Positions 1 through 64,000 of a DNA stretch of 64,000 nucleotides are shown here, in pieces (the stretch's first letter is position 1; each line of letters opens with the position of its first letter). Under the pieces are notes generated by a model. The model saw nothing but the letters and a program-made list of their open reading frames with translations, was not told the DNA's origin and did not search any database. Source of the stretch: Rhizobium viscosum (GTDB taxonomy: Bacteria > Pseudomonadota > Alphaproteobacteria > Rhizobiales > Rhizobiaceae); assembly GCF_014873945.1 (NCBI RefSeq), contig NZ_JADBEC010000003.1, forward strand, positions 310,001-374,000. The letters are read 5' to 3'. The position numbers and the translations under genes are program-made.

Positions 1-230
1 AGCTCGGCCTCATCTACAAGATCGACATCGAAGACGACCGCATGGTGAAGATCATGATGACGTTGACCGCACCCGGTTGTCCGGTTGCCGGCGAAATGCC
101 GGGCTGGGTGGAAAATGCCGTCGGCGCCGTCGAGGGCGTGTCGGGCGTCGAGGTCGCCATGACCTTCGATCCGCCGTGGACGCCGGACCGTATGTCCGAG
201 GAGGCGCAGGTCGCCGTTGGCTGGTATTGA
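1..230 (+). CDS. SufT/MIP18-family (DUF59) iron-sulfur assembly protein, 3' part
   Basis: The window opens inside this gene. The readable frame begins at base 3 and gives about 75 C-terminal residues ending at a TGA. The stretch LTAPGCPVAGEMPGWV and the ending VEVAMTFDPPWTPDRMS are typical of the DUF59 family (PaaD/SufT/MIP18), where the TAPGCP cysteine lies in the conserved core. In alphaproteobacteria the suf operon usually ends with a DUF59 gene followed by a SufA-type carrier, and the same order is seen here. I infer an auxiliary role in maturing cytosolic iron-sulfur proteins. The N-terminus is outside the window. Confidence 0.85.
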   Translation, partial: LGLIYKIDIEDDRMVKIMMTLTAPGCPVAGEMPGWVENAVGAVEGVSGVEVAMTFDPPWTPDRMSEEAQVAVGWY

Positions 231-320
231 TCGGCCGGTATTGATCCGTTTACTCGCGGCGACTACATTGAATCACCAAGCACCGGATCTTGACCCCGGT
301 TGTGGAAGGAGATTGAGCCC

Positions 321-716
321 ATGGGCTTTGCAGTAATGAGCATGACGGAAGCCGCCGCAGAGCGCGTGAAGGCTATCGTCGGCAATGGCGGGCCGGATGC
401 CAAGGGCATTCGCGTCGGCATCAAGAAAGGTGGCTGCGCCGGGATGGAATATACCATCGACATGGTGACGGAACCCAATGCCAAGGACGACCTGATCGAG
501 CGCGACGGCGCCAAGGTCTGGATCGAGCCGTCGGCCGTTCTCTATCTGCTCGGCACCGAACTCGGCTTCGAAACAACGACGCTGCGTTCCGGCTTCATCT
601 TCACCAATCCGAACCAGACATCGGCCTGTGGTTGCGGTGAATCCGTCGAGCTGAAGCCCGCCGATCTGGCAGCCCTTGCCGCGCGCGGCGACGCCGTGGT
701 TCCGGCGCAGCACTAG
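321..716 (+). CDS. sufA: SufA/IscA-type iron-sulfur cluster carrier (HesB family)
   Basis: A 131-residue protein of usual A-type carrier length. The three conserved cysteines are visible: C39 in GGCAGM, and C103 and C105 in SACGCGES. In the family these hold a [2Fe-2S] or [4Fe-4S] cluster, or iron, for transfer to apoproteins. The ATG at 321 is preferred over an in-frame TTG at 300 because GGAAGGAG lies about ten bases ahead of it. It follows the SufT-like gene by 90 bases and is followed by a clear terminator, so it probably ends the suf transcript. IscA and SufA cannot be told apart by sequence alone; the neighbour favours SufA. Confidence 0.9.
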   Translation: MGFAVMSMTEAAAERVKAIVGNGGPDAKGIRVGIKKGGCAGMEYTIDMVTEPNAKDDLIERDGAKVWIEPSAVLYLLGTELGFETTTLRSGFIFTNPNQTSACGCGESVELKPADLAALAARGDAVVPAQH

Positions 717-741
717 CAGTTTTTCATTGAAATTGCCTGAC

Positions 742-766
742 GGCCGCCATAATTGGCGGCCTTTTG
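742..766 (+). terminator. Rho-independent terminator after the sufA-type gene
   Basis: A perfect 8-bp stem, GGCCGCCA paired with TGGCGGCC, with a TAAT loop and followed by TTTT and a further T-rich stretch. It lies 26 bases after the stop of the upstream gene on the same strand. Confidence 0.8.
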
Positions 767-821
767 ATTTTGACGAGCCTGTCCGAGACCGGCAAGCGAC
801 CAAGAAGAAGAAAAGCGGACA

Positions 822-1442
822 ATGCTCTTTCTATTCCTGAAAGGCGCCCTGCTAGGCGTCATCATCACCGCGCCTCTCGGGCCGATTGGAACGCTCTGCA
901 TCAACAGAAGCCTCGAGAAGGGGTTCTGGTACGGTTTTTCCGGCGGGTTGGGAACGGCGCTGGGCGATGCGACCTACGCGCTGGTCGCAGTAGCCGGGAT
1001 TGCCGTCTTTTCCGAAACCATGTCGATGGCCACCATTCCGCTGGCGCTTGGCGGCGGGCTGATGCTGCTCTGGCTCGGGTGGCGGGGACTGAAGAACAAG
1101 GGAAAGATTAAGGCGGCAAAGATCAAGGCGGCCGACTTCCTGCACACAACCATCTCGACCTTCCTGCTAACCATCTCCAATCCGGCGACGATCCTCTCCT
1201 TCGGGGCGCTGTTTGCCGGCCTCGGTCTGACCGAAGAGACGCGTCGCTTCAGCTCGGCGATGATCGTCTCAGGCGTCTTCATGGGATCGCTGTTGTGGTG
1301 GTTTTGTCTGAGCGGTGCCGTCAGCCTTGCAAGAGACCGGCTCTCGACCGATTTCACGGCCAAAGTCGGCCGCGCGACGAGTTATATGCTGATCGCCTTC
1401 GGCGCGGTGGCGCTCGGTTCGGTGGCTTATTCGATCGTATAA
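822..1442 (+). CDS. LysE/RhtB-family exporter
   Basis: A 206-residue protein of usual LysE length with about six hydrophobic segments. The N-terminal region reads APLGPIGTLCINRSLEKGFWYGFSGGLGTALGDATYAL, matching the family pattern of a PGP motif followed by a GxGxxxGD motif. Members export amino acids or related small metabolites across the inner membrane; the substrate cannot be read from sequence. It appears monocistronic: a terminator precedes it and the next gene is on the opposite strand. The ribosome-binding site is weak (an A/G-rich run ahead of the ATG). Confidence 0.85.
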   Translation: MLFLFLKGALLGVIITAPLGPIGTLCINRSLEKGFWYGFSGGLGTALGDATYALVAVAGIAVFSETMSMATIPLALGGGLMLLWLGWRGLKNKGKIKAAKIKAADFLHTTISTFLLTISNPATILSFGALFAGLGLTEETRRFSSAMIVSGVFMGSLLWWFCLSGAVSLARDRLSTDFTAKVGRATSYMLIAFGAVALGSVAYSIV

Positions 1443-1456
1443 AGCAGGAGAGCGCT

Positions 1457-1762
1457 TTAATCGCGCTTGATGCTCATCAGCACATCCCAGAGATCGGCGC
1501 CGGTTTCGAAGACCGCAGCATTGGCCTTGTAGCTCCGTTCTGTTTCGACAAGGTCGGTCAGTTCGGTCGCGAAATCCACGTCCTGGTCCGTCTCGCTGAC
1601 ACTTGCCTGAACGCCGGTGGGTTCAACAGACTGAAAGCTGGTGTTGAGCCGGCCGTAGCCCGGTGTGCTCGCATTGGCGACATTGTTGGCGATCGCGCCC
1701 GCGCGCTTCGTCTGCGCCAGCATTCCCGAAAGCGCCGTATGCGTGATTGCAGAAATGCTCAT
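1457..1762 (-). CDS. Orphan short flagellar basal-body rod-like protein
   Basis: Only 101 residues. The N-terminus (ALSGMLAQTKRAGAIANN then VANASTPGYGR) matches the signature shared by flagellar rod and hook proteins (FlgB, FlgC, FlgF, FlgG). The C-terminus (TDLVETERSYKANAAVFETG) matches their C-terminal helix. The middle region of a full FlgC, normally 130 or more residues in total, is very short here. No other flagellar gene is in the window, so this is an orphan paralogue. It could be an assembly-competent mini rod protein, an export-related factor, or a decayed copy with intact frame. The ends point to the family; the function is not known. Confidence 0.75.
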   Translation of the reverse strand: MSISAITHTALSGMLAQTKRAGAIANNVANASTPGYGRLNTSFQSVEPTGVQASVSETDQDVDFATELTDLVETERSYKANAAVFETGADLWDVLMSIKRD

Positions 1763-1886
1763 CGACCGTTTCCCTGTTTCCGGACATCAAGCGTTGTACC
1801 GGCAAGGATTTAGGGAATGCTGAACGGCTTCGGTTAGCGAAAGGCGAGGGGATCTGCGGCGGCTGTGCCGCAATGGCACGGAAGTC

Positions 1887-2471
1887 TCAGCGGCCGGCTC
1901 TCATACCTGCAATCAGGATATCGATGAGCTGCCGTGCCGCTTGCTTCCAAGCCGGGCCGCTGCTGATGCTTGCGCCACCGGCAATCGCCCGAAGAAGGTC
2001 GAGCGGGTCCATGGTCAGGCGGATCTCGCCGGCCTCAGTGGCGCGGTCGATCAGCAGATTGACGGCATCGGTGATCGGGGTAACGGAATCGGCGTAGAGC
2101 TCGGACGTGCCTCCAACGAGCGAATCCAGCAGCTCGGACATGCCGTGTTTCGTCACGACATAATCGACGAACTGCACCAGCCACAGGCGAAGCGCTTCGA
2201 CAGGCGGATGCGTTTCGGACAAGCTCCCGGCCGCAGCTGCAAGCTGGGCAGTCTCATTGCGATAGACGGCGGAAATCAGCGCATCGCGTGTTGGGAAATG
2301 GCGATAGAGCGTACCAATGCCAACGCCGGCGAGGCGGGCGATTTCCTCCAGGGTGGCGCCGGAGCCTTTGTCGGCAAAGACGGTCTTTGCCGTTTCCATC
2401 AACAGAAGGCGGTTGCGTTCGGCATCCGCACGCGGCTTTCGGACGGTGGACCCGCCACTTTTTTCGGCCAT
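1887..2471 (-). CDS. TetR/AcrR-family transcriptional regulator
   Basis: A 194-residue regulator. Residues around 14-60 form the TetR helix-turn-helix: FADKGSGATLEEIARLAGVGIGTLYRHFPTRDALISAVY. The C-terminal half is the variable ligand-binding domain. I prefer the ATG at 2471 (MAEKSGGS), preceded by AAGGGGA, over a GTG at 2504, because the GTG lies inside the first of two palindromes likely to be the operator. It is divergent from an SDR oxidoreductase, the usual arrangement when a TetR protein represses itself and its neighbour. Ligand unknown. Confidence 0.9.
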   Translation of the reverse strand: MAEKSGGSTVRKPRADAERNRLLLMETAKTVFADKGSGATLEEIARLAGVGIGTLYRHFPTRDALISAVYRNETAQLAAAAGSLSETHPPVEALRLWLVQFVDYVVTKHGMSELLDSLVGGTSELYADSVTPITDAVNLLIDRATEAGEIRLTMDPLDLLRAIAGGASISSGPAWKQAARQLIDILIAGMRAGR

Positions 2472-2495
2472 TTCCGTTGAAGTCCCCTTGATAAG

Positions 2496-2532
2496 CGGAG
2501 GCACCCTCCGTATTTAACTGGAGGCATCCTCC
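2496..2532. promoter_or_regulatory. Paired palindromes, candidate TetR operators
   Basis: Two near-identical inverted repeats sit between the divergent TetR and SDR genes: CGGAGGCACCCTCCG at 2496-2510 and GGAGGCATCCTCC at 2520-2532. Both have a GGAGG arm, a three-base spacer starting CA, and a CCTCC arm. Their centres are 23 bp apart, about two helical turns. I infer TetR-dimer sites controlling both genes. A GGAGG arm can also act as a ribosome-binding site, but neither lies at the right distance from a start. Confidence 0.6.
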
Positions 2533-2606
2533 TTTTATTCCATTTGAGGCCGGCGGGCAATGGTCCACCAGTCCGGAGCGGTGCGTCCATGATCAAGGAG
2601 ATAATC

Positions 2607-3575
2607 ATGAGTGGACTTTTTGGCGCGACATCGACCACCGACGAGGTGCTTGCCGACGTCGATCTCAAGGGCAAGCGTGTTCTGGTGACGGGCGTTTCGG
2701 CCGGCCTTGGCGTGGAGACCGCACGGGGGCTGGCAGCCCATGGGGCGCAGGTGGTGGGTACGGCACGTAACCTTGCAAAAGCGAAGGCGGCAACGGAAGT
2801 CGTTCGCGCCGGTGCGGCCGATGGAGGCAGCCTTGAGATCGTCGAGCTCGATCTTGCTTCTCTGGCAAGCGTACGAGCCTGCGCCGATGCGCTCATTGCG
2901 GATGGGCGGCCCTTCGATGTCGTCATTGCCAATGCCGGCGTCATGGCCGCTCCCTTCGGTCACACCGCCGACGGTTTCGAAACACAATTCGGCACCAATC
3001 ATCTTGGTCATTTCGTGCTGGTCAACCGGATCGCGCCGCTCGTCAAATCCGGCGGCCGCGTGGTGATCGTCGCATCCTCAGGCCATCGCATGGCACCTTT
3101 CAGCCTCGACGACCTCAATTTCGAGAGCAGGGCTTACGAACCCTGGGCCGCCTATGCCCAGTCAAAGACCGCAAATATCCTCTTCGCGGTGGAACTCGAC
3201 CGTCGCCTTGGGGAGCGCGGCATCCGGGCAACGGCACTGCATCCCGGCGGCATCCAGACGGAGCTCGACCGTCATCTCGATCCTGGCATGATCGAAGGCA
3301 TGATCACTCAGATCAATGCTGCACTCGCCGCCGAGGGAAAGCCACCCTTCCAATTGAAGACGATCCCACAGGGCGCGGCGACTTCGGTCTGGGCAGGTTT
3401 TGTCGCTCCTGCAGACACGGTTGGCGGCAAATATTGCGAGAATTGCCACGTCTCCGAAGTGACGGACGCGGAGATCAGTCCGGTCTCCGAAGGCGTGCGC
3501 TCCTACGCGCTCGATCCCGAGACAGCCAGGGCATTGTGGGCGAAAAGCGAGGAAATGGTTGGCGAGCGCTTCTAA
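2607..3575 (+). CDS. Short-chain dehydrogenase/reductase (SDR) family oxidoreductase
   Basis: A 322-residue SDR. The Rossmann nucleotide site is TGVSAGLG (TGxxxGxG) near residue 30. NAGVM lies in strand 4, and the catalytic YAQSK (YxxxK) follows a serine in VASSGH. Length and pattern resemble the retinol-dehydrogenase/protochlorophyllide-reductase-like subgroup. The start at 2607 is chosen because AAGGAG lies seven bases ahead; an upstream in-frame ATG overlaps that site. It is divergent from the TetR gene and probably repressed by it. Substrate unknown. Confidence 0.88.
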   Translation: MSGLFGATSTTDEVLADVDLKGKRVLVTGVSAGLGVETARGLAAHGAQVVGTARNLAKAKAATEVVRAGAADGGSLEIVELDLASLASVRACADALIADGRPFDVVIANAGVMAAPFGHTADGFETQFGTNHLGHFVLVNRIAPLVKSGGRVVIVASSGHRMAPFSLDDLNFESRAYEPWAAYAQSKTANILFAVELDRRLGERGIRATALHPGGIQTELDRHLDPGMIEGMITQINAALAAEGKPPFQLKTIPQGAATSVWAGFVAPADTVGGKYCENCHVSEVTDAEISPVSEGVRSYALDPETARALWAKSEEMVGERF

Positions 3576-3642
3576 GCTTTAGACCGGCGCGCTTCGGCAC
3601 TGGAAGCTGCAGCACAAAAAAGAGAGCAGGGGACTGGGAAAC

Positions 3643-3718
3643 TGGTGCCCCTGCCGAGGAATCGAACCTGGATCGGCTGCAAACCAGACAGCTGCTCTTA
3701 CGTTGAGCTACGAGGGGC
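3643..3718 (-). tRNA. tRNA-like sequence (Thr GGT-type anticodon), possibly a decayed tRNA
   Basis: On the minus strand exactly 76 bases can be laid out as a tRNA ending in an encoded CCA. The acceptor stem pairs at 6 of 7 positions (GCCCCT with AGGGGC), the D stem is GCTC/GAGC, and the anticodon stem is GCTGT/GCAGC with loop CTGGTTT, placing GGT at positions 34-36. A TTCGATT T-loop sits on a four-of-five stem. Defects: a C-C mismatch at acceptor pair 7, G at position 8 in place of U, U at 37, one extra base beside the T arm and a C-C mismatch in the T stem. It is either a divergent tRNA or a pseudogene. It lies alone after the SDR gene. Confidence 0.45.
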
Positions 3719-4010
3719 GTAGTATCTCTATACCAGAAATGACGTTCGCAGGCGAACGGAGCTTCGATAGACGGTTAGAGGGTAAGGTTAATCTCCGCAT
3801 AAGAGAGATCAGGAGAAGGGCGCCCGGTACAGGGGCAGGCAACCCTTCTCCCGGCTGGTTTTGCAGTGTCCAGCTATGTTGATACGCACAGAACCGGAAA
3901 TGGTTCACCGGTACCGATGAAAGTCCCGAAAAAGTCCGGCAGCTTTTTTCGCCGTCAGGAATGCGTAGCCGCAATCATCCGTCTCTGCGGCTCTTTGCCG
4001 ATCGCCTCGC

Positions 4011-4283
4011 TCAGGCCTTGACGTCGAGGCCCGCTTCGACTGCGGCGGCGATAAATGCCTTGCGCGCATCCTCACCGGTGCGCTTGCCCTTGATGACGTC
4101 GGCGCAGACCAGCAGTGCCTGGTCGAGTGCGGCACCGTCTTCCGTCGGCCAGTCCTCGATCATCGCCCAGGAGGCCGCCTGGGTGGTATCGATGTTCATG
4201 TATTTGCCGGGCTCCTCGAGGGCGATGAGCACAGGCTTCGACCAGGGTGCCTGCATTCTGGCTTCGCTTTGATCCTGGGGCAT
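4011..4283 (-). CDS. DUF982 domain protein
   Basis: A 90-residue protein matching the DUF982 pattern common in rhizobia, often in many copies per genome. After a W near residue 14 there is a central SWAMIEDWPTEDGAALDQAL and a C-terminal ARKAFIAAAVEAGLDV. No catalytic residues are evident, and the family has no assigned function. Spacing from the downstream gcv operon and the intervening terminator suggest its own transcript. The 290 bases between it and the tRNA-like sequence hold no gene or structure I can support. Confidence 0.75.
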   Translation of the reverse strand: MPQDQSEARMQAPWSKPVLIALEEPGKYMNIDTTQAASWAMIEDWPTEDGAALDQALLVCADVIKGKRTGEDARKAFIAAAVEAGLDVKA

Positions 4284-4323
4284 GAGTGTGGCCTTCCTTC
4301 GTGCATTTCTATCAAAATTAGGA

Positions 4324-4350
4324 AAGCCCCTCCCGTGATGGAAGGGGCTT
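4324..4350 (-). terminator. Terminator at the end of the gcv operon
   Basis: On the minus strand AAGCCCCT pairs with AGGGGCTT across an 11-base loop, followed by a T-rich stretch (TTCCTAATTTT). It lies about 48 bases after the gcvP stop and before the DUF982 gene. Confidence 0.75.
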
Positions 4351-4397
4351 CAATTGTCCAGCCCTTTGCTTGCGCTCAGGGAATCTGGCCTCAAGCT

Positions 4398-7261
<2,864 letters not shown>

Positions 7262-7262
<1 letters not shown>

Positions 7263-7624
7263 TACGCAGTCAGCTCCTTGTAGGCCGCTTCATCGAGCAG
7301 GCCATCGGCGTCGGAGAGATTCTTGAGCTTGAGCTTGAAGAACCAGCCGGCACCCTGCGGATCAGAATTGACGAGCGACGGGTCGGCGACAATCGCCGGA
7401 TTGACCTCGACGATCTCGCCGTCGAGCGGGCAGTAGACATCCGAAGCTGCCTTGACGGATTCGACGGTTGCGGCGTTGCCATCCTTGGAGAAGGTGGCGC
7501 CGACCTCAGGCAATTCCACGAAAACGAGGTCACCGAGCTGCTCGACAGCGTAGGTGGTGATGCCGACGGTCGCGACATCGCCTTCGAGCTTCAGCCATTC
7601 ATGTTCCTGGGTAAATTTCAGCAT
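7262..7624 (-). CDS. gcvH: Glycine cleavage system H protein
   Basis: A 120-residue lipoyl carrier. The lipoylated lysine is K58 in [20 protein letters not shown] near the C-terminus is a typical GcvH signature. The start [10 protein letters not shown] at 7624 fits the family better than the in-frame start 18 bases upstream and has AGAGGA ahead of it. GcvH shuttles the aminomethyl group between GcvP and GcvT. Its lipoate would be made by LipB, encoded at 22.4-23.2 kb, together with LipA, which is not in the window. Confidence 0.97.
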
Positions 7625-7647
7625 GGAAAAATCCTCTCGCAATAGGG

Positions 7648-8784
7648 TCAGCGTTTGTAGGTCGGCGTGATGAAGGGAAGAGCAGAGACGGTCACCGGCA
7701 GGTACTTGCCGCGCACTTCGGCATAGACCTGTGTGCCTGCTGCCGTGTGGGAAACCGGCACGTAACCCATGGCGACGGGGCCTTCGACGGAGGGGCCGAA
7801 ACCACCAGAGGTGACTTCACCGATCTCTGTCTTGCCCTCGGCATCGGCATAGAGCTTGGCATGGCCGCGCACCGGCGCCTTGCCCTCGGGCTTCAGGCCG
7901 ACGCGCTTGCGGGTTGCACCCTTGTCTAGTTCGCCGAGAATGCGGTCTGCACCCGGAAAGCCGCCAGCGCGGGCGCCTCCGGTGCGGCGTGCCTTCTGCA
8001 TGCCCCATTCAATGGCCGCTTCGACCGGTGAAGTGGTCGTGTCGATATCGTTGCCATAGAGGCAGAGGCCGGCTTCGAGGCGCAGCGAGTCACGGGCGCC
8101 AAGGCCGATCGGCTCGACATCTGGATGCTCGAGCAACCGGTTGGTGACATCTACGGCCTTGTCGGCGGGAATGGAGATTTCAAAGCCGTCTTCCCCGGAA
8201 TAGCCGGAGCGCGAGACGAGACAGGAAACGTCGTGCAGGCGGCAGTGGCGCACGTCCATGAACTTCATGGCGGCAACATCGGCCCAGAGTTCTGCGAGCG
8301 CTTCGACGGCGCGCGGACCCTGGAGGGCAATCAGCGCGCGGTCGAGGACAGTGATCTCGCAGGTGTCGGAGAGATGCTTCTGCAGGTGCGCGATATCGGC
8401 TTCCTTGCAGGCGGCGTTGACGACGACGAAGAGGTGGTCGTCGAGATGGGTGATCATCAGGTCGTCGAGGATGCCGCCATTCTCATCCGTGAAGAAACCA
8501 TAGCGCTGGCGTCCTTCGGCAAGACCGAGAATATCGACCGGTACGAGGCTTTCGAGTGCGAGCGCCACATCCTCATACTGGCCGGACTTCGCCTTGATGA
8601 TGACCTGCCCCATATGGGAGACATCGAAAAGACCGGCGGCGGTGCGGGTCTGCAGGTGCTCCTTCATGACTCCGGTCGGATATTGCACCGGCATGTCGTA
8701 ACCTGCGAAGGGCACCATGCGGGCGCCGAGCGACAGATGCAGCGCGTGAAGCGGGGTTTTCTTGAGGGCAGCAGTATCGTCCAA
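7648..8784 (-). CDS. gcvT: Aminomethyltransferase, glycine cleavage T protein
   Basis: A 378-residue T protein that moves the methylene group from aminomethyl-GcvH to tetrahydrofolate and releases ammonia. The family patterns [26 protein letters not shown] and [20 protein letters not shown] are all present. The likely start is a TTG at 8784 ([13 protein letters not shown]), with a full GGAGG site six bases ahead and no in-frame ATG nearby. It is the first gene of gcvTHP and lies directly behind the glycine riboswitch. Confidence 0.97.
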
Positions 8785-8835
8785 ACGACGCCTCCGGGGT
8801 TTGCGCCGGAAATTCCGGGCGCGGGCTCAAAACTG

Positions 8836-8853
8836 AAGGCGCGGCTGCGCCTT
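8836..8853 (-). promoter_or_regulatory. Hairpin between glycine riboswitch and gcvT, candidate expression platform
   Basis: On the minus strand AAGGCGC pairs with GCGCCTT over a four-base loop, followed by CAGTTTTGAG. It sits just after the second glycine aptamer and about 40 bases before the gcvT ribosome-binding site. The T-run is weak, so it may be a terminator switched by the aptamers or merely a structural element. This is inference from position. Confidence 0.5.
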
Positions 8854-8861
8854 GTCTCCTT

Positions 8862-9024
8862 GAGCCCCCTCTGTCCCTGTGCCTGAGATTGTTATCCCTT
8901 CGGCGGGCGTTTCGAGAACGCCTCTCTCCAGAGTTCCGTCTGCCCCTTGTGGTCCTTTCGCCTGAGAGTTTCCGGGGCGGTTGCTCCTTCGGCACCGGCA
9001 TTGTGTGCCGGATTCTCCCAACAA
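8862..9024 (-). ncRNA. Tandem glycine riboswitch
   Basis: The leader of gcvT on the minus strand contains two consecutive glycine-aptamer cores. The first has GGGAGAAT, GCCGAAGGAGCAA and AACTCTCAGGC followed by AAAGGACCAC. The second has GGAGAGAGGCG, GCCGAAGGGATAACAATC and TCTCAGGCACAGGGACAGAG. These are the conserved P1/P3 junction blocks of the glycine riboswitch class. Such pairs normally bind glycine and raise gcv expression. The ends given are approximate, read from the first and last conserved blocks. Confidence 0.93.
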
Positions 9025-9034
9025 GGTTGCGGCA

Positions 9035-9063
9035 ATTATCCGGGGGTGGCAGGCCTTGGCAAG
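9035..9063 (-). promoter_or_regulatory. Candidate sigma-70-type promoter of gcvTHP
   Basis: On the minus strand CTTGCC and GATAAT are separated by exactly 17 bases, a fit to the rhizobial vegetative promoter form. Initiation about seven bases downstream would begin the transcript just before the first glycine aptamer. Confidence 0.55.
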
Positions 9064-9172
9064 CGAAATGTCGCGACTGCACAAATTTTTGTCGCGGCTC
9101 TGAAAAGCCGGTTGCGGTCCGCGTCAAATGGGCTTTTGCATTCTCAGGCGGAATTGGCTATCGGCAGCCGAG

Positions 9173-9215
9173 AGCCTTTCCTGGTCAGATTGAGACATTC
9201 TGACCAGGAAAGGCT
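9173..9215 (+). promoter_or_regulatory. Perfect 17-bp inverted repeat in the leader of the copper-chaperone gene
   Basis: AGCCTTTCCTGGTCAGA at 9173-9189 is the exact reverse complement of 9199-9215, with a nine-base loop TTGAGACAT. It ends only a few bases before the GAGGAG ribosome-binding site and 22 bases before the ATG of the next gene. There is no T-run after it, so it is not a typical terminator. It could be an mRNA-stabilising hairpin, a binding site in RNA, or a DNA operator. Confidence 0.7.
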
Positions 9216-9236
9216 TTGAGAGCGAGGAGATATTCG

Positions 9237-9758
9237 ATGAAGATTGTGAGGACATCAGCTTTGGCGGCGCTGCTTTGCGCTTGCGGCTTTGCCGGATCCG
9301 CTGCCGGCCAGGACCACCAGCACATGCAGGGCATGGACATGGGCTCCATGAGCATGGCTGCTGACGGCGACGTTGTGAAAGTCGGCGATCTCGAAGTCTC
9401 CGGTGGCTTTGCCAAGGCGATGCTGCCCGGCCAACCCGTTGGTGGCGGCTTCTTCACAGTGAAGAACAACGGCTCGACCGATGACCGCCTTGTGTCGGTC
9501 ACGTCGTCCAATGCCGGCGCGGTGCAGCTTCACGAGATGGCCATGAAGGACAATGTCATGAAGATGCGAGAGCTGAAGGATGGCATTGCGGTTCCCGCAG
9601 GCCAGACCGTGGAGCTTTCGCCCGGCAACCTGCATCTGATGTTCCAGAAGGTAAAGACGCCCTTCAAGCAGGGCGACAAAATTCCTGTTACCCTGACCTT
9701 CGAAAAGGCCGGCAAGATCGATCTGGTGCTGAACGTGCTGTCGGCGCAGGGCAAATAA
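9237..9758 (+). CDS. pcuC: Periplasmic copper chaperone, PCu(A)C family
   Basis: A 173-residue secreted protein with a signal peptide (MKIVRTSALAALLCACGFAG). The PCuAC copper ligands are visible as H99, M110, H133 and M135. An additional His/Met-rich segment at residues 27-40 (HQHMQGMDMGSMSM) may bind further copper. Family members carry Cu(I) in the periplasm to the CuA site of cytochrome oxidase, usually with Sco proteins, none of which is nearby. The ATG at 9237 is chosen because GAGGAG lies ahead and the signal peptide begins there. A perfect hairpin precedes it. Confidence 0.9.
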   Translation: MKIVRTSALAALLCACGFAGSAAGQDHQHMQGMDMGSMSMAADGDVVKVGDLEVSGGFAKAMLPGQPVGGGFFTVKNNGSTDDRLVSVTSSNAGAVQLHEMAMKDNVMKMRELKDGIAVPAGQTVELSPGNLHLMFQKVKTPFKQGDKIPVTLTFEKAGKIDLVLNVLSAQGK

Positions 9759-9774
9759 GCGCTGAGAAACAAAA

Positions 9775-9796
9775 GCCCGCGACCAAAGTCGCGGGC
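9775..9796 (+). terminator. Terminator between convergent genes
   Basis: GCCCGCGAC pairs with GTCGCGGGC over a CAAA loop. It follows the pcuC-type gene and is preceded by AAAA, so on the minus strand it also ends in T residues. It probably serves both the chaperone gene and the convergent small gene at 9824. Confidence 0.7.
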
Positions 9797-9823
9797 CTTG
9801 CTCCTCCCAGCAATATTTAAATC

Positions 9824-10087
9824 TCAGACATCCTCATAGGACTGCAAGGCCTGCTGCAAGCCGGCCTGTGGCTGCCGATACCCCTTGGTCATGAGATCAA
9901 GCGCGACTTCGGTATTCTGGATGATGTTGGTCGTTTCCTCGGGATCTTCGCCGCTGTGATTGAGTTGGCGTTCCGCGATCTTTCGGGCCTCGCGCGCGGC
10001 CGTACCCGTCGCCACGCGCTGCGGAATGCGCAGGGATTCGAAGGCGAGGGCAGCAGTACTTGCCGATATGGAAACAAGCTGTGTCAT
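9824..10087 (-). CDS. Small conserved hypothetical protein
   Basis: An 87-residue protein starting MTQLVSISASTAALAFESLRIPQRVATG. It has an alanine-rich N-terminus, a charged middle (REARKIAERQLNHSGEDPEETTNI) and a Q-rich end. There is no signal peptide or recognised domain. Residues such as SASTAALAFE and NTEVALDLMTKGYRQ faintly recall flagellar-associated small proteins, but I would not assign it. Coding use looks like its neighbours. A longer frame upstream is less likely, since it would run through the crcB leader. Confidence 0.55.
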   Translation of the reverse strand: MTQLVSISASTAALAFESLRIPQRVATGTAAREARKIAERQLNHSGEDPEETTNIIQNTEVALDLMTKGYRQPQAGLQQALQSYEDV

Positions 10088-10142
10088 GCGCCCGTCATAA
10101 CGGTGCGATCTTCGCGTTCGGCTTAAGAAAATCATTCGCATT

Positions 10143-10156
10143 TTACCGGACGGTAA
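10143..10156. promoter_or_regulatory. Palindrome in the crcB upstream region
   Basis: TTACCGGACGGTAA is a 6-2-6 inverted repeat lying 53 bases before the crcB ATG and 56 bases before the start of the divergent small gene. It could be an operator for either gene. I see no fluoride-riboswitch consensus in the same stretch. Confidence 0.35.
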
Positions 10157-10208
10157 GAATTCCGCAGATGCGATTGGAATCAGGGCGGAATCGCAATAAA
10201 CCGTAGGC

Positions 10209-10586
10209 ATGTTCCAGGCTCTGCTCGTCGCGGTCGGCGGCGCAATCGGTTCGCTTCTGAGATATTATGTCGGCCTGGGCTCTCTGCGGCTCATGGGGCC
10301 TGGCTTTCCTTGGGGCACGCTCATCGTCAACGTCGTCGGCAGCTTCATCATCGGTGTGTTTGCCGAGATGATCATGCGCCGCTTCAACGCTTCTGTGGAA
10401 CTACGGCTGCTGCTGATCACAGGTTTTCTTGGCGGCTTCACCACCTTCTCCGCCTTCTCGCTGGATGCGATCACGCTCTTCGAGCGCGGCGAGGTCTTTG
10501 CCGGCGGCATCTATATCGCAGCAAGCGTCGGACTTTCGATGGCGGCCGTCATGGCCGGTCTCGGCCTGATGCGCGCGCTCATCTGA
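10209..10586 (+). CDS. crcB: Fluoride ion channel CrcB (Fluc)
   Basis: A 125-residue membrane protein with four hydrophobic segments. Family motifs are GGAIGSLLRYY near the N-terminus, WGTLIVNVVGSFIIG, and GFLGGFTTFSAFSLDAI with the conserved phenylalanine/threonine-rich break in helix 3. CrcB dimers let fluoride leave the cytoplasm and relieve its toxicity. The gene heads the crcB-rluC-HAD-ATP12 cluster frequently seen in Rhizobiales; the 93-base gap before rluC leaves operon membership uncertain. Confidence 0.94.
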   Translation: MFQALLVAVGGAIGSLLRYYVGLGSLRLMGPGFPWGTLIVNVVGSFIIGVFAEMIMRRFNASVELRLLLITGFLGGFTTFSAFSLDAITLFERGEVFAGGIYIAASVGLSMAAVMAGLGLMRALI

Positions 10587-10679
10587 TTTCGATTCCGATT
10601 TCCGTTTTCTGAAAAATGCTCTAAAGGCAGCGGCAAGAGAAGCGCCTTTGATCGCGCCCATATTTTCCGAAAGAATTCC

Positions 10680-11678
10680 ATGGCAGGTATAGAACACATC
10701 AAGGTGGAGCCCGATGAAGCGGGCATGCGGCTCGACCGCTGGTTCAAGATCCACTATCCGGGTCTCGGCTTCGGCCCGTTACAGAAGCTCTTGCGCTCCG
10801 GCCAGGTCCGCGTCGATGGCGGCCGCGTAAAATCGGATGCGCGCGTGCAGCCCGGCCAGATGGTGCGTGTGCCGCCGCTCGATGTCGATGCCAAGGTTAA
10901 GTCCGGGCCGATCGCCGGCAAGGACCTGAAGCATTCCGGTGACTTCGAACTCCTGTCGCGCATGGTGCTGCATGAGGACGACAAGGTGATCGTGCTCAAC
11001 AAGCCGGCCGGACTCGCCGTGCAGGGCGGCTCGGGTGTGGCCCGCCATATCGACCAGATGCTCGAAGCCTGGACCAGCCCGAAAGGCGAGAAACCCCGCC
11101 TTGTCCACCGCCTCGACCGCGATACGTCTGGTGTGCTTGTCATCGCCCGCACGCGTGGTGCTGCCCAGAAGCTGACGGCCGCTTTCCGCGAGCGCGACAC
11201 CAAGAAGACCTACTGGTCGCTGGTCAAGGGCGTGCCGCGAAAGCGCGAAGACAAGATCTCGACCTGGCTCGTCAAGGAACAGACCATGGATGGCGACCGC
11301 ATGCGGATTGCCAAGCATGGCGAGGATGGTGCCGATCATGCGGTGTCTTATTACCGCATCGTAGAGACGGCAGCGCAACGTCTCGCCTGGCTGGAGATGG
11401 AACCCTATACGGGGCGCACGCACCAGCTTCGTGTCCATGCGCTGCATATCGGCCATCCGATCATCGGCGATCCCAAATATTTCGATGAGGATCCGAACTG
11501 GGATTTCCCCGGCGGCATCCAGAAGCGGCTGCATCTGCATGCCCGCCATATCGATATTCCACACCCCTCCGGCGGGCGGCTGCGCGTAACGGCCCCTCTG
11601 CCACCGCATATGGTGCAGAGCTGGAACCTGCTCGGTTTCGACGAGAACTCAGCCCCCATCCTGGATGACGAAGAATGA
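10680..11678 (+). CDS. rluC: 23S rRNA pseudouridine synthase, RluC/RluD family
   Basis: A 332-residue protein. An S4 RNA-binding domain occupies about residues 14-70 (MRLDRWFKIHYPG, then LRSGQVRVDG). The RluA-type catalytic domain follows with HRLDRDTSG, giving catalytic D146, and GRTHQLRVH later. It converts uridines to pseudouridine in large-subunit rRNA. The S4 domain and motif spacing favour RluC over RluA. The stop overlaps the next start as ATGA, so it is coupled to the HAD gene. Confidence 0.93.
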   Translation: MAGIEHIKVEPDEAGMRLDRWFKIHYPGLGFGPLQKLLRSGQVRVDGGRVKSDARVQPGQMVRVPPLDVDAKVKSGPIAGKDLKHSGDFELLSRMVLHEDDKVIVLNKPAGLAVQGGSGVARHIDQMLEAWTSPKGEKPRLVHRLDRDTSGVLVIARTRGAAQKLTAAFRERDTKKTYWSLVKGVPRKREDKISTWLVKEQTMDGDRMRIAKHGEDGADHAVSYYRIVETAAQRLAWLEMEPYTGRTHQLRVHALHIGHPIIGDPKYFDEDPNWDFPGGIQKRLHLHARHIDIPHPSGGRLRVTAPLPPHMVQSWNLLGFDENSAPILDDEE

Positions 11679-12328
11679 AGCTTGCGCTTTTTGATTGCGA
11701 CGGCACGCTGGTCGACAGCGCTGGGCTGATCCACGAAACCATGCGCCGAACCTTCGCAAAGTTCGGCAAACCGGAACCTCGGTTCGAGGACACTAAGGCG
11801 ATCATCGGCCTGTCGCTCGATATCGCCATTGCCCGCATGCAGGGCAAGCCGCATGTCGAGCAGGAAGATATCGACATGACGGCACATTACAAATCGCTGT
11901 TTTCGGTCGTGCGTCAGGATCTCGATTATCGCGAGCCGCTCTTTCCCGGCATTCGCGAGATGATCGATGCGCTCACCGGGCGCGGGGATCTGCTGATCGG
12001 TGCGGTGACCGGCAAGTCCCGGCGCGGGCTGAAGCTCGTGATGGAGACGCATGGCTTCGAGAGGCATTTCGTCGTTGCGCGCACCGCCGACGATTGCCCC
12101 TCCAAGCCACATCCAGCCATGGTGAGCGAATGCTGCGATGAAACCGGCATGAATGCGGCCGATGCCATTGTCATCGGTGACGCGATTTACGATATGCAGA
12201 TGGCAAAGGCCGCCGGCGCCAAGGCGATCGGCGTTGCCTGGGGCTATGCCAGCGTGGATGAGCTGATCGCCAACGGCGCCGATGCGATCGCCTATCATCC
12301 TGATGAGATTTTGCGCCATTTTTACTGA
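11675..12328 (+). CDS. HAD-family hydrolase, phosphoglycolate-phosphatase-like
   Basis: A 217-residue HAD-IA protein. Motif I is LFDCDGTLVDS (nucleophile D7 and acid D9), motif II the threonine in AVTGKS, and motif IV VIGDAIYDMQMA. The cap domain lies between motifs I and II. Substrate is unknown; similarity in layout to Gph and PpaX gives only a general phosphatase role. It overlaps rluC by four bases (ATGA) and precedes the ATP12 gene by nine, so it sits inside an operon. Confidence 0.88.
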   Translation: MKLALFDCDGTLVDSAGLIHETMRRTFAKFGKPEPRFEDTKAIIGLSLDIAIARMQGKPHVEQEDIDMTAHYKSLFSVVRQDLDYREPLFPGIREMIDALTGRGDLLIGAVTGKSRRGLKLVMETHGFERHFVVARTADDCPSKPHPAMVSECCDETGMNAADAIVIGDAIYDMQMAKAAGAKAIGVAWGYASVDELIANGADAIAYHPDEILRHFY

Positions 12329-12337
12329 GGTGAGCCC

Positions 12338-13123
12338 ATGCGCGACCTGCTGAACGACCTTTCCGAAGGCCTGAGCCATCCCGATCCGATCCGCCGCGCG
12401 CAGATTCAGATGAAGAAGCCGCTGCCTAAGCGCTTCTATCAGGCGGTTTCCGTCGCACCGCATGAGGATGGTTTCGCGATCGAGTTGGACGGCAAGCTCG
12501 TGCGCACGCCGGCCCGCCAGATCCTGGCCGTGCCCAGCGAAGCGCTGGCAAAGCTCGTGGCCGCCGAATGGGACGCGCAGAATGAGGTCATCGATCCCTC
12601 GCTCATGCCGGTAACGCGCCTCGTCAACACGGCGATCGACGGTGTGGCAACAGACACACAGGCCGTCTTCGAGGATATCCTGCGCTTTTCGTCGAGCGAT
12701 CTGCTCTGCTACCGCGCCGATGGTCCGGAAAAGCTGGTCGAGCGACAGACGGAGCGCTGGGATCCGGTGCTCGACTGGGCAGCCGCCGATCTCGGCGCAC
12801 GTTTCATCCTTGTCGAAGGCGTTATGCATCACGAGCAGCCGCGCGAGGCGATCGCCGCTTTCGGCTCGGCATTGCGCCGGCACGACAGTGCGCTCGAGCT
12901 TGCAGCTCTCCACACGGTGACGACGATTACCGGTTCGGCGCTGCTGTCGCTTGCCATTGCCGAAGGCGAGATCACGCCTGACGAAGCCTGGTCGCTCGCC
13001 CATCTCGACGAGGATTGGACCATCGAACATTGGGGAAGCGACGAAGAAGCCGAGCAGCGCCGGGCCAAGCGTTTTGAGGATTTCAAAGCAGCAACGGATG
13101 TTTTTTTCGCGCTAAGGGCCTGA
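12338..13123 (+). CDS. ATP12-family F1-ATPase assembly chaperone
   Basis: A 261-residue protein with the ATP12 pattern: KRFYQAVSVAPHEDGFAIELDGKLVRTPARQIL at the start, AAEWDAQNEVIDPSLMPVTRLVNTAID in the middle, and DLLCYRADGPEKLVERQTERWDPVLDW. In mitochondria ATP12 helps assemble the alpha subunit into F1; alphaproteobacteria carry homologues. GAGGTGAG lies just before the ATG. It is the last gene of the rluC-HAD-ATP12 run. Confidence 0.92.
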   Translation: MRDLLNDLSEGLSHPDPIRRAQIQMKKPLPKRFYQAVSVAPHEDGFAIELDGKLVRTPARQILAVPSEALAKLVAAEWDAQNEVIDPSLMPVTRLVNTAIDGVATDTQAVFEDILRFSSSDLLCYRADGPEKLVERQTERWDPVLDWAAADLGARFILVEGVMHHEQPREAIAAFGSALRRHDSALELAALHTVTTITGSALLSLAIAEGEITPDEAWSLAHLDEDWTIEHWGSDEEAEQRRAKRFEDFKAATDVFFALRA

Positions 13124-13191
13124 ATCATATTGCCTTGTTGGGCTTTATGACCAAATCTGCGACTCCGGACGGGGATTTGCAGGAATTTGGA

Positions 13192-13644
13192 ATGGCGTGG
13201 CTGAGGTCGAGATTTTGCCTGATGGCGCTTGTTTGCGTGGCCCTGACGGCCTGCGCCAGTCTCATGCCGAAGAAGCAGGAAAAACCTGTCTATGACGTGC
13301 GCAGCGCCGTAGTGTTATCCAGCACGACCATGTCGGCGGAACTGCTTTCCGGCATCAGCGACCGCGTCAATGCCGCCATTCGCGCGACGGTCCGCACAAG
13401 TGAATTGCCGCGAGTGGTGCTGACGATCCGCATCGTTTCCGTCACAAAGAGCCTCGGCTTCCAGAAGGACCGCAATGTCGCGGAGGTGAGGATCGATGCC
13501 GCTTCCGTGGAAGACGGATCTGTGATCGCCGTGACCTCCTTCGAAGTTACAAGCTTGACTGCCGACCCTCATCTGGCCGACGACATTCTGGCAGAAGATA
13601 TCGCCGCGCGCGTGCGCTCCGCCTTCGCACTCAGCGGACGCTAG
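13192..13644 (+). CDS. Predicted outer-membrane lipoprotein of unknown function
   Basis: A 150-residue protein with a lipoprotein signal: MAWLRSRFCLMALVCVALTAC, lipobox LTAC and acylated cysteine C21. The mature part is mixed alpha/beta without a domain I recognise. The ATG at 13192 is chosen because it gives a standard signal peptide; in-frame starts at 13135 and 13147 would add a non-hydrophobic extension. Its stop codon lies inside the palindromic repeat that follows. Confidence 0.7.
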   Translation: MAWLRSRFCLMALVCVALTACASLMPKKQEKPVYDVRSAVVLSSTTMSAELLSGISDRVNAAIRATVRTSELPRVVLTIRIVSVTKSLGFQKDRNVAEVRIDAASVEDGSVIAVTSFEVTSLTADPHLADDILAEDIAARVRSAFALSGR

Positions 13645-13740
13645 AGCATTTCCGTTTTTCTTCGAAACACGAAATGCTCTATCTCTTTGTGTTAACGCAA
13701 TTCCGGATGCAAAACCGCTGCACACTTTTGCTGGAATTGC
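13643..13740. repeat. Composite palindromic repeat (copy A)
   Basis: Two nested inverted repeats in the gap before pccB. The first is AGAGCATTTC (13643-13652) with GAAATGCTCT (13671-13680), which overlaps the lipoprotein stop and may terminate it. The second, 13697-13740, has outer arms GCAATTCC and GGAATTGC and inner arms GCAAAA and TTTTGC flanking the loop CCGCTGCACAC. The second unit recurs at 33.6-33.7 kb and 39.3-39.4 kb. Confidence 0.8.
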
Positions 13741-13782
13741 TCTATCCGTAAAATCGGCCGTCAACGGCGGCGAGGGGAGATC

Positions 13783-15315
13783 ATGAAGGATATTCTGGAA
13801 GAGCTCGAACGCCGCCGTGGCATCGCCCGTCTCGGTGGCGGACAGGCGCGCATCGACGCACAGCACCAGCGTGGCAAGCTGACGGCGCGCGAACGCATTG
13901 ATCTCTTTCTCGACGAAGATTCCTTTGAAGAGTTCGACATGTTCGTGGAACACCGCTCCACCGATTTCGGCATGGACAAGAGCCGCATTGCCGGCGACGG
14001 CGTGGTGACCGGCTGGGGTACGGTCAACGGCCGTACCGTCTTCGTCTTCGCCAAGGATTTCACCGTCTTCGGCGGCTCGCTCTCGGAAGCCCATGCCGAG
14101 AAGATCATCAAGGTGCAGGATATGGCGCTGAAGAACCGCGCGCCGATCATTGGCATCTATGATGCGGGCGGCGCGCGCATTCAGGAAGGTGTCGCGGCCC
14201 TCGGCGGCTATGCCGAGGTCTTCCAGCGCAATGTGCTGGCTTCGGGCGTTATTCCGCAGATCTCCGTCATCATGGGACCATGCGCTGGCGGCGACGTCTA
14301 TTCGCCTGCCATGACCGACTTCATTTTCATGGTGCGCGATACGTCCTACATGTTCGTGACCGGTCCCGATGTGGTGAAGACCGTCACCAACGAGACTGTT
14401 ACAGCCGAAGAACTGGGCGGCGCGAGCGTGCATACGACGCGCTCCTCGATTGCCGACGGCGCCTATGACAATGATGTCGATACGCTCCTGCAGGTGCGCC
14501 GGCTTATCGATTTCCTGCCGCAGTCAAACACATCGCCGGTGCCGGAGATCGAATGTTACCAGTCGGTGACCGATACCGACAATTCGCTGGATACGCTGAT
14601 CCCAGCCAATGCCAACAAGCCCTACGACATCAAGGAACTGATCCAGAAGGTGGCGGATGAGGGGGATTTCTTTGAGATCCAGGCGAGCTTCGCCAAGAAC
14701 ATCGTCTGCGGCTTCGGGCGCATCGAAGGTTCGACTGTCGGCTTCGTCGCCAACCAGCCGATGGTGCTCGCCGGCGTGCTCGACAGCGACGCCTCGCGCA
14801 AGGCGGCGCGCTTTGTGCGCTTCTGTGACTGCTTCAACATTCCGATCGTCACCTTCGTCGACGTGCCGGGCTTTCTGCCAGGCACGGCGCAGGAATATGG
14901 CGGACTCATCAAGCATGGCGCCAAGCTGCTCTTCGCCTATGCCGAGGCGACGGTGCCGAAACTGACGGTCATTACCCGCAAGGCCTTCGGCGGCGCCTAT
15001 GACGTGATGGCGTCGAAACATCTGCGCGGCGACTTGAATTATGCCTGGCCGACAGCCCAGATCGCCGTCATGGGCGCCAAGGGCGCCGTCGAGATCATCT
15101 TCCGCAAGGATATCGCCGATCCCGAAAAGATTGCCGCGCATACGAAAATGTACGAGGATCGCTTCCTGTCACCGTTCGTGGCGGCCGAGCGGGGCTATGT
15201 CGACGAGGTAATCATGCCGCATTCGACACGGCGCCGGCTGGCTCGCGGCCTGAAGATGCTGCGGAACAAGGATCTCAGCAATCCCTGGAAGAAGCACGAC
15301 AACATCCCGTTGTGA
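13783..15315 (+). CDS. pccB: Propionyl-CoA carboxylase, carboxyltransferase (beta) subunit
   Basis: A 510-residue carboxyltransferase, standard length for PccB. The crotonase-like halves are visible: a [12 protein letters not shown] and [14 protein letters not shown] region in the N-half, and an [36 protein letters not shown] region with [11 protein letters not shown] in the C-half. With biotinylated PccA it carboxylates propionyl-CoA to methylmalonyl-CoA. The biotin subunit is encoded 3.2 kb away on the other strand. GAGGGGAG precedes the ATG. An acetyl-CoA or methylcrotonyl-CoA role is less likely because PccB-type sequence matches throughout. Confidence 0.95.
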
Positions 15316-15443
15316 ACGAATAAAGGAGCCTCTTCAGGTGTTTATCCACTGTCGAAGTTGTGAACGCCTGTCAGCAAACTGTGTCTTCAATCCCTATTAG
15401 AGACACGATAACGCTCGGCAGCACACCCTTAAGGAGAGTCTTT

Positions 15444-15839
15444 ATGTCAACTTTCGAGCGTCTATCCGCCTACCGCCCCTATGGTCTGGCCGCTCTCAGA
15501 ATCATGACCGCGCTTCTGTTCATCGAGCACGGCACGATGAAGCTTTTCGGTTTCCCGGCAGCGCAGGGCGACGGCCCACTATCCACTTTGTTCCTGATTG
15601 CGGCACTGCTGGAAACCTTTGGCGGTATCCTTATTCTCATCGGCTTCGCAACACGGCCGGTGGCCTTCCTGCTGTCGGGCGAAATGGCGATCGCTTATTT
15701 CATGGCGCATATGCCGCACAGCTTCTTCCCGGCCCTCAACCAGGGCGACGGCGCGATCCTGTTCTGCTTCATCTTCCTCTACCTGTTCTTTGCCGGCGCC
15801 GGTGCGTGGTCCGTCGACAACAGAAACGCATCGGCCTAA
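15444..15839 (+). CDS. DoxX-family membrane protein
   Basis: A 131-residue protein with four hydrophobic helices. Family features are LRIMTALLFIEHGTMKLFGFP near the first helix and LLETFGGILILIGFATRPVAFLL in the second. DoxX proteins are linked to quinone-dependent redox and oxidative stress tolerance, but the role here is not fixed. The ATG at 15444 has AAGGAG ahead; an upstream in-frame ATG at 15360 lacks one. A strong terminator follows directly. Confidence 0.88.
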   Translation: MSTFERLSAYRPYGLAALRIMTALLFIEHGTMKLFGFPAAQGDGPLSTLFLIAALLETFGGILILIGFATRPVAFLLSGEMAIAYFMAHMPHSFFPALNQGDGAILFCFIFLYLFFAGAGAWSVDNRNASA

Positions 15840-15840
15840 C

Positions 15841-15877
15841 AGAAGAGGCTGCGGGTTTTGCGCCCGCAGCCTCTTCT
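15841..15877. terminator. Bidirectional terminator
   Basis: AGAAGAGGCTGCGGG pairs perfectly over 15 bp with CCCGCAGCCTCTTCT, with a seven-base loop. It separates the converging DoxX and sugE genes and begins right after the DoxX stop. Confidence 0.85.
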
Positions 15878-15896
15878 TCATTTCAGATATTTCTTT

Positions 15897-16211
15897 TTAG
15901 GCCGTCATTTTGAGGCCGGCAATGCCGGCGACGATCAGCGCAATGCAGATCAGACGAGAGGCGTTTGCCGCATCGCCCAGAAGCCAGATGCCGAGCAGCA
16001 CCGTGCCGACCGTGCCAATACCGGTCCAGACCGCGTAAGCGGTGCCAATCGGCAGGCTTTTGACGGCAAGACCGAGCAGGATGATACTCACCACCATGGA
16101 AATGACCGTCAGAATCGTCGGCATCGGACGGGTGAAGCCATCGGTATATTTCAAACCGATTGCCCAACCGCACTCAAAAAGGCCAGCGAGAAAAAGCAGG
16201 AACCAGGCCAT
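15897..16211 (-). CDS. sugE: SMR-family guanidinium exporter (Gdx/SugE)
   Basis: A 104-residue small multidrug resistance protein with four helices. The conserved glutamate is E13 in LFECGWAIGLKYTDGF, and KSLPIGTAYAVWTGIG is diagnostic of the SugE/Gdx branch rather than EmrE. This branch exports guanidinium in exchange for protons. The ATG at 16211 is chosen since AAGGAG is six bases ahead; the ATG three bases upstream is too close. A candidate guanidine-II riboswitch sits immediately upstream, which supports the substrate. Confidence 0.93.
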   Translation of the reverse strand: MAWFLLFLAGLFECGWAIGLKYTDGFTRPMPTILTVISMVVSIILLGLAVKSLPIGTAYAVWTGIGTVGTVLLGIWLLGDAANASRLICIALIVAGIAGLKMTA

Positions 16212-16229
16212 CATATTCTCCTTGTCAGA

Positions 16230-16288
16230 GCGAGGCCGTCCCCGCGACTTTGCGATCCGGACTGATCCGAGCGCCGCAGTCGTCTGCG
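16230..16288 (-). ncRNA. Candidate guanidine-II (mini-ykkC) riboswitch
   Basis: On the minus strand two hairpins with ACGR tetraloops precede the sugE ribosome-binding site. P1 at 16288-16275 is CGCAG-ACGA-CTGCG. P2 at 16245-16230 is GCGGGG-ACGG-CCTCGC, with one G-U pair. The linker is about 29 bases. The AAGGAG begins six bases after P2. Two ACGR-loop hairpins, the second next to the Shine-Dalgarno, define the guanidine-II class, in which two guanidinium ions dock the loops and free the ribosome-binding site. Found by eye; no covariance-model score. Confidence 0.82.
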
Positions 16289-16296
16289 TCACACGC

Positions 16297-16326
16297 TATA
16301 TGTGCGAGGGAACGGCTGACTTCAAG
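16297..16326 (-). promoter_or_regulatory. Candidate promoter for the sugE leader
   Basis: CTTGAA and CATATA are 18 bases apart on the minus strand (or ACATAT at 17). Initiation about seven bases on would place the transcript start just ahead of riboswitch hairpin P1. Confidence 0.45.
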
Positions 16327-16369
16327 CTAGGAATTGGCATAGCTGCCATGCCACCCGATTTCCGATGGA

Positions 16370-16813
16370 TCAGGCGTTCTTCGCTCGGCGGCAGAGACGG
16401 TCGAAGGTTTCCAGGAAACGCGAACGGTCCTTCGGGCTGAAGGATGCGTTGTAGCCCTTGCTCTCGCCGGTTTCACGCAGATGGGCTCCGAGATCGCGCA
16501 TAGCACTTGCCATGCCAATATTGGTTTCATCAAAGACGCGACCGGTCGGGCCTGTCACGAAGGAGCCCTTGGCAACGCAACGGACCGCAAGCGGCACATC
16601 GGCGGTGACGACGACATCTGTCGGGCCGGTATTGTCGGCGATCCAGTTGTCGGCAGCGTCGAAGGCGTTGGAGACGATGACGTTGCGCACCATCGGATCG
16701 CGCGATGGGCGCAGGCCCGAATTGGCGACGAAGGTCACTTCCATGCCGAGGCGTTCGGCGACTTTGAGGATTTCGGGTTTGACCGGGCAGGCGTCGGCAT
16801 CGACATAGATCAT
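16370..16813 (-). CDS. DUF188 (YaiI/YqxD) family protein
   Basis: A 147-residue protein beginning MIYVDADACPVKPEILKVAERLG, the DUF188 hallmark, with VVTADVPLAVRC and a C-terminal GESKGYNASFSPKDRSRFLETFDRL. The fold resembles PIN-like nucleases, and DADACP and TADVPL carry acidic residues that could bind metal, but no activity is established for the family. It follows the ElaA-type gene by ten bases, so adhC-elaA-DUF188 may be one transcript. Confidence 0.88.
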   Translation of the reverse strand: MIYVDADACPVKPEILKVAERLGMEVTFVANSGLRPSRDPMVRNVIVSNAFDAADNWIADNTGPTDVVVTADVPLAVRCVAKGSFVTGPTGRVFDETNIGMASAMRDLGAHLRETGESKGYNASFSPKDRSRFLETFDRLCRRAKNA

Positions 16814-16823
16814 GGCGATATCC

Positions 16824-17297
16824 TCACGCCGGCTGGGTAGCCGACTGGCGGACCATGTCGAGATGAGGAATGCCGTCTTCCAGATATTCCTCCGATGTTT
16901 TCACAAAACCGAAGGATTCGTAGAAGCGGCGCAAATGCGCCTGCGCCGAAAGCGCGATGGGATTTTCCGGATATAGCCGCTCGCAAACGGCGATCGATTC
17001 GGTCATCAGCGCTTCGCCAAGCCGCTTGCCGCGATGGGCGGGCGAGACGACCACGCGGCCGATCTTCACCGGATCCTGCGCTTTATAAGGCTTTAGGAGC
17101 CGTGTGGAGGCGATGAGTTCGGCGCCCTCCATGAGCCGCAGATGCAGGGCATCGATATCCTTGCCGTCCAGTTCCGGATAGGGGCAGTTCTGCTCGACGA
17201 CAAAGACGTCGACACGCATTCTCAAGAGGTCGTAGAGCTCCCGCGCGGAGAGCTCATCGAGACTTTTGAGGTCAGTCGTATAGGCAACAGCAGTCAT
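16824..17297 (-). CDS. elaA: ElaA-like GNAT acetyltransferase
   Basis: A 157-residue protein: MTAVAYTTDLKSLDELSARELYDLLRMRVDVFVVEQNCPYPELDGKD matches the ElaA branch, where RVDVFVVEQ(N/D)CPYPE is strongly conserved. The acetyl-CoA loop is VVVSPAHRGKRLGEALM. Substrate unknown. The ATG at 17297 overlaps the adhC stop as TGATG, so the two are coupled; a TTG three bases upstream is a less likely start. Confidence 0.87.
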   Translation of the reverse strand: MTAVAYTTDLKSLDELSARELYDLLRMRVDVFVVEQNCPYPELDGKDIDALHLRLMEGAELIASTRLLKPYKAQDPVKIGRVVVSPAHRGKRLGEALMTESIAVCERLYPENPIALSAQAHLRRFYESFGFVKTSEEYLEDGIPHLDMVRQSATQPA

Positions 17298-18424
17298 CAA
17301 TAGACCACGACGCCGCGGATGCTTTCACCCTTGTGCATGAGGTCGAAGCCCTTGTTGATGTCTTCGAGCGGCATGGTGTGGGTGATCATCGGATCGATCT
17401 GGATCTTGCCCTCCATGTACCAGTCGACGATCTTCGGCACGTCGGTGCGACCACGGGCGCCGCCGAAGGCCGTACCCATCCAGTTACGGCCGGTGACGAG
17501 CTGGAAGGGACGCGTCGAAATCTCCTGGCCGGCGCCGGCGACGCCGATGATGACGGACTTGCCCCAGCCTCGGTGGCTGGCTTCCAGCGCCTGGCGCATG
17601 ACCTTGGTGTTGCCGGTGCAGTCGAAGGTGTAATCGGCGCCGCCGATCAGGTCGCCGTGGCGCTTCGTCATGTTGACGAGATAGGGCACGATGTCGTCGC
17701 CAACTTCCTTCGGGTTGACGAAATGCGTCATGCCGAACTTCTCGCCCCATGCCTTGCGGTCAGGGTTGATATCGACACCGATGATCATGTCAGCACCGGC
17801 AAGACGCAGACCTTGGAGAACGTTGAGGCCGATACCGCCAAGACCGAAGACGATGGCGGTTGCGCCCATCTCGACCTTGGCCGTGTTGATGACGGCACCG
17901 ATGCCGGTCGTCACCCCGCAGCCGATGTAGCAGATCTTGTCGAACGGCGCGTCCGGATTGACCTTGGCAACGGCGATCTCCGGCAGGACTGTGAAGTTGG
18001 AGAAGGTCGAGCAACCCATATAATGGTGGATCTTGTCCTTGCCGATCGAGAAGCGTGAGGTGCCGTCAGGCATCACGCCCTGGCCCTGTGTGGCGCGGAT
18101 CGAGGTGCAGAGATTGGTCTTGCGCGAGGTGCAGGAGTAGCATTCGCGGCATTCCGGCGTATAGAGCGGAATGACATGATCACCCTTCTTCACGGAGGTG
18201 ACGCCCGGGCCGACATCCACGACGATGCCGGCGCCTTCATGGCCGAGGATTGCCGGGAAGAGGCCTTCCGGATCGGCGCCGGACAGGGTGAAATCATCGG
18301 TGTGGCAGATACCCGTCGCCTTGACCTCGATCAGAACTTCGCCGGCCTTCGGGCCTTCGAGCTGAACGGTCATGACCTCGAGCGGTTTTCCTGCCTGAAC
18401 GGCAACGGCGGCGCGAACATCCAT
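17297..18424 (-). CDS. adhC: S-(hydroxymethyl)glutathione dehydrogenase, class III alcohol dehydrogenase
   Basis: A 375-residue zinc alcohol dehydrogenase of class III. It has the catalytic-zinc region GICHTDDFTLSG and GHEGAGIV, the structural-zinc cysteines in PECRECYSCTSRKTNLC, and the GLGGIGLNVLQG NAD-binding loop. It oxidises the formaldehyde-glutathione adduct and can reduce S-nitrosoglutathione. AGAGGAGAT precedes the ATG. No S-formylglutathione hydrolase is adjacent, which is somewhat unusual for a dedicated formaldehyde operon. Confidence 0.96.
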   Translation of the reverse strand: MDVRAAVAVQAGKPLEVMTVQLEGPKAGEVLIEVKATGICHTDDFTLSGADPEGLFPAILGHEGAGIVVDVGPGVTSVKKGDHVIPLYTPECRECYSCTSRKTNLCTSIRATQGQGVMPDGTSRFSIGKDKIHHYMGCSTFSNFTVLPEIAVAKVNPDAPFDKICYIGCGVTTGIGAVINTAKVEMGATAIVFGLGGIGLNVLQGLRLAGADMIIGVDINPDRKAWGEKFGMTHFVNPKEVGDDIVPYLVNMTKRHGDLIGGADYTFDCTGNTKVMRQALEASHRGWGKSVIIGVAGAGQEISTRPFQLVTGRNWMGTAFGGARGRTDVPKIVDWYMEGKIQIDPMITHTMPLEDINKGFDLMHKGESIRGVVVY

Positions 18425-18529
18425 CTTCGATCTCCTCTGATTTGCGTGGCGGACTCTTGCACGCTCAGCGAGGATGGCTCAAGCACAAAAAAGGCTTAGA
18501 AAATCGGTTCGGGTCGCCGGGCCTATACG

Positions 18530-20539
18530 TCAGGCGAATTCCATGATGACGGCATCGACCGCGAGACTCTCGCCGGGCGCGGCCTTGATCTTGCCAACGA
18601 CGAGATCACGCTCGGCGCGCAGCACGTTTTCCATCTTCATGGCTTCGACGACGGCAAGCGTTTCCCCCGCCTTGATCTCCTGACCTTCGGTGACGGCAAT
18701 GGAAACGACGAGGCCCGGCATGGGGCAGAGCAGCAGCTTGGACGTATCCGGCGGCAGCTTGACGGGCATCAAGCGATCGAGCTCGGCATGGCGGGGCGTA
18801 AAGACACGCGCCTTGACGGACAGGCCCTGCCAGTCGATGCGCAGGCCGTTCAAGATCGGGCGGATCTGTGCCGTCACCTGTCGGCTCGCGATCCTGCCGC
18901 GCCAAACCGGATCGCCCGGTCTCCAGTCGGTGATAACGGTTTCCGTGCGGCCGCCGATTTCCATTTCCATTTCGAAGGGAATGGTCACGAGGCCATCGAC
19001 CAGTTTGACCGGCACATAATTGCCGCCAAGCTTGACGATCCATTCTTCGCGCAGCGGGCCGCTCGGGTGGCGCAGGCGATCGGCGAAGCCTTCGCGCCTG
19101 ACGGAATCGATCAGAGAAGCCGACAGCGCGATGGCGGCAAGAGCTGCCTCCTCCGAGGCATCCGGCGCCATTGGCGCAAAACCTTCCGGATATTCCTCTG
19201 CTATGAAGCCGGTGGAGAGACGCCCTTCGCGCCAGCGCGGATGTTTCATCAGTGCCGACAGGAAGGGAACATTGTGCTCGATGCCATCGACCACGAAGGC
19301 GTCCAGCGCCTGGCCCATGGCTTCCACCGCCTGCAGGCGGCTCGGCGCCCAGGTGCAGAGCTTGGCGATCATCGGGTCGTAGTACATGGAGATCTCGGCA
19401 CCTTTGAAGACGCCGGTATCGTTGCGGATAATCACATCGCCGTTGCGGCCTTCCGCCGGCGGGCGGTAGCGCGTCAGACGGCCGATCGAAGGTAGGAAGT
19501 TGCGGTAGGGATCTTCCGCATAAAGGCGGCTTTCGATCGCCCAACCCTTCAGCTTGATGTCCTTCTGGGCGAAGGGCAGCTTCTCGCCGGCGGCGACGCG
19601 GATCATCTGCTCGACAAGGTCGATGCCAGTCACCAGTTCCGTCACCGGATGTTCGACCTGCAGGCGGGTGTTCATTTCGAGGAAATAGAAATTGCGGTCG
19701 CGGTCGACAATGAACTCTACCGTGCCGGCGCTCTGGTAATCGACGGCCTTTGCCAGCGCCACCGACTGGGCGCCCATGGCGGCCCGGGTCTTCTCATCGA
19801 GGAAGGGCGAGGGCGCTTCCTCGGCGACCTTCTGGTTCCGGCGCTGGATGGAGCATTCGCGCTCGCCGAGAAAGACGACATTGCCGTGGGCATCCGCCAG
19901 AACCTGGATTTCGATATGGCGCGGATCGACCACGTATTTCTCGATGAAGACGCGGTCATCACCAAACGAGCTTTTGGCTTCGGAGCGGGCGCGGTCGAAA
20001 CCGTCACGCACTTCCGCTTCGTTCCAGGCAATGCGCATGCCCTTGCCACCGCCGCCGGCCGACGCCTTGATCATCACTGGATAGCCGATCTCCGCCGCGA
20101 TCTTTTCAGCGTGCACCGCGTCCTCGATCACGCCGAGATAGCCGGGAACGGTGGAGACCTTGGCGGCATTGGCGAATTTCTTCGATTCGATCTTGTCGCC
20201 CATCGCCGTGATGGCCTTGGGCTTCGGGCCGATGAAAATGATGCCTTGCTCTTCAAGCGCCGCGCAGAAGGAGGCGCGTTCCGACAGGAAGCCATAGCCG
20301 GGATGCACGGCCTCGGCGCCGGTCTCCTTGCAGGCGGCGATGATCTTCTCGGCGACGAGATAGCTTTCGGCAGCAGGCGCTGGGCCGATATGGACGGCCT
20401 CATCGGCCATCTCGACATGCAGGGCATCCCGATCCGCATCCGAATAGACCGCAACGGTGGCAATGCCCATGCGGCGCGCGGTTTTGATCACGCGGCAGGC
20501 AATCTCGCCGCGATTCGCGATCAGGATTTTCTTGAACAT
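18530..20539 (-). CDS. pccA: Biotin-dependent propionyl-CoA carboxylase alpha subunit
   Basis: A 669-residue protein with biotin carboxylase, linker and biotinyl domains in order. The N-terminus MFKKILIANRGEIACRVI, the ATP-grasp glycine loop KASAGGGGKGMRI near residue 165, EMNTRLQVEHPVTE and the biotinylation site VEAMKMEN near the C-terminus are all clear. It pairs with PccB at 13.8 kb. An acetyl- or methylcrotonyl-CoA role cannot be fully excluded from the alpha chain alone, but a PccB partner nearby supports propionate. Confidence 0.93.
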   Translation of the reverse strand: MFKKILIANRGEIACRVIKTARRMGIATVAVYSDADRDALHVEMADEAVHIGPAPAAESYLVAEKIIAACKETGAEAVHPGYGFLSERASFCAALEEQGIIFIGPKPKAITAMGDKIESKKFANAAKVSTVPGYLGVIEDAVHAEKIAAEIGYPVMIKASAGGGGKGMRIAWNEAEVRDGFDRARSEAKSSFGDDRVFIEKYVVDPRHIEIQVLADAHGNVVFLGERECSIQRRNQKVAEEAPSPFLDEKTRAAMGAQSVALAKAVDYQSAGTVEFIVDRDRNFYFLEMNTRLQVEHPVTELVTGIDLVEQMIRVAAGEKLPFAQKDIKLKGWAIESRLYAEDPYRNFLPSIGRLTRYRPPAEGRNGDVIIRNDTGVFKGAEISMYYDPMIAKLCTWAPSRLQAVEAMGQALDAFVVDGIEHNVPFLSALMKHPRWREGRLSTGFIAEEYPEGFAPMAPDASEEAALAAIALSASLIDSVRREGFADRLRHPSGPLREEWIVKLGGNYVPVKLVDGLVTIPFEMEMEIGGRTETVITDWRPGDPVWRGRIASRQVTAQIRPILNGLRIDWQGLSVKARVFTPRHAELDRLMPVKLPPDTSKLLLCPMPGLVVSIAVTEGQEIKAGETLAVVEAMKMENVLRAERDLVVGKIKAAPGESLAVDAVIMEFA

Positions 20540-20638
20540 CGAGACTCCACCCAGGAAATGCGTTCCGGAGTTTTACGCATAAAAAGCCGGAACACACAAT
20601 TGGGCTGAAAATCAGAGGCAGTTTGAAGGCTTGGGAGA

Positions 20639-21343
20639 TCAGGCGACTGCGGCAGCGACGACCGGTTCTTCGTCGATGATGCGCAGCCAGCGGCTGCGTC
20701 TCGGCTGAACATAGTCCCTGAGTTCGACCGCAGCCATGATCTCGCCCCAGCGCTGATGATTGGCGCCTGATAGCGTTGTCGTCTCGATGCGCTGCAGAAC
20801 GCCGTATTCGATCGACGAAACGCCGATGACGCCGCCTTCGCTGACGCTCCTCAAGACGCGCATGACGTAATCCACATCCTGCCGCGTGATGCTCCTCCGG
20901 TCGGTGGCACGGGTCAGCTTGTAACCGCCGATATCCTCTGATAGCGCCAGACGGAGCTGGTCGAGCGCTAGCGCCCGCAGCTCATCGGGCACGTGGGCGC
21001 TGAGTTCCATGACGTGCAGGATAAGCTCGAGCTCGAGCGCCGAATTGACGACGCCATCGGTCGTGAACATGCGCATGATCCATGCGACATTGATCTCGTC
21101 CAGCGAGCCCTGCGGATAGGTGTAATCGACGATGAAGCCTGCCAGCTGTTCAATGAAGAACGTGTTCCATTCGGCGCATTTTTCGGGGCAGGAACTATTG
21201 AGCGCCAACATCACCACGACATGATCGGATGTCCGGATGCCCTCCGGAAAGGTGTGTTTGCGCAAAAGCACAATGTCTTCGGCCGTCAGCCGGTGCTTAC
21301 CGGCGATGACACACGCCGGAAAAGCGAGACGGAACTCACTCAT
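20639..21343 (-). CDS. Conserved hypothetical protein
   Basis: A 234-residue soluble protein that I do not recognise. It starts MSEFRLAFPACVIAGKHRLTAEDIVLLRKHTFPEGIRTSDHVVVMLALNSSCP. The middle is helical and acidic, with CPEKCAEWNTFFIEQLAGFIVDY, and the last third is charged. There is no signal peptide or membrane segment. It may be cotranscribed with the downstream pccA (100 bases) but nothing else links them. Codon use resembles its neighbours. Confidence 0.7.
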   Translation of the reverse strand: MSEFRLAFPACVIAGKHRLTAEDIVLLRKHTFPEGIRTSDHVVVMLALNSSCPEKCAEWNTFFIEQLAGFIVDYTYPQGSLDEINVAWIMRMFTTDGVVNSALELELILHVMELSAHVPDELRALALDQLRLALSEDIGGYKLTRATDRRSITRQDVDYVMRVLRSVSEGGVIGVSSIEYGVLQRIETTTLSGANHQRWGEIMAAVELRDYVQPRRSRWLRIIDEEPVVAAAVA

Positions 21344-21440
21344 GTTTTATCTCCAGACTTCATCATGAAGCCGGAAATGATTTTATCGCCGCCGAATTGA
21401 AGATCCCTCAAGAAGGAGAGTTAATCGTAGATGCGGCATT

Positions 21441-22367
21441 TCATGCGGATTTTAGTGATCGCGCCTGCAGACGCTCCCGCCAGATGATAAAAAGCCCCGA
21501 TGCAACGATGATGGCGATGCCGATCCACTTGGAAACATTCGGAAAATCACCGAAGAGGGCATAGCCGAGCACAGTCGCCGAAATGATCTCGAAATATTGG
21601 AACGGCGCGAGCAGTGACAGCGGCGCCAGGCGGAAAGCCTTAACGACCAGCATGTGCGCATAGCCTGAGATCGTACCAAGGATCAGCAACAGGACGAGGC
21701 CGAGCCAGGAGGCGGGCAGGGAGGGCGTGAAGTCGGCATTGCCGAGGCTGCTTCCGACAAACATTGCGCCCGCCATGAAGATTGTGCCGCCGATGCCTGA
21801 CATGGTCTGCATGGTCAGCGGCGAATCCGCCTCGCCGATTGCGCGGTTAAGGAAGAGGTAGAGCGAGAAGAGGAAGGCGCAGAAGACCGGCAGCAGTGCT
21901 TTCAGGCCGAAGATCTCGTAGCTCGGCTGAATGACGATCATGGCGCCGCCGAAGCCGACGACGATTGCCATCCAGCGCCGCCAGCCGACCTTGTCGCCGA
22001 GGAACAGCGCCGAGAGCGCCGTCAGCATGAAGGGCTCGACGAAATAGATGGCGAAGACATCGGCGAGCGGCATGTATTTGACGGCGACGAAGAAGAGCAG
22101 GCTCGCCGCACCATGCAGCGCGCCGCGAAGCAGGTTCATCCACGGGCGCTTGGCCGACAGAGCCTGTGTGCCGAACACGGCAAAGAGGATCGGCAGGGTG
22201 CAGACGAGCTGGAAGAAGAAGCGGTAGAAAGTTACCTGTCCGGGCGACATGCCCTCAAAGGTCGCCATATATTTCGCGATCGCATCCATCGTCGGCAGGA
22301 TGGCCATGGCGCCGGCCATGATGGCCATGCCCTGGAGGGGATTCTGTGCGGAGGGAGATTCGGGCAT
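21441..22367 (-). CDS. DMT-superfamily (EamA) transporter
   Basis: A 308-residue protein with about ten hydrophobic segments in two EamA repeats. The first repeat carries GMSPGQVTFYRFFFQLV and VEPFMLTALSALFLGDKVGWRRW; the second ends FQYFEIISATVLGYALFGDFPNVSKWIGIAIIVASGLFI. Members move metabolites such as amino acids or nucleosides across the inner membrane; substrate not readable. It is on the same strand as lipB, 63 bases downstream. Confidence 0.88.
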   Translation of the reverse strand: MPESPSAQNPLQGMAIMAGAMAILPTMDAIAKYMATFEGMSPGQVTFYRFFFQLVCTLPILFAVFGTQALSAKRPWMNLLRGALHGAASLLFFVAVKYMPLADVFAIYFVEPFMLTALSALFLGDKVGWRRWMAIVVGFGGAMIVIQPSYEIFGLKALLPVFCAFLFSLYLFLNRAIGEADSPLTMQTMSGIGGTIFMAGAMFVGSSLGNADFTPSLPASWLGLVLLLILGTISGYAHMLVVKAFRLAPLSLLAPFQYFEIISATVLGYALFGDFPNVSKWIGIAIIVASGLFIIWRERLQARSLKSA

Positions 22368-22430
22368 GGTGGCTGCTTCTTGCGGATGATGTCATCAACC
22401 ACAGGAAGCCCGGGCAATCAAGGACGGCGA

Positions 22431-23156
22431 TCAGGGACAGTGTGCGGCATCGTTGACGGTTTCGCCGAAGATCTCTCCGAAGGCGGCGCGCAGGCGGATG
22501 TCGGCGTCGACCATTGTCACGAGCAGGCCAAGATCGACGAGGCTGGTGACGCCATAGGCAGAAATGCCGCAGGGCACGATGCCGCCGAAATGATCGAGAT
22601 CGGGATCGACGTTGAGCGACAGGCCGTGGAAGGTCACCCATTTGCGCAGGCGGATGCCGAGTGCCGCAATCTTGTCTTCAGCCATGGTGCCGTCAGGCAG
22701 CAAGGGTCTCTCCGGCCGGCGGACCCAGACGCCGACGCGATCTTCGCGGCGTTCACCGCGCACATTCATCGAATCGAGCGTGCGGATGATGACTTCTTCG
22801 AGTGCGGCCACGAAGGCGCGCACGTCCTGCCTGCGGCGTTTGAGATCGAGCATGACATAGGCGACGCGCTGGCCGGGGCCATGATAGGTGTATTCGCCGC
22901 CGCGGCCGGTGGCAAAGACCGGAAAACGATCCGGCTGGACGAGATCCTTCGCGTCGGCGCTGGTACCTGCCGTATAGAGCGGAGGATGTTCCAGCAACCA
23001 GACGAGCTCGTCGCCGCCTTCGGAAATCGCTGCGACTTCCCGCTCCATCGTCCCCACCGCTTCATCATAGGGAATAAGTCCGTCTGAGATGCGCCAGCGC
23101 ACGGGGCGTGAGCCGAGTTTGGGGAGCATGGAAAAATCGAGATCGGTGCGTAGCAT
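22431..23156 (-). CDS. lipB: Lipoyl(octanoyl) transferase LipB
   Basis: A 241-residue enzyme transferring octanoate from acyl carrier protein to lipoyl domains such as GcvH. Signature [22 protein letters not shown], the lysine in [23 protein letters not shown] and the catalytic cysteine in [13 protein letters not shown] are present. The ATG at 23156 (MLRTDLDF) is chosen for AAGGACTGCC ahead of it; a start 24 bases upstream is possible. It supplies octanoyl groups that LipA turns into lipoate, so it supports the gcv system in this window. Confidence 0.95.
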
Positions 23157-23383
23157 GGCAGTCCTTGGCGCAATCCGCATAAATGGAGAGGGCGGGCGCG
23201 GGCTTCTATATGGACTTGGACGAAGGGTGATTCAATCGCTCTTTGCTGCACAACTCACGTCATGAACAAAACGCCAAACGCTCGCATCCGCCTGCGACAC
23301 TGGGGATAACTTGGCCGGCTTATAGAGAAAAATTCAATCATCCAGATATTGCAACCTTGCAAATCATCTTATTGGGGTAATTC

Positions 23384-23713
23384 ATGAAACGCATATTTCC
23401 CTCCGCGCTCCTCGTAGCGCTCCTGTCGGGCTGCGCTATGACGCTTCCTCTCAAGGGTCAGACGGAGAGTGGCGACGAGACGTTTACGGGCAAGGCGACA
23501 GGCTATGCCGACGGGGCCGGAACGCTCGAATTGACGAGCACCAAGGGTCTCAAATGCAACGGGAACTTCGTTTACGTCACGCACCGCAATGGCGAAGGCA
23601 CGTTCACATGCAGCAACGGCCAAAGCGGTTCATTCAGCTTCGTTTCGACAGGCGTTCGAGGGACGGGATCAGGCTCGATTGGCAGCCGCAAATTCACTTT
23701 CACGTTTGGCTAA
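23384..23713 (+). CDS. Small predicted lipoprotein of unknown function
   Basis: A 109-residue protein. The signal MKRIFPSALLVALLSGC has lipobox LLSGC with acylated C17. The mature part is glycine- and threonine-rich and beta-prone, ending GTGSGSIGSRKFTFTFG, with two cysteines (KCNGNF, FTCSNG) that may form a disulphide. I recognise no domain. It stands alone with a hairpin after the stop. Confidence 0.7.
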   Translation: MKRIFPSALLVALLSGCAMTLPLKGQTESGDETFTGKATGYADGAGTLELTSTKGLKCNGNFVYVTHRNGEGTFTCSNGQSGSFSFVSTGVRGTGSGSIGSRKFTFTFG

Positions 23714-23720
23714 CAGGAGC

Positions 23721-23747
23721 TGTGAGCGGCATGTTATGTCGCTCACA
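23721..23747 (+). terminator. Hairpin after the small lipoprotein gene
   Basis: TGTGAGCGGCAT pairs with ATGTCGCTCACA over 12 bp including one G-T, with a GTT loop, seven bases after the stop. There is no T-run, so it may be a Rho-dependent or stability hairpin. Confidence 0.5.
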
Positions 23748-23826
23748 TAGTTACGCGCAGCTATCCGATCGGCCACGTTGTTTTCCGTAATATCCGGGGA
23801 ATCGGCCGCTGCAGCCCACCGTCATC

Positions 23827-24990
23827 TCAATCCATAATGAAATGCGGGACGAAACGGGAGAGGTTCTGGGTAATAGGCGATTTGTCCTCGCGGATGCAGA
23901 TGCCGCAGGCTTCGCCGGCGACGACCCAAGAACCGATCACGGCATAGTCATCGCCGAACTGCGGGAGCAGGCGGGTTTCCTGGACGATGTAGCCCTCCGC
24001 CCCATATTCTCCCTCCACGGCGATCGTCGTGCCTCCTGACGTCAGCGTGACGTTTGCGCCTTCGCGCGACAGGAGCGGCTTTCTGACGGCGTTTTCCAGC
24101 CGCGGTGCCTGCGGATCGTCAGCGAAATAGGCGGGCAACAGGTTCGGATGGTTGGGCGCCATTTCCCAGAGGATGGGGAGGAGACCCTTGTTTGACAGGG
24201 TCATCTTCCACAGCGGTTCGTGCATCTTCGTGGGCGTGGAGATGAGATGCGCGCCAAACTCCTCGTGGACCATGAATTCCAGCGGGTAGAGCTTGAAGAG
24301 ATTCTCCATTCGGCGGTCTTCGAGATCGGTGAACCAGTCCTCCGGGTCGATGCCGATCTCCTCCATATCGAGCAGCACGACTTCGAAGCCCGCCTGAAAC
24401 GCGACATCGGCAAGATATTTCGTGGTGAGGTAATCCTCTTCGTTTTCGGTGATGCAGGCGAAATGGAAGACGCCGCTGTCGCTCGAATTCTTGAAATGCT
24501 GGAAAGCGCCGATCAGCTGTTCGTGGATCGAATTGAACTGGTCGGCATCGGCCTTCAATCGGCCGAGGCGCTTCATGTCCTGCAGCCATTCCCATTGAAT
24601 GACGGCGCTCTCGAAAAGCGAGGTCGGGGTATCGGCATTGAACTCGAACAGCTTTGCCGGACCCTTGCCATCGTAACGCAGATCGAAGCGGCCGTAGATA
24701 TCGCGATCGGACCATTTCCACGACCGCTGGATTGCCTCATGGAACGCTGCCGGGATCGCCATGCGGGTCATCAAGGCGGGATCGGAGCAGATGCGATCGA
24801 CTGCCTTGTAGCAGAGCTGCAGGATCTCGTTGGTCGGGTCTTCCAGATCGTCTTCGATCTGAGCGAGCGTGAACTGATAGGCGTTGCGCTCGTCCCAATA
24901 GAGTTCGCCATACATATGATGGATGGTGAAATCCAAGGCCTCGACCTTCTGCGCCCAGTTCGGTCTTTCGCCGGTCGCGATACGCTTCAT
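23827..24990 (-). CDS. Glutathionylspermidine-synthase-like ATP-grasp protein (YgiC type)
   Basis: A 387-residue protein similar to the C-terminal synthetase domain of Gsp synthase. Visible features are RPNWAQKVEALDF at the start, FHEAIQRSWKWSDRDIYGRFDLRYDGKGPAKLFEFNADTPTSL and EWEWLQD-like text, and GAEGYIVQETRLLPQFGDDYAVIGSWVVAGEACGICIREDKSPIT at the end. In Escherichia coli YgiC and YjfC belong here and have no proven substrate. The gene follows a YgiB-like gene by nine bases, the same pairing as ygiB-ygiC, but that partner is frameshifted here. Confidence 0.88.
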   Translation of the reverse strand: MKRIATGERPNWAQKVEALDFTIHHMYGELYWDERNAYQFTLAQIEDDLEDPTNEILQLCYKAVDRICSDPALMTRMAIPAAFHEAIQRSWKWSDRDIYGRFDLRYDGKGPAKLFEFNADTPTSLFESAVIQWEWLQDMKRLGRLKADADQFNSIHEQLIGAFQHFKNSSDSGVFHFACITENEEDYLTTKYLADVAFQAGFEVVLLDMEEIGIDPEDWFTDLEDRRMENLFKLYPLEFMVHEEFGAHLISTPTKMHEPLWKMTLSNKGLLPILWEMAPNHPNLLPAYFADDPQAPRLENAVRKPLLSREGANVTLTSGGTTIAVEGEYGAEGYIVQETRLLPQFGDDYAVIGSWVVAGEACGICIREDKSPITQNLSRFVPHFIMD

Positions 24991-24999
24991 GGCGAGCCC

Positions 25000-25571
25000 T
25001 CAGGATGCAGAGACGTGGCGGGTGCCGAAGCCAGACCGGGCGAGCGTGGTCGTATGGACTTCTGGACGGATGGTCGCACCATTGCCATAAGTCATCTTGA
25101 AGCCGCCGAACTTATTGGTGACCAACTGGCCGGCAGCATTTACGAAGCCCGAGACATGGCTGCTTTCATAGAGTGCCGATGCCGGTACGGCCGGATAATA
25201 AATGCCATTGCCGCTCCTTTCGGGTTGGCCGATGAGGTAGCCTGACTGATAGGGCTGTAGTGCCCTCCACCGGCAAGATGCACTGAACTTGTCACCTCGC
25301 ACTTGCCGCTGCCGAATTCCTCCTCGCAATCCTCGCGGCTCTGATAGGAAGGCGCATTCTTCAGATGCTCGGCACGAGCAGTCTCGAAGCTGTTCTTGCA
25401 GTCATCAGGGCCGAACTTGCTATCCTTGAGACACTCGTCGAGCGTCTTGTATGCCGCCGTCTCAGTCTCGCCCATTGAACGCGCTACGAGATAGAACGCG
25501 AAAACAAACGTTCCAAGAATGGCAAGCCTAACGCGTCCACTGACATGTCCATTGCGATCTTCCGGTGTCAT
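25000..25571 (-). pseudogene. DUF1190/YgiB-family gene split by a frameshift
   Basis: The N-terminal part reads from 25571: an anchor (LAILGTFVFAFYLVA), then AYKTLDECLKDSKFGPDDCKNSFETARAEHLKNAPSYQSREDCEEEFGSGKCE, matching YgiB. Around 25249-25254 the family-like sequence leaves this frame and resumes in another (YQSGYLIGQPERSGNG, ending TTTLARSGFGTRHVSAS). A one-base loss near the CCCTAT stretch would explain it. A sequencing error or programmed frameshift are alternatives. It lies just before the YgiC-like gene. Confidence 0.72.
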
Positions 25572-25973
25572 GCGATCCCTAGCCGTAGAATGCCACGCAG
25601 TTGCGCAGGCAGAGCGAAATATTCGCCAAGCCGAATAGCCGGCTTGCGTTCGAATGATGAGAAAGAGTGGATTGCCGGTGAGCCCGCGGTATCGCGCATG
25701 AACCGGAATCAGCGGACGCTAGTTCCTAGCGACACGTCAAATATTACTGATCGAAATAAACTTCATGAAATGAACACCCCTGAAACCCCTAATCGTTCCA
25801 GTTATGTTCTCAATTCCAGATGGAAGTCAAGCAGAAGATTGCGCAGCAAAATTGTAACCGCCACCGGCAGACTCTGCGTTGACATCCAAGGGGAACACTT
25901 CGTCGGGAAGGGGCCACCGCGCGCCGTGTGTCGCGGTGTAAACTTTGGCACTGGATGGTGCCAAGCCTTTGGC
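25572..25973. other. Gene-free stretch of about 400 bases
   Basis: I see no gene. It holds the upstream region of the YgiB-like gene and, at 25945-25964, a hairpin TTGGCAC/GTGCCAA just beyond the tRNA terminator. The open frames that cross it also cross the tRNA and are not credible. Confidence 0.6.
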
Positions 25974-26002
25974 AAAAAAGAAAAAACCCGCCGAAGCGGG
26001 TT
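25974..26002 (-). terminator. Terminator after tRNA-Leu
   Basis: On the minus strand AACCCGC pairs with GCGGGTT around a TTCG tetraloop, followed by a long T-run (TTTTCTTTTTT). It starts five bases after the tRNA CCA end. Confidence 0.92.
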
Positions 26003-26006
26003 TCTT

Positions 26007-26091
26007 TGGTGCGGTCGAGAAGACTCGAACTTCCACGGGTTGCCCCACAGCGACCTCAACGCTGCGCGTCTACCAATTCCGCCACGACCGC
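26007..26091 (-). tRNA. tRNA-Leu (anticodon GAG)
   Basis: An 85-base class II tRNA with encoded CCA. The acceptor stem GCGGTCG pairs with CGACCGC, the anticodon loop TTGAGGT carries GAG, a long variable arm follows and the T arm has GTTCGAGTC. It decodes CUC and CUU. A promoter and a strong terminator flank it. Confidence 0.97.
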
Positions 26092-26126
26092 ATCGTGGTA
26101 GGGCCGATTTGCGTCGGCGAGGCAGC

Positions 26127-26155
26127 ATGTAGCAAAAGCCTCAGACGGACACAAG
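26127..26155 (-). promoter_or_regulatory. Promoter of tRNA-Leu
   Basis: CTTGTG and CTACAT are separated by exactly 17 bases on the minus strand, close to the rhizobial CTTGAC-N17-CTATAT form. Initiation would fall about 30 bases before the mature tRNA end. Confidence 0.65.
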
Positions 26156-26251
26156 CGCGATGTGACAGTTTTTTTTAAAAGCTTGTCCGAGGTGTGGATT
26201 ACGCGGCGTGGTGCATTGAAATTGCAAGAGAAAATGGGGATTTACAAAAGA

Positions 26252-26274
26252 AAAGGGCCGGAAACCGGCCCTTT
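26252..26274 (-). terminator. Terminator after the small exported-protein gene
   Basis: AAAGGGCCGG pairs over 10 bp with CCGGCCCTTT around a three-base loop, followed on the minus strand by TCTTTTG. It starts 12 bases after the stop of the gene at 26286. Confidence 0.85.
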
Positions 26275-26285
26275 CTCGGATCATG

Positions 26286-26657
26286 TCAGTGCATCGCACG
26301 GCATGCCTCGGTGCGGCTTGCGCCGCTATCGGCACCTTTCTGGCGGGAGCCCTTCGGGCCGATCATGCTATGGCAATCCGGAAGCGGCTTGATACTGGCG
26401 GTCGCGGTTCTGTCGACTTTCGCGGGCTTGGCCATCGCGGCCGGCGCGAAGCCGTCGCTGTCATTTGTATAGTCGCTGGAATAGGCCGGGGGCGCTACAT
26501 GGGTCGGGTAGTGAACAGGCTTCGCCGGGGCGACCGGCGTCTGGTAGAGGCCATCACCATCGTTGGAATAATCGTCCATATATTTTGGCGCCGCGAAAGC
26601 AGCACTTGCCATGCTGACGGCAAACAGGGTGGCGGCGACGGCAAATTTCATACGCAT
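26286..26657 (-). CDS. Small exported protein of unknown function
   Basis: A 123-residue protein with signal peptide MRMKFAVAATLFAVSMASAAFA and cleavage near AFA-AP. The mature chain holds a repeated motif, YMDDYSNDGDGLYQTP and YSSDYTNDSDGFAPA, rich in tyrosine, aspartate and proline. The C-terminus has two cysteines. The Y-x-x-D-Y-x-N-D-x-D-G repeat is noticeable and might bind a metal, but I know of no family for it. GAGGAGAT precedes the ATG. Confidence 0.7.
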   Translation of the reverse strand: MRMKFAVAATLFAVSMASAAFAAPKYMDDYSNDGDGLYQTPVAPAKPVHYPTHVAPPAYSSDYTNDSDGFAPAAMAKPAKVDRTATASIKPLPDCHSMIGPKGSRQKGADSGASRTEACRAMH

Positions 26658-26926
26658 GGGTCTATCTCCTCAATCTGCTGTTGAATTCAACAACGCAAAA
26701 CCAACCCTCGGCAAGATGAGTTCGCGCCCCAATCTGGGCGATTTTGTGAGAAAGATGACGGTTGTCTTGCGGCGTTTTGTCCAAATGAAATCACATATTT
26801 GTCAACGTTTTTGACGAGCACGTTATCTTAGCCGGCACAGTTAATTGCCTGAGATGTCAGGGCTTTTGGCAAGATTACAATGTTGCAATCTTTGATTGAT
26901 TAACTATTTTTAATTTTAGAGACAAG
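26658..26926. other. Upstream region with no gene
   Basis: About 270 bases of lower GC content than the surroundings, presumably promoter DNA of the exported-protein gene. I see no clear hairpin or open frame of merit. Confidence 0.5.
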
Positions 26927-26957
26927 AAAACCGGGAAGCAGGCCACTTTCCGGTTTT
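26927..26957 (-). terminator. Terminator after the BON-domain gene
   Basis: AAAACCGGGAAG pairs with CTTTCCGGTTTT over 12 bp with one G-T, loop of seven bases. The stem itself ends in T residues on the minus strand. It lies 30 bases after the stop of the gene at 26987. Confidence 0.85.
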
Positions 26958-26986
26958 CAAATGTGGCGACTTTGTGTTTTTTTGCC

Positions 26987-27484
26987 TCAATCCTCATTCG
27001 GGATATGGGCATCGACACCGTTCGTCCGCAGGTGGTTGCGGACGTGATGGACACCGTCCACCGACAGGGCGCCAAGTTCGACCTTGCGGGCGATGCCGAT
27101 CGTTTCGACCGAACCCTCCAGCGTCACGGTGTGGCCGTCGGCGTGAACTTCCACACTGTCGATATCCACGCCGGGGATATTCTCCAGGTTCTCGGTCACG
27201 CGGGCTTCGAGGTCGTCGCTTTCGTCGCGGTCGATTGTATGAGGCTCGAGTGAATCCTTCAGGCGTTTTTCATTGCCGTCCTCGTCCGTGCCATCGATGC
27301 GGAAGCCGCTGTTGCGGTCACGATCGAAATTGGCAGAGGTTTCGCCATAGGCGCGGTTTTCGCTACCGGCAGCCCTGGCACCACTGCCGTCGGCATAGGG
27401 CCAGCCGTCGTCGAGATTGCGCTCTTCGAAGTCGCGGTAATCCTCTTCGCGGGAAAGCGAGGACTTGTCATTGATACCAGGCAT
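26987..27484 (-). CDS. BON-domain protein
   Basis: A 165-residue acidic protein without a signal peptide. The C-terminal 70 residues form one BON domain: LEARVTENLENIPGVDIDSVEVHADGHTVTLEGSVETIGIARKVELGALSVDGVHHVRNHL. The N-terminal half is charged and looks disordered. BON domains bind membranes or polymers and occur in osmotic and stress proteins. The ATG at 27484 has AAGGAG ahead; an in-frame start 30 bases upstream is less likely. Confidence 0.85.
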   Translation of the reverse strand: MPGINDKSSLSREEDYRDFEERNLDDGWPYADGSGARAAGSENRAYGETSANFDRDRNSGFRIDGTDEDGNEKRLKDSLEPHTIDRDESDDLEARVTENLENIPGVDIDSVEVHADGHTVTLEGSVETIGIARKVELGALSVDGVHHVRNHLRTNGVDAHIPNED

Positions 27485-27563
27485 TTCCGTCTCCTTCCGG
27501 TTTTCATCCTGCAAGGCAAACGCCGGAAGTGCGCCGTTGGTTCGCCCGATATTGACGCGGCCC

Positions 27564-28058
27564 TCAGCTTTTCGTCTTTTCCCATTTCCTGATCAGCCGA
27601 TCACGCTTCAGCCGTGACAAGCGCTGCAGCCAGAAAATGCCGTCGAGCTGGTCGACTTCGTGCTGAATACAGATGGCGAGGAAGTCCGATGCCTCTTCTT
27701 CGTGCTGATGGCCATCCAGATCCTGATAGCGGAATCTTATTGTCTTCGGGCGCGTGACCTCGTCCGTTGCGCCGGGCATGGAGACGCTGCCTTCCATATG
27801 AACCATCGTCTCATCCGAAAACCAGATGATCTCGGGATTGGCGTAGATACGCACGCCATCCGCCTTGTCGAGTTCCAGCACCGTCAGGCGCTGGGGGACG
27901 CCGATATGGGCAGCGGTGATGCCGACGCCCGGTGCCGCACGCATCGTCTGCAACAGATCGTCTGCAAGGGCGACAAGGGCCGAATCGAACGCTGTCACCG
28001 GCGCGCAGACCGTCTTCAGGCCGGGATGCGGATAGCGGAGAATCGGGCGGATCGGCAC
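27564..28058 (-). CDS. Peptide-deformylase-like protein with altered active-site motifs
   Basis: A 164-residue protein with the deformylase fold order. The usual motif GxGLAAxQ reads GVGITAAHI (residues 44-52), EGCLS reads EGSVS with the metal cysteine replaced by S91, and HExDH reads HEVDQ (133-137) with the second histidine replaced by Q137. E134 and H133 remain. With two of three metal ligands lost it is probably not a standard deformylase. The GTG at 28058 is preferred over an upstream in-frame start because of AAAGGAA and the family N-terminus (RPILRYPHPGLK). Confidence 0.85.
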   Translation of the reverse strand: MPIRPILRYPHPGLKTVCAPVTAFDSALVALADDLLQTMRAAPGVGITAAHIGVPQRLTVLELDKADGVRIYANPEIIWFSDETMVHMEGSVSMPGATDEVTRPKTIRFRYQDLDGHQHEEEASDFLAICIQHEVDQLDGIFWLQRLSRLKRDRLIRKWEKTKS

Positions 28059-28120
28059 GGCTGAGATTCCTTTCGATAAATGGCAGCGGAAACTATAGCT
28101 GGCCACAGGCATTGTCATCA

Positions 28121-28158
28121 GAAAGCATGGGTTTGCGCTTTACGGCAGAAATGCTTTC
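28121..28158. other. Inverted repeat upstream of mgtE
   Basis: GAAAGCAT at 28121-28128 pairs with ATGCTTTC at 28151-28158, loop of 22 bases. It lies in the divergent region between the deformylase-like gene and mgtE. Its role is unknown. Confidence 0.3.
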
Positions 28159-28301
28159 AGCTAGCAGGTCGATGTGCATTCCGGCGACCAAAAGGGCAGG
28201 GCGGAATTCGCTTATCCGCTTGTTGACAATGCATTTTCAGCCGACATTTTCGAATGCGGCGAGACAATCTTTGAAATCAGATAGAAATGCGAGGGCGGCA
28301 T

Positions 28302-29717
28302 ATGACGACGACCGATACCGAAGACCGCAATCGCAAACGTCCGGCAGACGAAGACGTCGATATCTATAATGAAGACGGCAACGTGCGCAGCGATTTCCTG
28401 GCGCGCCTCGGCGCCGCCATTGCCGATCGCGACACGCTGTTTCTCCGCCAGAACGTTGCACGCCTGCATGAATCGGAAATAGGCGACCTGCTCGAATCGA
28501 TCCAGCCAGATCAGCGTCTGGCGCTGGTGCACCTGCTCGGCGACGATTTCGACATGACGGCGCTGACCGAGGTGGACGAGACGATCCGCCGCGAGATCGT
28601 CGACCAGTTGCCGAACGAACAGATTGCGGCAGCCATCGGCGAACTGGATTCGGACGACGCCGTCTACATTCTCGAAGATCTCGACCAGGAAGACCGGGAA
28701 GAGATTCTCGCGCAATTGCCCTTCACGGAACGGGTGCGCCTTCGCCGCGCGCTCGATTATCCCGAAAGCTCTGCCGGCCGCCGCATGCAGACGGAATTCG
28801 TCGCCGTGCCGCCATTCTGGACGGTCGGGCAGACGATCGACTACATGCGCGACGAGGAGGACCTGCCCTATTCCTTCTCACAGATCTTCGTCATCGACCC
28901 GACCTTCAAGCTGCTCGGCGCGGTCGATCTCGACCAGATCCTGCGCACCAAGCGGCAGACGAAGATCGAAACCATCATGCGGGAGACGAACCATCCGATC
29001 CCCGCCGAGATGGACCAGGAAGAGGCCGCCCAACTCTTCGAACAGTACGACCTTCTGTCGGCTGCCGTCGTCGACGAGAACGAACGGCTCGTCGGCGTGC
29101 TCACCATCGACGACGTGGTCGATGTGATCCATGAAGAAGCGGACGAAGACATCAAGCGCCTCGGCGGTGTCGGCGACGAAGAACTCTCCGACAACGTCGT
29201 TTCGACCGTGCGTTCGCGCTTCCTGTGGCTCTTGATCAATCTCGGCACGGCGATGCTGTCTGCCAGCGTTATCGGCCTGTTCGACGGCTCGATCGAGAAG
29301 ATGATCGCGCTTGCCGTGCTGATGCCGATCGTCGCCTCCATGGGGGGCAATGCGGGCACGCAGACCATGACCGTGACCGTGCGTGCGCTCGCGACCCGCG
29401 ATCTCGATATCTACAATGCCGGCCGCATCATCCGGAGAGAGGCCGGCGTCGGCATTCTGAACGGAATGCTCTTCGCCCTGCTCCTGGGCGTGATTGCCGG
29501 CACCTGGTTTCACAACTATCAGCTTGGCGCCGTCATCGGAGCGGCCATGATCATCAATCTGATTGCAGCTGCCCTTGCCGGCATCCTGTTGCCGCTGCTG
29601 CTCGACAAGATGGGAGCGGACCCGGCGATCGCCTCGTCCGTCTTCGTCACGACCGTCACCGACTGTACCGGCTTCTTCGCCTTCCTCGGCCTCGCAACAT
29701 GGTGGTTCGGTATCTGA
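28302..29717 (+). CDS. mgtE: Magnesium transporter MgtE
   Basis: A 471-residue protein. It has an N-domain of superhelical repeats (ALVHLLGDDFDMTALTEVDE, LDSDDAVYILEDLDQEDREEIL), then two CBS domains at about 145-260, then five membrane helices with the MPIVASMGGNAGTQTMTVTVRALA selectivity signature. MgtE imports Mg2+ and is gated by Mg2+ bound to the cytoplasmic domains. The ATG at 28302 follows GAGGGCGG; a start five codons upstream is possible. Confidence 0.95.
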   Translation: MTTTDTEDRNRKRPADEDVDIYNEDGNVRSDFLARLGAAIADRDTLFLRQNVARLHESEIGDLLESIQPDQRLALVHLLGDDFDMTALTEVDETIRREIVDQLPNEQIAAAIGELDSDDAVYILEDLDQEDREEILAQLPFTERVRLRRALDYPESSAGRRMQTEFVAVPPFWTVGQTIDYMRDEEDLPYSFSQIFVIDPTFKLLGAVDLDQILRTKRQTKIETIMRETNHPIPAEMDQEEAAQLFEQYDLLSAAVVDENERLVGVLTIDDVVDVIHEEADEDIKRLGGVGDEELSDNVVSTVRSRFLWLLINLGTAMLSASVIGLFDGSIEKMIALAVLMPIVASMGGNAGTQTMTVTVRALATRDLDIYNAGRIIRREAGVGILNGMLFALLLGVIAGTWFHNYQLGAVIGAAMIINLIAAALAGILLPLLLDKMGADPAIASSVFVTTVTDCTGFFAFLGLATWWFGI

Positions 29718-29729
29718 CGCCCCCAGAAA

Positions 29730-29751
29730 TTGACTATTACGTAAAAGTCAA
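29730..29751. promoter_or_regulatory. Candidate MerR-type operator/promoter
   Basis: A 22-bp near-perfect palindrome with arms TTGACT and AGTCAA around a TTACGTAA-like centre; only one symmetrical pair breaks the symmetry. It lies 30 bases before the MerR start. MerR proteins bind such dyads over the -35/-10 spacer. The ACGTAAA content recalls LiuR sites, but that is inference. Confidence 0.55.
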
Positions 29752-29780
29752 TATTATGTCAGGCCGATGACGGGGATGAG

Positions 29781-30173
29781 ATGCTAGTGAACAAATACTA
29801 TACCATAACGGAGCTGACGCGCGAATTCGGAGTGTCGACGCGCACGCTTCGCTTCTATGAAGATGAGGGTTTGATCCATCCGGAGCGCCGCGGACGCACG
29901 CGGTTGTTCCGGCCTGCCGATCGACGCCTCATTCAGGAAATCCTGCGCGGCCGGCGCATCGGCTTCACCATCGCCGAAATCCGCGAAATCATCCAGGTCT
30001 ACAAGGAGCCGCCGGGCGAACTCGGCCAGCTCAAGCTTCTTATGAAGCGCGTGGACGAGAAGCGTGAAGACCTGCGCCAAAAGCGCAAGGATATCGACGA
30101 GACGATCACCGAACTCGACAATATCGAAGAGGCGTGCCTCGGCCGCCTCGCCGAAATCGGCGTTACCACCTGA
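29781..30173 (+). CDS. MerR-family transcriptional regulator (LiuR-like)
   Basis: A 130-residue regulator. The helix-turn-helix is YYTITELTREFGVSTRTLRFYEDEGLIHPERRGRTRLFR at residues 6-44, and RRIGFTIAEIREIIQVYKEPPGE joins to a long C-terminal coiled coil (residues 85-120). No cysteine metal site is seen, so it is not a metal-responsive MerR; the shape matches the branched-chain/fatty-acid LiuR branch. No catabolic genes are adjacent. A palindrome 30 bases upstream suggests autoregulation. Confidence 0.85.
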   Translation: MLVNKYYTITELTREFGVSTRTLRFYEDEGLIHPERRGRTRLFRPADRRLIQEILRGRRIGFTIAEIREIIQVYKEPPGELGQLKLLMKRVDEKREDLRQKRKDIDETITELDNIEEACLGRLAEIGVTT

Positions 30174-30184
30174 TCATTGCTTGA

Positions 30185-31204
30185 TCACTGCTGGGGCTCG
30201 GGCTGCGACTGCGGCGCGGGCTCTATTTCGGCGCTGCACTGGCTGGCAAGCGCCATGATCCGCTCATCATCCGCCTTGACCTCACCTGCCTGAAACGGCG
30301 TGAAGAGCTGCTGTGCCTGCAGCTGATCGAGCGTGCATTGGCAGAAGCTGCGGCAGAGCGCTTCGCCCTGTTCGACCGCGCAGGACGTGTTGCATTGGCG
30401 CAGGTAGGTCGCAGCCGGATCGGGCTTCGGCGGCGCGACGATGAAGGTCAGGCCATAAGCAATGGCGATCAGCACCGGCTGGTGGATAAGGTAGAAGGCG
30501 AGGCTGTGGCGGCCGAGGCGCGCAAGCCATGTCTTACCCGTGCCCAATGATGCCAGCCGCTGCGGCAGGTTCGTGCGGAAAGCGAGGCGCGCCAGGCCCA
30601 TGCCGAGGAGGAAGGGTATCGCCCAAGGAAAGAGCGGCACATAGTCGTTGGAGCGGTCGGGAGCCGCCGCGAAGCCGAGCCAGGCCAAGTATTTCGGGTC
30701 GAACAGGTGCGAGTCCAGTACGCCGGGCATGACGAAGGCATCGACGATCCAGGCAACGAACAGCGCCAGTGCGGCGAGCAGCGTCACGGGCAAGGGCAGG
30801 CGCAGGAAGATCACGCCGATCAGGCTCAGCACCGCGATGGAATGCAGGATGCCGAAATAGATCCATCCGCCGGGCACGAAATAGGCGGTCGCGGCCGATA
30901 TGACCACGGCCGCGCCGGCGATCATGGCGAAGCGCTTCCAGAAGGACGGCCAGCGGATGTCCGGCCGGCTCGAAAGCACAAGGCTGACCCCGACGATGAA
31001 GAGGAAGGTGGTCGCGATCGCCCTGGCATATATCTTCAGCCAGCCGGTCTCGGCCGTTCCAGGCTGCAGGTAGCCCATGAACTCCAGATCCCAGCTGAAA
31101 TGATAGGTGGCCATGGCAATGAGCGCGGCGCCCCGCGCCGTGTCCACGAGGCCGATACGCGGTGGCTTTGCGTCAACCGCCGCTTCCGTTGCCGACACCA
31201 TCAT
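30185..31204 (-). CDS. DUF1624 membrane protein (heparan-glucosaminide acetyltransferase-like)
   Basis: A 339-residue protein with eight or more hydrophobic segments. The N-terminal RIGLVDTARGAALIAMATYHFSWDLEFMGYL is the DUF1624 hallmark, with conserved D, R and H positions. The family resembles acyltransferases that modify surface glycans. The C-terminal 70 residues are polar with several cysteines (LRQCNTSCAVEQGEALCRSFCQC), which is unusual. It starts immediately after the stop of the upstream DUF599 gene (TGA-ATG), so the two are likely coupled. Confidence 0.82.
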   Translation of the reverse strand: MMVSATEAAVDAKPPRIGLVDTARGAALIAMATYHFSWDLEFMGYLQPGTAETGWLKIYARAIATTFLFIVGVSLVLSSRPDIRWPSFWKRFAMIAGAAVVISAATAYFVPGGWIYFGILHSIAVLSLIGVIFLRLPLPVTLLAALALFVAWIVDAFVMPGVLDSHLFDPKYLAWLGFAAAPDRSNDYVPLFPWAIPFLLGMGLARLAFRTNLPQRLASLGTGKTWLARLGRHSLAFYLIHQPVLIAIAYGLTFIVAPPKPDPAATYLRQCNTSCAVEQGEALCRSFCQCTLDQLQAQQLFTPFQAGEVKADDERIMALASQCSAEIEPAPQSQPEPQQ

Positions 31205-31975
31205 TCACAATCCCTCGGACAGCTCATCACCGTCACTCGCTGACGGCTTGTTGCGCTGAACAGGAGAAAGGTGGAGATTTGGTGGCGGGTTTGCGTCCAT
31301 GATGGCGAGGCGCGCTTCCGAAAAGAATTGCCGGCGGGTGAGGACGAAAACAACGATCGATGTCGTACCCATAAAAACATAGGGGTTAATGAACCAGCCG
31401 AGATAGCCGATCGACAGGAAGATCGCCCGAAGCCCCTCGTTGAAATGGCTGCCGGCAATGACGTTCATGCGGATGACGCGCTCCGCCGCCCGCTCCGCGG
31501 CAATGATGTCCTTCTCCGTATCATGTACCATCGGAATGCCGCCGAAAAGAATGGTACAATAATTAAAGAGCCGGTACGCCCAGCCGAACTTGAAGAAGGC
31601 GTAGCCGAAGAGGGCTGCAAGGCCGCCGATCTTCATTTCGAAGACGGCGTGGCCGCTATGGAAGACGAAAGGCAGGTCGGCAAAGACCGCATCCACCTTC
31701 TCCGTAGCACCAAGCAAGGCGAAGCAACTGCCGATCGCGAAAATGGATGTGGAAGCGAAAAAGGCAGTGCCGTTCTGCAACCCGGCCATTATCTGGGTGT
31801 CGATCATCTTCAGATCGCGGCGCAGGGAATTATATATCCATTCACGCCGCCGCTCCGCCATGGCATGGGTAAGGCTCGTGCGCCCGAAGAAGGTCTGGCC
31901 GTGCAACAGCCACGAATAGCCCATCCAGATAAAGATAAAGAAGGCAAGCGCGATATAATCCGCCGTCGTCATCAT
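31205..31975 (-). CDS. DUF599 membrane protein
   Basis: About 256 residues. It has four predicted membrane helices and the family text MTTADYIALAFFIFIWMGYSWLLHG, LRRDLKMIDTQIMAGLQNGTAFFASTSIFAIGSCFALLG and HFNEGLRAIFLSIGYLGWFINPYVFM. Function unknown. The start is uncertain: the ATG at 31975 or 31972 fits the family, but an in-frame start at 32110 would add a further hydrophobic stretch. It is followed directly by the DUF1624 gene. Confidence 0.8.
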   Translation of the reverse strand: MMTTADYIALAFFIFIWMGYSWLLHGQTFFGRTSLTHAMAERRREWIYNSLRRDLKMIDTQIMAGLQNGTAFFASTSIFAIGSCFALLGATEKVDAVFADLPFVFHSGHAVFEMKIGGLAALFGYAFFKFGWAYRLFNYCTILFGGIPMVHDTEKDIIAAERAAERVIRMNVIAGSHFNEGLRAIFLSIGYLGWFINPYVFMGTTSIVVFVLTRRQFFSEARLAIMDANPPPNLHLSPVQRNKPSASDGDELSEGL

Positions 31976-32185
31976 CAGTGATTCATTTCCCGCATCAAAC
32001 GTGGCCACTCTACATATGCATGCGATTGCTGCAATGACCGGCAATATGAGAATGACTAGCAAGTTGGAGCGCTTCGAATTAGTGTCCCGCCGAATGTCGC
32101 ACCGGTTCAAGGCGATGTCGGTCCGCCACGCGGATGCGGAGCCGGGCTCGCATAGTCTGCATCGTGCAATTTAAAAGGCGCTTCC

Positions 32186-33592
<1,407 letters not shown>

Positions 33593-33631
33593 TTTTGCCG
33601 ACGCCCGTAGCTTCAGCTCTTTGTGTTACAG

Positions 33632-33729
33632 ATGTCGTTACCGCAAAACCGCTGCACACTTTTGCGCGACATGCTTTGTTTCACGCATGTCGTTGACGCA
33701 AAACCGCGGTACACTTTTGCGCGACATGC
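33632..33729. repeat. Palindromic repeat, two tandem copies (B1, B2)
   Basis: Two units, 33632-33674 and 33685-33729. Both have inner arms GCAAAA and TTTTGC as in copy A, but outer arms ATGTCG and CGACAT, different from copy A yet still complementary. The B1 loop is CCGCTGCACAC, as in copy A; the B2 loop is CCGCGGTACAC. They fill the gap between sdaA and the DUF1489 gene. Confidence 0.85.
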
Positions 33730-33773
33730 TTTAGCCGCTTGACGCTGCCGATCAAAAGGATTTCAACGGCAGC

Positions 33774-34211
33774 ATGGCACTAAATCTCATCAAACTCTGC
33801 GTCGGCTGCGACTCGATCGAAGACCTGCGCGAATGGGTGGCCGAGCGCTCGTTGCGCGCCATAGCCGCCGGACTGGAACCGCATTCGGTCCACACGACCC
33901 GAATGGTACCAAAGCGCGTGGAAGAACTGCTCGACGGCGGTTCGCTCTATTGGGTGATCAAGGGACAGGTACAGGCCCGCCAGAAGATTCTTGACGTCAG
34001 GACATTCACGGACGGAGAGGGGATCGGTCGCTGCCATCTGGTGCTTGGTCCGGAGGTGATCGAAACCTCGGTTCAGCCGAAGCGTGCTTTTCAGGGCTGG
34101 CGCTATTACCCTGATGAGGATGTGCCGCGCGATCTCGATAGCCTCGGCGCCGGCATTGCGGAAATGCCCGCGGATCTTCGCCGCGAGCTTTCGGAACTTG
34201 GGTTACTTTAG
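33774..34211 (+). CDS. DUF1489-family protein
   Basis: A 145-residue protein starting MALNLIKLCVGCDSIEDLREWV, the family signature. It continues GSLYWVIKGQVQARQKIL and GEGIGRCHLVLGPEVIETSVQPKRAFQGWRYY. The family is widespread and short in alphaproteobacteria, with a core KGxxxARQ region and no known activity. There is no signal peptide. Confidence 0.85.
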   Translation: MALNLIKLCVGCDSIEDLREWVAERSLRAIAAGLEPHSVHTTRMVPKRVEELLDGGSLYWVIKGQVQARQKILDVRTFTDGEGIGRCHLVLGPEVIETSVQPKRAFQGWRYYPDEDVPRDLDSLGAGIAEMPADLRRELSELGLL

Positions 34212-34226
34212 AACTTTTCCTGCACC

Positions 34227-34502
34227 TTATCGCAGGCGCAGTATCACGGGCGAATTGCCGTCAGGCGACGTGATGTGCAGATGGATATGCGCTTCCGGTT
34301 GCGAGTAGCGCCAGGCGCGCGCACCGTGGCAAAGCAACAGGTTGATGAGATCACGGGTCTTCGGCGATTTCGCCCTCGGGCGCTGCAGGCCGATTTCGGC
34401 AAGGCGAAGTGCCGCTTCGTGCAGCGGATGCAGGCCGGAGCGCCCCTTGCTAACCGCCCGGCGCCCCACAGGCGCATTTGGAACATTCTCGTTGATCGAC
34501 AT
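34227..34502 (-). CDS. Small conserved hypothetical protein
   Basis: A 91-residue basic protein starting MSINENVPNAPVGRRAVSKGRSGLHPLHEAALRLAEIGL. It has a helical middle (KTRDLINLLLCHGARAWRYS) and a beta-like end (HIHLHITSPDGNSPVILRLR). I do not recognise it. The ATG at 34502 has GAGGA seven bases ahead. It converges on the DUF1489 gene. Confidence 0.55.
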   Translation of the reverse strand: MSINENVPNAPVGRRAVSKGRSGLHPLHEAALRLAEIGLQRPRAKSPKTRDLINLLLCHGARAWRYSQPEAHIHLHITSPDGNSPVILRLR

Positions 34503-34614
34503 CGTCTTCCTCGTACGCAATACAAATCGAACTAGGATCGACTGCCGGCAGCGCGAACACCGCAGCCGGCAGGCAGGGGCGCCGCCAAATCAGTCATAGG
34601 CAGCGCCAGATATC

Positions 34615-36198
34615 TCATTGGGCAGCCGCCCAGCACTTGACGCCGGCCTTCTTGAGGGCCTTGCAGGCGTTGACCGCATCACGCTGGCCATCGAAGCCGC
34701 CGAAGCGGGCGCGGTAGATTTGATCGCCGTCATTGGCATAGGCGACGGCGAAGGGCTTGGCGGAACTCAGCGCCTTGCCGCCCTTAGCCTTGGCGTTTGC
34801 CAGAAGGTCCATCGCCATTTCACGGCTCGAGGAGACGCCGATCTGGACGACCCAGCCGGCTGGCTGCGGCACTTCCTTGGCGGCAATTTCCTTTGCCGGG
34901 GCAGCCTTGGTAGAGGCTGTCGTCAACTCGTCGACGGAGGTGTCGCCCTGTTCCGGCGGTATATAGGCAGGCGCCGGCGTCGGCACGGCGACGGAAGCCT
35001 GTTCCTGCCGCTGCTTGATCGCAACTGTCTTTACCTTGGTAGGAGACGGCATCGGCTGCGTCAGCAAGGGATTGTCCGTCTTGGGTGCCGCGGTTTCCGC
35101 ATAGGCAACTTCGGTGCTTGCCGTCTGATAACGGCTGTCCGGAAGCGGGCCCTTGTGCGGCAGGCCGAGATCGGCAGCGGCTGCCGTGACCAGGGGCTGA
35201 TTGGCTGATATCGTTTTCTTTTCAGCCACCAGGGCAACCTTAGCTGGGGAAACCGGAGCAGGCGTTTCGATCATCTCGGGCATCGGCTTCGCCTGGGCGA
35301 CAAGCGCGCCGCCGCTGGCGGAAGCCTTCGGCATGTAGGTGGCGAGTAGCCTGCGCATCTGCGAGTCGCGGGCAGGGGTGGACGCACCGCCGAGGACCAC
35401 ACCGACGATCGACTTGCCATCGACCTGCAGCGAACTGACCAGATTGAAGCCAGCAGCGCGGGTGTACCCGGTCTTGATGCCATCGACGCCGCGCACGGAA
35501 CCGACGAGGCGGTTATGGCTGCGGATCACGCGATTGCCGAACTTGAAGGCGCGCGTATTGAAATAGCCGTAATATTGCGGGAAATGCTGGCGAAGGGCGA
35601 TGCCGAGGCGAGCCTGATCGCGGGCCGTCGTCATCTGCGCGGTATTCGGCAGGCCGTTGGCATTGCGATAGGTCGTGCGCGTCATGCCGAGCGCATGGGC
35701 CTTGGCTGTCATCATCTGGGCGAAACGATCTTCCGAACCGCCGAGCATTTCGCCGAGGGCGGTCGCGGCATCATTGGCAGACAGCGTCACGAGGCCGAGG
35801 ATACCCTGTTCGACAGTGATCGTGCCGCCGGCGCGTACACCAAGCTTGGTCGGCGCCTGGGCGGCAGCGTGAGCGGAGAAAGGGACGGGCGTATCGAGGC
35901 GGATGCGACCCTGCTCGAGTGCTTCGAAGGTCATGTAAAGCGTCATCATCTTCGTGAGCGACGCCGGATATTGCAGACGGTCGGCATTCTCGCTGTAGAG
36001 AACATTTCCCGTCCGTGCATCGACGACGATACCGGCATATTTCGGATTTGCAGCTTCCGCTTCGGCATTGACCGAGTCGACCGCGACGATCGCGACGGCC
36101 ATCGAAAGGATCGTCAGCACCTTTGCGAGGAAACCGGCAGACCGCGGCGATGATACGGAGGAAATTGACCTTGACACTATTCCACTCTTCGCTTGCAT
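34615..36198 (-). CDS. D-alanyl-D-alanine carboxypeptidase (PBP5/DacA type) with SPOR domain
   Basis: About 527 residues. Order: signal/anchor (FLAKVLTILSMAVAIVAVDSVNA), peptidase S11 domain with SLTKM (SxxK), SAND (SxN) and KTGYT (KTG), a long proline/alanine-rich linker, and a C-terminal SPOR domain (AGWVVQIGVSSSREMAMDLLANAKAKGG). It trims peptidoglycan side chains; the SPOR domain binds denuded septal glycan and directs it to the division site. The start is uncertain between 36198 and an in-frame 36306; neither has a strong ribosome-binding site. Confidence 0.93.
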   Translation of the reverse strand: MQAKSGIVSRSISSVSSPRSAGFLAKVLTILSMAVAIVAVDSVNAEAEAANPKYAGIVVDARTGNVLYSENADRLQYPASLTKMMTLYMTFEALEQGRIRLDTPVPFSAHAAAQAPTKLGVRAGGTITVEQGILGLVTLSANDAATALGEMLGGSEDRFAQMMTAKAHALGMTRTTYRNANGLPNTAQMTTARDQARLGIALRQHFPQYYGYFNTRAFKFGNRVIRSHNRLVGSVRGVDGIKTGYTRAAGFNLVSSLQVDGKSIVGVVLGGASTPARDSQMRRLLATYMPKASASGGALVAQAKPMPEMIETPAPVSPAKVALVAEKKTISANQPLVTAAAADLGLPHKGPLPDSRYQTASTEVAYAETAAPKTDNPLLTQPMPSPTKVKTVAIKQRQEQASVAVPTPAPAYIPPEQGDTSVDELTTASTKAAPAKEIAAKEVPQPAGWVVQIGVSSSREMAMDLLANAKAKGGKALSSAKPFAVAYANDGDQIYRARFGGFDGQRDAVNACKALKKAGVKCWAAAQ

Positions 36199-36317
36199 TT
36201 TGGATGTTCGGCGGGTCACGCGCCCCCTACTGCGTAACCGGCTGTCTTGGAAAACTACCGGTTCAGCGTTACCAATCCGTTTATGATGAATCGTTTCTTC
36301 AGACATTTGCGGGGATT

Positions 36318-37064
36318 TTAGCGGAGTGTTGCAGACCGGCTCATGAGCCGGGTTTCCACAAAGGTCCTGATCGCGGCATCAATATGGTCCCAGTCGGCCA
36401 AATGACGGCTTGAGAACCGGTAAAGCACACTTAAATCCTTGCCGACCTTGATATCGCGCTGGCAATCGCCGCTGGTGGCCATTTCTGCAGACGAGGGCAG
36501 GACGCAGCGCACGGCATAATCGGCCCTTCCTTCGCGCGGCGCGGTCAGCAGCACTTCGCCGTTGTAACCGGCATCAGCTCGCAAGCGATGCAGCGTCAGG
36601 CCATGCGCAAATGTTTCCGAGGCACCATCCATCAGGTGCGAGTAAATCGGCTCCAGCCGGCCTGACATGTCCCGCGACATCGTGCCTTGGGTGATCTGAA
36701 GGAAAATCAGGCCTGAGGATTGGGCGATGTCGTCGAAACGCTGGCGCGTTTCCTTGCCATAGCCCTGCATTTCCGGCCAGGTGAGATAGAGATCGACCCG
36801 TTCTGCTGCGCCATCACGGCGTTCGCTGGGGAAGCGGATCGTGTTGGCAGGCAGGCCGACCGTGTCGAGGCCGATGGTGAGCGTGATCCCGGCATTGCTT
36901 TCAGTATTGCCGGCGAGCGAGATGTGACGGCCGAACCAGCGGCCGGCAATGCTGATCGCAACCGTCAGCAGCGCCAGGACCGCAATCGTCGCCGTGACGC
37001 GGAGCAGGAAGCGGGTCGAAAGAAGGGGCTGCTCACCAAGATGGCCCACGGCAGAATTACTCAT
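36318..37064 (-). CDS. Membrane-anchored hypothetical protein behind a CtrA-like box
   Basis: About 248 residues. One hydrophobic helix near the N-terminus (FLLRVTATIAVLALLTVAISIAG) is followed by an exported domain with RVDLYLTWPEMQGYGKETRQRFDDI and two cysteines (VRCVL, GDCQRD). I recognise no family. The ATG at 37064 has GAGGACG ahead. A TTAA-N7-TTAAC palindrome 90 bases upstream suggests cell-cycle control. Confidence 0.65.
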   Translation of the reverse strand: MSNSAVGHLGEQPLLSTRFLLRVTATIAVLALLTVAISIAGRWFGRHISLAGNTESNAGITLTIGLDTVGLPANTIRFPSERRDGAAERVDLYLTWPEMQGYGKETRQRFDDIAQSSGLIFLQITQGTMSRDMSGRLEPIYSHLMDGASETFAHGLTLHRLRADAGYNGEVLLTAPREGRADYAVRCVLPSSAEMATSGDCQRDIKVGKDLSVLYRFSSRHLADWDHIDAAIRTFVETRLMSRSATLR

Positions 37065-37150
37065 CGTCGTCCTCGGATATCGGGCCGCCGTAGGAAAAAC
37101 GCGAGTCGTCGGTGCCGGTGAAGAATCTACAGACAAGGATGGAGTGACGG

Positions 37151-37171
37151 GAGTTAACGGGCCGTTAACTC
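37151..37171. promoter_or_regulatory. Palindromic CtrA-box-like site
   Basis: Ten-base arms GAGTTAACGG and CCGTTAACTC flank a single G. Within them TTAA (37154-37157), seven bases, then TTAAC (37165-37169) exactly fit the CtrA consensus TTAA-N7-TTAAC, on both strands. It is 87 bases before the start of the membrane-protein gene. Confidence 0.55.
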
Positions 37172-37199
37172 AACCAAAAGGAAGTGCCGCGAAAGAAGC

Positions 37200-37229
37200 G
37201 AGCCGTTCCCGGGACAGCGGGAACGGCTC
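37200..37229 (-). terminator. Terminator after the BTLCP gene
   Basis: GAGCCGTTCCCG pairs with CGGGAACGGCTC over 12 bp with a six-base loop, followed on the minus strand by CTTCTTTC. It lies about 50 bases after the stop of the gene at 37282. Confidence 0.85.
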
Positions 37230-37281
37230 TGGGCGCCGGTCGGGACGGGGATGCGGGGACTGACCGGGGCCGGTATGCCTG

Positions 37282-37887
37282 TTACTTCACGCTACCCACA
37301 GCGACGGCGCGGCCGTCCTGCAGCTTCGTCCAGCGGGCCGGATCATCGGCGGACTGGCGCTTCAGGTAGGTGTATTCGGTATCCGACCACAGCAGCACCT
37401 TGTTGCGCATGTTGTCGAGAATGAAATCGCCGTGATCGGTACGCACCGTCAGCACGGCATGGCCTTCGCCATTTGGCTGAAGCACGACGGTTATCAGCGT
37501 ATCTGATGGAGAGAAGCCGGCATCGATCAGCATCTTGCGCTTCAGCAGCGCGAAATCCTCGCAGTCGCCGACAGTGCGCGGATAGGCCCAGCGCTCCTCG
37601 ACACCGTAGATCTCCTTGTCCGTCATCGGTTGGATGGCGGAGTTGACGGTGTAGTTGATCTTGAGAATCTCCTTCCAGCGATCCTCGGTCAGGATCGCCG
37701 GGCCGGCATCGCCGCCAGCATAGGCGCATTCACTCGGATTGGCCTGGCAGAATTCATAGTGCCCGATCGGCGGGCTCGCATTGCCTGCAAGCGTCATACT
37801 AGCGGGTGATGCCTGTCCTGCGCCCGCCATTGCCGCTATCATGCCAACGGCCAGAAGACCGCTCTTCAGTAGATTTCGAATTGACAT
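37282..37887 (-). CDS. Exported transglutaminase-like cysteine protease (BTLCP family)
   Basis: A 201-residue protein with signal peptide (LLKSGLLAVGMIAAMAGAGQA). The catalytic cysteine lies in RTVGDCEDFALLKRKMLIDAG, the histidine in GEGHAVLTVRT and the aspartate in FILDNMR. These proteins are periplasmic transglutaminase-fold proteases, often linked to LapG-like or glycine-containing substrates; the substrate here is unknown. GGGGAGA precedes the ATG. Confidence 0.88.
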   Translation of the reverse strand: MSIRNLLKSGLLAVGMIAAMAGAGQASPASMTLAGNASPPIGHYEFCQANPSECAYAGGDAGPAILTEDRWKEILKINYTVNSAIQPMTDKEIYGVEERWAYPRTVGDCEDFALLKRKMLIDAGFSPSDTLITVVLQPNGEGHAVLTVRTDHGDFILDNMRNKVLLWSDTEYTYLKRQSADDPARWTKLQDGRAVAVGSVK

Positions 37888-38270
37888 TATCGTCTCCCCG
37901 TTATGAGGACGACAATGACACGGACGTTTTTATCTCACGCAAAATTACGCAATCAAATTAATGGCTTAGTTGATTCAAATACGCAGAGAACTTGAATCAA
38001 ATCCATCTCGAATACGACTAAAATTAAAAACGCATTCGTCGCAAATTCGATTAAAATTGAAGCTTTGTGAAAAAGGCTTTTGGGCGGGAAATGGCCGAAA
38101 AGCGGACAGGCTGTTAACGATTTTCAATAAGCCGGGTAAATTTCTGCGACAAGCTGCAGTAGGGATGGCGGCCGGCGGATATCCGATTGAAGCCTACAAA
38201 CAGGCGGAATCGCCATGGAGAAAGCCGATTCCGCCTTACATCCCGATTCTCCGCCGCAAAAATAATTTTA
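37888..38270. other. AT-richer gap with no gene
   Basis: About 380 bases, clearly richer in A and T than the neighbours. Two partial direct copies of CGAYTAAAATTRAA lie near 38016 and 38048. An open frame through it (about 120 codons) has neither codon bias nor a ribosome-binding site. It could hold upstream regulatory sites for the BTLCP gene. Confidence 0.5.
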
Positions 38271-39230
38271 TCAGAGATCGCGGAATCTGTTCGTCGCTGC
38301 GACAATTGCGGCGGCAATATCGGCATTTGCAGTAGAATGGGCCGCCTTTGGCAGCACGATGAGCTCGGCGTCCGGCCATGCGCGGGCAAGTTCCCAGGCG
38401 GTGACAAGCGGTGCTTCTATGTCGAAGCGTCCGTGGATGAGAAAGCCGGGGATGTCGGCGAGGCGATCGGCATTCTTCAGTAGGATGCCGTCCTCGAGCC
38501 ACGCGCCCTCACGGAAATAGTGGGTGATGATGCGGGCGCGCGTCAGAAGGTAGCGTGGATCGGACCAGCGCCCGGGCAGACCGGCAGGATCGGCAAGAAG
38601 GATTGTCGCCGCTTCCCATTCATGCCAGTCCCGCGCCGCTTTCAGCCGCACCTGCTCTTCGGGATCGTTGAGGAGTTGATGATAGGCGCTCACCCTGTCG
38701 ATGCCACGGAGTTCCGGTGGCAGCGCCTTGCCGAACCGGTGCCATTCCTCGGGAAAGAGCGGCGCCATGCCGCGATAGAGCCAGTCGATCTCGGAACGCC
38801 GTGTCGTGGTGACGCCTGCAATGACTATGCCGCTGACATGATTCGGATGGGATTGCGCATAGGCGAGCGCCAGCGTCGAACCCCAGGAATTGCCGAAGAT
38901 GATCCACTTTTCCACATCGAGGAGGCCGCGAAGCTTCTCTATGTCCTCAATCAGATGGGCAGTCGTGTTGCGGGAGAGGTCGGTCGTAGTGTCAGCGGCA
39001 TTCGGCAGGCTGCGTCCGCAATTACGCTGATCGAAGAGGATGATGCGGTAGGCTGAAGGATCGAAATAGCGCCGTGCCGTTGCCGAGCAGCCGGAACCCG
39101 GTCCGCCATGCAGGACGAGCGCAGGCTTGCCCGCAGGATTGCCGCAAGCTTCCCAGTAGACGAGGTTGCCATCGCCTGTGTCGAGCAAGCCATGTTCGTA
39201 AGGTTCGATTTCGGGAAACAGGACTGACAT
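38271..39230 (-). CDS. pip: Proline iminopeptidase
   Basis: A 319-residue alpha/beta-hydrolase of the S33 family. The oxyanion region LHGGPGSGCS, the nucleophile elbow GNSWGSTLAL, and the histidine in PKAAHS are present, with RNCGRSLPN after the first strand. It removes N-terminal proline from peptides. Starts MSVLFPEIEPYEHG, typical of the family. It stands alone between two gaps. Confidence 0.95.
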   Translation of the reverse strand: MSVLFPEIEPYEHGLLDTGDGNLVYWEACGNPAGKPALVLHGGPGSGCSATARRYFDPSAYRIILFDQRNCGRSLPNAADTTTDLSRNTTAHLIEDIEKLRGLLDVEKWIIFGNSWGSTLALAYAQSHPNHVSGIVIAGVTTTRRSEIDWLYRGMAPLFPEEWHRFGKALPPELRGIDRVSAYHQLLNDPEEQVRLKAARDWHEWEAATILLADPAGLPGRWSDPRYLLTRARIITHYFREGAWLEDGILLKNADRLADIPGFLIHGRFDIEAPLVTAWELARAWPDAELIVLPKAAHSTANADIAAAIVAATNRFRDL

Positions 39231-39345
39231 GACGGTGCCCTTCGGTGAGGCGCGCTGTATCCTTCAAGTCTGTAACGGATAGATGACGGACGTGGCACTC
39301 CACGGCATATGCCGCATAGGATGAGGATGACAGCCCCGAAACCGG

Positions 39346-39433
39346 ACGCAAAACCGCTGCACACTTTTGCTGGATTTGCTTTTTTGCTTTACGCAATTCT
39401 GAACGCAAAACCGCTGCACACTTTTGCTGGATT
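39346..39433. repeat. Palindromic repeat, two tandem copies (C1, C2)
   Basis: Two cores at 39346-39368 and 39403-39425 with arms GCAAAA and TTTTGC and loop CCGCTGCACAC, identical to copies A and B1. C2 has GCAATTC ahead and GGATTTGC after, so its outer stem is weaker. They lie just after the PilZ gene stop and before the pip gene. Confidence 0.85.
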
Positions 39434-39437
39434 TGCT

Positions 39438-40049
39438 TCAGAGAAATTCGCGAAGTGTCTCGCGCGACTGGACCGACAGGAATTCGATCGCAACGCCTTC
39501 CGAGAAATGGCGAACGACGCGACCGCGCATGTTGCCGAGACGAACAGGCGTGCCGAGCGGCGGGCGCACTTCGCAATCGACGGCAGCGCCCGAGAGCGAA
39601 AGGTCCATGATGCGGCAGATGTAGCGTGTGCCGTCTTCAAGCGTGAGGTCGGTCTTGGTCTCGCGCGGGGTCAGACGATCATGACGGCGATCTTCCGGCA
39701 GGCCGAGCTCGTGTTTGTTGGCAAGCCAGGTGAGCTGGGCCGCGAGTTTCTCGCGCTTGCGCTCGGTGGCGTTGATCGACATGGTGAAGCCGCGCATATC
39801 GACGGTCTGTACATGGCCTTCGACGCGGCCGAGATGGTCGATATAGGCGACGATGCGTTCATTGGCGCGCGGGCGGCCAGCGCAGGTGACATACATGTCG
39901 CCGGGCGACATATCGATCACCATGCACTCGAATTCCTCGTAGTTCGCAAGCATCAGTCGGCCCTGCATATTGATGGGCACGCGCTGGAACACTCCCTGTT
40001 CTGGGCGCGGCGCAGGCCGGTGCGTCTGAGCGGGCTGGAACGAGTGCAT
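39438..40049 (-). CDS. Tandem PilZ-domain protein
   Basis: A 203-residue protein with two PilZ-like regions. The second has the c-di-GMP motif in full: RRHDRLTPRETKTDLTL and DLSLSGAAV (RxxxR and D/NxSxxG). The first has RVPINMQGR and DMSPGDM, where the final glycine is replaced, so it may not bind the nucleotide. PilZ proteins bind c-di-GMP and change motility or surface polymer production. The ATG at 40049 has a weak site ahead. Confidence 0.88.
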   Translation of the reverse strand: MHSFQPAQTHRPAPRPEQGVFQRVPINMQGRLMLANYEEFECMVIDMSPGDMYVTCAGRPRANERIVAYIDHLGRVEGHVQTVDMRGFTMSINATERKREKLAAQLTWLANKHELGLPEDRRHDRLTPRETKTDLTLEDGTRYICRIMDLSLSGAAVDCEVRPPLGTPVRLGNMRGRVVRHFSEGVAIEFLSVQSRETLREFL

Positions 40050-40171
40050 CAAAGGGCTTCTTTATGAAATCTCTAAGCCCAATCCTTACCCGCAATCCCT
40101 TAACAGAAGGTTGTGGAACGAGCCGCCGCATAACCCTAAAGTACTATGGGCGGCGACCCAAAATGAAGCGG

Positions 40172-40789
40172 TCAGCGGGCGGCTGCCCCATGCAGGAAAT
40201 GCGACATGGCGCGCAGCATGGCCCGGCCGAACGTGGCCTGTTTTTCAGCGGCGACCTCGACAGGGCGACGCGGTTCAGCCTCGGCCATGCGGCCGAACTT
40301 GTCGTGCAGCAGCCGGCTGCGATCGAGGGCGAGAAGTTCCAGCGGCACGATCTCCAGCCAGCTTGCAGCAGTGGCAGGCGCGATGGCACCGAGCAAGCGG
40401 TCGCAGCCGCCTTCGGGCGAACGCAGCGGCATCATGATGATCTCGAAGGCTGCGTGATGGCCGGCGGTACTGTAGCCCGTCGCGTTGAAAAGCGTTGGGA
40501 TGGCGTGAGTCATGACGCCCTGCGCCGTTCTTTCGATATCCTCATGCTGGCCGTTGGCCCAGAGGGCGGAGAAACGCTCGCCGCGCAGATCGCGGCCGAA
40601 GAGATCGCAGATCTTTGTGCCGGCGAGGCGGAAGCGGATATGCCGGTCCGCCTCGGTCTCCAAGATGAAGAGGCTCGACAGGAGATGAGGGATCGCGCCG
40701 GGCTCGATCTGCGATTTCAGCGGGGCATCCCGCCCGCCGCGCAGAGCATTCCAGTAGTCGAATATGTCGATCGTGATCTGAAGGCGCAT
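40172..40789 (-). CDS. PAS-domain (DUF1332/PAS_5) protein
   Basis: A 205-residue protein. Residues 10-150 form a PAS fold: DYWNALRGGRDAPLKSQIEPGAIPHLLSSLFILETEADRHIRFRLAGTKICDLFGRDLRGERFSALW is the family pattern. No output domain follows, so it may sense a ligand and signal by protein contact. It lies next to the PilZ protein on the same strand, 120 bases upstream. Confidence 0.82.
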   Translation of the reverse strand: MRLQITIDIFDYWNALRGGRDAPLKSQIEPGAIPHLLSSLFILETEADRHIRFRLAGTKICDLFGRDLRGERFSALWANGQHEDIERTAQGVMTHAIPTLFNATGYSTAGHHAAFEIIMMPLRSPEGGCDRLLGAIAPATAASWLEIVPLELLALDRSRLLHDKFGRMAEAEPRRPVEVAAEKQATFGRAMLRAMSHFLHGAAAR

Positions 40790-40889
40790 GGCAGTGTCTC
40801 ATTTCGGTTCATTAGGGCGCGGTTTTCGCCCCTTCACCTTCTACCTTGCGGATTTCATGCCAAATCCGGCGAGTTAAGGTTAAGAAAGG

Positions 40890-41035
40890 GTTTTGCTTGA
40901 GTGCGGGGGCCCGCCATGAGACCGTCTCTCCATCACTTCGAACAGTGAAGTTCTGCACAAAGACTGCCAGGGGAGGGGTCATCCTTCGGGGAGCCCTGGC
41001 TAGCCGTCCGGCCAAATCCGGACGGCTTTTTTTTT
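40890..41035 (+). ncRNA. Candidate small RNA or terminated leader of the rhomboid gene
   Basis: Between divergent genes, on the plus strand, a stretch with internal stems ends in a textbook terminator: AGCCGTCCGG (41002-41011), loop CCAAAT, CCGGACGGCT (41018-41027), then eight more T. Upstream are CCAGGG/CCCTGG (near 40968-40999) and CTTC/GAAG stems. No open frame is convincing. It is either a free-standing sRNA or an attenuator for the rhomboid gene 42 bases on. The 5' end is a guess; I recognise no family. Confidence 0.6.
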
Positions 41036-41076
41036 GATGCCGGCTCCTGTATGGCTGTGGCCTCCAATGAGGCGAG

Positions 41077-41862
41077 ATGAGCATGAACGAACAGACGTCC
41101 GGGCCTGATCAGGCATTCCAGCCTTCACGGCCCGAACCGCCGGCCCGGCCGCCACGTCAACCGGTTTTCAATCTTCCGCCCGCGCTGTTTACCACGCTCC
41201 TGCTTCTGATCCTGATCTACGCCGGGCAGTCGCTACTGTCTCCCGACGGGCTTTCCTGGTTTCTGTTCAACTTCGGCTTCATCCCGTTGCGCTATGCCGT
41301 TTCGCTTGCTGAGCAGGGGCCGCAGCTCTACTGGACGCCGGTCACCTATTCGCTACTGCACGGAAGCATTGAGCATATCGTCTTCAACGGTCTCTGGCTG
41401 ATGGCCTTTGGCGCGCCGGTGGTGCGCCGCATCGGCACGTTCCGCTTCATCATCTTCTGGATTCTCTCCTCTGTCGCCTCGGCAGCGCTGCATGCGGCCC
41501 TGAACTGGGGGAGTGAAGGGCTGCTCATCGGTGCATCGGGTGTGGTCTCGGGCCTCATGGGCGCGGCCTGCCGCTTTGCCTTCCCTTCCGGGCGGCAGAT
41601 GGTCCGCCCCGCGCATCTCAATCCGCGACTGTCGGTGCTACAGGCGATGCAGAGCCGCACGGTGATCATCTTCACGCTGTTATGGCTGGTCGGCAATGCG
41701 CTGATCGCCGTCGGCATCCCGCTCGTCGGCGACGGCAGCCAGGAGATTGCCTGGGATGCACATATCGGCGGTTTCGTCTTCGGCTTCTTCCTTTTCGCGT
41801 TCTTCGACCGGAAACTGCCTGAAGAACCCGTGCCCCGCCCTGACGACGAGTTGCAATCCTGA
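41077..41862 (+). CDS. Rhomboid-family intramembrane serine protease
   Basis: A 261-residue protein with a proline-rich N-terminal cytoplasmic tail (residues 1-35) and six or seven membrane helices. The catalytic serine lies in GASGVVSGLMGA (GxSG) and the histidine in DAHIGGFVFGFFLF; HGSIEHIVFNGLWLMAFGAPV is the L1/helix 2 signature. It cleaves membrane proteins within the bilayer; substrate unknown. An ATG six bases later is equally possible as start. A strong terminator lies just upstream. Confidence 0.92.
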   Translation: MSMNEQTSGPDQAFQPSRPEPPARPPRQPVFNLPPALFTTLLLLILIYAGQSLLSPDGLSWFLFNFGFIPLRYAVSLAEQGPQLYWTPVTYSLLHGSIEHIVFNGLWLMAFGAPVVRRIGTFRFIIFWILSSVASAALHAALNWGSEGLLIGASGVVSGLMGAACRFAFPSGRQMVRPAHLNPRLSVLQAMQSRTVIIFTLLWLVGNALIAVGIPLVGDGSQEIAWDAHIGGFVFGFFLFAFFDRKLPEEPVPRPDDELQS

Positions 41863-41960
41863 CCCAAGCAGTGCACCATTGATCAATCCGCGTTGGGAGG
41901 AGAACCTCCGCGGAGCCTGTGTTCCCGACAAGTGTTTCACTTTCGCCATGGGAGGTACAA

Positions 41961-42395
41961 ATGGCCAGTTCCGTCAAGGCAATACTCGATCTGAAGGGTC
42001 GTGACGTCGTCACCGCCGGGCCGAATACCACGGTTGCGGAAGCGGCTGCGATTCTCAGCAAAAAGAAGATCGGCGCGATCGTCGTCGTCGGCATGGAAAA
42101 CAAGATTTCCGGCATGTTCACCGAGCGCGATCTCGTGCATGTCATCGCCAAGTCCGGCAAGGACGGGCTCGATCAGACGCTTTCTTCCGTCATGACCTCG
42201 AAGGTCCTCCGCTGCAACGAGCAGACCTCGGTCAACGAGCTCATGGAGCTGATGACCAGCAAGCGTTTCCGCCACGTTCCAGTGGAAGCCAACGGCAAGC
42301 TTGCAGGCATCATTTCGATCGGTGACGTCGTGAAATCACGCATCGCCGAAGTCGAGCGCGAGGCCGAAGAGATTAAGGCTTATATTGCAAGCTAA
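41961..42395 (+). CDS. CBS-domain pair protein
   Basis: A 144-residue protein made almost entirely of two CBS domains: residues 10-65 (VTAGPNTTVAEAAAILSKKKIGAIVVVGMENKISGMFTERDLVHVI) and 75-130 (LRCNEQTSVNELMELMTSKRFRHVPVEANGKLAGIISIGDVV). Pairs like this bind adenine nucleotides and act as sensors. The ATG at 41961 has GGAGG ahead; an upstream in-frame start at 41919 does not. Confidence 0.93.
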   Translation: MASSVKAILDLKGRDVVTAGPNTTVAEAAAILSKKKIGAIVVVGMENKISGMFTERDLVHVIAKSGKDGLDQTLSSVMTSKVLRCNEQTSVNELMELMTSKRFRHVPVEANGKLAGIISIGDVVKSRIAEVEREAEEIKAYIAS

Positions 42396-42419
42396 GGGAA
42401 CGACGCTTTTCGCTAGGCA

Positions 42420-43388
42420 CTAGGGGTGCCTGCCGTAGAGTTCCTGCATACGCTGCAGCTCGGGCAGCCTTGCCCGGGCTTCCTCATAGCCACGTTCGAT
42501 GGCTTCCCCCGCACGATGGAATTCCGAAAGACCGATATCCGACAGTCGCGGCTGCAGCGAAATGTCCGGCGGGTCGCCGGCAAGCCGGGCCCGCGCGATA
42601 CGATCCTGGATGATGTTGAAGGCCTGCACCATGACGCCGGTCATGCCCATACGCGCGGAATAGGGAGCCTGCTTCTGCTGCTGCACTTCGGCGGGCGATA
42701 GGCTGGCATTGTGGCGGACGACAGCGGAGCGGCCGTAGAGATCATAATTGAGATTGACGGCGACGACGAGCGGCTGCTCGTAGCTGCGGCAGACGGAAAC
42801 CGGCACGGGATTGACGAGCGCGCCATCGACCAATGTGCGGTTATTACTGCGTACCGGCTCGAAAATGCCGGGCAGGGCATAGGAAGCGCGGATCGCGGTG
42901 ATCAGCGAGCCGTTGGCGATCCAGACTTCGTGGCCTGTGTTGACCTCTGCCGCGACGGCGACGAAGGGCCGGTCGAGCTCCTCGATCGTCAGTCCTTCCA
43001 AATGTTCCTGCATGCGCTTGGTCAGCCGCATGCCCCCGAAGAGACCGGAGCCGCCGATCGTCAGGTCGAGAAGGCTTGCGATGCGGCGCATGGTGAGGGA
43101 ACGGGCGAAATTTTCCAGCTCGTCGAGCTTGCCGGCGAGATAGCAGCCGCCGACGAGCGCGCCGATCGATGTGCCCGCGATCATGCCGATCTCGATGCGG
43201 GCTTCATCGAGCGCACGCAGCACACCGATATGCGCCCAGCCGCGGGCTGCGCCGCCGCCGAGCGCCAGGGCAAGCTTTGCTTTCTTTTCCGATGAGGTCT
43301 CGACTGGGGGAATTGCCCTATCCTGGAGCGCTGTTGTGGCAGAACCTCCGCCCTCGGCGCTTTGACGATGCATATTCCAGCCCAGCAT
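42420..43388 (-). CDS. Patatin-like phospholipase family protein (RssA type)
   Basis: A 322-residue protein. The glycine-rich oxyanion loop is LALGGGAARGWAHIG, the nucleophile motif GTSIG (GxSxG) with its serine, and the aspartate in VDGALVNPVP completes the dyad. It is a serine lipase/hydrolase of the RssA/YchK branch. The ATG at 43388 has GGGAGGAAC ahead. Substrate unknown. Confidence 0.9.
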   Translation of the reverse strand: MLGWNMHRQSAEGGGSATTALQDRAIPPVETSSEKKAKLALALGGGAARGWAHIGVLRALDEARIEIGMIAGTSIGALVGGCYLAGKLDELENFARSLTMRRIASLLDLTIGGSGLFGGMRLTKRMQEHLEGLTIEELDRPFVAVAAEVNTGHEVWIANGSLITAIRASYALPGIFEPVRSNNRTLVDGALVNPVPVSVCRSYEQPLVVAVNLNYDLYGRSAVVRHNASLSPAEVQQQKQAPYSARMGMTGVMVQAFNIIQDRIARARLAGDPPDISLQPRLSDIGLSEFHRAGEAIERGYEEARARLPELQRMQELYGRHP

Positions 43389-43504
43389 GGCGTTCCTCCC
43401 TCCCGGCAGAACACTCGGGTTCCCATTAACAGCCCCAAACCCTTTCCAAAGGGTATATGGAAGCGACTTGCGTCGCAATAAGGGGCAGGCGACGGGGATT
43501 CAGT

Positions 43505-43957
43505 CTATTTTCCGTACACATCCTTGGGATCGAAATGCAGGTCGTCATCGACGATGGTCAGCATGGGCTTTCCATCCTCCAGGGTGACGGTGCGATAGAA
43601 GCAGGAGCGGCGGCCCGTGTGACAGGTCGCATCATGGCCGGCGACCTCGACCTTCAGCCAGATTGCGTCCTGGTCGCAATCGGTGCGGATTTCCTTGACG
43701 GTCTGCAGGTTGCCCGAGGTTTCGCCCTTCTTCCAGATCTTTCCGCGCGAGCGGCTGAAATAGTGGGCGATGCCGGTCTGGATGGTCAGCGCCAGCGCAT
43801 TGGCGTTCATATGAGCGACCATCAGCAATTCGCCGTCGCCGGCATCGGTGACGATGGCTGTGATCAGGCCGCGATCATCGAAGCGCGGCGTAAAATCGCC
43901 GGCGTCCTCCAGCTCGGATTTATCGTCCGATGGCTGATTGAAAATCAGTTCACTCAT
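43505..43957 (-). CDS. hisI: Phosphoribosyl-AMP cyclohydrolase
   Basis: A 150-residue enzyme for the third step of histidine synthesis. The zinc ligands appear as [12 protein letters not shown] and [13 protein letters not shown], and [17 protein letters not shown] near the N-half is typical. It is separate from HisE (monofunctional), usual in alphaproteobacteria. It lies 25 bases downstream of folE on the same strand; a shared transcript is possible. Confidence 0.96.
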
Positions 43958-43982
43958 CGCGGCCCTCCTGAGGGAGCCGGTA

Positions 43983-44597
43983 TCAGCGGCCCCTAACCAT
44001 TGTCATGAATCGGACCTGATCGGCCGGTTCAGTCTTGAACGTTCCTGTAAAGGTTGTCGTCAATGTGGTCGAGCCCTGCTTCTGAACGCCGCGCATGGCC
44101 ATGCACATATGTTCGGCCTCGATCATGACCGCAACGCCGCGCGGACGCAGCGTTTCGTCGATGGCCTTGGCGATCTGCGAGGTCATCGTTTCCTGCGTCT
44201 GGAGGCGGCGACCGTAGATTTCGACGACGCGGGCGATCTTGGAAAGGCCGAGAACGCGTCCGTCCGGCATATAGGCGACGTGCGCCTTGCCGATGATCGG
44301 CACCATGTGATGTTCGCAGTGAGAGAAGAAGGGAATGTCCTTCACCAGCACCATGTCGTCGTAACCGGCAACCTCCTCGAAGGTCCGGCCGAGCACGTCT
44401 TCCGGGCTCATTTCGTAACCGGCGAAGAGCTCGCGATAGGACTTGGCGACACGGGCAGGCGTATCCAGCAGGCCTTCGCGCGACGGATCGTCGCCGGCCC
44501 AGCGCAGCAGCACGCGAACGGCGTCCTCTGCCTCCTGCTGGGAGGGACGATCGGTTTCACGGACGGTATGCGGAAAATTCTTGACGATGGCGTCCAT
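43983..44597 (-). CDS. folE: GTP cyclohydrolase I, type IA
   Basis: A 204-residue enzyme that begins folate synthesis from GTP. Zinc site: [20 protein letters not shown] supplies cysteine and histidine and [15 protein letters not shown] the other cysteine. The start at 44597 ([10 protein letters not shown]) has AGGAG ten bases ahead; an in-frame start at 44774 would add about 59 residues unlike the family. It supplies tetrahydrofolate needed by GcvT. Confidence 0.95.
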
Positions 44598-44726
44598 ATT
44601 CAATGGTCTCCTGGCCCGCAACGCGGACCGTATTCGGACTAGCCACTGGTACCCCAAGCGGGAATTCTTGCACCTTTGGCAGGCTCCGGGGCTTTCCAGG
44701 TTCGCTTTCTCGAACCCTTCCGGCAC

Positions 44727-44775
44727 GGTTTCCCAATCAAACTCAATTGGCAAACTTATTGGTTTCCCAATCAAA
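44727..44775. repeat. Two 15-bp direct repeats upstream of folE
   Basis: GGTTTCCCAATCAAA occurs at 44727-44741 and again at 44761-44775, exactly 34 bp apart. They sit in the 340-base gap between folE and the IscU-like gene, which otherwise holds no gene. They could be operators for either divergent promoter. Confidence 0.6.
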
Positions 44776-44938
44776 GTTATTCAGGGCCATTGCATTTCGA
44801 TGACCCTCGAACGACATACATATAGGAAGACGACCCTGGTATGTAAGTATGTTGTCGTTTGACTGTGTGTTTTTTGTTTACACGACAATCACATAGGAAT
44901 TAGCGTCTCTTTTAGGCGTTTTTGGAGCCAAATCCGTC

Positions 44939-45385
44939 ATGGACGACATCTATAACAGCAAAATCCTCGAATTTGCCGGCAATATTCCTCTGATCGGCAC
45001 GCTTGATGACGCGGATGGGACCGCCCAGGCGCATTCGAGACTGTGCGGTTCGAAAGTGCGCATCTGGCTGAAAATGGATGGCGATACGATCAGCGCCTTT
45101 TCGCATGACGTGAAGGCCTGTGCGCTCGGCCAGGCGTCCTCCTCGATCATGGCCCGCCATGTCGTCGGCGCGACATCAGACGAAGTGCGCAGGGCGCGAG
45201 AGGATATGCTCGCCATGCTGAAGGCGGATGGCGAGGGACCGGATGGACGGTTCGCCGACATGCGCTATCTTCTTCCCGTGCGTGATTACAAGGCGCGTCA
45301 CGCCTCCACCATGTTGACCTTCGATGCCGTCGTTGACGCCATCAGCCAGATAGAGGCGAAACGCGCCGAAGTCGTCGAGGCGTGA
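44939..45385 (+). CDS. IscU/NifU-N-like scaffold with altered ligands
   Basis: A 148-residue protein aligned to IscU. The first two cysteines are kept (LCGSKV and KACALGQASSS), as is the histidine of the last site in ARHASTML, but the usual aspartate after the first cysteine is serine and the cysteine of the HC pair is alanine. Cluster binding may be weaker or differ. It lies three bases before yidD on the same strand. The role in cluster assembly is inferred. Confidence 0.8.
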   Translation: MDDIYNSKILEFAGNIPLIGTLDDADGTAQAHSRLCGSKVRIWLKMDGDTISAFSHDVKACALGQASSSIMARHVVGATSDEVRRAREDMLAMLKADGEGPDGRFADMRYLLPVRDYKARHASTMLTFDAVVDAISQIEAKRAEVVEA

Positions 45386-45388
45386 ACT

Positions 45389-45793
45389 ATGTGCGAATTC
45401 TGTCTGCTGCGTGAGGAGGAGGAAGACGAGGGTGGTGCCGCCGCGCCGAAGCCTCGTGCCCAGTCGCCGCAGAGATTTTCACGAAATTACACTGGTCCCT
45501 TCAGCAAGACGCCTGACCGCCTTTTCGGCATGGGGCTCATCCGCCTCTATCAGCTGACGCTTTCCGGCTTCGTCGGCAATTCCTGCCGGCATATCCCGAC
45601 CTGTTCCGAATACGGCTATGAGGCGATCGCCCGCCACGGGCTCTGGGCCGGAGGCTGGATGACGCTCTTTCGCGTCGGACGCTGCGGTCCCGGTGGCACG
45701 AGCGGGCTCGACCCGGTGCCGGAACATCTTGCAATGCGTTATCGCTGGTTCACGCCCTGGCGCTATTTCGCGCTCGGGCGAAAGGAGGCATAA
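45389..45793 (+). CDS. yidD: Membrane protein insertion efficiency factor YidD
   Basis: A 134-residue protein whose core GLIRLYQLTLSGFVGNSCRHIPTCSEYGYEAIARHGLWAGGWMTLFRVGRCGPGG is the YidD signature, with the three conserved cysteines. YidD is a small peripheral membrane protein that assists YidC. A charged extension of about 40 residues precedes the core, including MCEFCLLREEEEDEGG. The IscU-like gene ends three bases upstream and the DUF1697 gene starts next to its stop. Confidence 0.94.
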   Translation: MCEFCLLREEEEDEGGAAAPKPRAQSPQRFSRNYTGPFSKTPDRLFGMGLIRLYQLTLSGFVGNSCRHIPTCSEYGYEAIARHGLWAGGWMTLFRVGRCGPGGTSGLDPVPEHLAMRYRWFTPWRYFALGRKEA

Positions 45794-45794
45794 G

Positions 45795-46322
45795 GTGTGT
45801 ACCTTCATCGCACTTCTGCACAGCATCGTCCTGACCTCCGAGCGACGCGTCATCATGGAGGATCTACGCACGCTTGCCAAAGAGCTCGGCTATCGCGATC
45901 CCCGCACATTGGTTTCCACCGGCAACCTCGTTTTCGAGGCGGACGACATGCGGCCGCATGAAGTCGAAGAGCAGCTGGAAGAGGCTTTTGAGGAAAAGTT
46001 CGGCAAGCATGTCGATATCATCGTGCGCAGCGACTGCACTTGGATGGCACTGTGCAGCGCCAATCCCTTCAAGGACGGCGTCGGCGATCAGGTAATCGTG
46101 CGCGTCAACCGCCTGCCGATCGATCCGGAAAAAGTGGAAGCGCTGAAGCCGCTTCTTGCCGAGGGGCAGCGGATGAAGCTGATCGGTTGCGATCTCTGGA
46201 TCGATTTCCACGGCAAGCCGAGCCAATCGAAGCTGCTGTCGGCACTCACCACCAAGCGCATGGGTGTGGGAACAATGCGCAACTGGAACACCGTGCGCGG
46301 CCTTTTCGAAATGGTTCTTTAA
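45795..46322 (+). CDS. DUF1697-family protein
   Basis: A 175-residue protein with the family N-terminus CTFIALLHSIVLTSERRVIMEDLRTLAKELGYRDPRTLVSTGNLVFEA. Function unknown. The GTG at 45795 has AAGGAGG six bases ahead, overlapping the yidD end, and starts the family-conserved region, so it is preferred over any upstream codon. Likely translationally coupled to yidD. Confidence 0.9.
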   Translation: MCTFIALLHSIVLTSERRVIMEDLRTLAKELGYRDPRTLVSTGNLVFEADDMRPHEVEEQLEEAFEEKFGKHVDIIVRSDCTWMALCSANPFKDGVGDQVIVRVNRLPIDPEKVEALKPLLAEGQRMKLIGCDLWIDFHGKPSQSKLLSALTTKRMGVGTMRNWNTVRGLFEMVL

Positions 46323-46442
46323 GCCGGGTTCTTCTTTACTCAGACAGCAAATATCAGTATCAGGCGGCTGCGCATCCGCTAAGGATGACGCTCCGTTTCA
46401 ACCACCCGCATTCGTTGGCGGGACTGGACAAGGAGAATTTCA

Positions 46443-48449
46443 ATGTCCCAATCCGTTTCCCTGACATTTCCCGATGGTTCGGTGCGCAGTTTCCCAGCTG
46501 GCGCGACCGGCAAGGATGTCGCCGAATCCATTTCCAAGTCGCTTGCCAAGAGCGCCGTCGCCATTGCGATCGACGGCACTGTGCGCGACCTTTCCGATGC
46601 CGTAACCGACGGCAAGATCGAGATCATCACGCGTAAGGACGGCCGCGCGCTGGAACTCATCCGGCATGACGCAGCGCACGTGATGGCCGAGGCCGTGCAG
46701 GAACTGTGGCCCGGTACGCAGGTGACGATCGGTCCCGTGATCGAGAACGGCTTCTACTACGATTTCGCCAAGAACGAGCCGTTTACGCCCGACGACCTGC
46801 CCAAGATCGAAAAGAAGATGAAGGAGATCATTGCCCGCAACGCGCCCTTCACCAAACAGATCTGGTCGCGCGAGAAGGCCAAGGAAGTTTTCGCCGCCAA
46901 GGGCGAGCAGTACAAGGTCGAGCTCGTCGACGCGATCCCCGAAGGCCAGGATCTGAAGATCTACAATCAGGGCGAATGGTTCGACCTTTGCCGTGGCCCG
47001 CACATGGCCTCCACCGGCCAGATCGGCAGCGCCTTCAAGCTGATGAAGGTTGCCGGCGCCTATTGGCGTGGCGACAGCAATAACGCCATGCTGTCGCGTA
47101 TCTACGGCACGGCATGGGCCGAGCAGGCCGATCTCGACAATTACCTGCACATGCTGGCGGAAGCCGAAAAGCGCGACCACCGCAAGCTCGGCCGCGAAAT
47201 GGACCTGTTCCATTTCCAGGAAGAAGGCCCGGGCGTCGTCTTCTGGCATGGCAAGGGCTGGCGCATCTTCCAGTCTCTGGTTTCCTACATGCGTCGCCGG
47301 CTCGCTGTCGATTATGAAGAAGTCAACGCGCCGCAGGTGCTCGACACTTCGCTCTGGGAAACCTCTGGGCACTGGGGCTGGTATCAGGAGAACATGTTCG
47401 CGGTGAAATCGGCGCATGCGATGACGCATCCCGAAGACAAGGAAGCGGACAATCGCGTCTTTGCGCTGAAGCCGATGAACTGCCCCGGTCACGTGCAGAT
47501 CTTCAAGCATGGCCTGAAGTCCTACCGCGAACTGCCGATCCGCATGGCGGAATTCGGCCTGGTGCACCGTTACGAGCCTTCGGGCGCGCTGCACGGGCTG
47601 ATGCGCGTGCGCGGCTTCACGCAGGACGACGCGCACATCTTCTGCACCGATGAGCAGATGGCGGCGGAATGCCTGAAGATCAACGACCTGATCCTGTCGG
47701 TCTATGAAGATTTCGGCTTCAAGGAAATCGTCGTCAAGCTTTCGACCCGTCCGGACAAGCGTGTTGGCTCCGATGCGCTCTGGGATCGTGCGGAAGCCGT
47801 CATGACCGACGTGCTGAAGACGATCGAGGCGCAGTCCGAGGGGCGCATCAAGACCGGCATCCTGCCAGGCGAGGGCGCTTTCTACGGACCGAAGTTCGAA
47901 TATACGCTGAAGGACGCGATCGGACGCGAATGGCAGTGCGGCACGACGCAGGTCGACTTCAACCTGCCGGAACGCTTCGGCGCCTTTTACATCGACAGCA
48001 ATTCCGAGAAGACACAGCCCGTCATGATCCACCGCGCCATCTGCGGCTCGATGGAACGTTTCCTCGGCATCCTGATCGAGAACTTCGCCGGCCATCTGCC
48101 GCTGTGGGTATCGCCGCTGCAGGTCGTCGTTGCGACGATCACGTCTGAAGCCGACGCTTACGGCCAGGAAGTGGCCGATGCGCTGCGCGACGCCGGACTG
48201 CATGTCGAGACTGACTTCCGTAACGAGAAGATCAATTACAAGATCCGCGAACATTCCGTTACGAAAGTTCCCGTCATTATCGTCTGCGGCAAGAAGGAAG
48301 CGGAAGAGCGCACGGTCAATATCCGCCGCCTCGGCAGCCAGGAGCAGACATCGATGTCGTTGGATTCGGCAATCGAAAGCCTTGCCCTGGAGGCGACTGC
48401 GCCCGATATCCGTCGTAAGCTCGAGGCAAAGAAGGCGAAAGCCGCCTGA
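46443..48449 (+). CDS. thrS: Threonyl-tRNA synthetase
   Basis: A 668-residue class II synthetase. In order: TGS domain (residues 1-60), editing domain with [17 protein letters not shown], catalytic core with [32 protein letters not shown] and [19 protein letters not shown], and anticodon-binding domain at the C-terminus. AAGGAG precedes the ATG. Standing alone, it is followed by a hairpin with no T-run. Confidence 0.97.
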
Positions 48450-48467
48450 AAATTGCTTTTGGATAAG

Positions 48468-48501
48468 GACAGCGCCCGGCATTGATCTGCTCGGCGCTGT
48501 C
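48468..48501 (+). terminator. Hairpin after thrS
   Basis: GACAGCGCC pairs with GGCGCTGTC over nine bp with a 16-base loop. There is no T-run after it, so termination by it alone is doubtful. Confidence 0.45.
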
Positions 48502-48573
48502 AGAAATCTGACATGCAACAGTAATATAGCCGCCACAAAACAGGGGACGGGTTTCATCCCGGCAGGCATTCGA

Positions 48574-49413
48574 GTGCGCTTCAAAGAGCTTTCCTACGCG
48601 AATGAACGGGATCCACGCTTCAAGCGCTGGCTCATCCGCTCCATCGAGGGGCTTTCGGGCCGTGACCGCTATGTACGGCTCTATGATATCTGGCGCAGCG
48701 ATATCGTCGGCAAGAGCGACCGCGTCTTCGGCAAGATGCTCGATCTCATCGATGTTGAGATCAATGTGAAGGGCAGCTGGCCGCTTGAGCCGGTACCGAA
48801 CGAGCCGATCGTTATCGTCGCGAACCATCCTTTCGGCATCGGCGACGGCATTGCAGTGCTGGCGCTTGCCGAGCAGCTTGGCCGCCCGTTCCGGGTGCTG
48901 ATTCACAATGATCTCCTGAAGGTGCCGGAAATGGCCCCTTATTCGCTGCCGATCTCCTTCGAGGAGACAAAGGAAGCGATGGCGATGAACATGAAGAGCC
49001 GTCACGAGGCCGTTCGCCTGCTGAAGGAAGGTACGACGATCGTGGTTTTCCCGGCCGGTGGTGTCGCCACCGCCAAGAAGGGTTTCGGCCGCGCCGAGGA
49101 CCTTCCTTGGAAAATGTTCCCGGCCAAGCTCATCCAGGCGGCGCGCGCTAGCGTGCTGCCGATCTATTTCGAAGGCCAGAACGGCCGGCTCTTCCATCTC
49201 GCCAGCCGGGTTTCGATGACGCTGCGCCTATCGCTGCTGATCCGCGAATTTCGCCGTCTCTCAGGCAGCACGATCATTGCGCATGTTGGCAGCGTATTAT
49301 CCTGGGAGGAATTGAGCAGCGGCAGCGATCGCAAGGACCTGCTCGCCCGTCTCTTTGACGCCGTCTTCTCGATGGCGCCGAAGAAGAAGGTCTTCCTCAA
49401 GCGCGCAAGCTGA
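48574..49413 (+). CDS. Lysophospholipid acyltransferase-like protein
   Basis: A 279-residue protein of the PlsC/LPLAT superfamily: VANHPFGIGDGIAVLALAEQLG holds the catalytic histidine-aspartate (H-x5-D rather than H-x4-D) and VFPAGGVATAKKG the acceptor-binding region. The start is most likely the GTG at 48574, but no strong ribosome-binding site is seen; a start further upstream cannot be excluded. Such enzymes in rhizobia feed ornithine-lipid or phosphatidic acid synthesis. Confidence 0.82.
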   Translation: MRFKELSYANERDPRFKRWLIRSIEGLSGRDRYVRLYDIWRSDIVGKSDRVFGKMLDLIDVEINVKGSWPLEPVPNEPIVIVANHPFGIGDGIAVLALAEQLGRPFRVLIHNDLLKVPEMAPYSLPISFEETKEAMAMNMKSRHEAVRLLKEGTTIVVFPAGGVATAKKGFGRAEDLPWKMFPAKLIQAARASVLPIYFEGQNGRLFHLASRVSMTLRLSLLIREFRRLSGSTIIAHVGSVLSWEELSSGSDRKDLLARLFDAVFSMAPKKKVFLKRAS

Positions 49414-49440
49414 GAATTCCCTGATACTCCGGATGCGGCG

Positions 49441-50550
49441 TCAGTCGAGGCTGGCGCCGTCGCCACCGTTCTGCAGGTCTTCGTATGATGGCAAGGGCGG
49501 CTGCGGCGGGATCTCGCCGCCAGGCTGAGGCACACCCTTCGGGCCGGCGGCGGTCTGTCCCGGCGGTACGGCCGTGGCGGCGGGGGCAATCGGCTGCTGG
49601 GCCTGCAGGTCCTTCATCAGCACTTCGACATCGGTATTGACACCGGCAGCGACCGTGAAGTCGCGCTGATAGATCTTGTCCTTGTTGCGGGCGACCGCCG
49701 TATATTCACCTTCCGACAGGACCATGGTCGGAAATGCGCTCACACTTTCGCCGACGCTGTCGCCTGCTGCCGTCAGGATCGACCAGGCCGTATCGGCAAT
49801 CGCTTCGCCGCCGGTTTCCGACACCAGCTTGAAATTGATCTGTGCCGCCCTGTGCTGGATCGTCGCTTCGGTGAGCTTGCCGGCCTCGACCTGGATATCG
49901 GCGCGGATGCTGGCGTTGACGTTGCCGTATTCGGAAACGATGTGATAGGTGCCGGCATTGAGGCGCACGACCGTATTCGGCGGCACATCGGCCATGACAA
50001 GGCCGCGCTCGCCGTCGTCGCGGATCTCCGCGGAGTAGATCGAAAAGCTTAGCTGGTTGGGTCGAATGCGGACGTCGGAGCCGGAGACGGCATTAAGCAG
50101 CAGGCCGCCAGCATCGAGCACCATGACCTGTTTGTCGACCTCGCCTTCATCCGGCACCGTCAGCTTCTTGGTGACGCCGGCGCGGCCGAAGGAAACGTTG
50201 ACAAAATAGTCGCCGGCAGCGAGCTGGAAGGCTGCGGTGCCGCCACGAGAGCTGGCGATGAGCGGCAGCTTGCCATCATTTCCAGCGACGGGACTGAATA
50301 CATACCAGGAAAGCCCGTCTTCCACAGGCGCGCCATCAGCCGTGAGTTTGGCCTCCAGGGAGACGTCACGCAGGTGCACGCCTTCCTGCGCCGAGCCTGG
50401 GGCGATGAAGGCGTTGAGCTTCGGCATTTTCGGCGTCGATTCGAGCTGCTTGAATTCCTTGAAGGCATCCTGAGCGGCAGCGCCAAACGGCGTCAGCATC
50501 ATCAAGGCAATAGCAAGGCCGATCCGTGCAAAAGGCAAAATGCCAGACAT
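49441..50550 (-). CDS. Large secreted protein of unknown function, beta-repeat type
   Basis: About 369 residues. Signal peptide MSGILPFARIGLAIALMMLTPFGAAAQ. The mature chain has repeated beta-rich blocks of the form LxAGxYxVxVxFG, LNAGTYHIVSEYG and LSEGEYTAVARNK, each about 75 residues, then a proline-rich tail (GQTAAGPKGVPQPGGEIPPQPPLPSYED). I recognise no known family; a periplasmic structural or binding role is possible. Start may be the in-frame GTG 42 bases upstream. Confidence 0.65.
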   Translation of the reverse strand: MSGILPFARIGLAIALMMLTPFGAAAQDAFKEFKQLESTPKMPKLNAFIAPGSAQEGVHLRDVSLEAKLTADGAPVEDGLSWYVFSPVAGNDGKLPLIASSRGGTAAFQLAAGDYFVNVSFGRAGVTKKLTVPDEGEVDKQVMVLDAGGLLLNAVSGSDVRIRPNQLSFSIYSAEIRDDGERGLVMADVPPNTVVRLNAGTYHIVSEYGNVNASIRADIQVEAGKLTEATIQHRAAQINFKLVSETGGEAIADTAWSILTAAGDSVGESVSAFPTMVLSEGEYTAVARNKDKIYQRDFTVAAGVNTDVEVLMKDLQAQQPIAPAATAVPPGQTAAGPKGVPQPGGEIPPQPPLPSYEDLQNGGDGASLD

Positions 50551-50663
50551 CCTGTTCGTGAACCGATTGACTTCTGAAATCGCAGAGTCCACTTCAAGAC
50601 CAATGCCATGGCAAATTCAAGACCTGTGGCCAGTCTCTGCATACAAATGAGAGTTTCTCCCGC

Positions 50664-51248
50664 ATGAAATCCGACATCAAGCTGATCGATTATCTCGCCG
50701 TGCGCCGCTCCATCCCCGCGTTCCAGATGTGCGAACCGGGGCCGGAAAAGGCCGAGATCGAGGAAATCCTGCGCCTTGCATCGCGTGTTCCCGATCACGG
50801 CAAGCTCGCCCCCTGGCGCTTCATCGTCTATCGCGGCGAAGAGCGCGTGCAGCTCGGCGAGAAGCTGCTGAAGCTCGCTCTCGAAGCAAAACCCGATCTC
50901 TCGGAGGAGATGATCCAGGTGGAGCGTACGCGCTTTACACGTGCACCCGTCGTCGTCGGCATCGTCAGCAAGGCTGGCCCGCATTTCAAAATCCCGGAAT
51001 GGGAACAGCTCATGTCTGCGGGCGCGCTGTGCCTCAATGTCATCCTGGCTGCTAATGCCCATGGCTATGTCGCCAACTGGCTGACGGAATGGTTCGCCTT
51101 CGACGAGCGTGCCTATCCGCTGCTCGGCGTCCAGCCTGGTGAAAAGGTCGCCGGCTTCATCCATATCGGCTCGACCACCTTCCCACCCGTCGAGCGTCCG
51201 CGCCCTGAACTGACCGAGACCGTGACCTGGGTCGGCGGCGAAGACTGA
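50664..51248 (+). CDS. Nitroreductase-family protein
   Basis: A 194-residue flavoprotein. The N-terminal [16 protein letters not shown] and [29 protein letters not shown] match the FMN-binding nitroreductase pattern, with a conserved glycine-rich end ([10 protein letters not shown]). It reduces nitro or quinone compounds with NAD(P)H. Its stop overlaps the next start as TGATG, so it is coupled to the flavin reductase gene. Confidence 0.9.
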
Positions 51249-51850
51249 TGTTCTACACGACGGACACCAACCGGCACGGGCTGGCGCACGATCCCTTCAA
51301 GGCGATCGTCGCGCCACGACCGATCGGCTGGATCGGCAGCAAGGGCAGAGACGGATCGCTCAATCTCGCGCCCTATTCCTTTTTCAATGCAGTGGCCGAC
51401 AAGCCGAAGCTGGTGATGTTTTCATCGAGCGGGCACAAGCATAGCCAGAAGAACGCCAGGGAAACCGGCGTTTTCACCTGCAACTTCGTCAGCCGCAATC
51501 TGGCTGATAAAATGAACCTTTCCTCAGCCGGCTTGCCTTACGGAACGAGCGAATTCGAATTCGCCGGACTGACGCCGAAACAGGCCGAGCTCATCGACGC
51601 GCCCTATGTGGCTGAGGCCTTCGCTGTACTGGAATGCAAAGTGACCGAGATCATCGAGCCGAAGACGCTTTCCGGCGAAGAAACCGAGAATGTCTTCGTT
51701 TTCGGAGAGGTCGTCGGCATCCATATCGATGAGGCTATCATCAACAATGGCCGGTTCGATGAGGCGCTGGCGCGGCCGGTCGCACGCATGGGCTACATGG
51801 ACTATTGCGAAGGCAGCGAGGTCTTCGAAATGTTCAGGCCGAAAGTCTGA
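51248..51850 (+). CDS. Flavin reductase family protein
   Basis: A 200-residue FMN-binding split-barrel protein. It has FKAIVAPRPIGWIGSKGRDGSLNLAPYSFFNAVADKPKLVMFSSSG, the family core, followed by KNARETGVFTCNFVSRNLADKMN. Such proteins give reduced flavin or act alone as reductases. Coupled to the nitroreductase by a one-base overlap of stop and start (TGATG), suggesting both act on the same substrate class. Confidence 0.9.
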   Translation: MFYTTDTNRHGLAHDPFKAIVAPRPIGWIGSKGRDGSLNLAPYSFFNAVADKPKLVMFSSSGHKHSQKNARETGVFTCNFVSRNLADKMNLSSAGLPYGTSEFEFAGLTPKQAELIDAPYVAEAFAVLECKVTEIIEPKTLSGEETENVFVFGEVVGIHIDEAIINNGRFDEALARPVARMGYMDYCEGSEVFEMFRPKV

Positions 51851-51972
51851 CGGTTTTCCGCGTAAGGCCGCGCAAATCCTAACAAATATGGTGAACCAAT
51901 CATAAACTTTTTCCGGCTACCGTCTCTGTATTGAATGAGACGCGAAGGAATCGCGTTTGCTGGGGCGTGGTT

Positions 51973-53103
51973 GTGATCATAGAGGCATTTCTTCGTTGGG
52001 CCGAAACGGCCAAGACGGCTGACAGGGCGGCCGCTGCAAGTGCTCTGGGACGCGTCTATCTCAAATCCGAAATGTCGGACGAGCGGCGCGACGCGGCTGA
52101 AAAGGCGATGACCTACCTGCTCGACGATCCGTCGCCGCGTGTGCGGCTTGCGCTCGCCGAAGCGATTGCCTGGGCGCCACATGCGCCGCGCAACATCATT
52201 CTTTCGCTCGCCGAAGACCAGCCGGAGATCGCCTGCCACGCGGTGACCTGTTCGCCGATCCTGACCGATGCTGATCTCGTCGATCTTGCGGCACGCGGCA
52301 GCGGCGCAACGCGCATGCTGATTGCGGCGCGCGCCCATGTGACACGTCCGGTATCGGCGGCACTTGCCGAAGTCGGCGACGAAGATGAAATTCTCTGCCT
52401 GCTCGAAAATGACGGCGCCTCGATTTCCGCCCAATCCCTCAAGCGGATTGCCGAACGGCTCGGCGATGTCGGCGACATCAGAAACCTGCTTCTCGACCGC
52501 ATCGACTTGCCGGCCGATGCCCGTCAGCTTCTGACGCAACATGTCAGCAATGCGCTGGTCGGCCTGCCGCTGGCGCAAGCGGCAATCGGCCTACAGAGGC
52601 TGCAGCGCATCAGCCGCGAGGCGACGGAAGCGGCGATCATTTCCATCGCCGGCGATATCGCGCCGATCGAAGTGCCAGATCTCGTCGAACATCTTCGCCT
52701 AAACGACCGTCTAACGCCGTCGTTCCTCATGCATGCGCTGTGCTGCGGCAAAGTGGAGTTCTTCGCCTGCGCCATCGTCAACCTGTCCGGCTGCAGCGAT
52801 CGGCGCGTGCGGGCAATCCTCGCCACCGGCCGCATGCATGCGGTGCGCGCGCTTTATGAATCGGCAGGCCTGCCGCGCGATATCAGCATCATCTTCGTGG
52901 AAGCGACCTTCCTCTGGCGTGAGGCTTCACGCAAGACATCGGGCTCGTTGCTCGGCAGCATTTGCGGACGCCTGCTTCAGAAATTCCATAGCCGGATAGG
53001 GCAGCATGACACCGTCGGTGAACTGCTCGATATGGTCGAGAAGTTGCATGTGGCCGAGCAGCGCCGGTCGGCCCGGGTCTATGCGTCGCTTGCGGCCGCT
53101 TAA
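51973..53103 (+). CDS. DUF2336-domain protein
   Basis: A protein of about 376 residues with the DUF2336 pattern of helical pairs: EKAMTYLLDDPSPRVRLALAEAIAWAPHAPRNIILSLAEDQPEIACHAVTCSPILTDADLVDLA. It resembles HEAT repeats. It has no known role. The start is uncertain: GTG at 51973 fits, a TTG at 51931 would add 14 residues. It ends in a four-base overlap with the convergent gene. Confidence 0.85.
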   Translation: MIIEAFLRWAETAKTADRAAAASALGRVYLKSEMSDERRDAAEKAMTYLLDDPSPRVRLALAEAIAWAPHAPRNIILSLAEDQPEIACHAVTCSPILTDADLVDLAARGSGATRMLIAARAHVTRPVSAALAEVGDEDEILCLLENDGASISAQSLKRIAERLGDVGDIRNLLLDRIDLPADARQLLTQHVSNALVGLPLAQAAIGLQRLQRISREATEAAIISIAGDIAPIEVPDLVEHLRLNDRLTPSFLMHALCCGKVEFFACAIVNLSGCSDRRVRAILATGRMHAVRALYESAGLPRDISIIFVEATFLWREASRKTSGSLLGSICGRLLQKFHSRIGQHDTVGELLDMVEKLHVAEQRRSARVYASLAAA

Positions 53104-53507
53104 TCGGTAAAGCGGGCCGCGGCCCAGGAATAGCTCGCAGAGACGAAATGCAATGGCTTCGCCAGGGTGTTCTTCACATCATGGCCGGAAGGCAGCTTGG
53201 CGCGAACACGCTCGGCGATATTGTCCACGAAACCGCCAAGGCCATCTCGCTGCTCGGTTACTTCGGGCGTTTCTGGTGCAGCACGCGCCGGCTTAGCCGG
53301 TTCGGCGGCGGCAAGCGACTTCGGCGCCTCGCAGACGGCGATGACGGTCGGATAGCTGGCATTGGCATAAGTCTTCAGCCGCTGTTCGGCCTCGGCATCG
53401 CAGGCGACGACGGTTTCCCAGTGCTTGTCGACCGTGGCGACGTAATTGCACTGGCTGACGGAATCATCGCAACCGAGGATCGTCATGGCGATGAGGACGG
53501 CTTGCAT
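53100..53507 (-). CDS. Small predicted lipoprotein/secreted protein, unknown
   Basis: A 135-residue protein with a short hydrophobic start MQAVLIAMTILGC, which could be a lipobox (ILGC), and two further cysteines in the first 40 residues. The middle is proline- and alanine-rich. I recognise no domain. It is convergent with the DUF2336 gene; their stop codons overlap. Confidence 0.6.
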   Translation of the reverse strand: MQAVLIAMTILGCDDSVSQCNYVATVDKHWETVVACDAEAEQRLKTYANASYPTVIAVCEAPKSLAAAEPAKPARAAPETPEVTEQRDGLGGFVDNIAERVRAKLPSGHDVKNTLAKPLHFVSASYSWAAARFTD

Positions 53508-53636
53508 ATTCTGGCTCCATGGCTATTGAGCATGTCACCATCTTCGAAAGCGCAATTCCAACGGAATGAAGGCAGCGACACTAACTTTTCGTCATATCGG
53601 CGAAAAATTGCGCCCTGTACCGGAAAAGGAGTGAGA

Positions 53637-54098
53637 ATGTCCGTCACCATCGCCCTTGAACCGCCGCGTCAGGACGGCGTGATCCGCCTTCTCGATCTCT
53701 CGGATGCCTATGCGCAGTCGCTCTATCCGCCCGAGAGCAACCACCTCGTCGATATCTCCACACTGGAAAAGCCATCGGTGAGCTTCCTCGTGGCGCGCAA
53801 CGGCGGCGAGATCGTCGGCTGCTGCGCGTTGGTGGAGGCAGGCGACGGGACGGCCGAGGTCAAGCGCATGTTTGTCGATCCCGAGGCGAGGGGCCTGAAG
53901 ATCGCCAGCCGCCTGATGGACCGACTGGAGGAGATCGGCAGAGGGAAGGGTCTCGACGCAATCCGCCTAGAGACCGGTATCTATCAGCCGGAAGCGATCA
54001 GCCTCTACAGGAAATACGGATATATCGAGATCGAGCCTTTTGGCTCCTATCAGCCGGATCCGCTGAGCCTCTTCATGGAAAAACGGCTAACGGCCTGA
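53637..54098 (+). CDS. GNAT-family acetyltransferase
   Basis: A 153-residue protein. Acetyl-CoA loop VKRMFVDPEARGLKIASRLMDRLEEIG and the C-terminal AISLYRKYGYIEIEPFGSYQPDP are typical. Substrate unknown. The ATG at 53637 has AAGGAG ahead and a good family start (MSVTIALEPPRQ). Confidence 0.88.
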   Translation: MSVTIALEPPRQDGVIRLLDLSDAYAQSLYPPESNHLVDISTLEKPSVSFLVARNGGEIVGCCALVEAGDGTAEVKRMFVDPEARGLKIASRLMDRLEEIGRGKGLDAIRLETGIYQPEAISLYRKYGYIEIEPFGSYQPDPLSLFMEKRLTA

Positions 54099-54118
54099 TC
54101 ATCTTTTCTGGCGGGATA

Positions 54119-55303
54119 TCAGCCGTCGGCCGCACGCTGCACAGGCGGCGCCTGCTCGTCAAGGATCACCTGTGGCCCTGCATCGGCGGTGCGGACCTCA
54201 TGTATCCATTCGCGCCAGATCGCGACCAGCAGCGCCATCAGGACCGGGCCGATGAAGAGGCCAAGGAAGCCCATCGTCTTCACGCCGCCGACGAGACCGA
54301 AGAAGGTCGGCAGGAACGGCAGCTTGATCGGCCCGCCGACAAGCTTGGGGCGCAGCGTCTTGTCGACAATGAAGAGTTCGACCGTGCCCCAGACGAAGAG
54401 GCCGATACCGGCGACATGCGAGCCGCTGGCCAGCAAATAGACGGATACGAGCGTGAAGGAGAGCGGTGCTCCGCCGGGGATCAGCGCCATGACGCCGGTC
54501 AGCACACCAAGCGTGACAGGCGAGGGAACGCCAGCGATCCAATAGGCGACACCGAGCACGATGCCTTCGCCAATGGCAATCAGCGTCATGCCCATGACCG
54601 TCGAGCTGATGGTCGCAGGCACGACGCGAGAAATACGCTCCCAACGGTTCGGCAGAATGCGCTCGCCGAGCATGTCAATCTGCTTGGAGAAGGAGAACCC
54701 GTCGCGATAGACGAAGAACAGCGCAATCAGCATGAAAAGCAGCGTCAGGAACAGGTGGAAGGCACCGCCGCCCGCCGCCAGAACTGCGCGGTAGATGTTG
54801 CCGATATGGGCGCCGCTAACTGCCTGGATGAGCTCACCCATGGCGCCGGGGCTGCCGATATATTTCGTCCAGAGTTCATCGAGATAGGAGCCAGCGAGCG
54901 GGAGCGCGATGATCCATTGCGGCGTCTCCGCCCCGAAGCGGTTGGCGTGGATTGCCCATGCCACCCAAGTGCGCACTTCACCGGTCGTATAGGCAACCGC
55001 AAGGCTGATCGGAATGACGAGGAAGGTGACGATGAGGACAATCGCGATCGTCGCGGCGATCGTCGTATTGCCGCCGACACGGGCGACCAGTTTGCGGTAA
55101 AGCGGCCAGCTCGCAAAGCCGATGACGAGGGCTGCGAGCACCGGCACGACGAAGCCATAGAAGAAATAGACGCCGGCTGCGGCAACGAGCACAAGCAGCC
55201 AGCGGGCAGCCGAAATGGAGGGTATCAGCGGCGTACGTATCGTCGCCGACGGCCCCAGCCATCGCGGCTCCGTATTGGTTTTCTGACGATTAAACACACC
55301 CAC
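54119..55303 (-). CDS. AI-2E family transporter (PerM/YdiK type)
   Basis: A 394-residue membrane protein with about eight helices. The region IGEGIVLGVAYWIAGVPSPVTLGVLTGVMALIPGGAPL is the family signature near helix 5. These proteins were named for AI-2 export but several have other roles, for example Na+/H+ antiport, so function stays open. Confidence 0.9.
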   Translation of the reverse strand: MGVFNRQKTNTEPRWLGPSATIRTPLIPSISAARWLLVLVAAAGVYFFYGFVVPVLAALVIGFASWPLYRKLVARVGGNTTIAATIAIVLIVTFLVIPISLAVAYTTGEVRTWVAWAIHANRFGAETPQWIIALPLAGSYLDELWTKYIGSPGAMGELIQAVSGAHIGNIYRAVLAAGGGAFHLFLTLLFMLIALFFVYRDGFSFSKQIDMLGERILPNRWERISRVVPATISSTVMGMTLIAIGEGIVLGVAYWIAGVPSPVTLGVLTGVMALIPGGAPLSFTLVSVYLLASGSHVAGIGLFVWGTVELFIVDKTLRPKLVGGPIKLPFLPTFFGLVGGVKTMGFLGLFIGPVLMALLVAIWREWIHEVRTADAGPQVILDEQAPPVQRAADG

Positions 55304-55419
55304 GCGCGCCTCTTTTTATTGTTGCCCTAGTTTATGGGCCATGAACCGGGCGGTTTCAAGGTCCGCCCGGATAAAGCGTATACAAAGCGTGGTTATTTGG
55401 TGGCTGAATCCTCGAGATA

Positions 55420-56556
55420 TTATTGCGGGCGGCGGTTGATCTTGAAGGCGTAAAACTGTGTCTTCTGGCCGGTCGAGAAATTATTGTCGGAACCGAGGAT
55501 CAGGACATCCGTGCCATCCTTCGCCTTGCCGATCGCCATGGCTTCGATATTGTCAGGCGTCAGGCCGATGGCGCGCAGATCCAGTACCTGGCTCTTGCGA
55601 ACCGGGACGACACGCTGATTGTTCCTGGCGAGAGAGGCGATGCCGGAAACGTCGGTCGCACCGTCGAGATCCATCATGAAAAGCTTGATGTTATTGCCGA
55701 AGCCCTGGGCATAGCTGCGCTCGACGGAGAGCAGGCGGTGATCGTCAAGGGCAATCATTTCCGACATGCCATTGTCGTTGCCGCCGTCGGGTTTAGCGGC
55801 AGCCTGGGGGATCGGTGAGATCGGATAGACGTATTGAGCCTTCGGCTCGCCGGTTGCGCCGTCATAGCGGATGATGCGCGAGAGGCTGCCGGTCGTCAGG
55901 CTGGGATTCGGGCCGTCCTGATAGAGGGCTGCCTCGACGCCCGCGAAGACATCACCAGATGGAGACACTGCGAGATCCTCGAAAGCAAGATTGTCTCGGA
56001 TGCCGGTCGACTTGTCGGCGGTCGGTGCAAACCCGTCTGGCAGCTTGAACTCACGCACGAAAGCACCGTCCGGCGAGGTGACGCGGATGAAGGGGGCGAT
56101 CAGTGCCTTGGCGTCACCTTCGCTGCCCCAATAGATGCCGTCCTTGGCGAAGCGGATGGATTCCGGATCGACGGTCTTGACGGCGAAGGGCTGGCCGTTC
56201 TTGTCCTGGAAGGTGGTGTGCTTGACGATGGTGACGCCCTTCAGGCCGGCGGCGCCGACATCGATATCGAGATCGTAGAAGCGGGCAGGAGCCTTTTCGG
56301 AGCGGTCGTCGCTGATGGCGATGTAATGGCCGGTGGCCGCATCAAAATCGAGGCCGGAAATGCCGCCGAATTCAACGCCATTTTCCATCTGTCCGGTCGG
56401 GATGACGAATTCACCGAGATAGGAAAGGGAGATCGCTGCCGCGCAATCGCCGAAGGGGCAGGCGGCATCGACGGTCGCGCCGATATCGGTAGCGAAAACG
56501 GAGGCGGTGCTGGACAGGAGAACGAAAGCGGCGGTCGCAAGAAAACGCTTGATCAT
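55420..56556 (-). CDS. Exported phytase-like esterase-domain protein
   Basis: A 378-residue secreted protein. Signal peptide MIKRFLATAAFVLLSSTASVFA. The mature part shows the phytase-like beta-propeller blade GGISGLDFDAATGHYIAISDDRSEKAPARFYDLDIDV and DPESIRFAKDGIYWGSEGDA, then MIALDDHRLLSVERSYAQGFGN. Family members act as esterases or phosphatases on unknown substrates. A strong terminator lies just upstream of its start, from parE. Confidence 0.88.
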   Translation of the reverse strand: MIKRFLATAAFVLLSSTASVFATDIGATVDAACPFGDCAAAISLSYLGEFVIPTGQMENGVEFGGISGLDFDAATGHYIAISDDRSEKAPARFYDLDIDVGAAGLKGVTIVKHTTFQDKNGQPFAVKTVDPESIRFAKDGIYWGSEGDAKALIAPFIRVTSPDGAFVREFKLPDGFAPTADKSTGIRDNLAFEDLAVSPSGDVFAGVEAALYQDGPNPSLTTGSLSRIIRYDGATGEPKAQYVYPISPIPQAAAKPDGGNDNGMSEMIALDDHRLLSVERSYAQGFGNNIKLFMMDLDGATDVSGIASLARNNQRVVPVRKSQVLDLRAIGLTPDNIEAMAIGKAKDGTDVLILGSDNNFSTGQKTQFYAFKINRRPQ

Positions 56557-56585
56557 GGCAAATATCCGGCAGGGGGTTGAAACAA

Positions 56586-56633
56586 AACGGCCGGCGCTGC
56601 AGTGACCTTTCGGGGGGCAGAGCGCCGGCCGTT
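56586..56633 (-). terminator. Terminator after parE
   Basis: AACGGCCGGCGCT pairs perfectly with AGCGCCGGCCGTT over 13 bp, followed by TTTTGTTTC on the minus strand. It lies about 65 bases after the parE stop and before the phytase-like gene. Confidence 0.9.
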
Positions 56634-56698
56634 CTATTGCGCCGGTATTTTGACGGAAGCGTAACGGTTCTTCGTCAGTTCGATGAATTCGCTACGGC

Positions 56699-58771
56699 TT
56701 AAATATCGAGGTCTTCCGCGAAAGCCGCGCGTTCCTGGATAAAACGGAAACGGGCCTCGGCCTTGGTTCCCATCAGGTCGTCGACTGCATTGCGTGTGCC
56801 TTCGAAATCCACCTCGTCGATCAGCACACGCAGAAGCGTGCGCTTGGACGGGTCCATGGTGGTTTCCTTGAGCTGGGCGGGCAGCATTTCACCGAGGCCT
56901 TTGAAGCGGCTGATCTCGATCTTGGCCTTGCCCTTGAATTCCGTCTCCATCAGTTCGGCGCGATGCTCATCATCACGAGCATAGGCGGACTTCGCCCCCT
57001 GCGTGATCTTGTAGAGCGGCGGCACGGCGAGGAACAGATGGCCGCCGCGCACCAGTTCCGGCATCTCCTGATAGAAGAAGGTGATCAGCAGCGAGGCGAT
57101 ATGCGCGCCGTCCACGTCGGCATCGGTCATGACGATGATGCGTTCGTAGCGAAGGTCTTCTTCGCGGTATTTCGACCGCGTGCCGCAGCCAAGCGCCTGG
57201 ATGAGATCGGAGATCTGCTGGTTGGCCGACAACTTCTCGCGGCCGGCGCTGGCGACATTGAGGATCTTGCCGCGCAACGGCAGGATCGCCTGGTTGGCGC
57301 GGTTACGCGCCTGCTTGGCGGAGCCACCTGCCGAGTCACCCTCGACTAGGAAAAGTTCGGCGCCTTCCGCAGTGTTCTGTGAGCAGTCGGCTAGCTTTCC
57401 GGGCAGGCGCAGCTTGCGCACCGCGGTCTTGCGGTTGACTTCCTTCTCCTTGCGACGGCGCAGGCGCTCTTCGGCGCGCTCGATCACCCAGTCGAGAAGC
57501 TTTTCGGCTTCACCCGGATTGTCGGCGAGATAGTGGTCGAAAGGATCGCGCAACGCGTTTTCGACGAGACGCTGGGCTTCGACGGTCGCCAGGCGATCCT
57601 TGGTCTGGCCGACAAATTCCGGCTCGCGGATGAAGACTGAGAGCATGCCGACGGCAGAAATCATCACGTCGTCGGTGGTGATCTGCGCGGCGCGCTTGTT
57701 CTGCGTCAGTTCGGCGTAGCTCTTCAGGCCCTTTGTCAGCGCGATGCGCAGACCCGCCTCATGCGTGCCGCCTTCGGGTGTCGGGATGGTATTGCAATAG
57801 GAATGAACCTGCGGATCGCCGCCATACCAGGTGATCGCCCATTCCAGCGCACCGTGGCCGGCAACCTTTTCACTCTTGCCGGCGAAGATTTCGCGGGTGA
57901 CGGTGAATTCCTTGCCCATCGTCGCCTGCAGGTAATCCTTCAGGCCGCCGGGGAAGTGGAAGACGGCCTTGTCAGGCACGTCGGAGCCCTCGGGCAGCAC
58001 GCCCGGATCGCAGCTCCAGCGGATCTCGACACCGCCGAATAGATAGGCTTTTGACCGGGCCATGCGGAAGACACGGCCCGCATCGAACTTCGCGTGGTCG
58101 CCGAAGATCTGCGGGTCGGGGTGGAAGCGAACCTTGGTGCCGCGGCGATTGTGCACATCGCCCAGTTCCTCGATCCCGCCCTGCGGCACGCCGCGCGAGA
58201 AGCGCTGGCGGTAGAGCTTGCGGTTACGAGCGACTTCGACTTCGAGAACATCCGACAGTGCATTGACGACGGACACGCCGACGCCGTGCAGACCGCCGGA
58301 GGTCTCGTAGGCCTTGCCGTCGAACTTACCGCCGGCATGCAGCTTGGTCATGATGACTTCGAGCGTCGACTTGCCGGGAACCTGCGGGTGGTTCTCGACC
58401 GGAATACCGCGGCCGTTGTCGGTGACCGTGAGATAGCCCTGGATATCGAGATGCACGTCGATGAAATCGGCATGGCCGGCCACCGCTTCGTCCATCGAGT
58501 TGTCGATGACTTCGGCAAAAAGATGGTGCAGCGCCTTTTCGTCGGTGCCGCCGATATACATGCCTGGGCGCATGCGAACGGGTTCCAGACCTTCCAGAAC
58601 GCGGATCGAGGATGCGCCGTAATCATCGCCGTTCGACGTCGTCGGGGCAGGGCGTGCGGTAGCGGGTGCCGCAGCCGCGGCGGGCCGTTCGGCGGGTGCT
58701 GCAGGCTTTGCAGCCTCCTCCTGCTTCTGCGTCAGGGGCATTCCGGAAAAGAGGTCGTTGCTGTCTTCCAT
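56699..58771 (-). CDS. parE: DNA topoisomerase IV subunit B
   Basis: A 690-residue GHKL ATPase/TOPRIM subunit. After a low-complexity N-terminus of about 50 residues, it has SSIRVLEGLEPVRMRPGMYIGG, EVIDNSMDEAVAGHAD and GLHGVGVSVVNALSD (ATP site), EGDSAGGSAKQARNR and MTDADVDGAHIASLL (TOPRIM). The ParE rather than GyrB type is inferred from length and TOPRIM layout. It decatenates replicated chromosomes together with ParC. Confidence 0.93.
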   Translation of the reverse strand: MEDSNDLFSGMPLTQKQEEAAKPAAPAERPAAAAAPATARPAPTTSNGDDYGASSIRVLEGLEPVRMRPGMYIGGTDEKALHHLFAEVIDNSMDEAVAGHADFIDVHLDIQGYLTVTDNGRGIPVENHPQVPGKSTLEVIMTKLHAGGKFDGKAYETSGGLHGVGVSVVNALSDVLEVEVARNRKLYRQRFSRGVPQGGIEELGDVHNRRGTKVRFHPDPQIFGDHAKFDAGRVFRMARSKAYLFGGVEIRWSCDPGVLPEGSDVPDKAVFHFPGGLKDYLQATMGKEFTVTREIFAGKSEKVAGHGALEWAITWYGGDPQVHSYCNTIPTPEGGTHEAGLRIALTKGLKSYAELTQNKRAAQITTDDVMISAVGMLSVFIREPEFVGQTKDRLATVEAQRLVENALRDPFDHYLADNPGEAEKLLDWVIERAEERLRRRKEKEVNRKTAVRKLRLPGKLADCSQNTAEGAELFLVEGDSAGGSAKQARNRANQAILPLRGKILNVASAGREKLSANQQISDLIQALGCGTRSKYREEDLRYERIIVMTDADVDGAHIASLLITFFYQEMPELVRGGHLFLAVPPLYKITQGAKSAYARDDEHRAELMETEFKGKAKIEISRFKGLGEMLPAQLKETTMDPSKRTLLRVLIDEVDFEGTRNAVDDLMGTKAEARFRFIQERAAFAEDLDI

Positions 58772-58975
58772 GGAACCGTTCAGATCTTATTCTCGTGAAG
58801 GGCCGCCGCTGGCCCACAATAGTCACAGTCCGCGTCGCGTTTGCGAATCAGGGGGATTCTGACAGAAAGCGCCCCGATACGCGACGCGCCCCGGATTTGC
58901 GGAGCTTTTCAAGATGTGATTTGCGTTGCCGGGCGCCGAATGGCAAGTCGCGGCAGCTCTATGGGAACCATCTGC

Positions 58976-59860
58976 ATGCCGATGTCCACAAGTCATTGCA
59001 CCATAATCACTGCAATTGCGGCCTTTTTCCTGTCCGCGGCTGTCACGACCGCCGCGGCCGAGACGTTGCCGCCCTATAAGGACGATCTGTTTTCGGCGCA
59101 GACAGTGCTGCAGACGGGCGATGACGGCGCATCGGAAGTAATCGATTACGACGAGATGCGGGATATCAACGGGCGCGACCAGATCCCGCAAAAGCGGGTG
59201 CAGCAGAAATATGTCTCGCTCGGCGTCAAGAAGCTGCAGACAGATGAAACGCTGTCGCTCGACGGCATCAGGCTCGATGTCACCAGGGTGGGACCAGCCC
59301 AGAACGCCGCCTTCACGGTCATCTTCATCCACGGCCGCGACGGCGACCGACGGCTCGGCGCCAATGACTATTCCTTCGGCGGCAATTTCAACCGGCTGAA
59401 GAACCTTACGGCCGGCAATGGCGGCGCCTACTATTCGCCGACCGTGAAGAGCTTCGATGCCAATGGCGTTGCAGCCATTGCCGAGCTGATCCGCTATGCG
59501 AGCGCACAATCACCCGGTCGCCCGATCATCCTGAGCTGCGCCTCGATGGGCAGCCAGATCTGCTGGGGCATCACGCGCGATGCCGAAAGCGTCAAGCGGC
59601 TGAAGGGCATGCTGATCATGAGCGGTGTCTCGGATCCCGATTTCGTGAAAAGCCCGTTCTACAAAGCCAAGCTGCCGCTCTGGTTTGCACATGGCAGCCG
59701 TGACCCTGTCTATGCCGCCGCCGACCAGCAGGCGCTGTACGAAAAGCTCCACAAGGCGAAGTACCCGACACATTTCACGCTCTTCCAGAACGGCAATCAT
59801 GGAACGCCGATCCGCATGGTCGACTGGCGCAGGGTGCTGAACTGGGTTTTGGCGTCCTGA
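58976..59860 (+). CDS. Exported alpha/beta-hydrolase-like protein
   Basis: About 294 residues. Signal peptide STSHCTIITAIAAFFLSAAVTTAAA. The mature part has FTVIFIHGRDGD, and ILSCASMGSQICWG in place of a classic GxSxG nucleophile elbow, then LWFAHGSRDPVY and NGNHGTPIRM with a candidate acid and histidine. It looks like a serine hydrolase of unknown substrate, with an altered elbow (A-S-M-G). The start is uncertain; ATG at 58961, 58976 or 58982. Confidence 0.8.
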   Translation: MPMSTSHCTIITAIAAFFLSAAVTTAAAETLPPYKDDLFSAQTVLQTGDDGASEVIDYDEMRDINGRDQIPQKRVQQKYVSLGVKKLQTDETLSLDGIRLDVTRVGPAQNAAFTVIFIHGRDGDRRLGANDYSFGGNFNRLKNLTAGNGGAYYSPTVKSFDANGVAAIAELIRYASAQSPGRPIILSCASMGSQICWGITRDAESVKRLKGMLIMSGVSDPDFVKSPFYKAKLPLWFAHGSRDPVYAAADQQALYEKLHKAKYPTHFTLFQNGNHGTPIRMVDWRRVLNWVLAS

Positions 59861-59985
59861 GCGGGCGGATTCCAGGTCATATAGGGCCTTCAAGCCATCA
59901 TATTTCGCCGGGACCATCCCCGGCGCTTTCCTTTGAGCCGCGCTTTTGCTAAGGCCGCCGGATATGCGGATTTTGGGAGAGCAGC

Positions 59986-60756
59986 ATGACACCTGATGTA
60001 CGCCCGCTCGTGGCGGGGAACTGGAAGATGAACGGCACGCGCGATTCATTGGACCAGATCAAGGCGATTGCCCAGGGCGTCATGATTCCCTTGTCGGAAA
60101 AGGTCGAAACGCTGATCTGCCCGCCGGCGACACTGCTTTACGTCTCGACCGCGCTTGCCACCGACAGCCCACTTGCGATCGGCGGACAGGATTGCCATCA
60201 GGCCCAGTCCGGTGCGCATACGGGCGATATTTCGGCTGACATGATTGCCGATTGCTTCGGCACCTACGTGATCGTTGGCCATTCGGAACGGCGTATCGAC
60301 CATGCCGAGACCGACCATATGATCCGCGGCAAGGCGCAAGCCGCCTATCAGGCGGACCTGACGGCGATCGTCTGCGTCGGCGAGACTGGCGAAGAGCGCG
60401 ACGCCTATCAGACGCTCGACATTCTCAAGCGCCAGCTTTCCGGCTCGCTGCCGGAGGAAGCAACCGCGGAGAATACCGTCATTGCCTATGAGCCCGTCTG
60501 GGCGATCGGCACCGGACTGACACCGACGGCAAAGGACGTGGAAATCGCCCATGCCTTCATCCGCTCCGAACTCGTCCACCGCTTTGGTGACGAGGGCAAG
60601 GGCATGCGCATCCTCTACGGCGGCTCGGTCAAGCCCGGCAATGCCCGCGAACTGCTCGCCGTCGACAATGTCGATGGCGCGCTGATCGGCGGGGCGAGCT
60701 TGAAAGCCACCGACTTCCTCGCCATCTACGGCACATACGAAGCGCTGCTTGACTGA
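59986..60756 (+). CDS. tpiA: Triosephosphate isomerase
   Basis: A 256-residue isomerase interconverting dihydroxyacetone phosphate and glyceraldehyde-3-phosphate. Catalytic residues: K14 in GNWKMNG, the histidine in IVGHSERR and the glutamate in [16 protein letters not shown]. The phosphate loop [11 protein letters not shown] follows. GGGAGAGC precedes the ATG. It is followed by secG on the same strand. Confidence 0.97.
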
Positions 60757-60864
60757 GGCGATTGCATATTCCTGGCCGAAGGGCTTGGAATAGCAGAGGA
60801 CCTCATGTAAAGAGCCGCCAGATTTTTACTTTATGTCCGTCCTCAGACGGGCAGGACTGGACCC

Positions 60865-61440
60865 ATGCAGACAGTATTGATTGTCATCCATCTCATGATC
60901 GTGCTCGCGCTCGTCGGCGTTGTGCTCATCCAGCGCTCCGAAGGCGGCGGCCTCGGCATCGGCGGCGGATCGGGCTTCATGTCGGCCCGAGGCACGGCCA
61001 ATGCGCTGACGCGCACGACGGCGATCCTGGCGACGCTGTTCTTCATCACCTCGCTCGGCCTCGGCATCCTGACCCGTTACGAAAGCCGTCCGACGGATAT
61101 TCTCAACCGTATTCCGGCCACGAGCGGGCAGGGCAACGGCATTCTCGATTCGCTCGGCGGCGCCAACACGCCGGCTCCGGCCCCGGCTCAGCCTGCTGAC
61201 AACAGCGGCATTCCGAATAGCGGCGCTGCTGCTCCGGCCCCGGCCGCTCCGCAGTCACCGGCTGCCCAGGCTCCGGCAACAGTTGCACCGGCAACCCAGG
61301 CACCAGCTACTCAGGCTCCGGCTGCAAGCGCCCCTGCGGCGACTGCGCCTGCAGCCCCGTCGACGACTGCTCCGGCTCAGCCCGAGGCCCCGGCCGCTAC
61401 GCAGCCGGCCCAGCCTTCCGGCGTCCCCACGGGACAATAA
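60865..61440 (+). CDS. secG: Preprotein translocase subunit SecG with long Ala/Pro/Gln tail
   Basis: A 191-residue SecG. The first 75 residues carry the two membrane helices and the SecG signature VLIQRSEGGGLGIGGGSGFMSARGTANALTRTTAILATLFFITSL. A tail of about 90 residues is composed almost wholly of alanine, proline, glutamine and threonine in short tandem units such as APATQ. The tail is much longer than in enteric SecG (about 110 residues in total). SecG helps protein export with SecYE. Confidence 0.94.
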   Translation: MQTVLIVIHLMIVLALVGVVLIQRSEGGGLGIGGGSGFMSARGTANALTRTTAILATLFFITSLGLGILTRYESRPTDILNRIPATSGQGNGILDSLGGANTPAPAPAQPADNSGIPNSGAAAPAPAAPQSPAAQAPATVAPATQAPATQAPAASAPAATAPAAPSTTAPAQPEAPAATQPAQPSGVPTGQ

Positions 61441-61457
61441 GCCGGACCACAAAATAA

Positions 61458-63212
<1,755 letters not shown>

Positions 63213-63234
63213 TTATTCGCTGTTACACAATTCC

Positions 63235-63270
63235 AGCCGCTCCCTTTGAAACGAGGGAGCGGCTTTTTTC
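63235..63270 (+). terminator. Terminator after pyrG
   Basis: AGCCGCTCCCT pairs with AGGGAGCGGCT over 11 bp with an eight-base loop, then TTTTT. It separates pyrG from the convergent citrate synthase gene. Confidence 0.9.
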
Positions 63271-63276
63271 ATTCCG

Positions 63277-64000
63277 TCATGCCGCTTCCGGCAGCGGTCC
63301 CACGTAGACCGAGCGTGGACGGATGAGGCGGCCTTCCAAGGCCTGCTCGCGGGCATGCGCAATCCAGCCGACGGTGCGGCCGATGGCAAAGACACCTGTG
63401 AAAGCTTCGCGCGAGAAGCCGAGGCTTTCCAAGAGCAACGCGGTATAGAATTCCACATTCACATCCAGCGACCGGTCCGGCTTGCGTTCCCTTAGAACCG
63501 CAAGCGCTGCCTGTTCCACCGCCTCGGCAAGCGCGATTCTGGCGGCATTGACCTGGCCGGCGGCAACAAGTGGCTTCAACGCATTTTTCAGGGCGTCAGC
63601 ACGTGGGTCGCGCACACGATAGACGCGGTGGCCGAAGCCCATCAGCCGCTCACCGCGATCGAGCGCGGAACGCAGCCAGGGGTCGGCATTGGCCTCGCTT
63701 CCAATCCCATCGAGCATATCGAGCACCGGTCCCGGCGCGCCACCATGCAGCGGTCCCTTGAGCGCGCTGATTGCCGCCAGAACAGAGGAGGTGAGGCCGG
63801 CGCGGGTGGAGGCAATGACACGCGATGCGAAGGTCGAGGCGTTCAGGCCGTGATCCGAGATCGTCACGAGATAGGTGTCGAGGGCTGCGGTCTGCTCGGC
63901 ACTCGGCACCGCACCTGAGAGCATGCGCAGGATATCGGTCGACTGTGAGAGGCCCAAATTGGGCTTTACCGGCTTTTCGCCTCGTTGCAGCCGCAGAACC
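63277..64000 (-). CDS. Citrate synthase-family protein, 3' part
   Basis: The frame is open from the window end and gives about 240 C-terminal residues. It shows the citrate synthase pattern: TISDHGLNASTFASRVIAST with the catalytic histidine region, GPLHGGAPGPVLDMLD with the second, and GFGHRVYRVRDPRADAL with the third histidine. In rhizobia two citrate synthase-like genes often lie side by side; which one this is, citrate or 2-methylcitrate type, is not decided here. The N-terminus is outside the window. Confidence 0.92.
   Translation of the reverse strand, partial: VLRLQRGEKPVKPNLGLSQSTDILRMLSGAVPSAEQTAALDTYLVTISDHGLNASTFASRVIASTRAGLTSSVLAAISALKGPLHGGAPGPVLDMLDGIGSEANADPWLRSALDRGERLMGFGHRVYRVRDPRADALKNALKPLVAAGQVNAARIALAEAVEQAALAVLRERKPDRSLDVNVEFYTALLLESLGFSREAFTGVFAIGRTVGWIAHAREQALEGRLIRPRSVYVGPLPEAA

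Follow-up and report, generated by a model that had tools for sequence, protein, structure and literature searches.

A probable guanidine-II riboswitch of a three-hairpin rhizobial subtype in the leader of a gdx (sugE) gene

Guanidine-II (mini-ykkC) riboswitches have been described as translational ON switches in which two guanidinium ions are bound by kissing ACGR loops (PMC9300104, PMC9094411, PMC9561414), and in the crystal the guanidine is contacted by three loop residues (A, C and G) and by the G that precedes the loop (PMC5486947). The linker that joins the two hairpins is 7-40 nt long and has been characterized as flexible and poorly conserved (PMC7544219; PMC9561414). The switches of sugE/emrE genes in E. 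coli and Pseudomonas aeruginosa belong to the same gene family as the locus studied here. In these papers the anti-Shine-Dalgarno sequence is placed in the linker for E. coli (PMC9300104, PMC9094411) and in a P0 helix formed by the flanks for P. aeruginosa (PMC9561414), and translational ON control was proposed for the former switch and measured in vitro for the latter. A consensus of the class with 1977 members is presented in PMC12335538, and a mini-ykkC match in Mesorhizobium is already in print (PMC5596092).

The window, i.e., the whole stretch of 64 kb of DNA analyzed here, contains on its minus strand two hairpins that can be read directly from the sequence. P1 (CGCAG-ACGA-CUGCG, 16275-16288) has five pairs and its loop at 16283-16280; P2 (GCGGGG-ACGG-CCUCGC, 16230-16245) has six pairs, one of them G-U, and its loop at 16239-16236. 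They are separated by a linker of 29 nt (16274-16246), which falls within the published range, and are followed by the Shine-Dalgarno (SD) sequence AAGGAG (16218-16223) of the gdx (sugE) gene. An earlier note on this DNA had described two hairpins with ACGA and ACGG loops and 5-bp and 6-bp stems before the sugE/gdx ribosome-binding site, with a linker of about 29 bases, and its coordinates are exact. All the guanidine-contact residues named above are kept in both hairpins and, as in RF01068 (guanidine-II, mini-ykkC), the element consists of two tandem, G+C-rich and G-C-closed ACGR hairpins upstream of sugE/gdx. P1 and P2 are the sole pair of ACGR hairpins on either strand of the window (both stems of 5 bp or more, spacing of 15-60 nt), and 40 shuffles of one window strand, each carried out as two halves, gave a single pair in total. 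The folding energy of the leader is not unusual (z 0.11). Single-sequence folding was, therefore, set aside as uninformative for this element, and the case rests on motif and conservation rather than on stability.

The downstream gene (15897-16214, minus strand) has 104-105 codons; of the two AUGs in the AUGAUG at 16214-16209, the second (16211) is the conserved start, where most orthologues begin to match. The protein matches PF00893 and scores 133.4 bits with the SugE equivalog NF008512, above the cutoff of 126. Compared with solved SMR chains it gives 101-103 bits with 6wk5 (103.3) and 8vxu, which we take to be Gdx structures, 6wk5 presumably being Gdx-Clo, and at best 39.3 bits with EmrE (8uwu). 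This bears out the assignment to the Gdx branch made in the earlier note, and the gene product, a candidate guanidinium exporter, probably expels guanidinium. One genus member (L031, G001:C1:2787682-2787840) has a gdx match that is limited to the C-terminal half (residues 53-105) and is possibly truncated.

The distribution of the element was examined in 41 genomes including that of the organism itself; 25 belong to the genus, of which 20 carry a full-length orthologue and five do not (one of these has a fragment). In this genus set, which was chosen as the full-length orthologues and includes the window, P1 and P2 are identical in 20/20 leaders, including the loops and the G-C closing pairs, and the linker varies. 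Among named genomes, those of Rhizobium and of close Rhizobiales are the nearest relatives. Two ACGR hairpins were found in 152 of 188 gdx leaders, i.e., in 20/20 of the genus, in 70/88 from the family (88 top-scoring loci out of 174 matching genomes, with three loci again of the same genus) and in 62/80 from named genomes (the best 80 of 583, with the same species partly repeated), as opposed to 6/9400 shuffled leaders. The hairpin script failed in the remaining 36 leaders. By eye, 12 of these (L047, L068, L072, L073, L105, L109, L122, L152, L154, L156, L168, L192) keep two ACGR loops on short or mismatched stems, and in the others the element is absent or one loop is missing. The two hairpins were not found in the gdx leaders L041, L136 and L138 of Rhizobium, which are probable natural losses of the element; L041 and L136 contain apparent P2 remnants by eye. 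Because the stems are invariant within the genus, close relatives provide no covariation signal for P1 and P2. In other genera the stem sequences differ yet still pair, the changes being compensated (judged by eye for P2). Of the two features that the earlier note had proposed to look for in orthologous leaders, conserved ACGR loops are thus present throughout the genus set, whereas covarying stems are not seen within the genus and appear, as compensated changes, in other genera.

When identical cores were merged, 143 leaders remained, which the two loop-proximal pairs of P1 divide into 58 AG/CU leaders (that of the window included), 84 GG/CC leaders and one other. Members of the AG/CU subtype have AG-ACGR-CU in P1, a P2 that hardly varies and, as a rule, a third hairpin formed by the linker. 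In the window this third hairpin is imperfect and lies at 16252-16274 on the minus strand (-8.6 kcal/mol, z -1.6 for the linker fold). Linkers measure 15-40 nt in the 58 distinct AG/CU leaders and 13-34 nt in the GG/CC leaders, and fold to -3 kcal/mol or lower in 53/58 of the former (mean z -2.18) versus 23/84 of the latter (mean z -0.31). Since the sequences are related, the folded linkers should be regarded as a trait of the lineage and not as 58 independent events. A sequence-only alignment (A2) was made of 54 AG/CU cores, leaving out two further duplicate cores and L140 and L141, which have the subtype P1 and unfolded linkers of 15 nt. In A2 the linker helix occurs at one register directly after P1, with two-sided changes at 8/8 pairs and 85.2% of the cells paired. 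P1 has two-sided changes at 3/5 pairs in these 54 sequences; in P2 four of the six pairs never vary and the other two vary on one side only. For the whole structure, two-sided changes occur in 137 cells versus 41 in shuffles, and 93.7% of the cells pair, compared to 78.2% in shuffles and 35-49% with the partner slid, although the counted structure was drawn by hand from the same alignment and is, therefore, favored over the slid versions. RNAalifold, unprompted, returned the same three helices, including six pairs of the linker helix. The linker helix seems, therefore, to be selected, given the two-sided changes at all its pairs at a single register and the high proportion of folded linkers. 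The motif, its location and conservation, the gene family and the covariation of the P1 and linker stems are what the sequences show directly.

All 54 sequences went into a covariance model of the subtype, R1, which was used with strict filters, so that its counts are lower bounds. It identified the element in at least 36 of 297 genomes of the family, many of which were in the training set, and a comparison of coordinates placed 36/36 matches just upstream of gdx. In the class, where at most 14 candidates per genome were scored among those listed, it was found in at least 2 of 385 genomes, i.e., in the organism's own genome and in one genome of another family, where an SMR-like reading frame again follows. 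In L208 (1500-1590), from another family of the class, the leader of an SMR-like reading frame combines a GG/CC P1 with a linker hairpin that has a UUCG loop; more than one origin of linker hairpins is thus conceivable. Pseudomonas leaders, too, contain small linker hairpins. The occurrence of the class itself before gdx is known and ordinary. In the running text of the openly available literature searched for rhizobia or for a linker hairpin we found no description of the linker helix, of the AG/CU subtype or of its poor visibility to Rfam. None of the terms looked for is present in PMC1273637, which deals with alphaproteobacterial RNA motifs.

The subtype differs from the RF01068 class in the covarying third hairpin, the nearly fixed P2 and an A-U pair in P1, second from the loop, and most of its members lie under the Rfam cutoff. 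At gathering score, Rfam gave no match at the gdx leader of the window. In permissive mode RF01068 reached 17.2 bits (E 0.15), short of the gathering cutoff of 32 bits, which is a detection limit and not a property of the RNA class. The weak match misplaced P1, setting a false P1 without an ACGR loop in its stead, and in the RF01068 scan of the organism's own genome the gdx leader was absent among the six places listed. The significant score with the Rfam mini-ykkC/guanidine-II model that the earlier note had put forward as a check was, therefore, not obtained. Most likely the leader of the window is missed on account of its long, folded linker; L019, a sister that shares its P1 and P2 but has a shorter linker, scores 32.3 bits, just over the cutoff. 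Among 19 genus sisters scanned with RF01068, 12 gave any match up to E 10 and only L019 attained the cutoff. None of 20 AG/CU leaders from outside the genus (the first 20 of 31 by locus number) did so, which brings the AG/CU sisters to 1/39, as against 14/19 for the GG/CC leaders (the first 19 of 84 by locus number). Rfam's cutoff thus leads to an undercount of the guanidine-II class at rhizobial gdx genes, apparently because the RF01068 model treats the linker as unstructured. Rejection of the site on the Rfam score alone was overruled by the conservation and by an independent covariance model (R2), built from 29 sequences that all come from other genera. Scanned against the whole 64-kb window, R2 matched the entire aptamer (16289-16230, minus strand) with 53.5 bits (E 3e-8), and the sole other match up to E 10 scored 7.7 bits (E 5.8); the E-values are rough and the gap between the two scores is large. 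Together with the SugE-type gene, the recurrence of the two hairpins among gdx leaders and the compensated stems in other genera, this comparison of sequences supports the earlier reading of the element as a guanidine-II riboswitch.

The leader of the window also differs from the E. coli and P. aeruginosa switches in the position of its putative anti-SD sequence. Directly 3' of P2, and including its last C, lies a CUCU (16227-16230, minus strand) that, by complementarity, could pair with the SD, although over 4 bp only. In 55/58 AG/CU leaders the SD forms a stronger duplex with the sequence downstream of P2 than it does with the linker (mean -7.9 vs. -5.2 kcal/mol), a further difference from the RF01068 class. 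The same holds for 45/84 GG/CC leaders (mean -5.9 vs. -5.5 kcal/mol), and the shift is, therefore, marked in the AG/CU subtype but not exclusive to it. SD openness was computed for those leaders that contain GGAG (57/58 AG/CU and 73/84 GG/CC). When P1 and P2 were enforced, the mean openness rose from 0.16 to 0.33 in the AG/CU leaders and went from 0.32 to 0.28 in the GG/CC leaders; counting changes larger than 0.05, the SD opened in 39/57 and closed in 4/57 of the former, and opened and closed in 20/73 each of the latter. The opening is large in several sisters (L028, from 0.01 to 0.69; L078, from 0.02 to 0.59). The leader of the window, folded only to the AUG, showed a small change (0.77 to 0.82). 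A switch that consists solely of a local SD hairpin thus fits many sisters, but is poor in the window and was rejected. L054 and L060 have an apparent extra hairpin between P2 and the SD (by eye), which places the SD far from P2.

When 45 nt of coding sequence were included, the SD of the window went from 0.06 to 0.25 upon enforcement of P1 and P2, which costs 8.8 kcal/mol; in several sisters the exposure of the SD did not increase, or it decreased. In the unbound fold predicted in this way, the 5' arm and loop of P2 pair with the start of the gdx coding sequence (16196-16209, minus strand). This P2-to-coding pairing has a value of 1.00 in the window against 0.78 in synonymous resampling. It amounts to 0.89 vs. 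0.74 in 27 genus leaders (24 above the null mean, median rank 0.15), 0.60 vs. 0.48 in the 31 other AG/CU leaders (22 above) and 0.36 vs. 0.30 in the 84 GG/CC leaders (46 above). Because the conserved protein forces much of this pairing, it can be considered only as a possible part of the mechanism. Folding at equilibrium thus makes an ON direction and a platform around P2 likely, and the platform looks weak in the leader of the window; these calculations describe the equilibrium of the given leaders, and co-transcriptional folding might favor P1 and P2.

Taken as a whole, the gdx leader is very probably a guanidine-II riboswitch of a rhizobial three-hairpin subtype that places the exporter under guanidine-responsive ON control, most likely as a translational switch; its ligand, the kissing of its loops, the direction of control and the details of its expression platform are what we infer. 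By analogy with the solved isolated hairpins of the class, guanidinium would bind the ACGA and ACGG loops, which would kiss via C-G pairs, and the folded linker hairpin would shorten the span between P1 and P2. In the unbound state the sequence immediately downstream of P2 may sequester the SD by pairing, and the first gdx codons may pair with the 5' arm and loop of P2. A complete P2 would compete with this SD-sequestering structure, and for that reason the ligand would free the ribosome site and turn the exporter on. Several observations speak against this explanation, i.e., the subthreshold RF01068 score and the absence of the site from the places listed for the own genome, the slight response of the SD in the window and the energetic cost of the response with coding sequence, the lack of a P2 covariation signal in a genus where P1 and P2 are invariant and a subtype where P2 hardly varies, and the three Rhizobium leaders without the element. 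The weak RF01068 match (E 0.15) would also fit a chance pair of hairpins in GC-rich DNA, as would the unremarkable folding energy, but such a coincidence is practically negligible in view of the rarity of the pair in shuffled leaders and the R2 match. That the leader instead has a constitutive fold, is bound by a protein or affects RNA stability while being blind to the ligand here, i.e., that it is a decayed or repurposed riboswitch, is quite improbable. The stretch between P2 and the SD is one base shorter in the window than in its nearest sister, the SD hairpin is weak and some Rhizobium leaders lack the element; a decaying aptamer would, however, be expected to vary, and the window does not differ from the genus orthologues taken in its loops, the closing G or either stem.

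A more substantial alternative accepts the guanidine-II aptamer and regards the linker hairpin as a passive filler or spacer, with the ordinary control of the class through an anti-SD in the linker or a P0 helix. The published description of 7-40 nt linkers as flexible and poorly conserved agrees with this, as do the GG/CC linkers that also fold, the few AG/CU members (L103, L162, L113) in which the linker is the main partner of the SD and the GG/CC leaders with the stronger SD complement 3' of P2. It is harder to reconcile with the two-sided changes along the entire linker helix and the prevalence of folded AG/CU linkers. The linker of the window, moreover, offers little SD complement (-3.3 kcal/mol), though the stretch after P2 is hardly better (-3.8 kcal/mol). 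On balance we consider a merely passive linker unlikely, if far from negligible. Our proposal of a distinct three-hairpin guanidine-II architecture in Rhizobiaceae is itself tentative, and we would rate its chances at slightly under even. In this architecture the linker hairpin would pre-position the kissing loops, the linker would be freed from its anti-SD role, and the platform would lie 3' of P2, where the first gdx codons would form the alternative structure together with the SD complement and the 3' end of P2. If true, the dual use of P2 would explain why it hardly changes. The variant also offers a natural test of a question raised in the literature, namely how the two hairpins come together within a single strand and by what route their kissing affects the ribosome site. 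The linker hairpin, the AG/CU subtype and the likely different expression platform go beyond what the earlier note contained.

Other guanidine-related elements occur elsewhere in the genome of the organism. A match to the guanidine-I riboswitch (RF00442, C2:237735-237846, 89 bits), likewise a guanidine-sensing class, lies at a guanidine-type operon on another contig and is unrelated in its architecture, and an ordinary guanidine-II match (39.6 bits) is found in the same guanidine-carboxylase-like operon. In this operon (L229, G000:C2:228500-238500) the guanidine-I element (9347-9236, minus strand) is followed by an NMT1-like binding protein, a permease, an ABC ATPase (named by eye from its sequence), the guanidine-II element (6463-6414, minus strand), two DUF1989 genes and a urea-carboxylase-like gene. 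The guanidine-II element falls within the terminal part of the called ATPase frame. DUF1989 proteins and the urea-carboxylase-like enzyme are linked to guanidine. The layout of guanidine operons has been reviewed (PMC12186494). With these elements and that of the gdx leader, riboswitches seem to govern the use as well as the export of guanidine in this organism.

Upstream of gdx lies a YaiI/DUF188 gene, and 5' of P1 a promoter-like sequence, TTGAAG-17 nt-CAUAUA (16297-16325, minus strand), corresponds to the candidate promoter that had been noted just upstream. The pattern recurs 5' of P1 in 39/58 distinct AG/CU leaders (1.0 expected by shuffling) and in 24/84 GG/CC leaders (1.4 expected), and it is plausible that transcription starts a few bases 5' of P1. 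Between the YaiI gene and this promoter the window contains an inverted repeat, GGCAU-ggcagcu-AUGCC (16352-16336, minus strand), a possible terminator or operator, which by eye is kept in many Rhizobium leaders. The window also holds a single glycine riboswitch aptamer (8940-9031, minus strand, 64.8 bits), which precedes a gcvT-like reading frame (7648-8784); a glycine-dehydrogenase-like frame is located at 4398-7262 (both named by eye).
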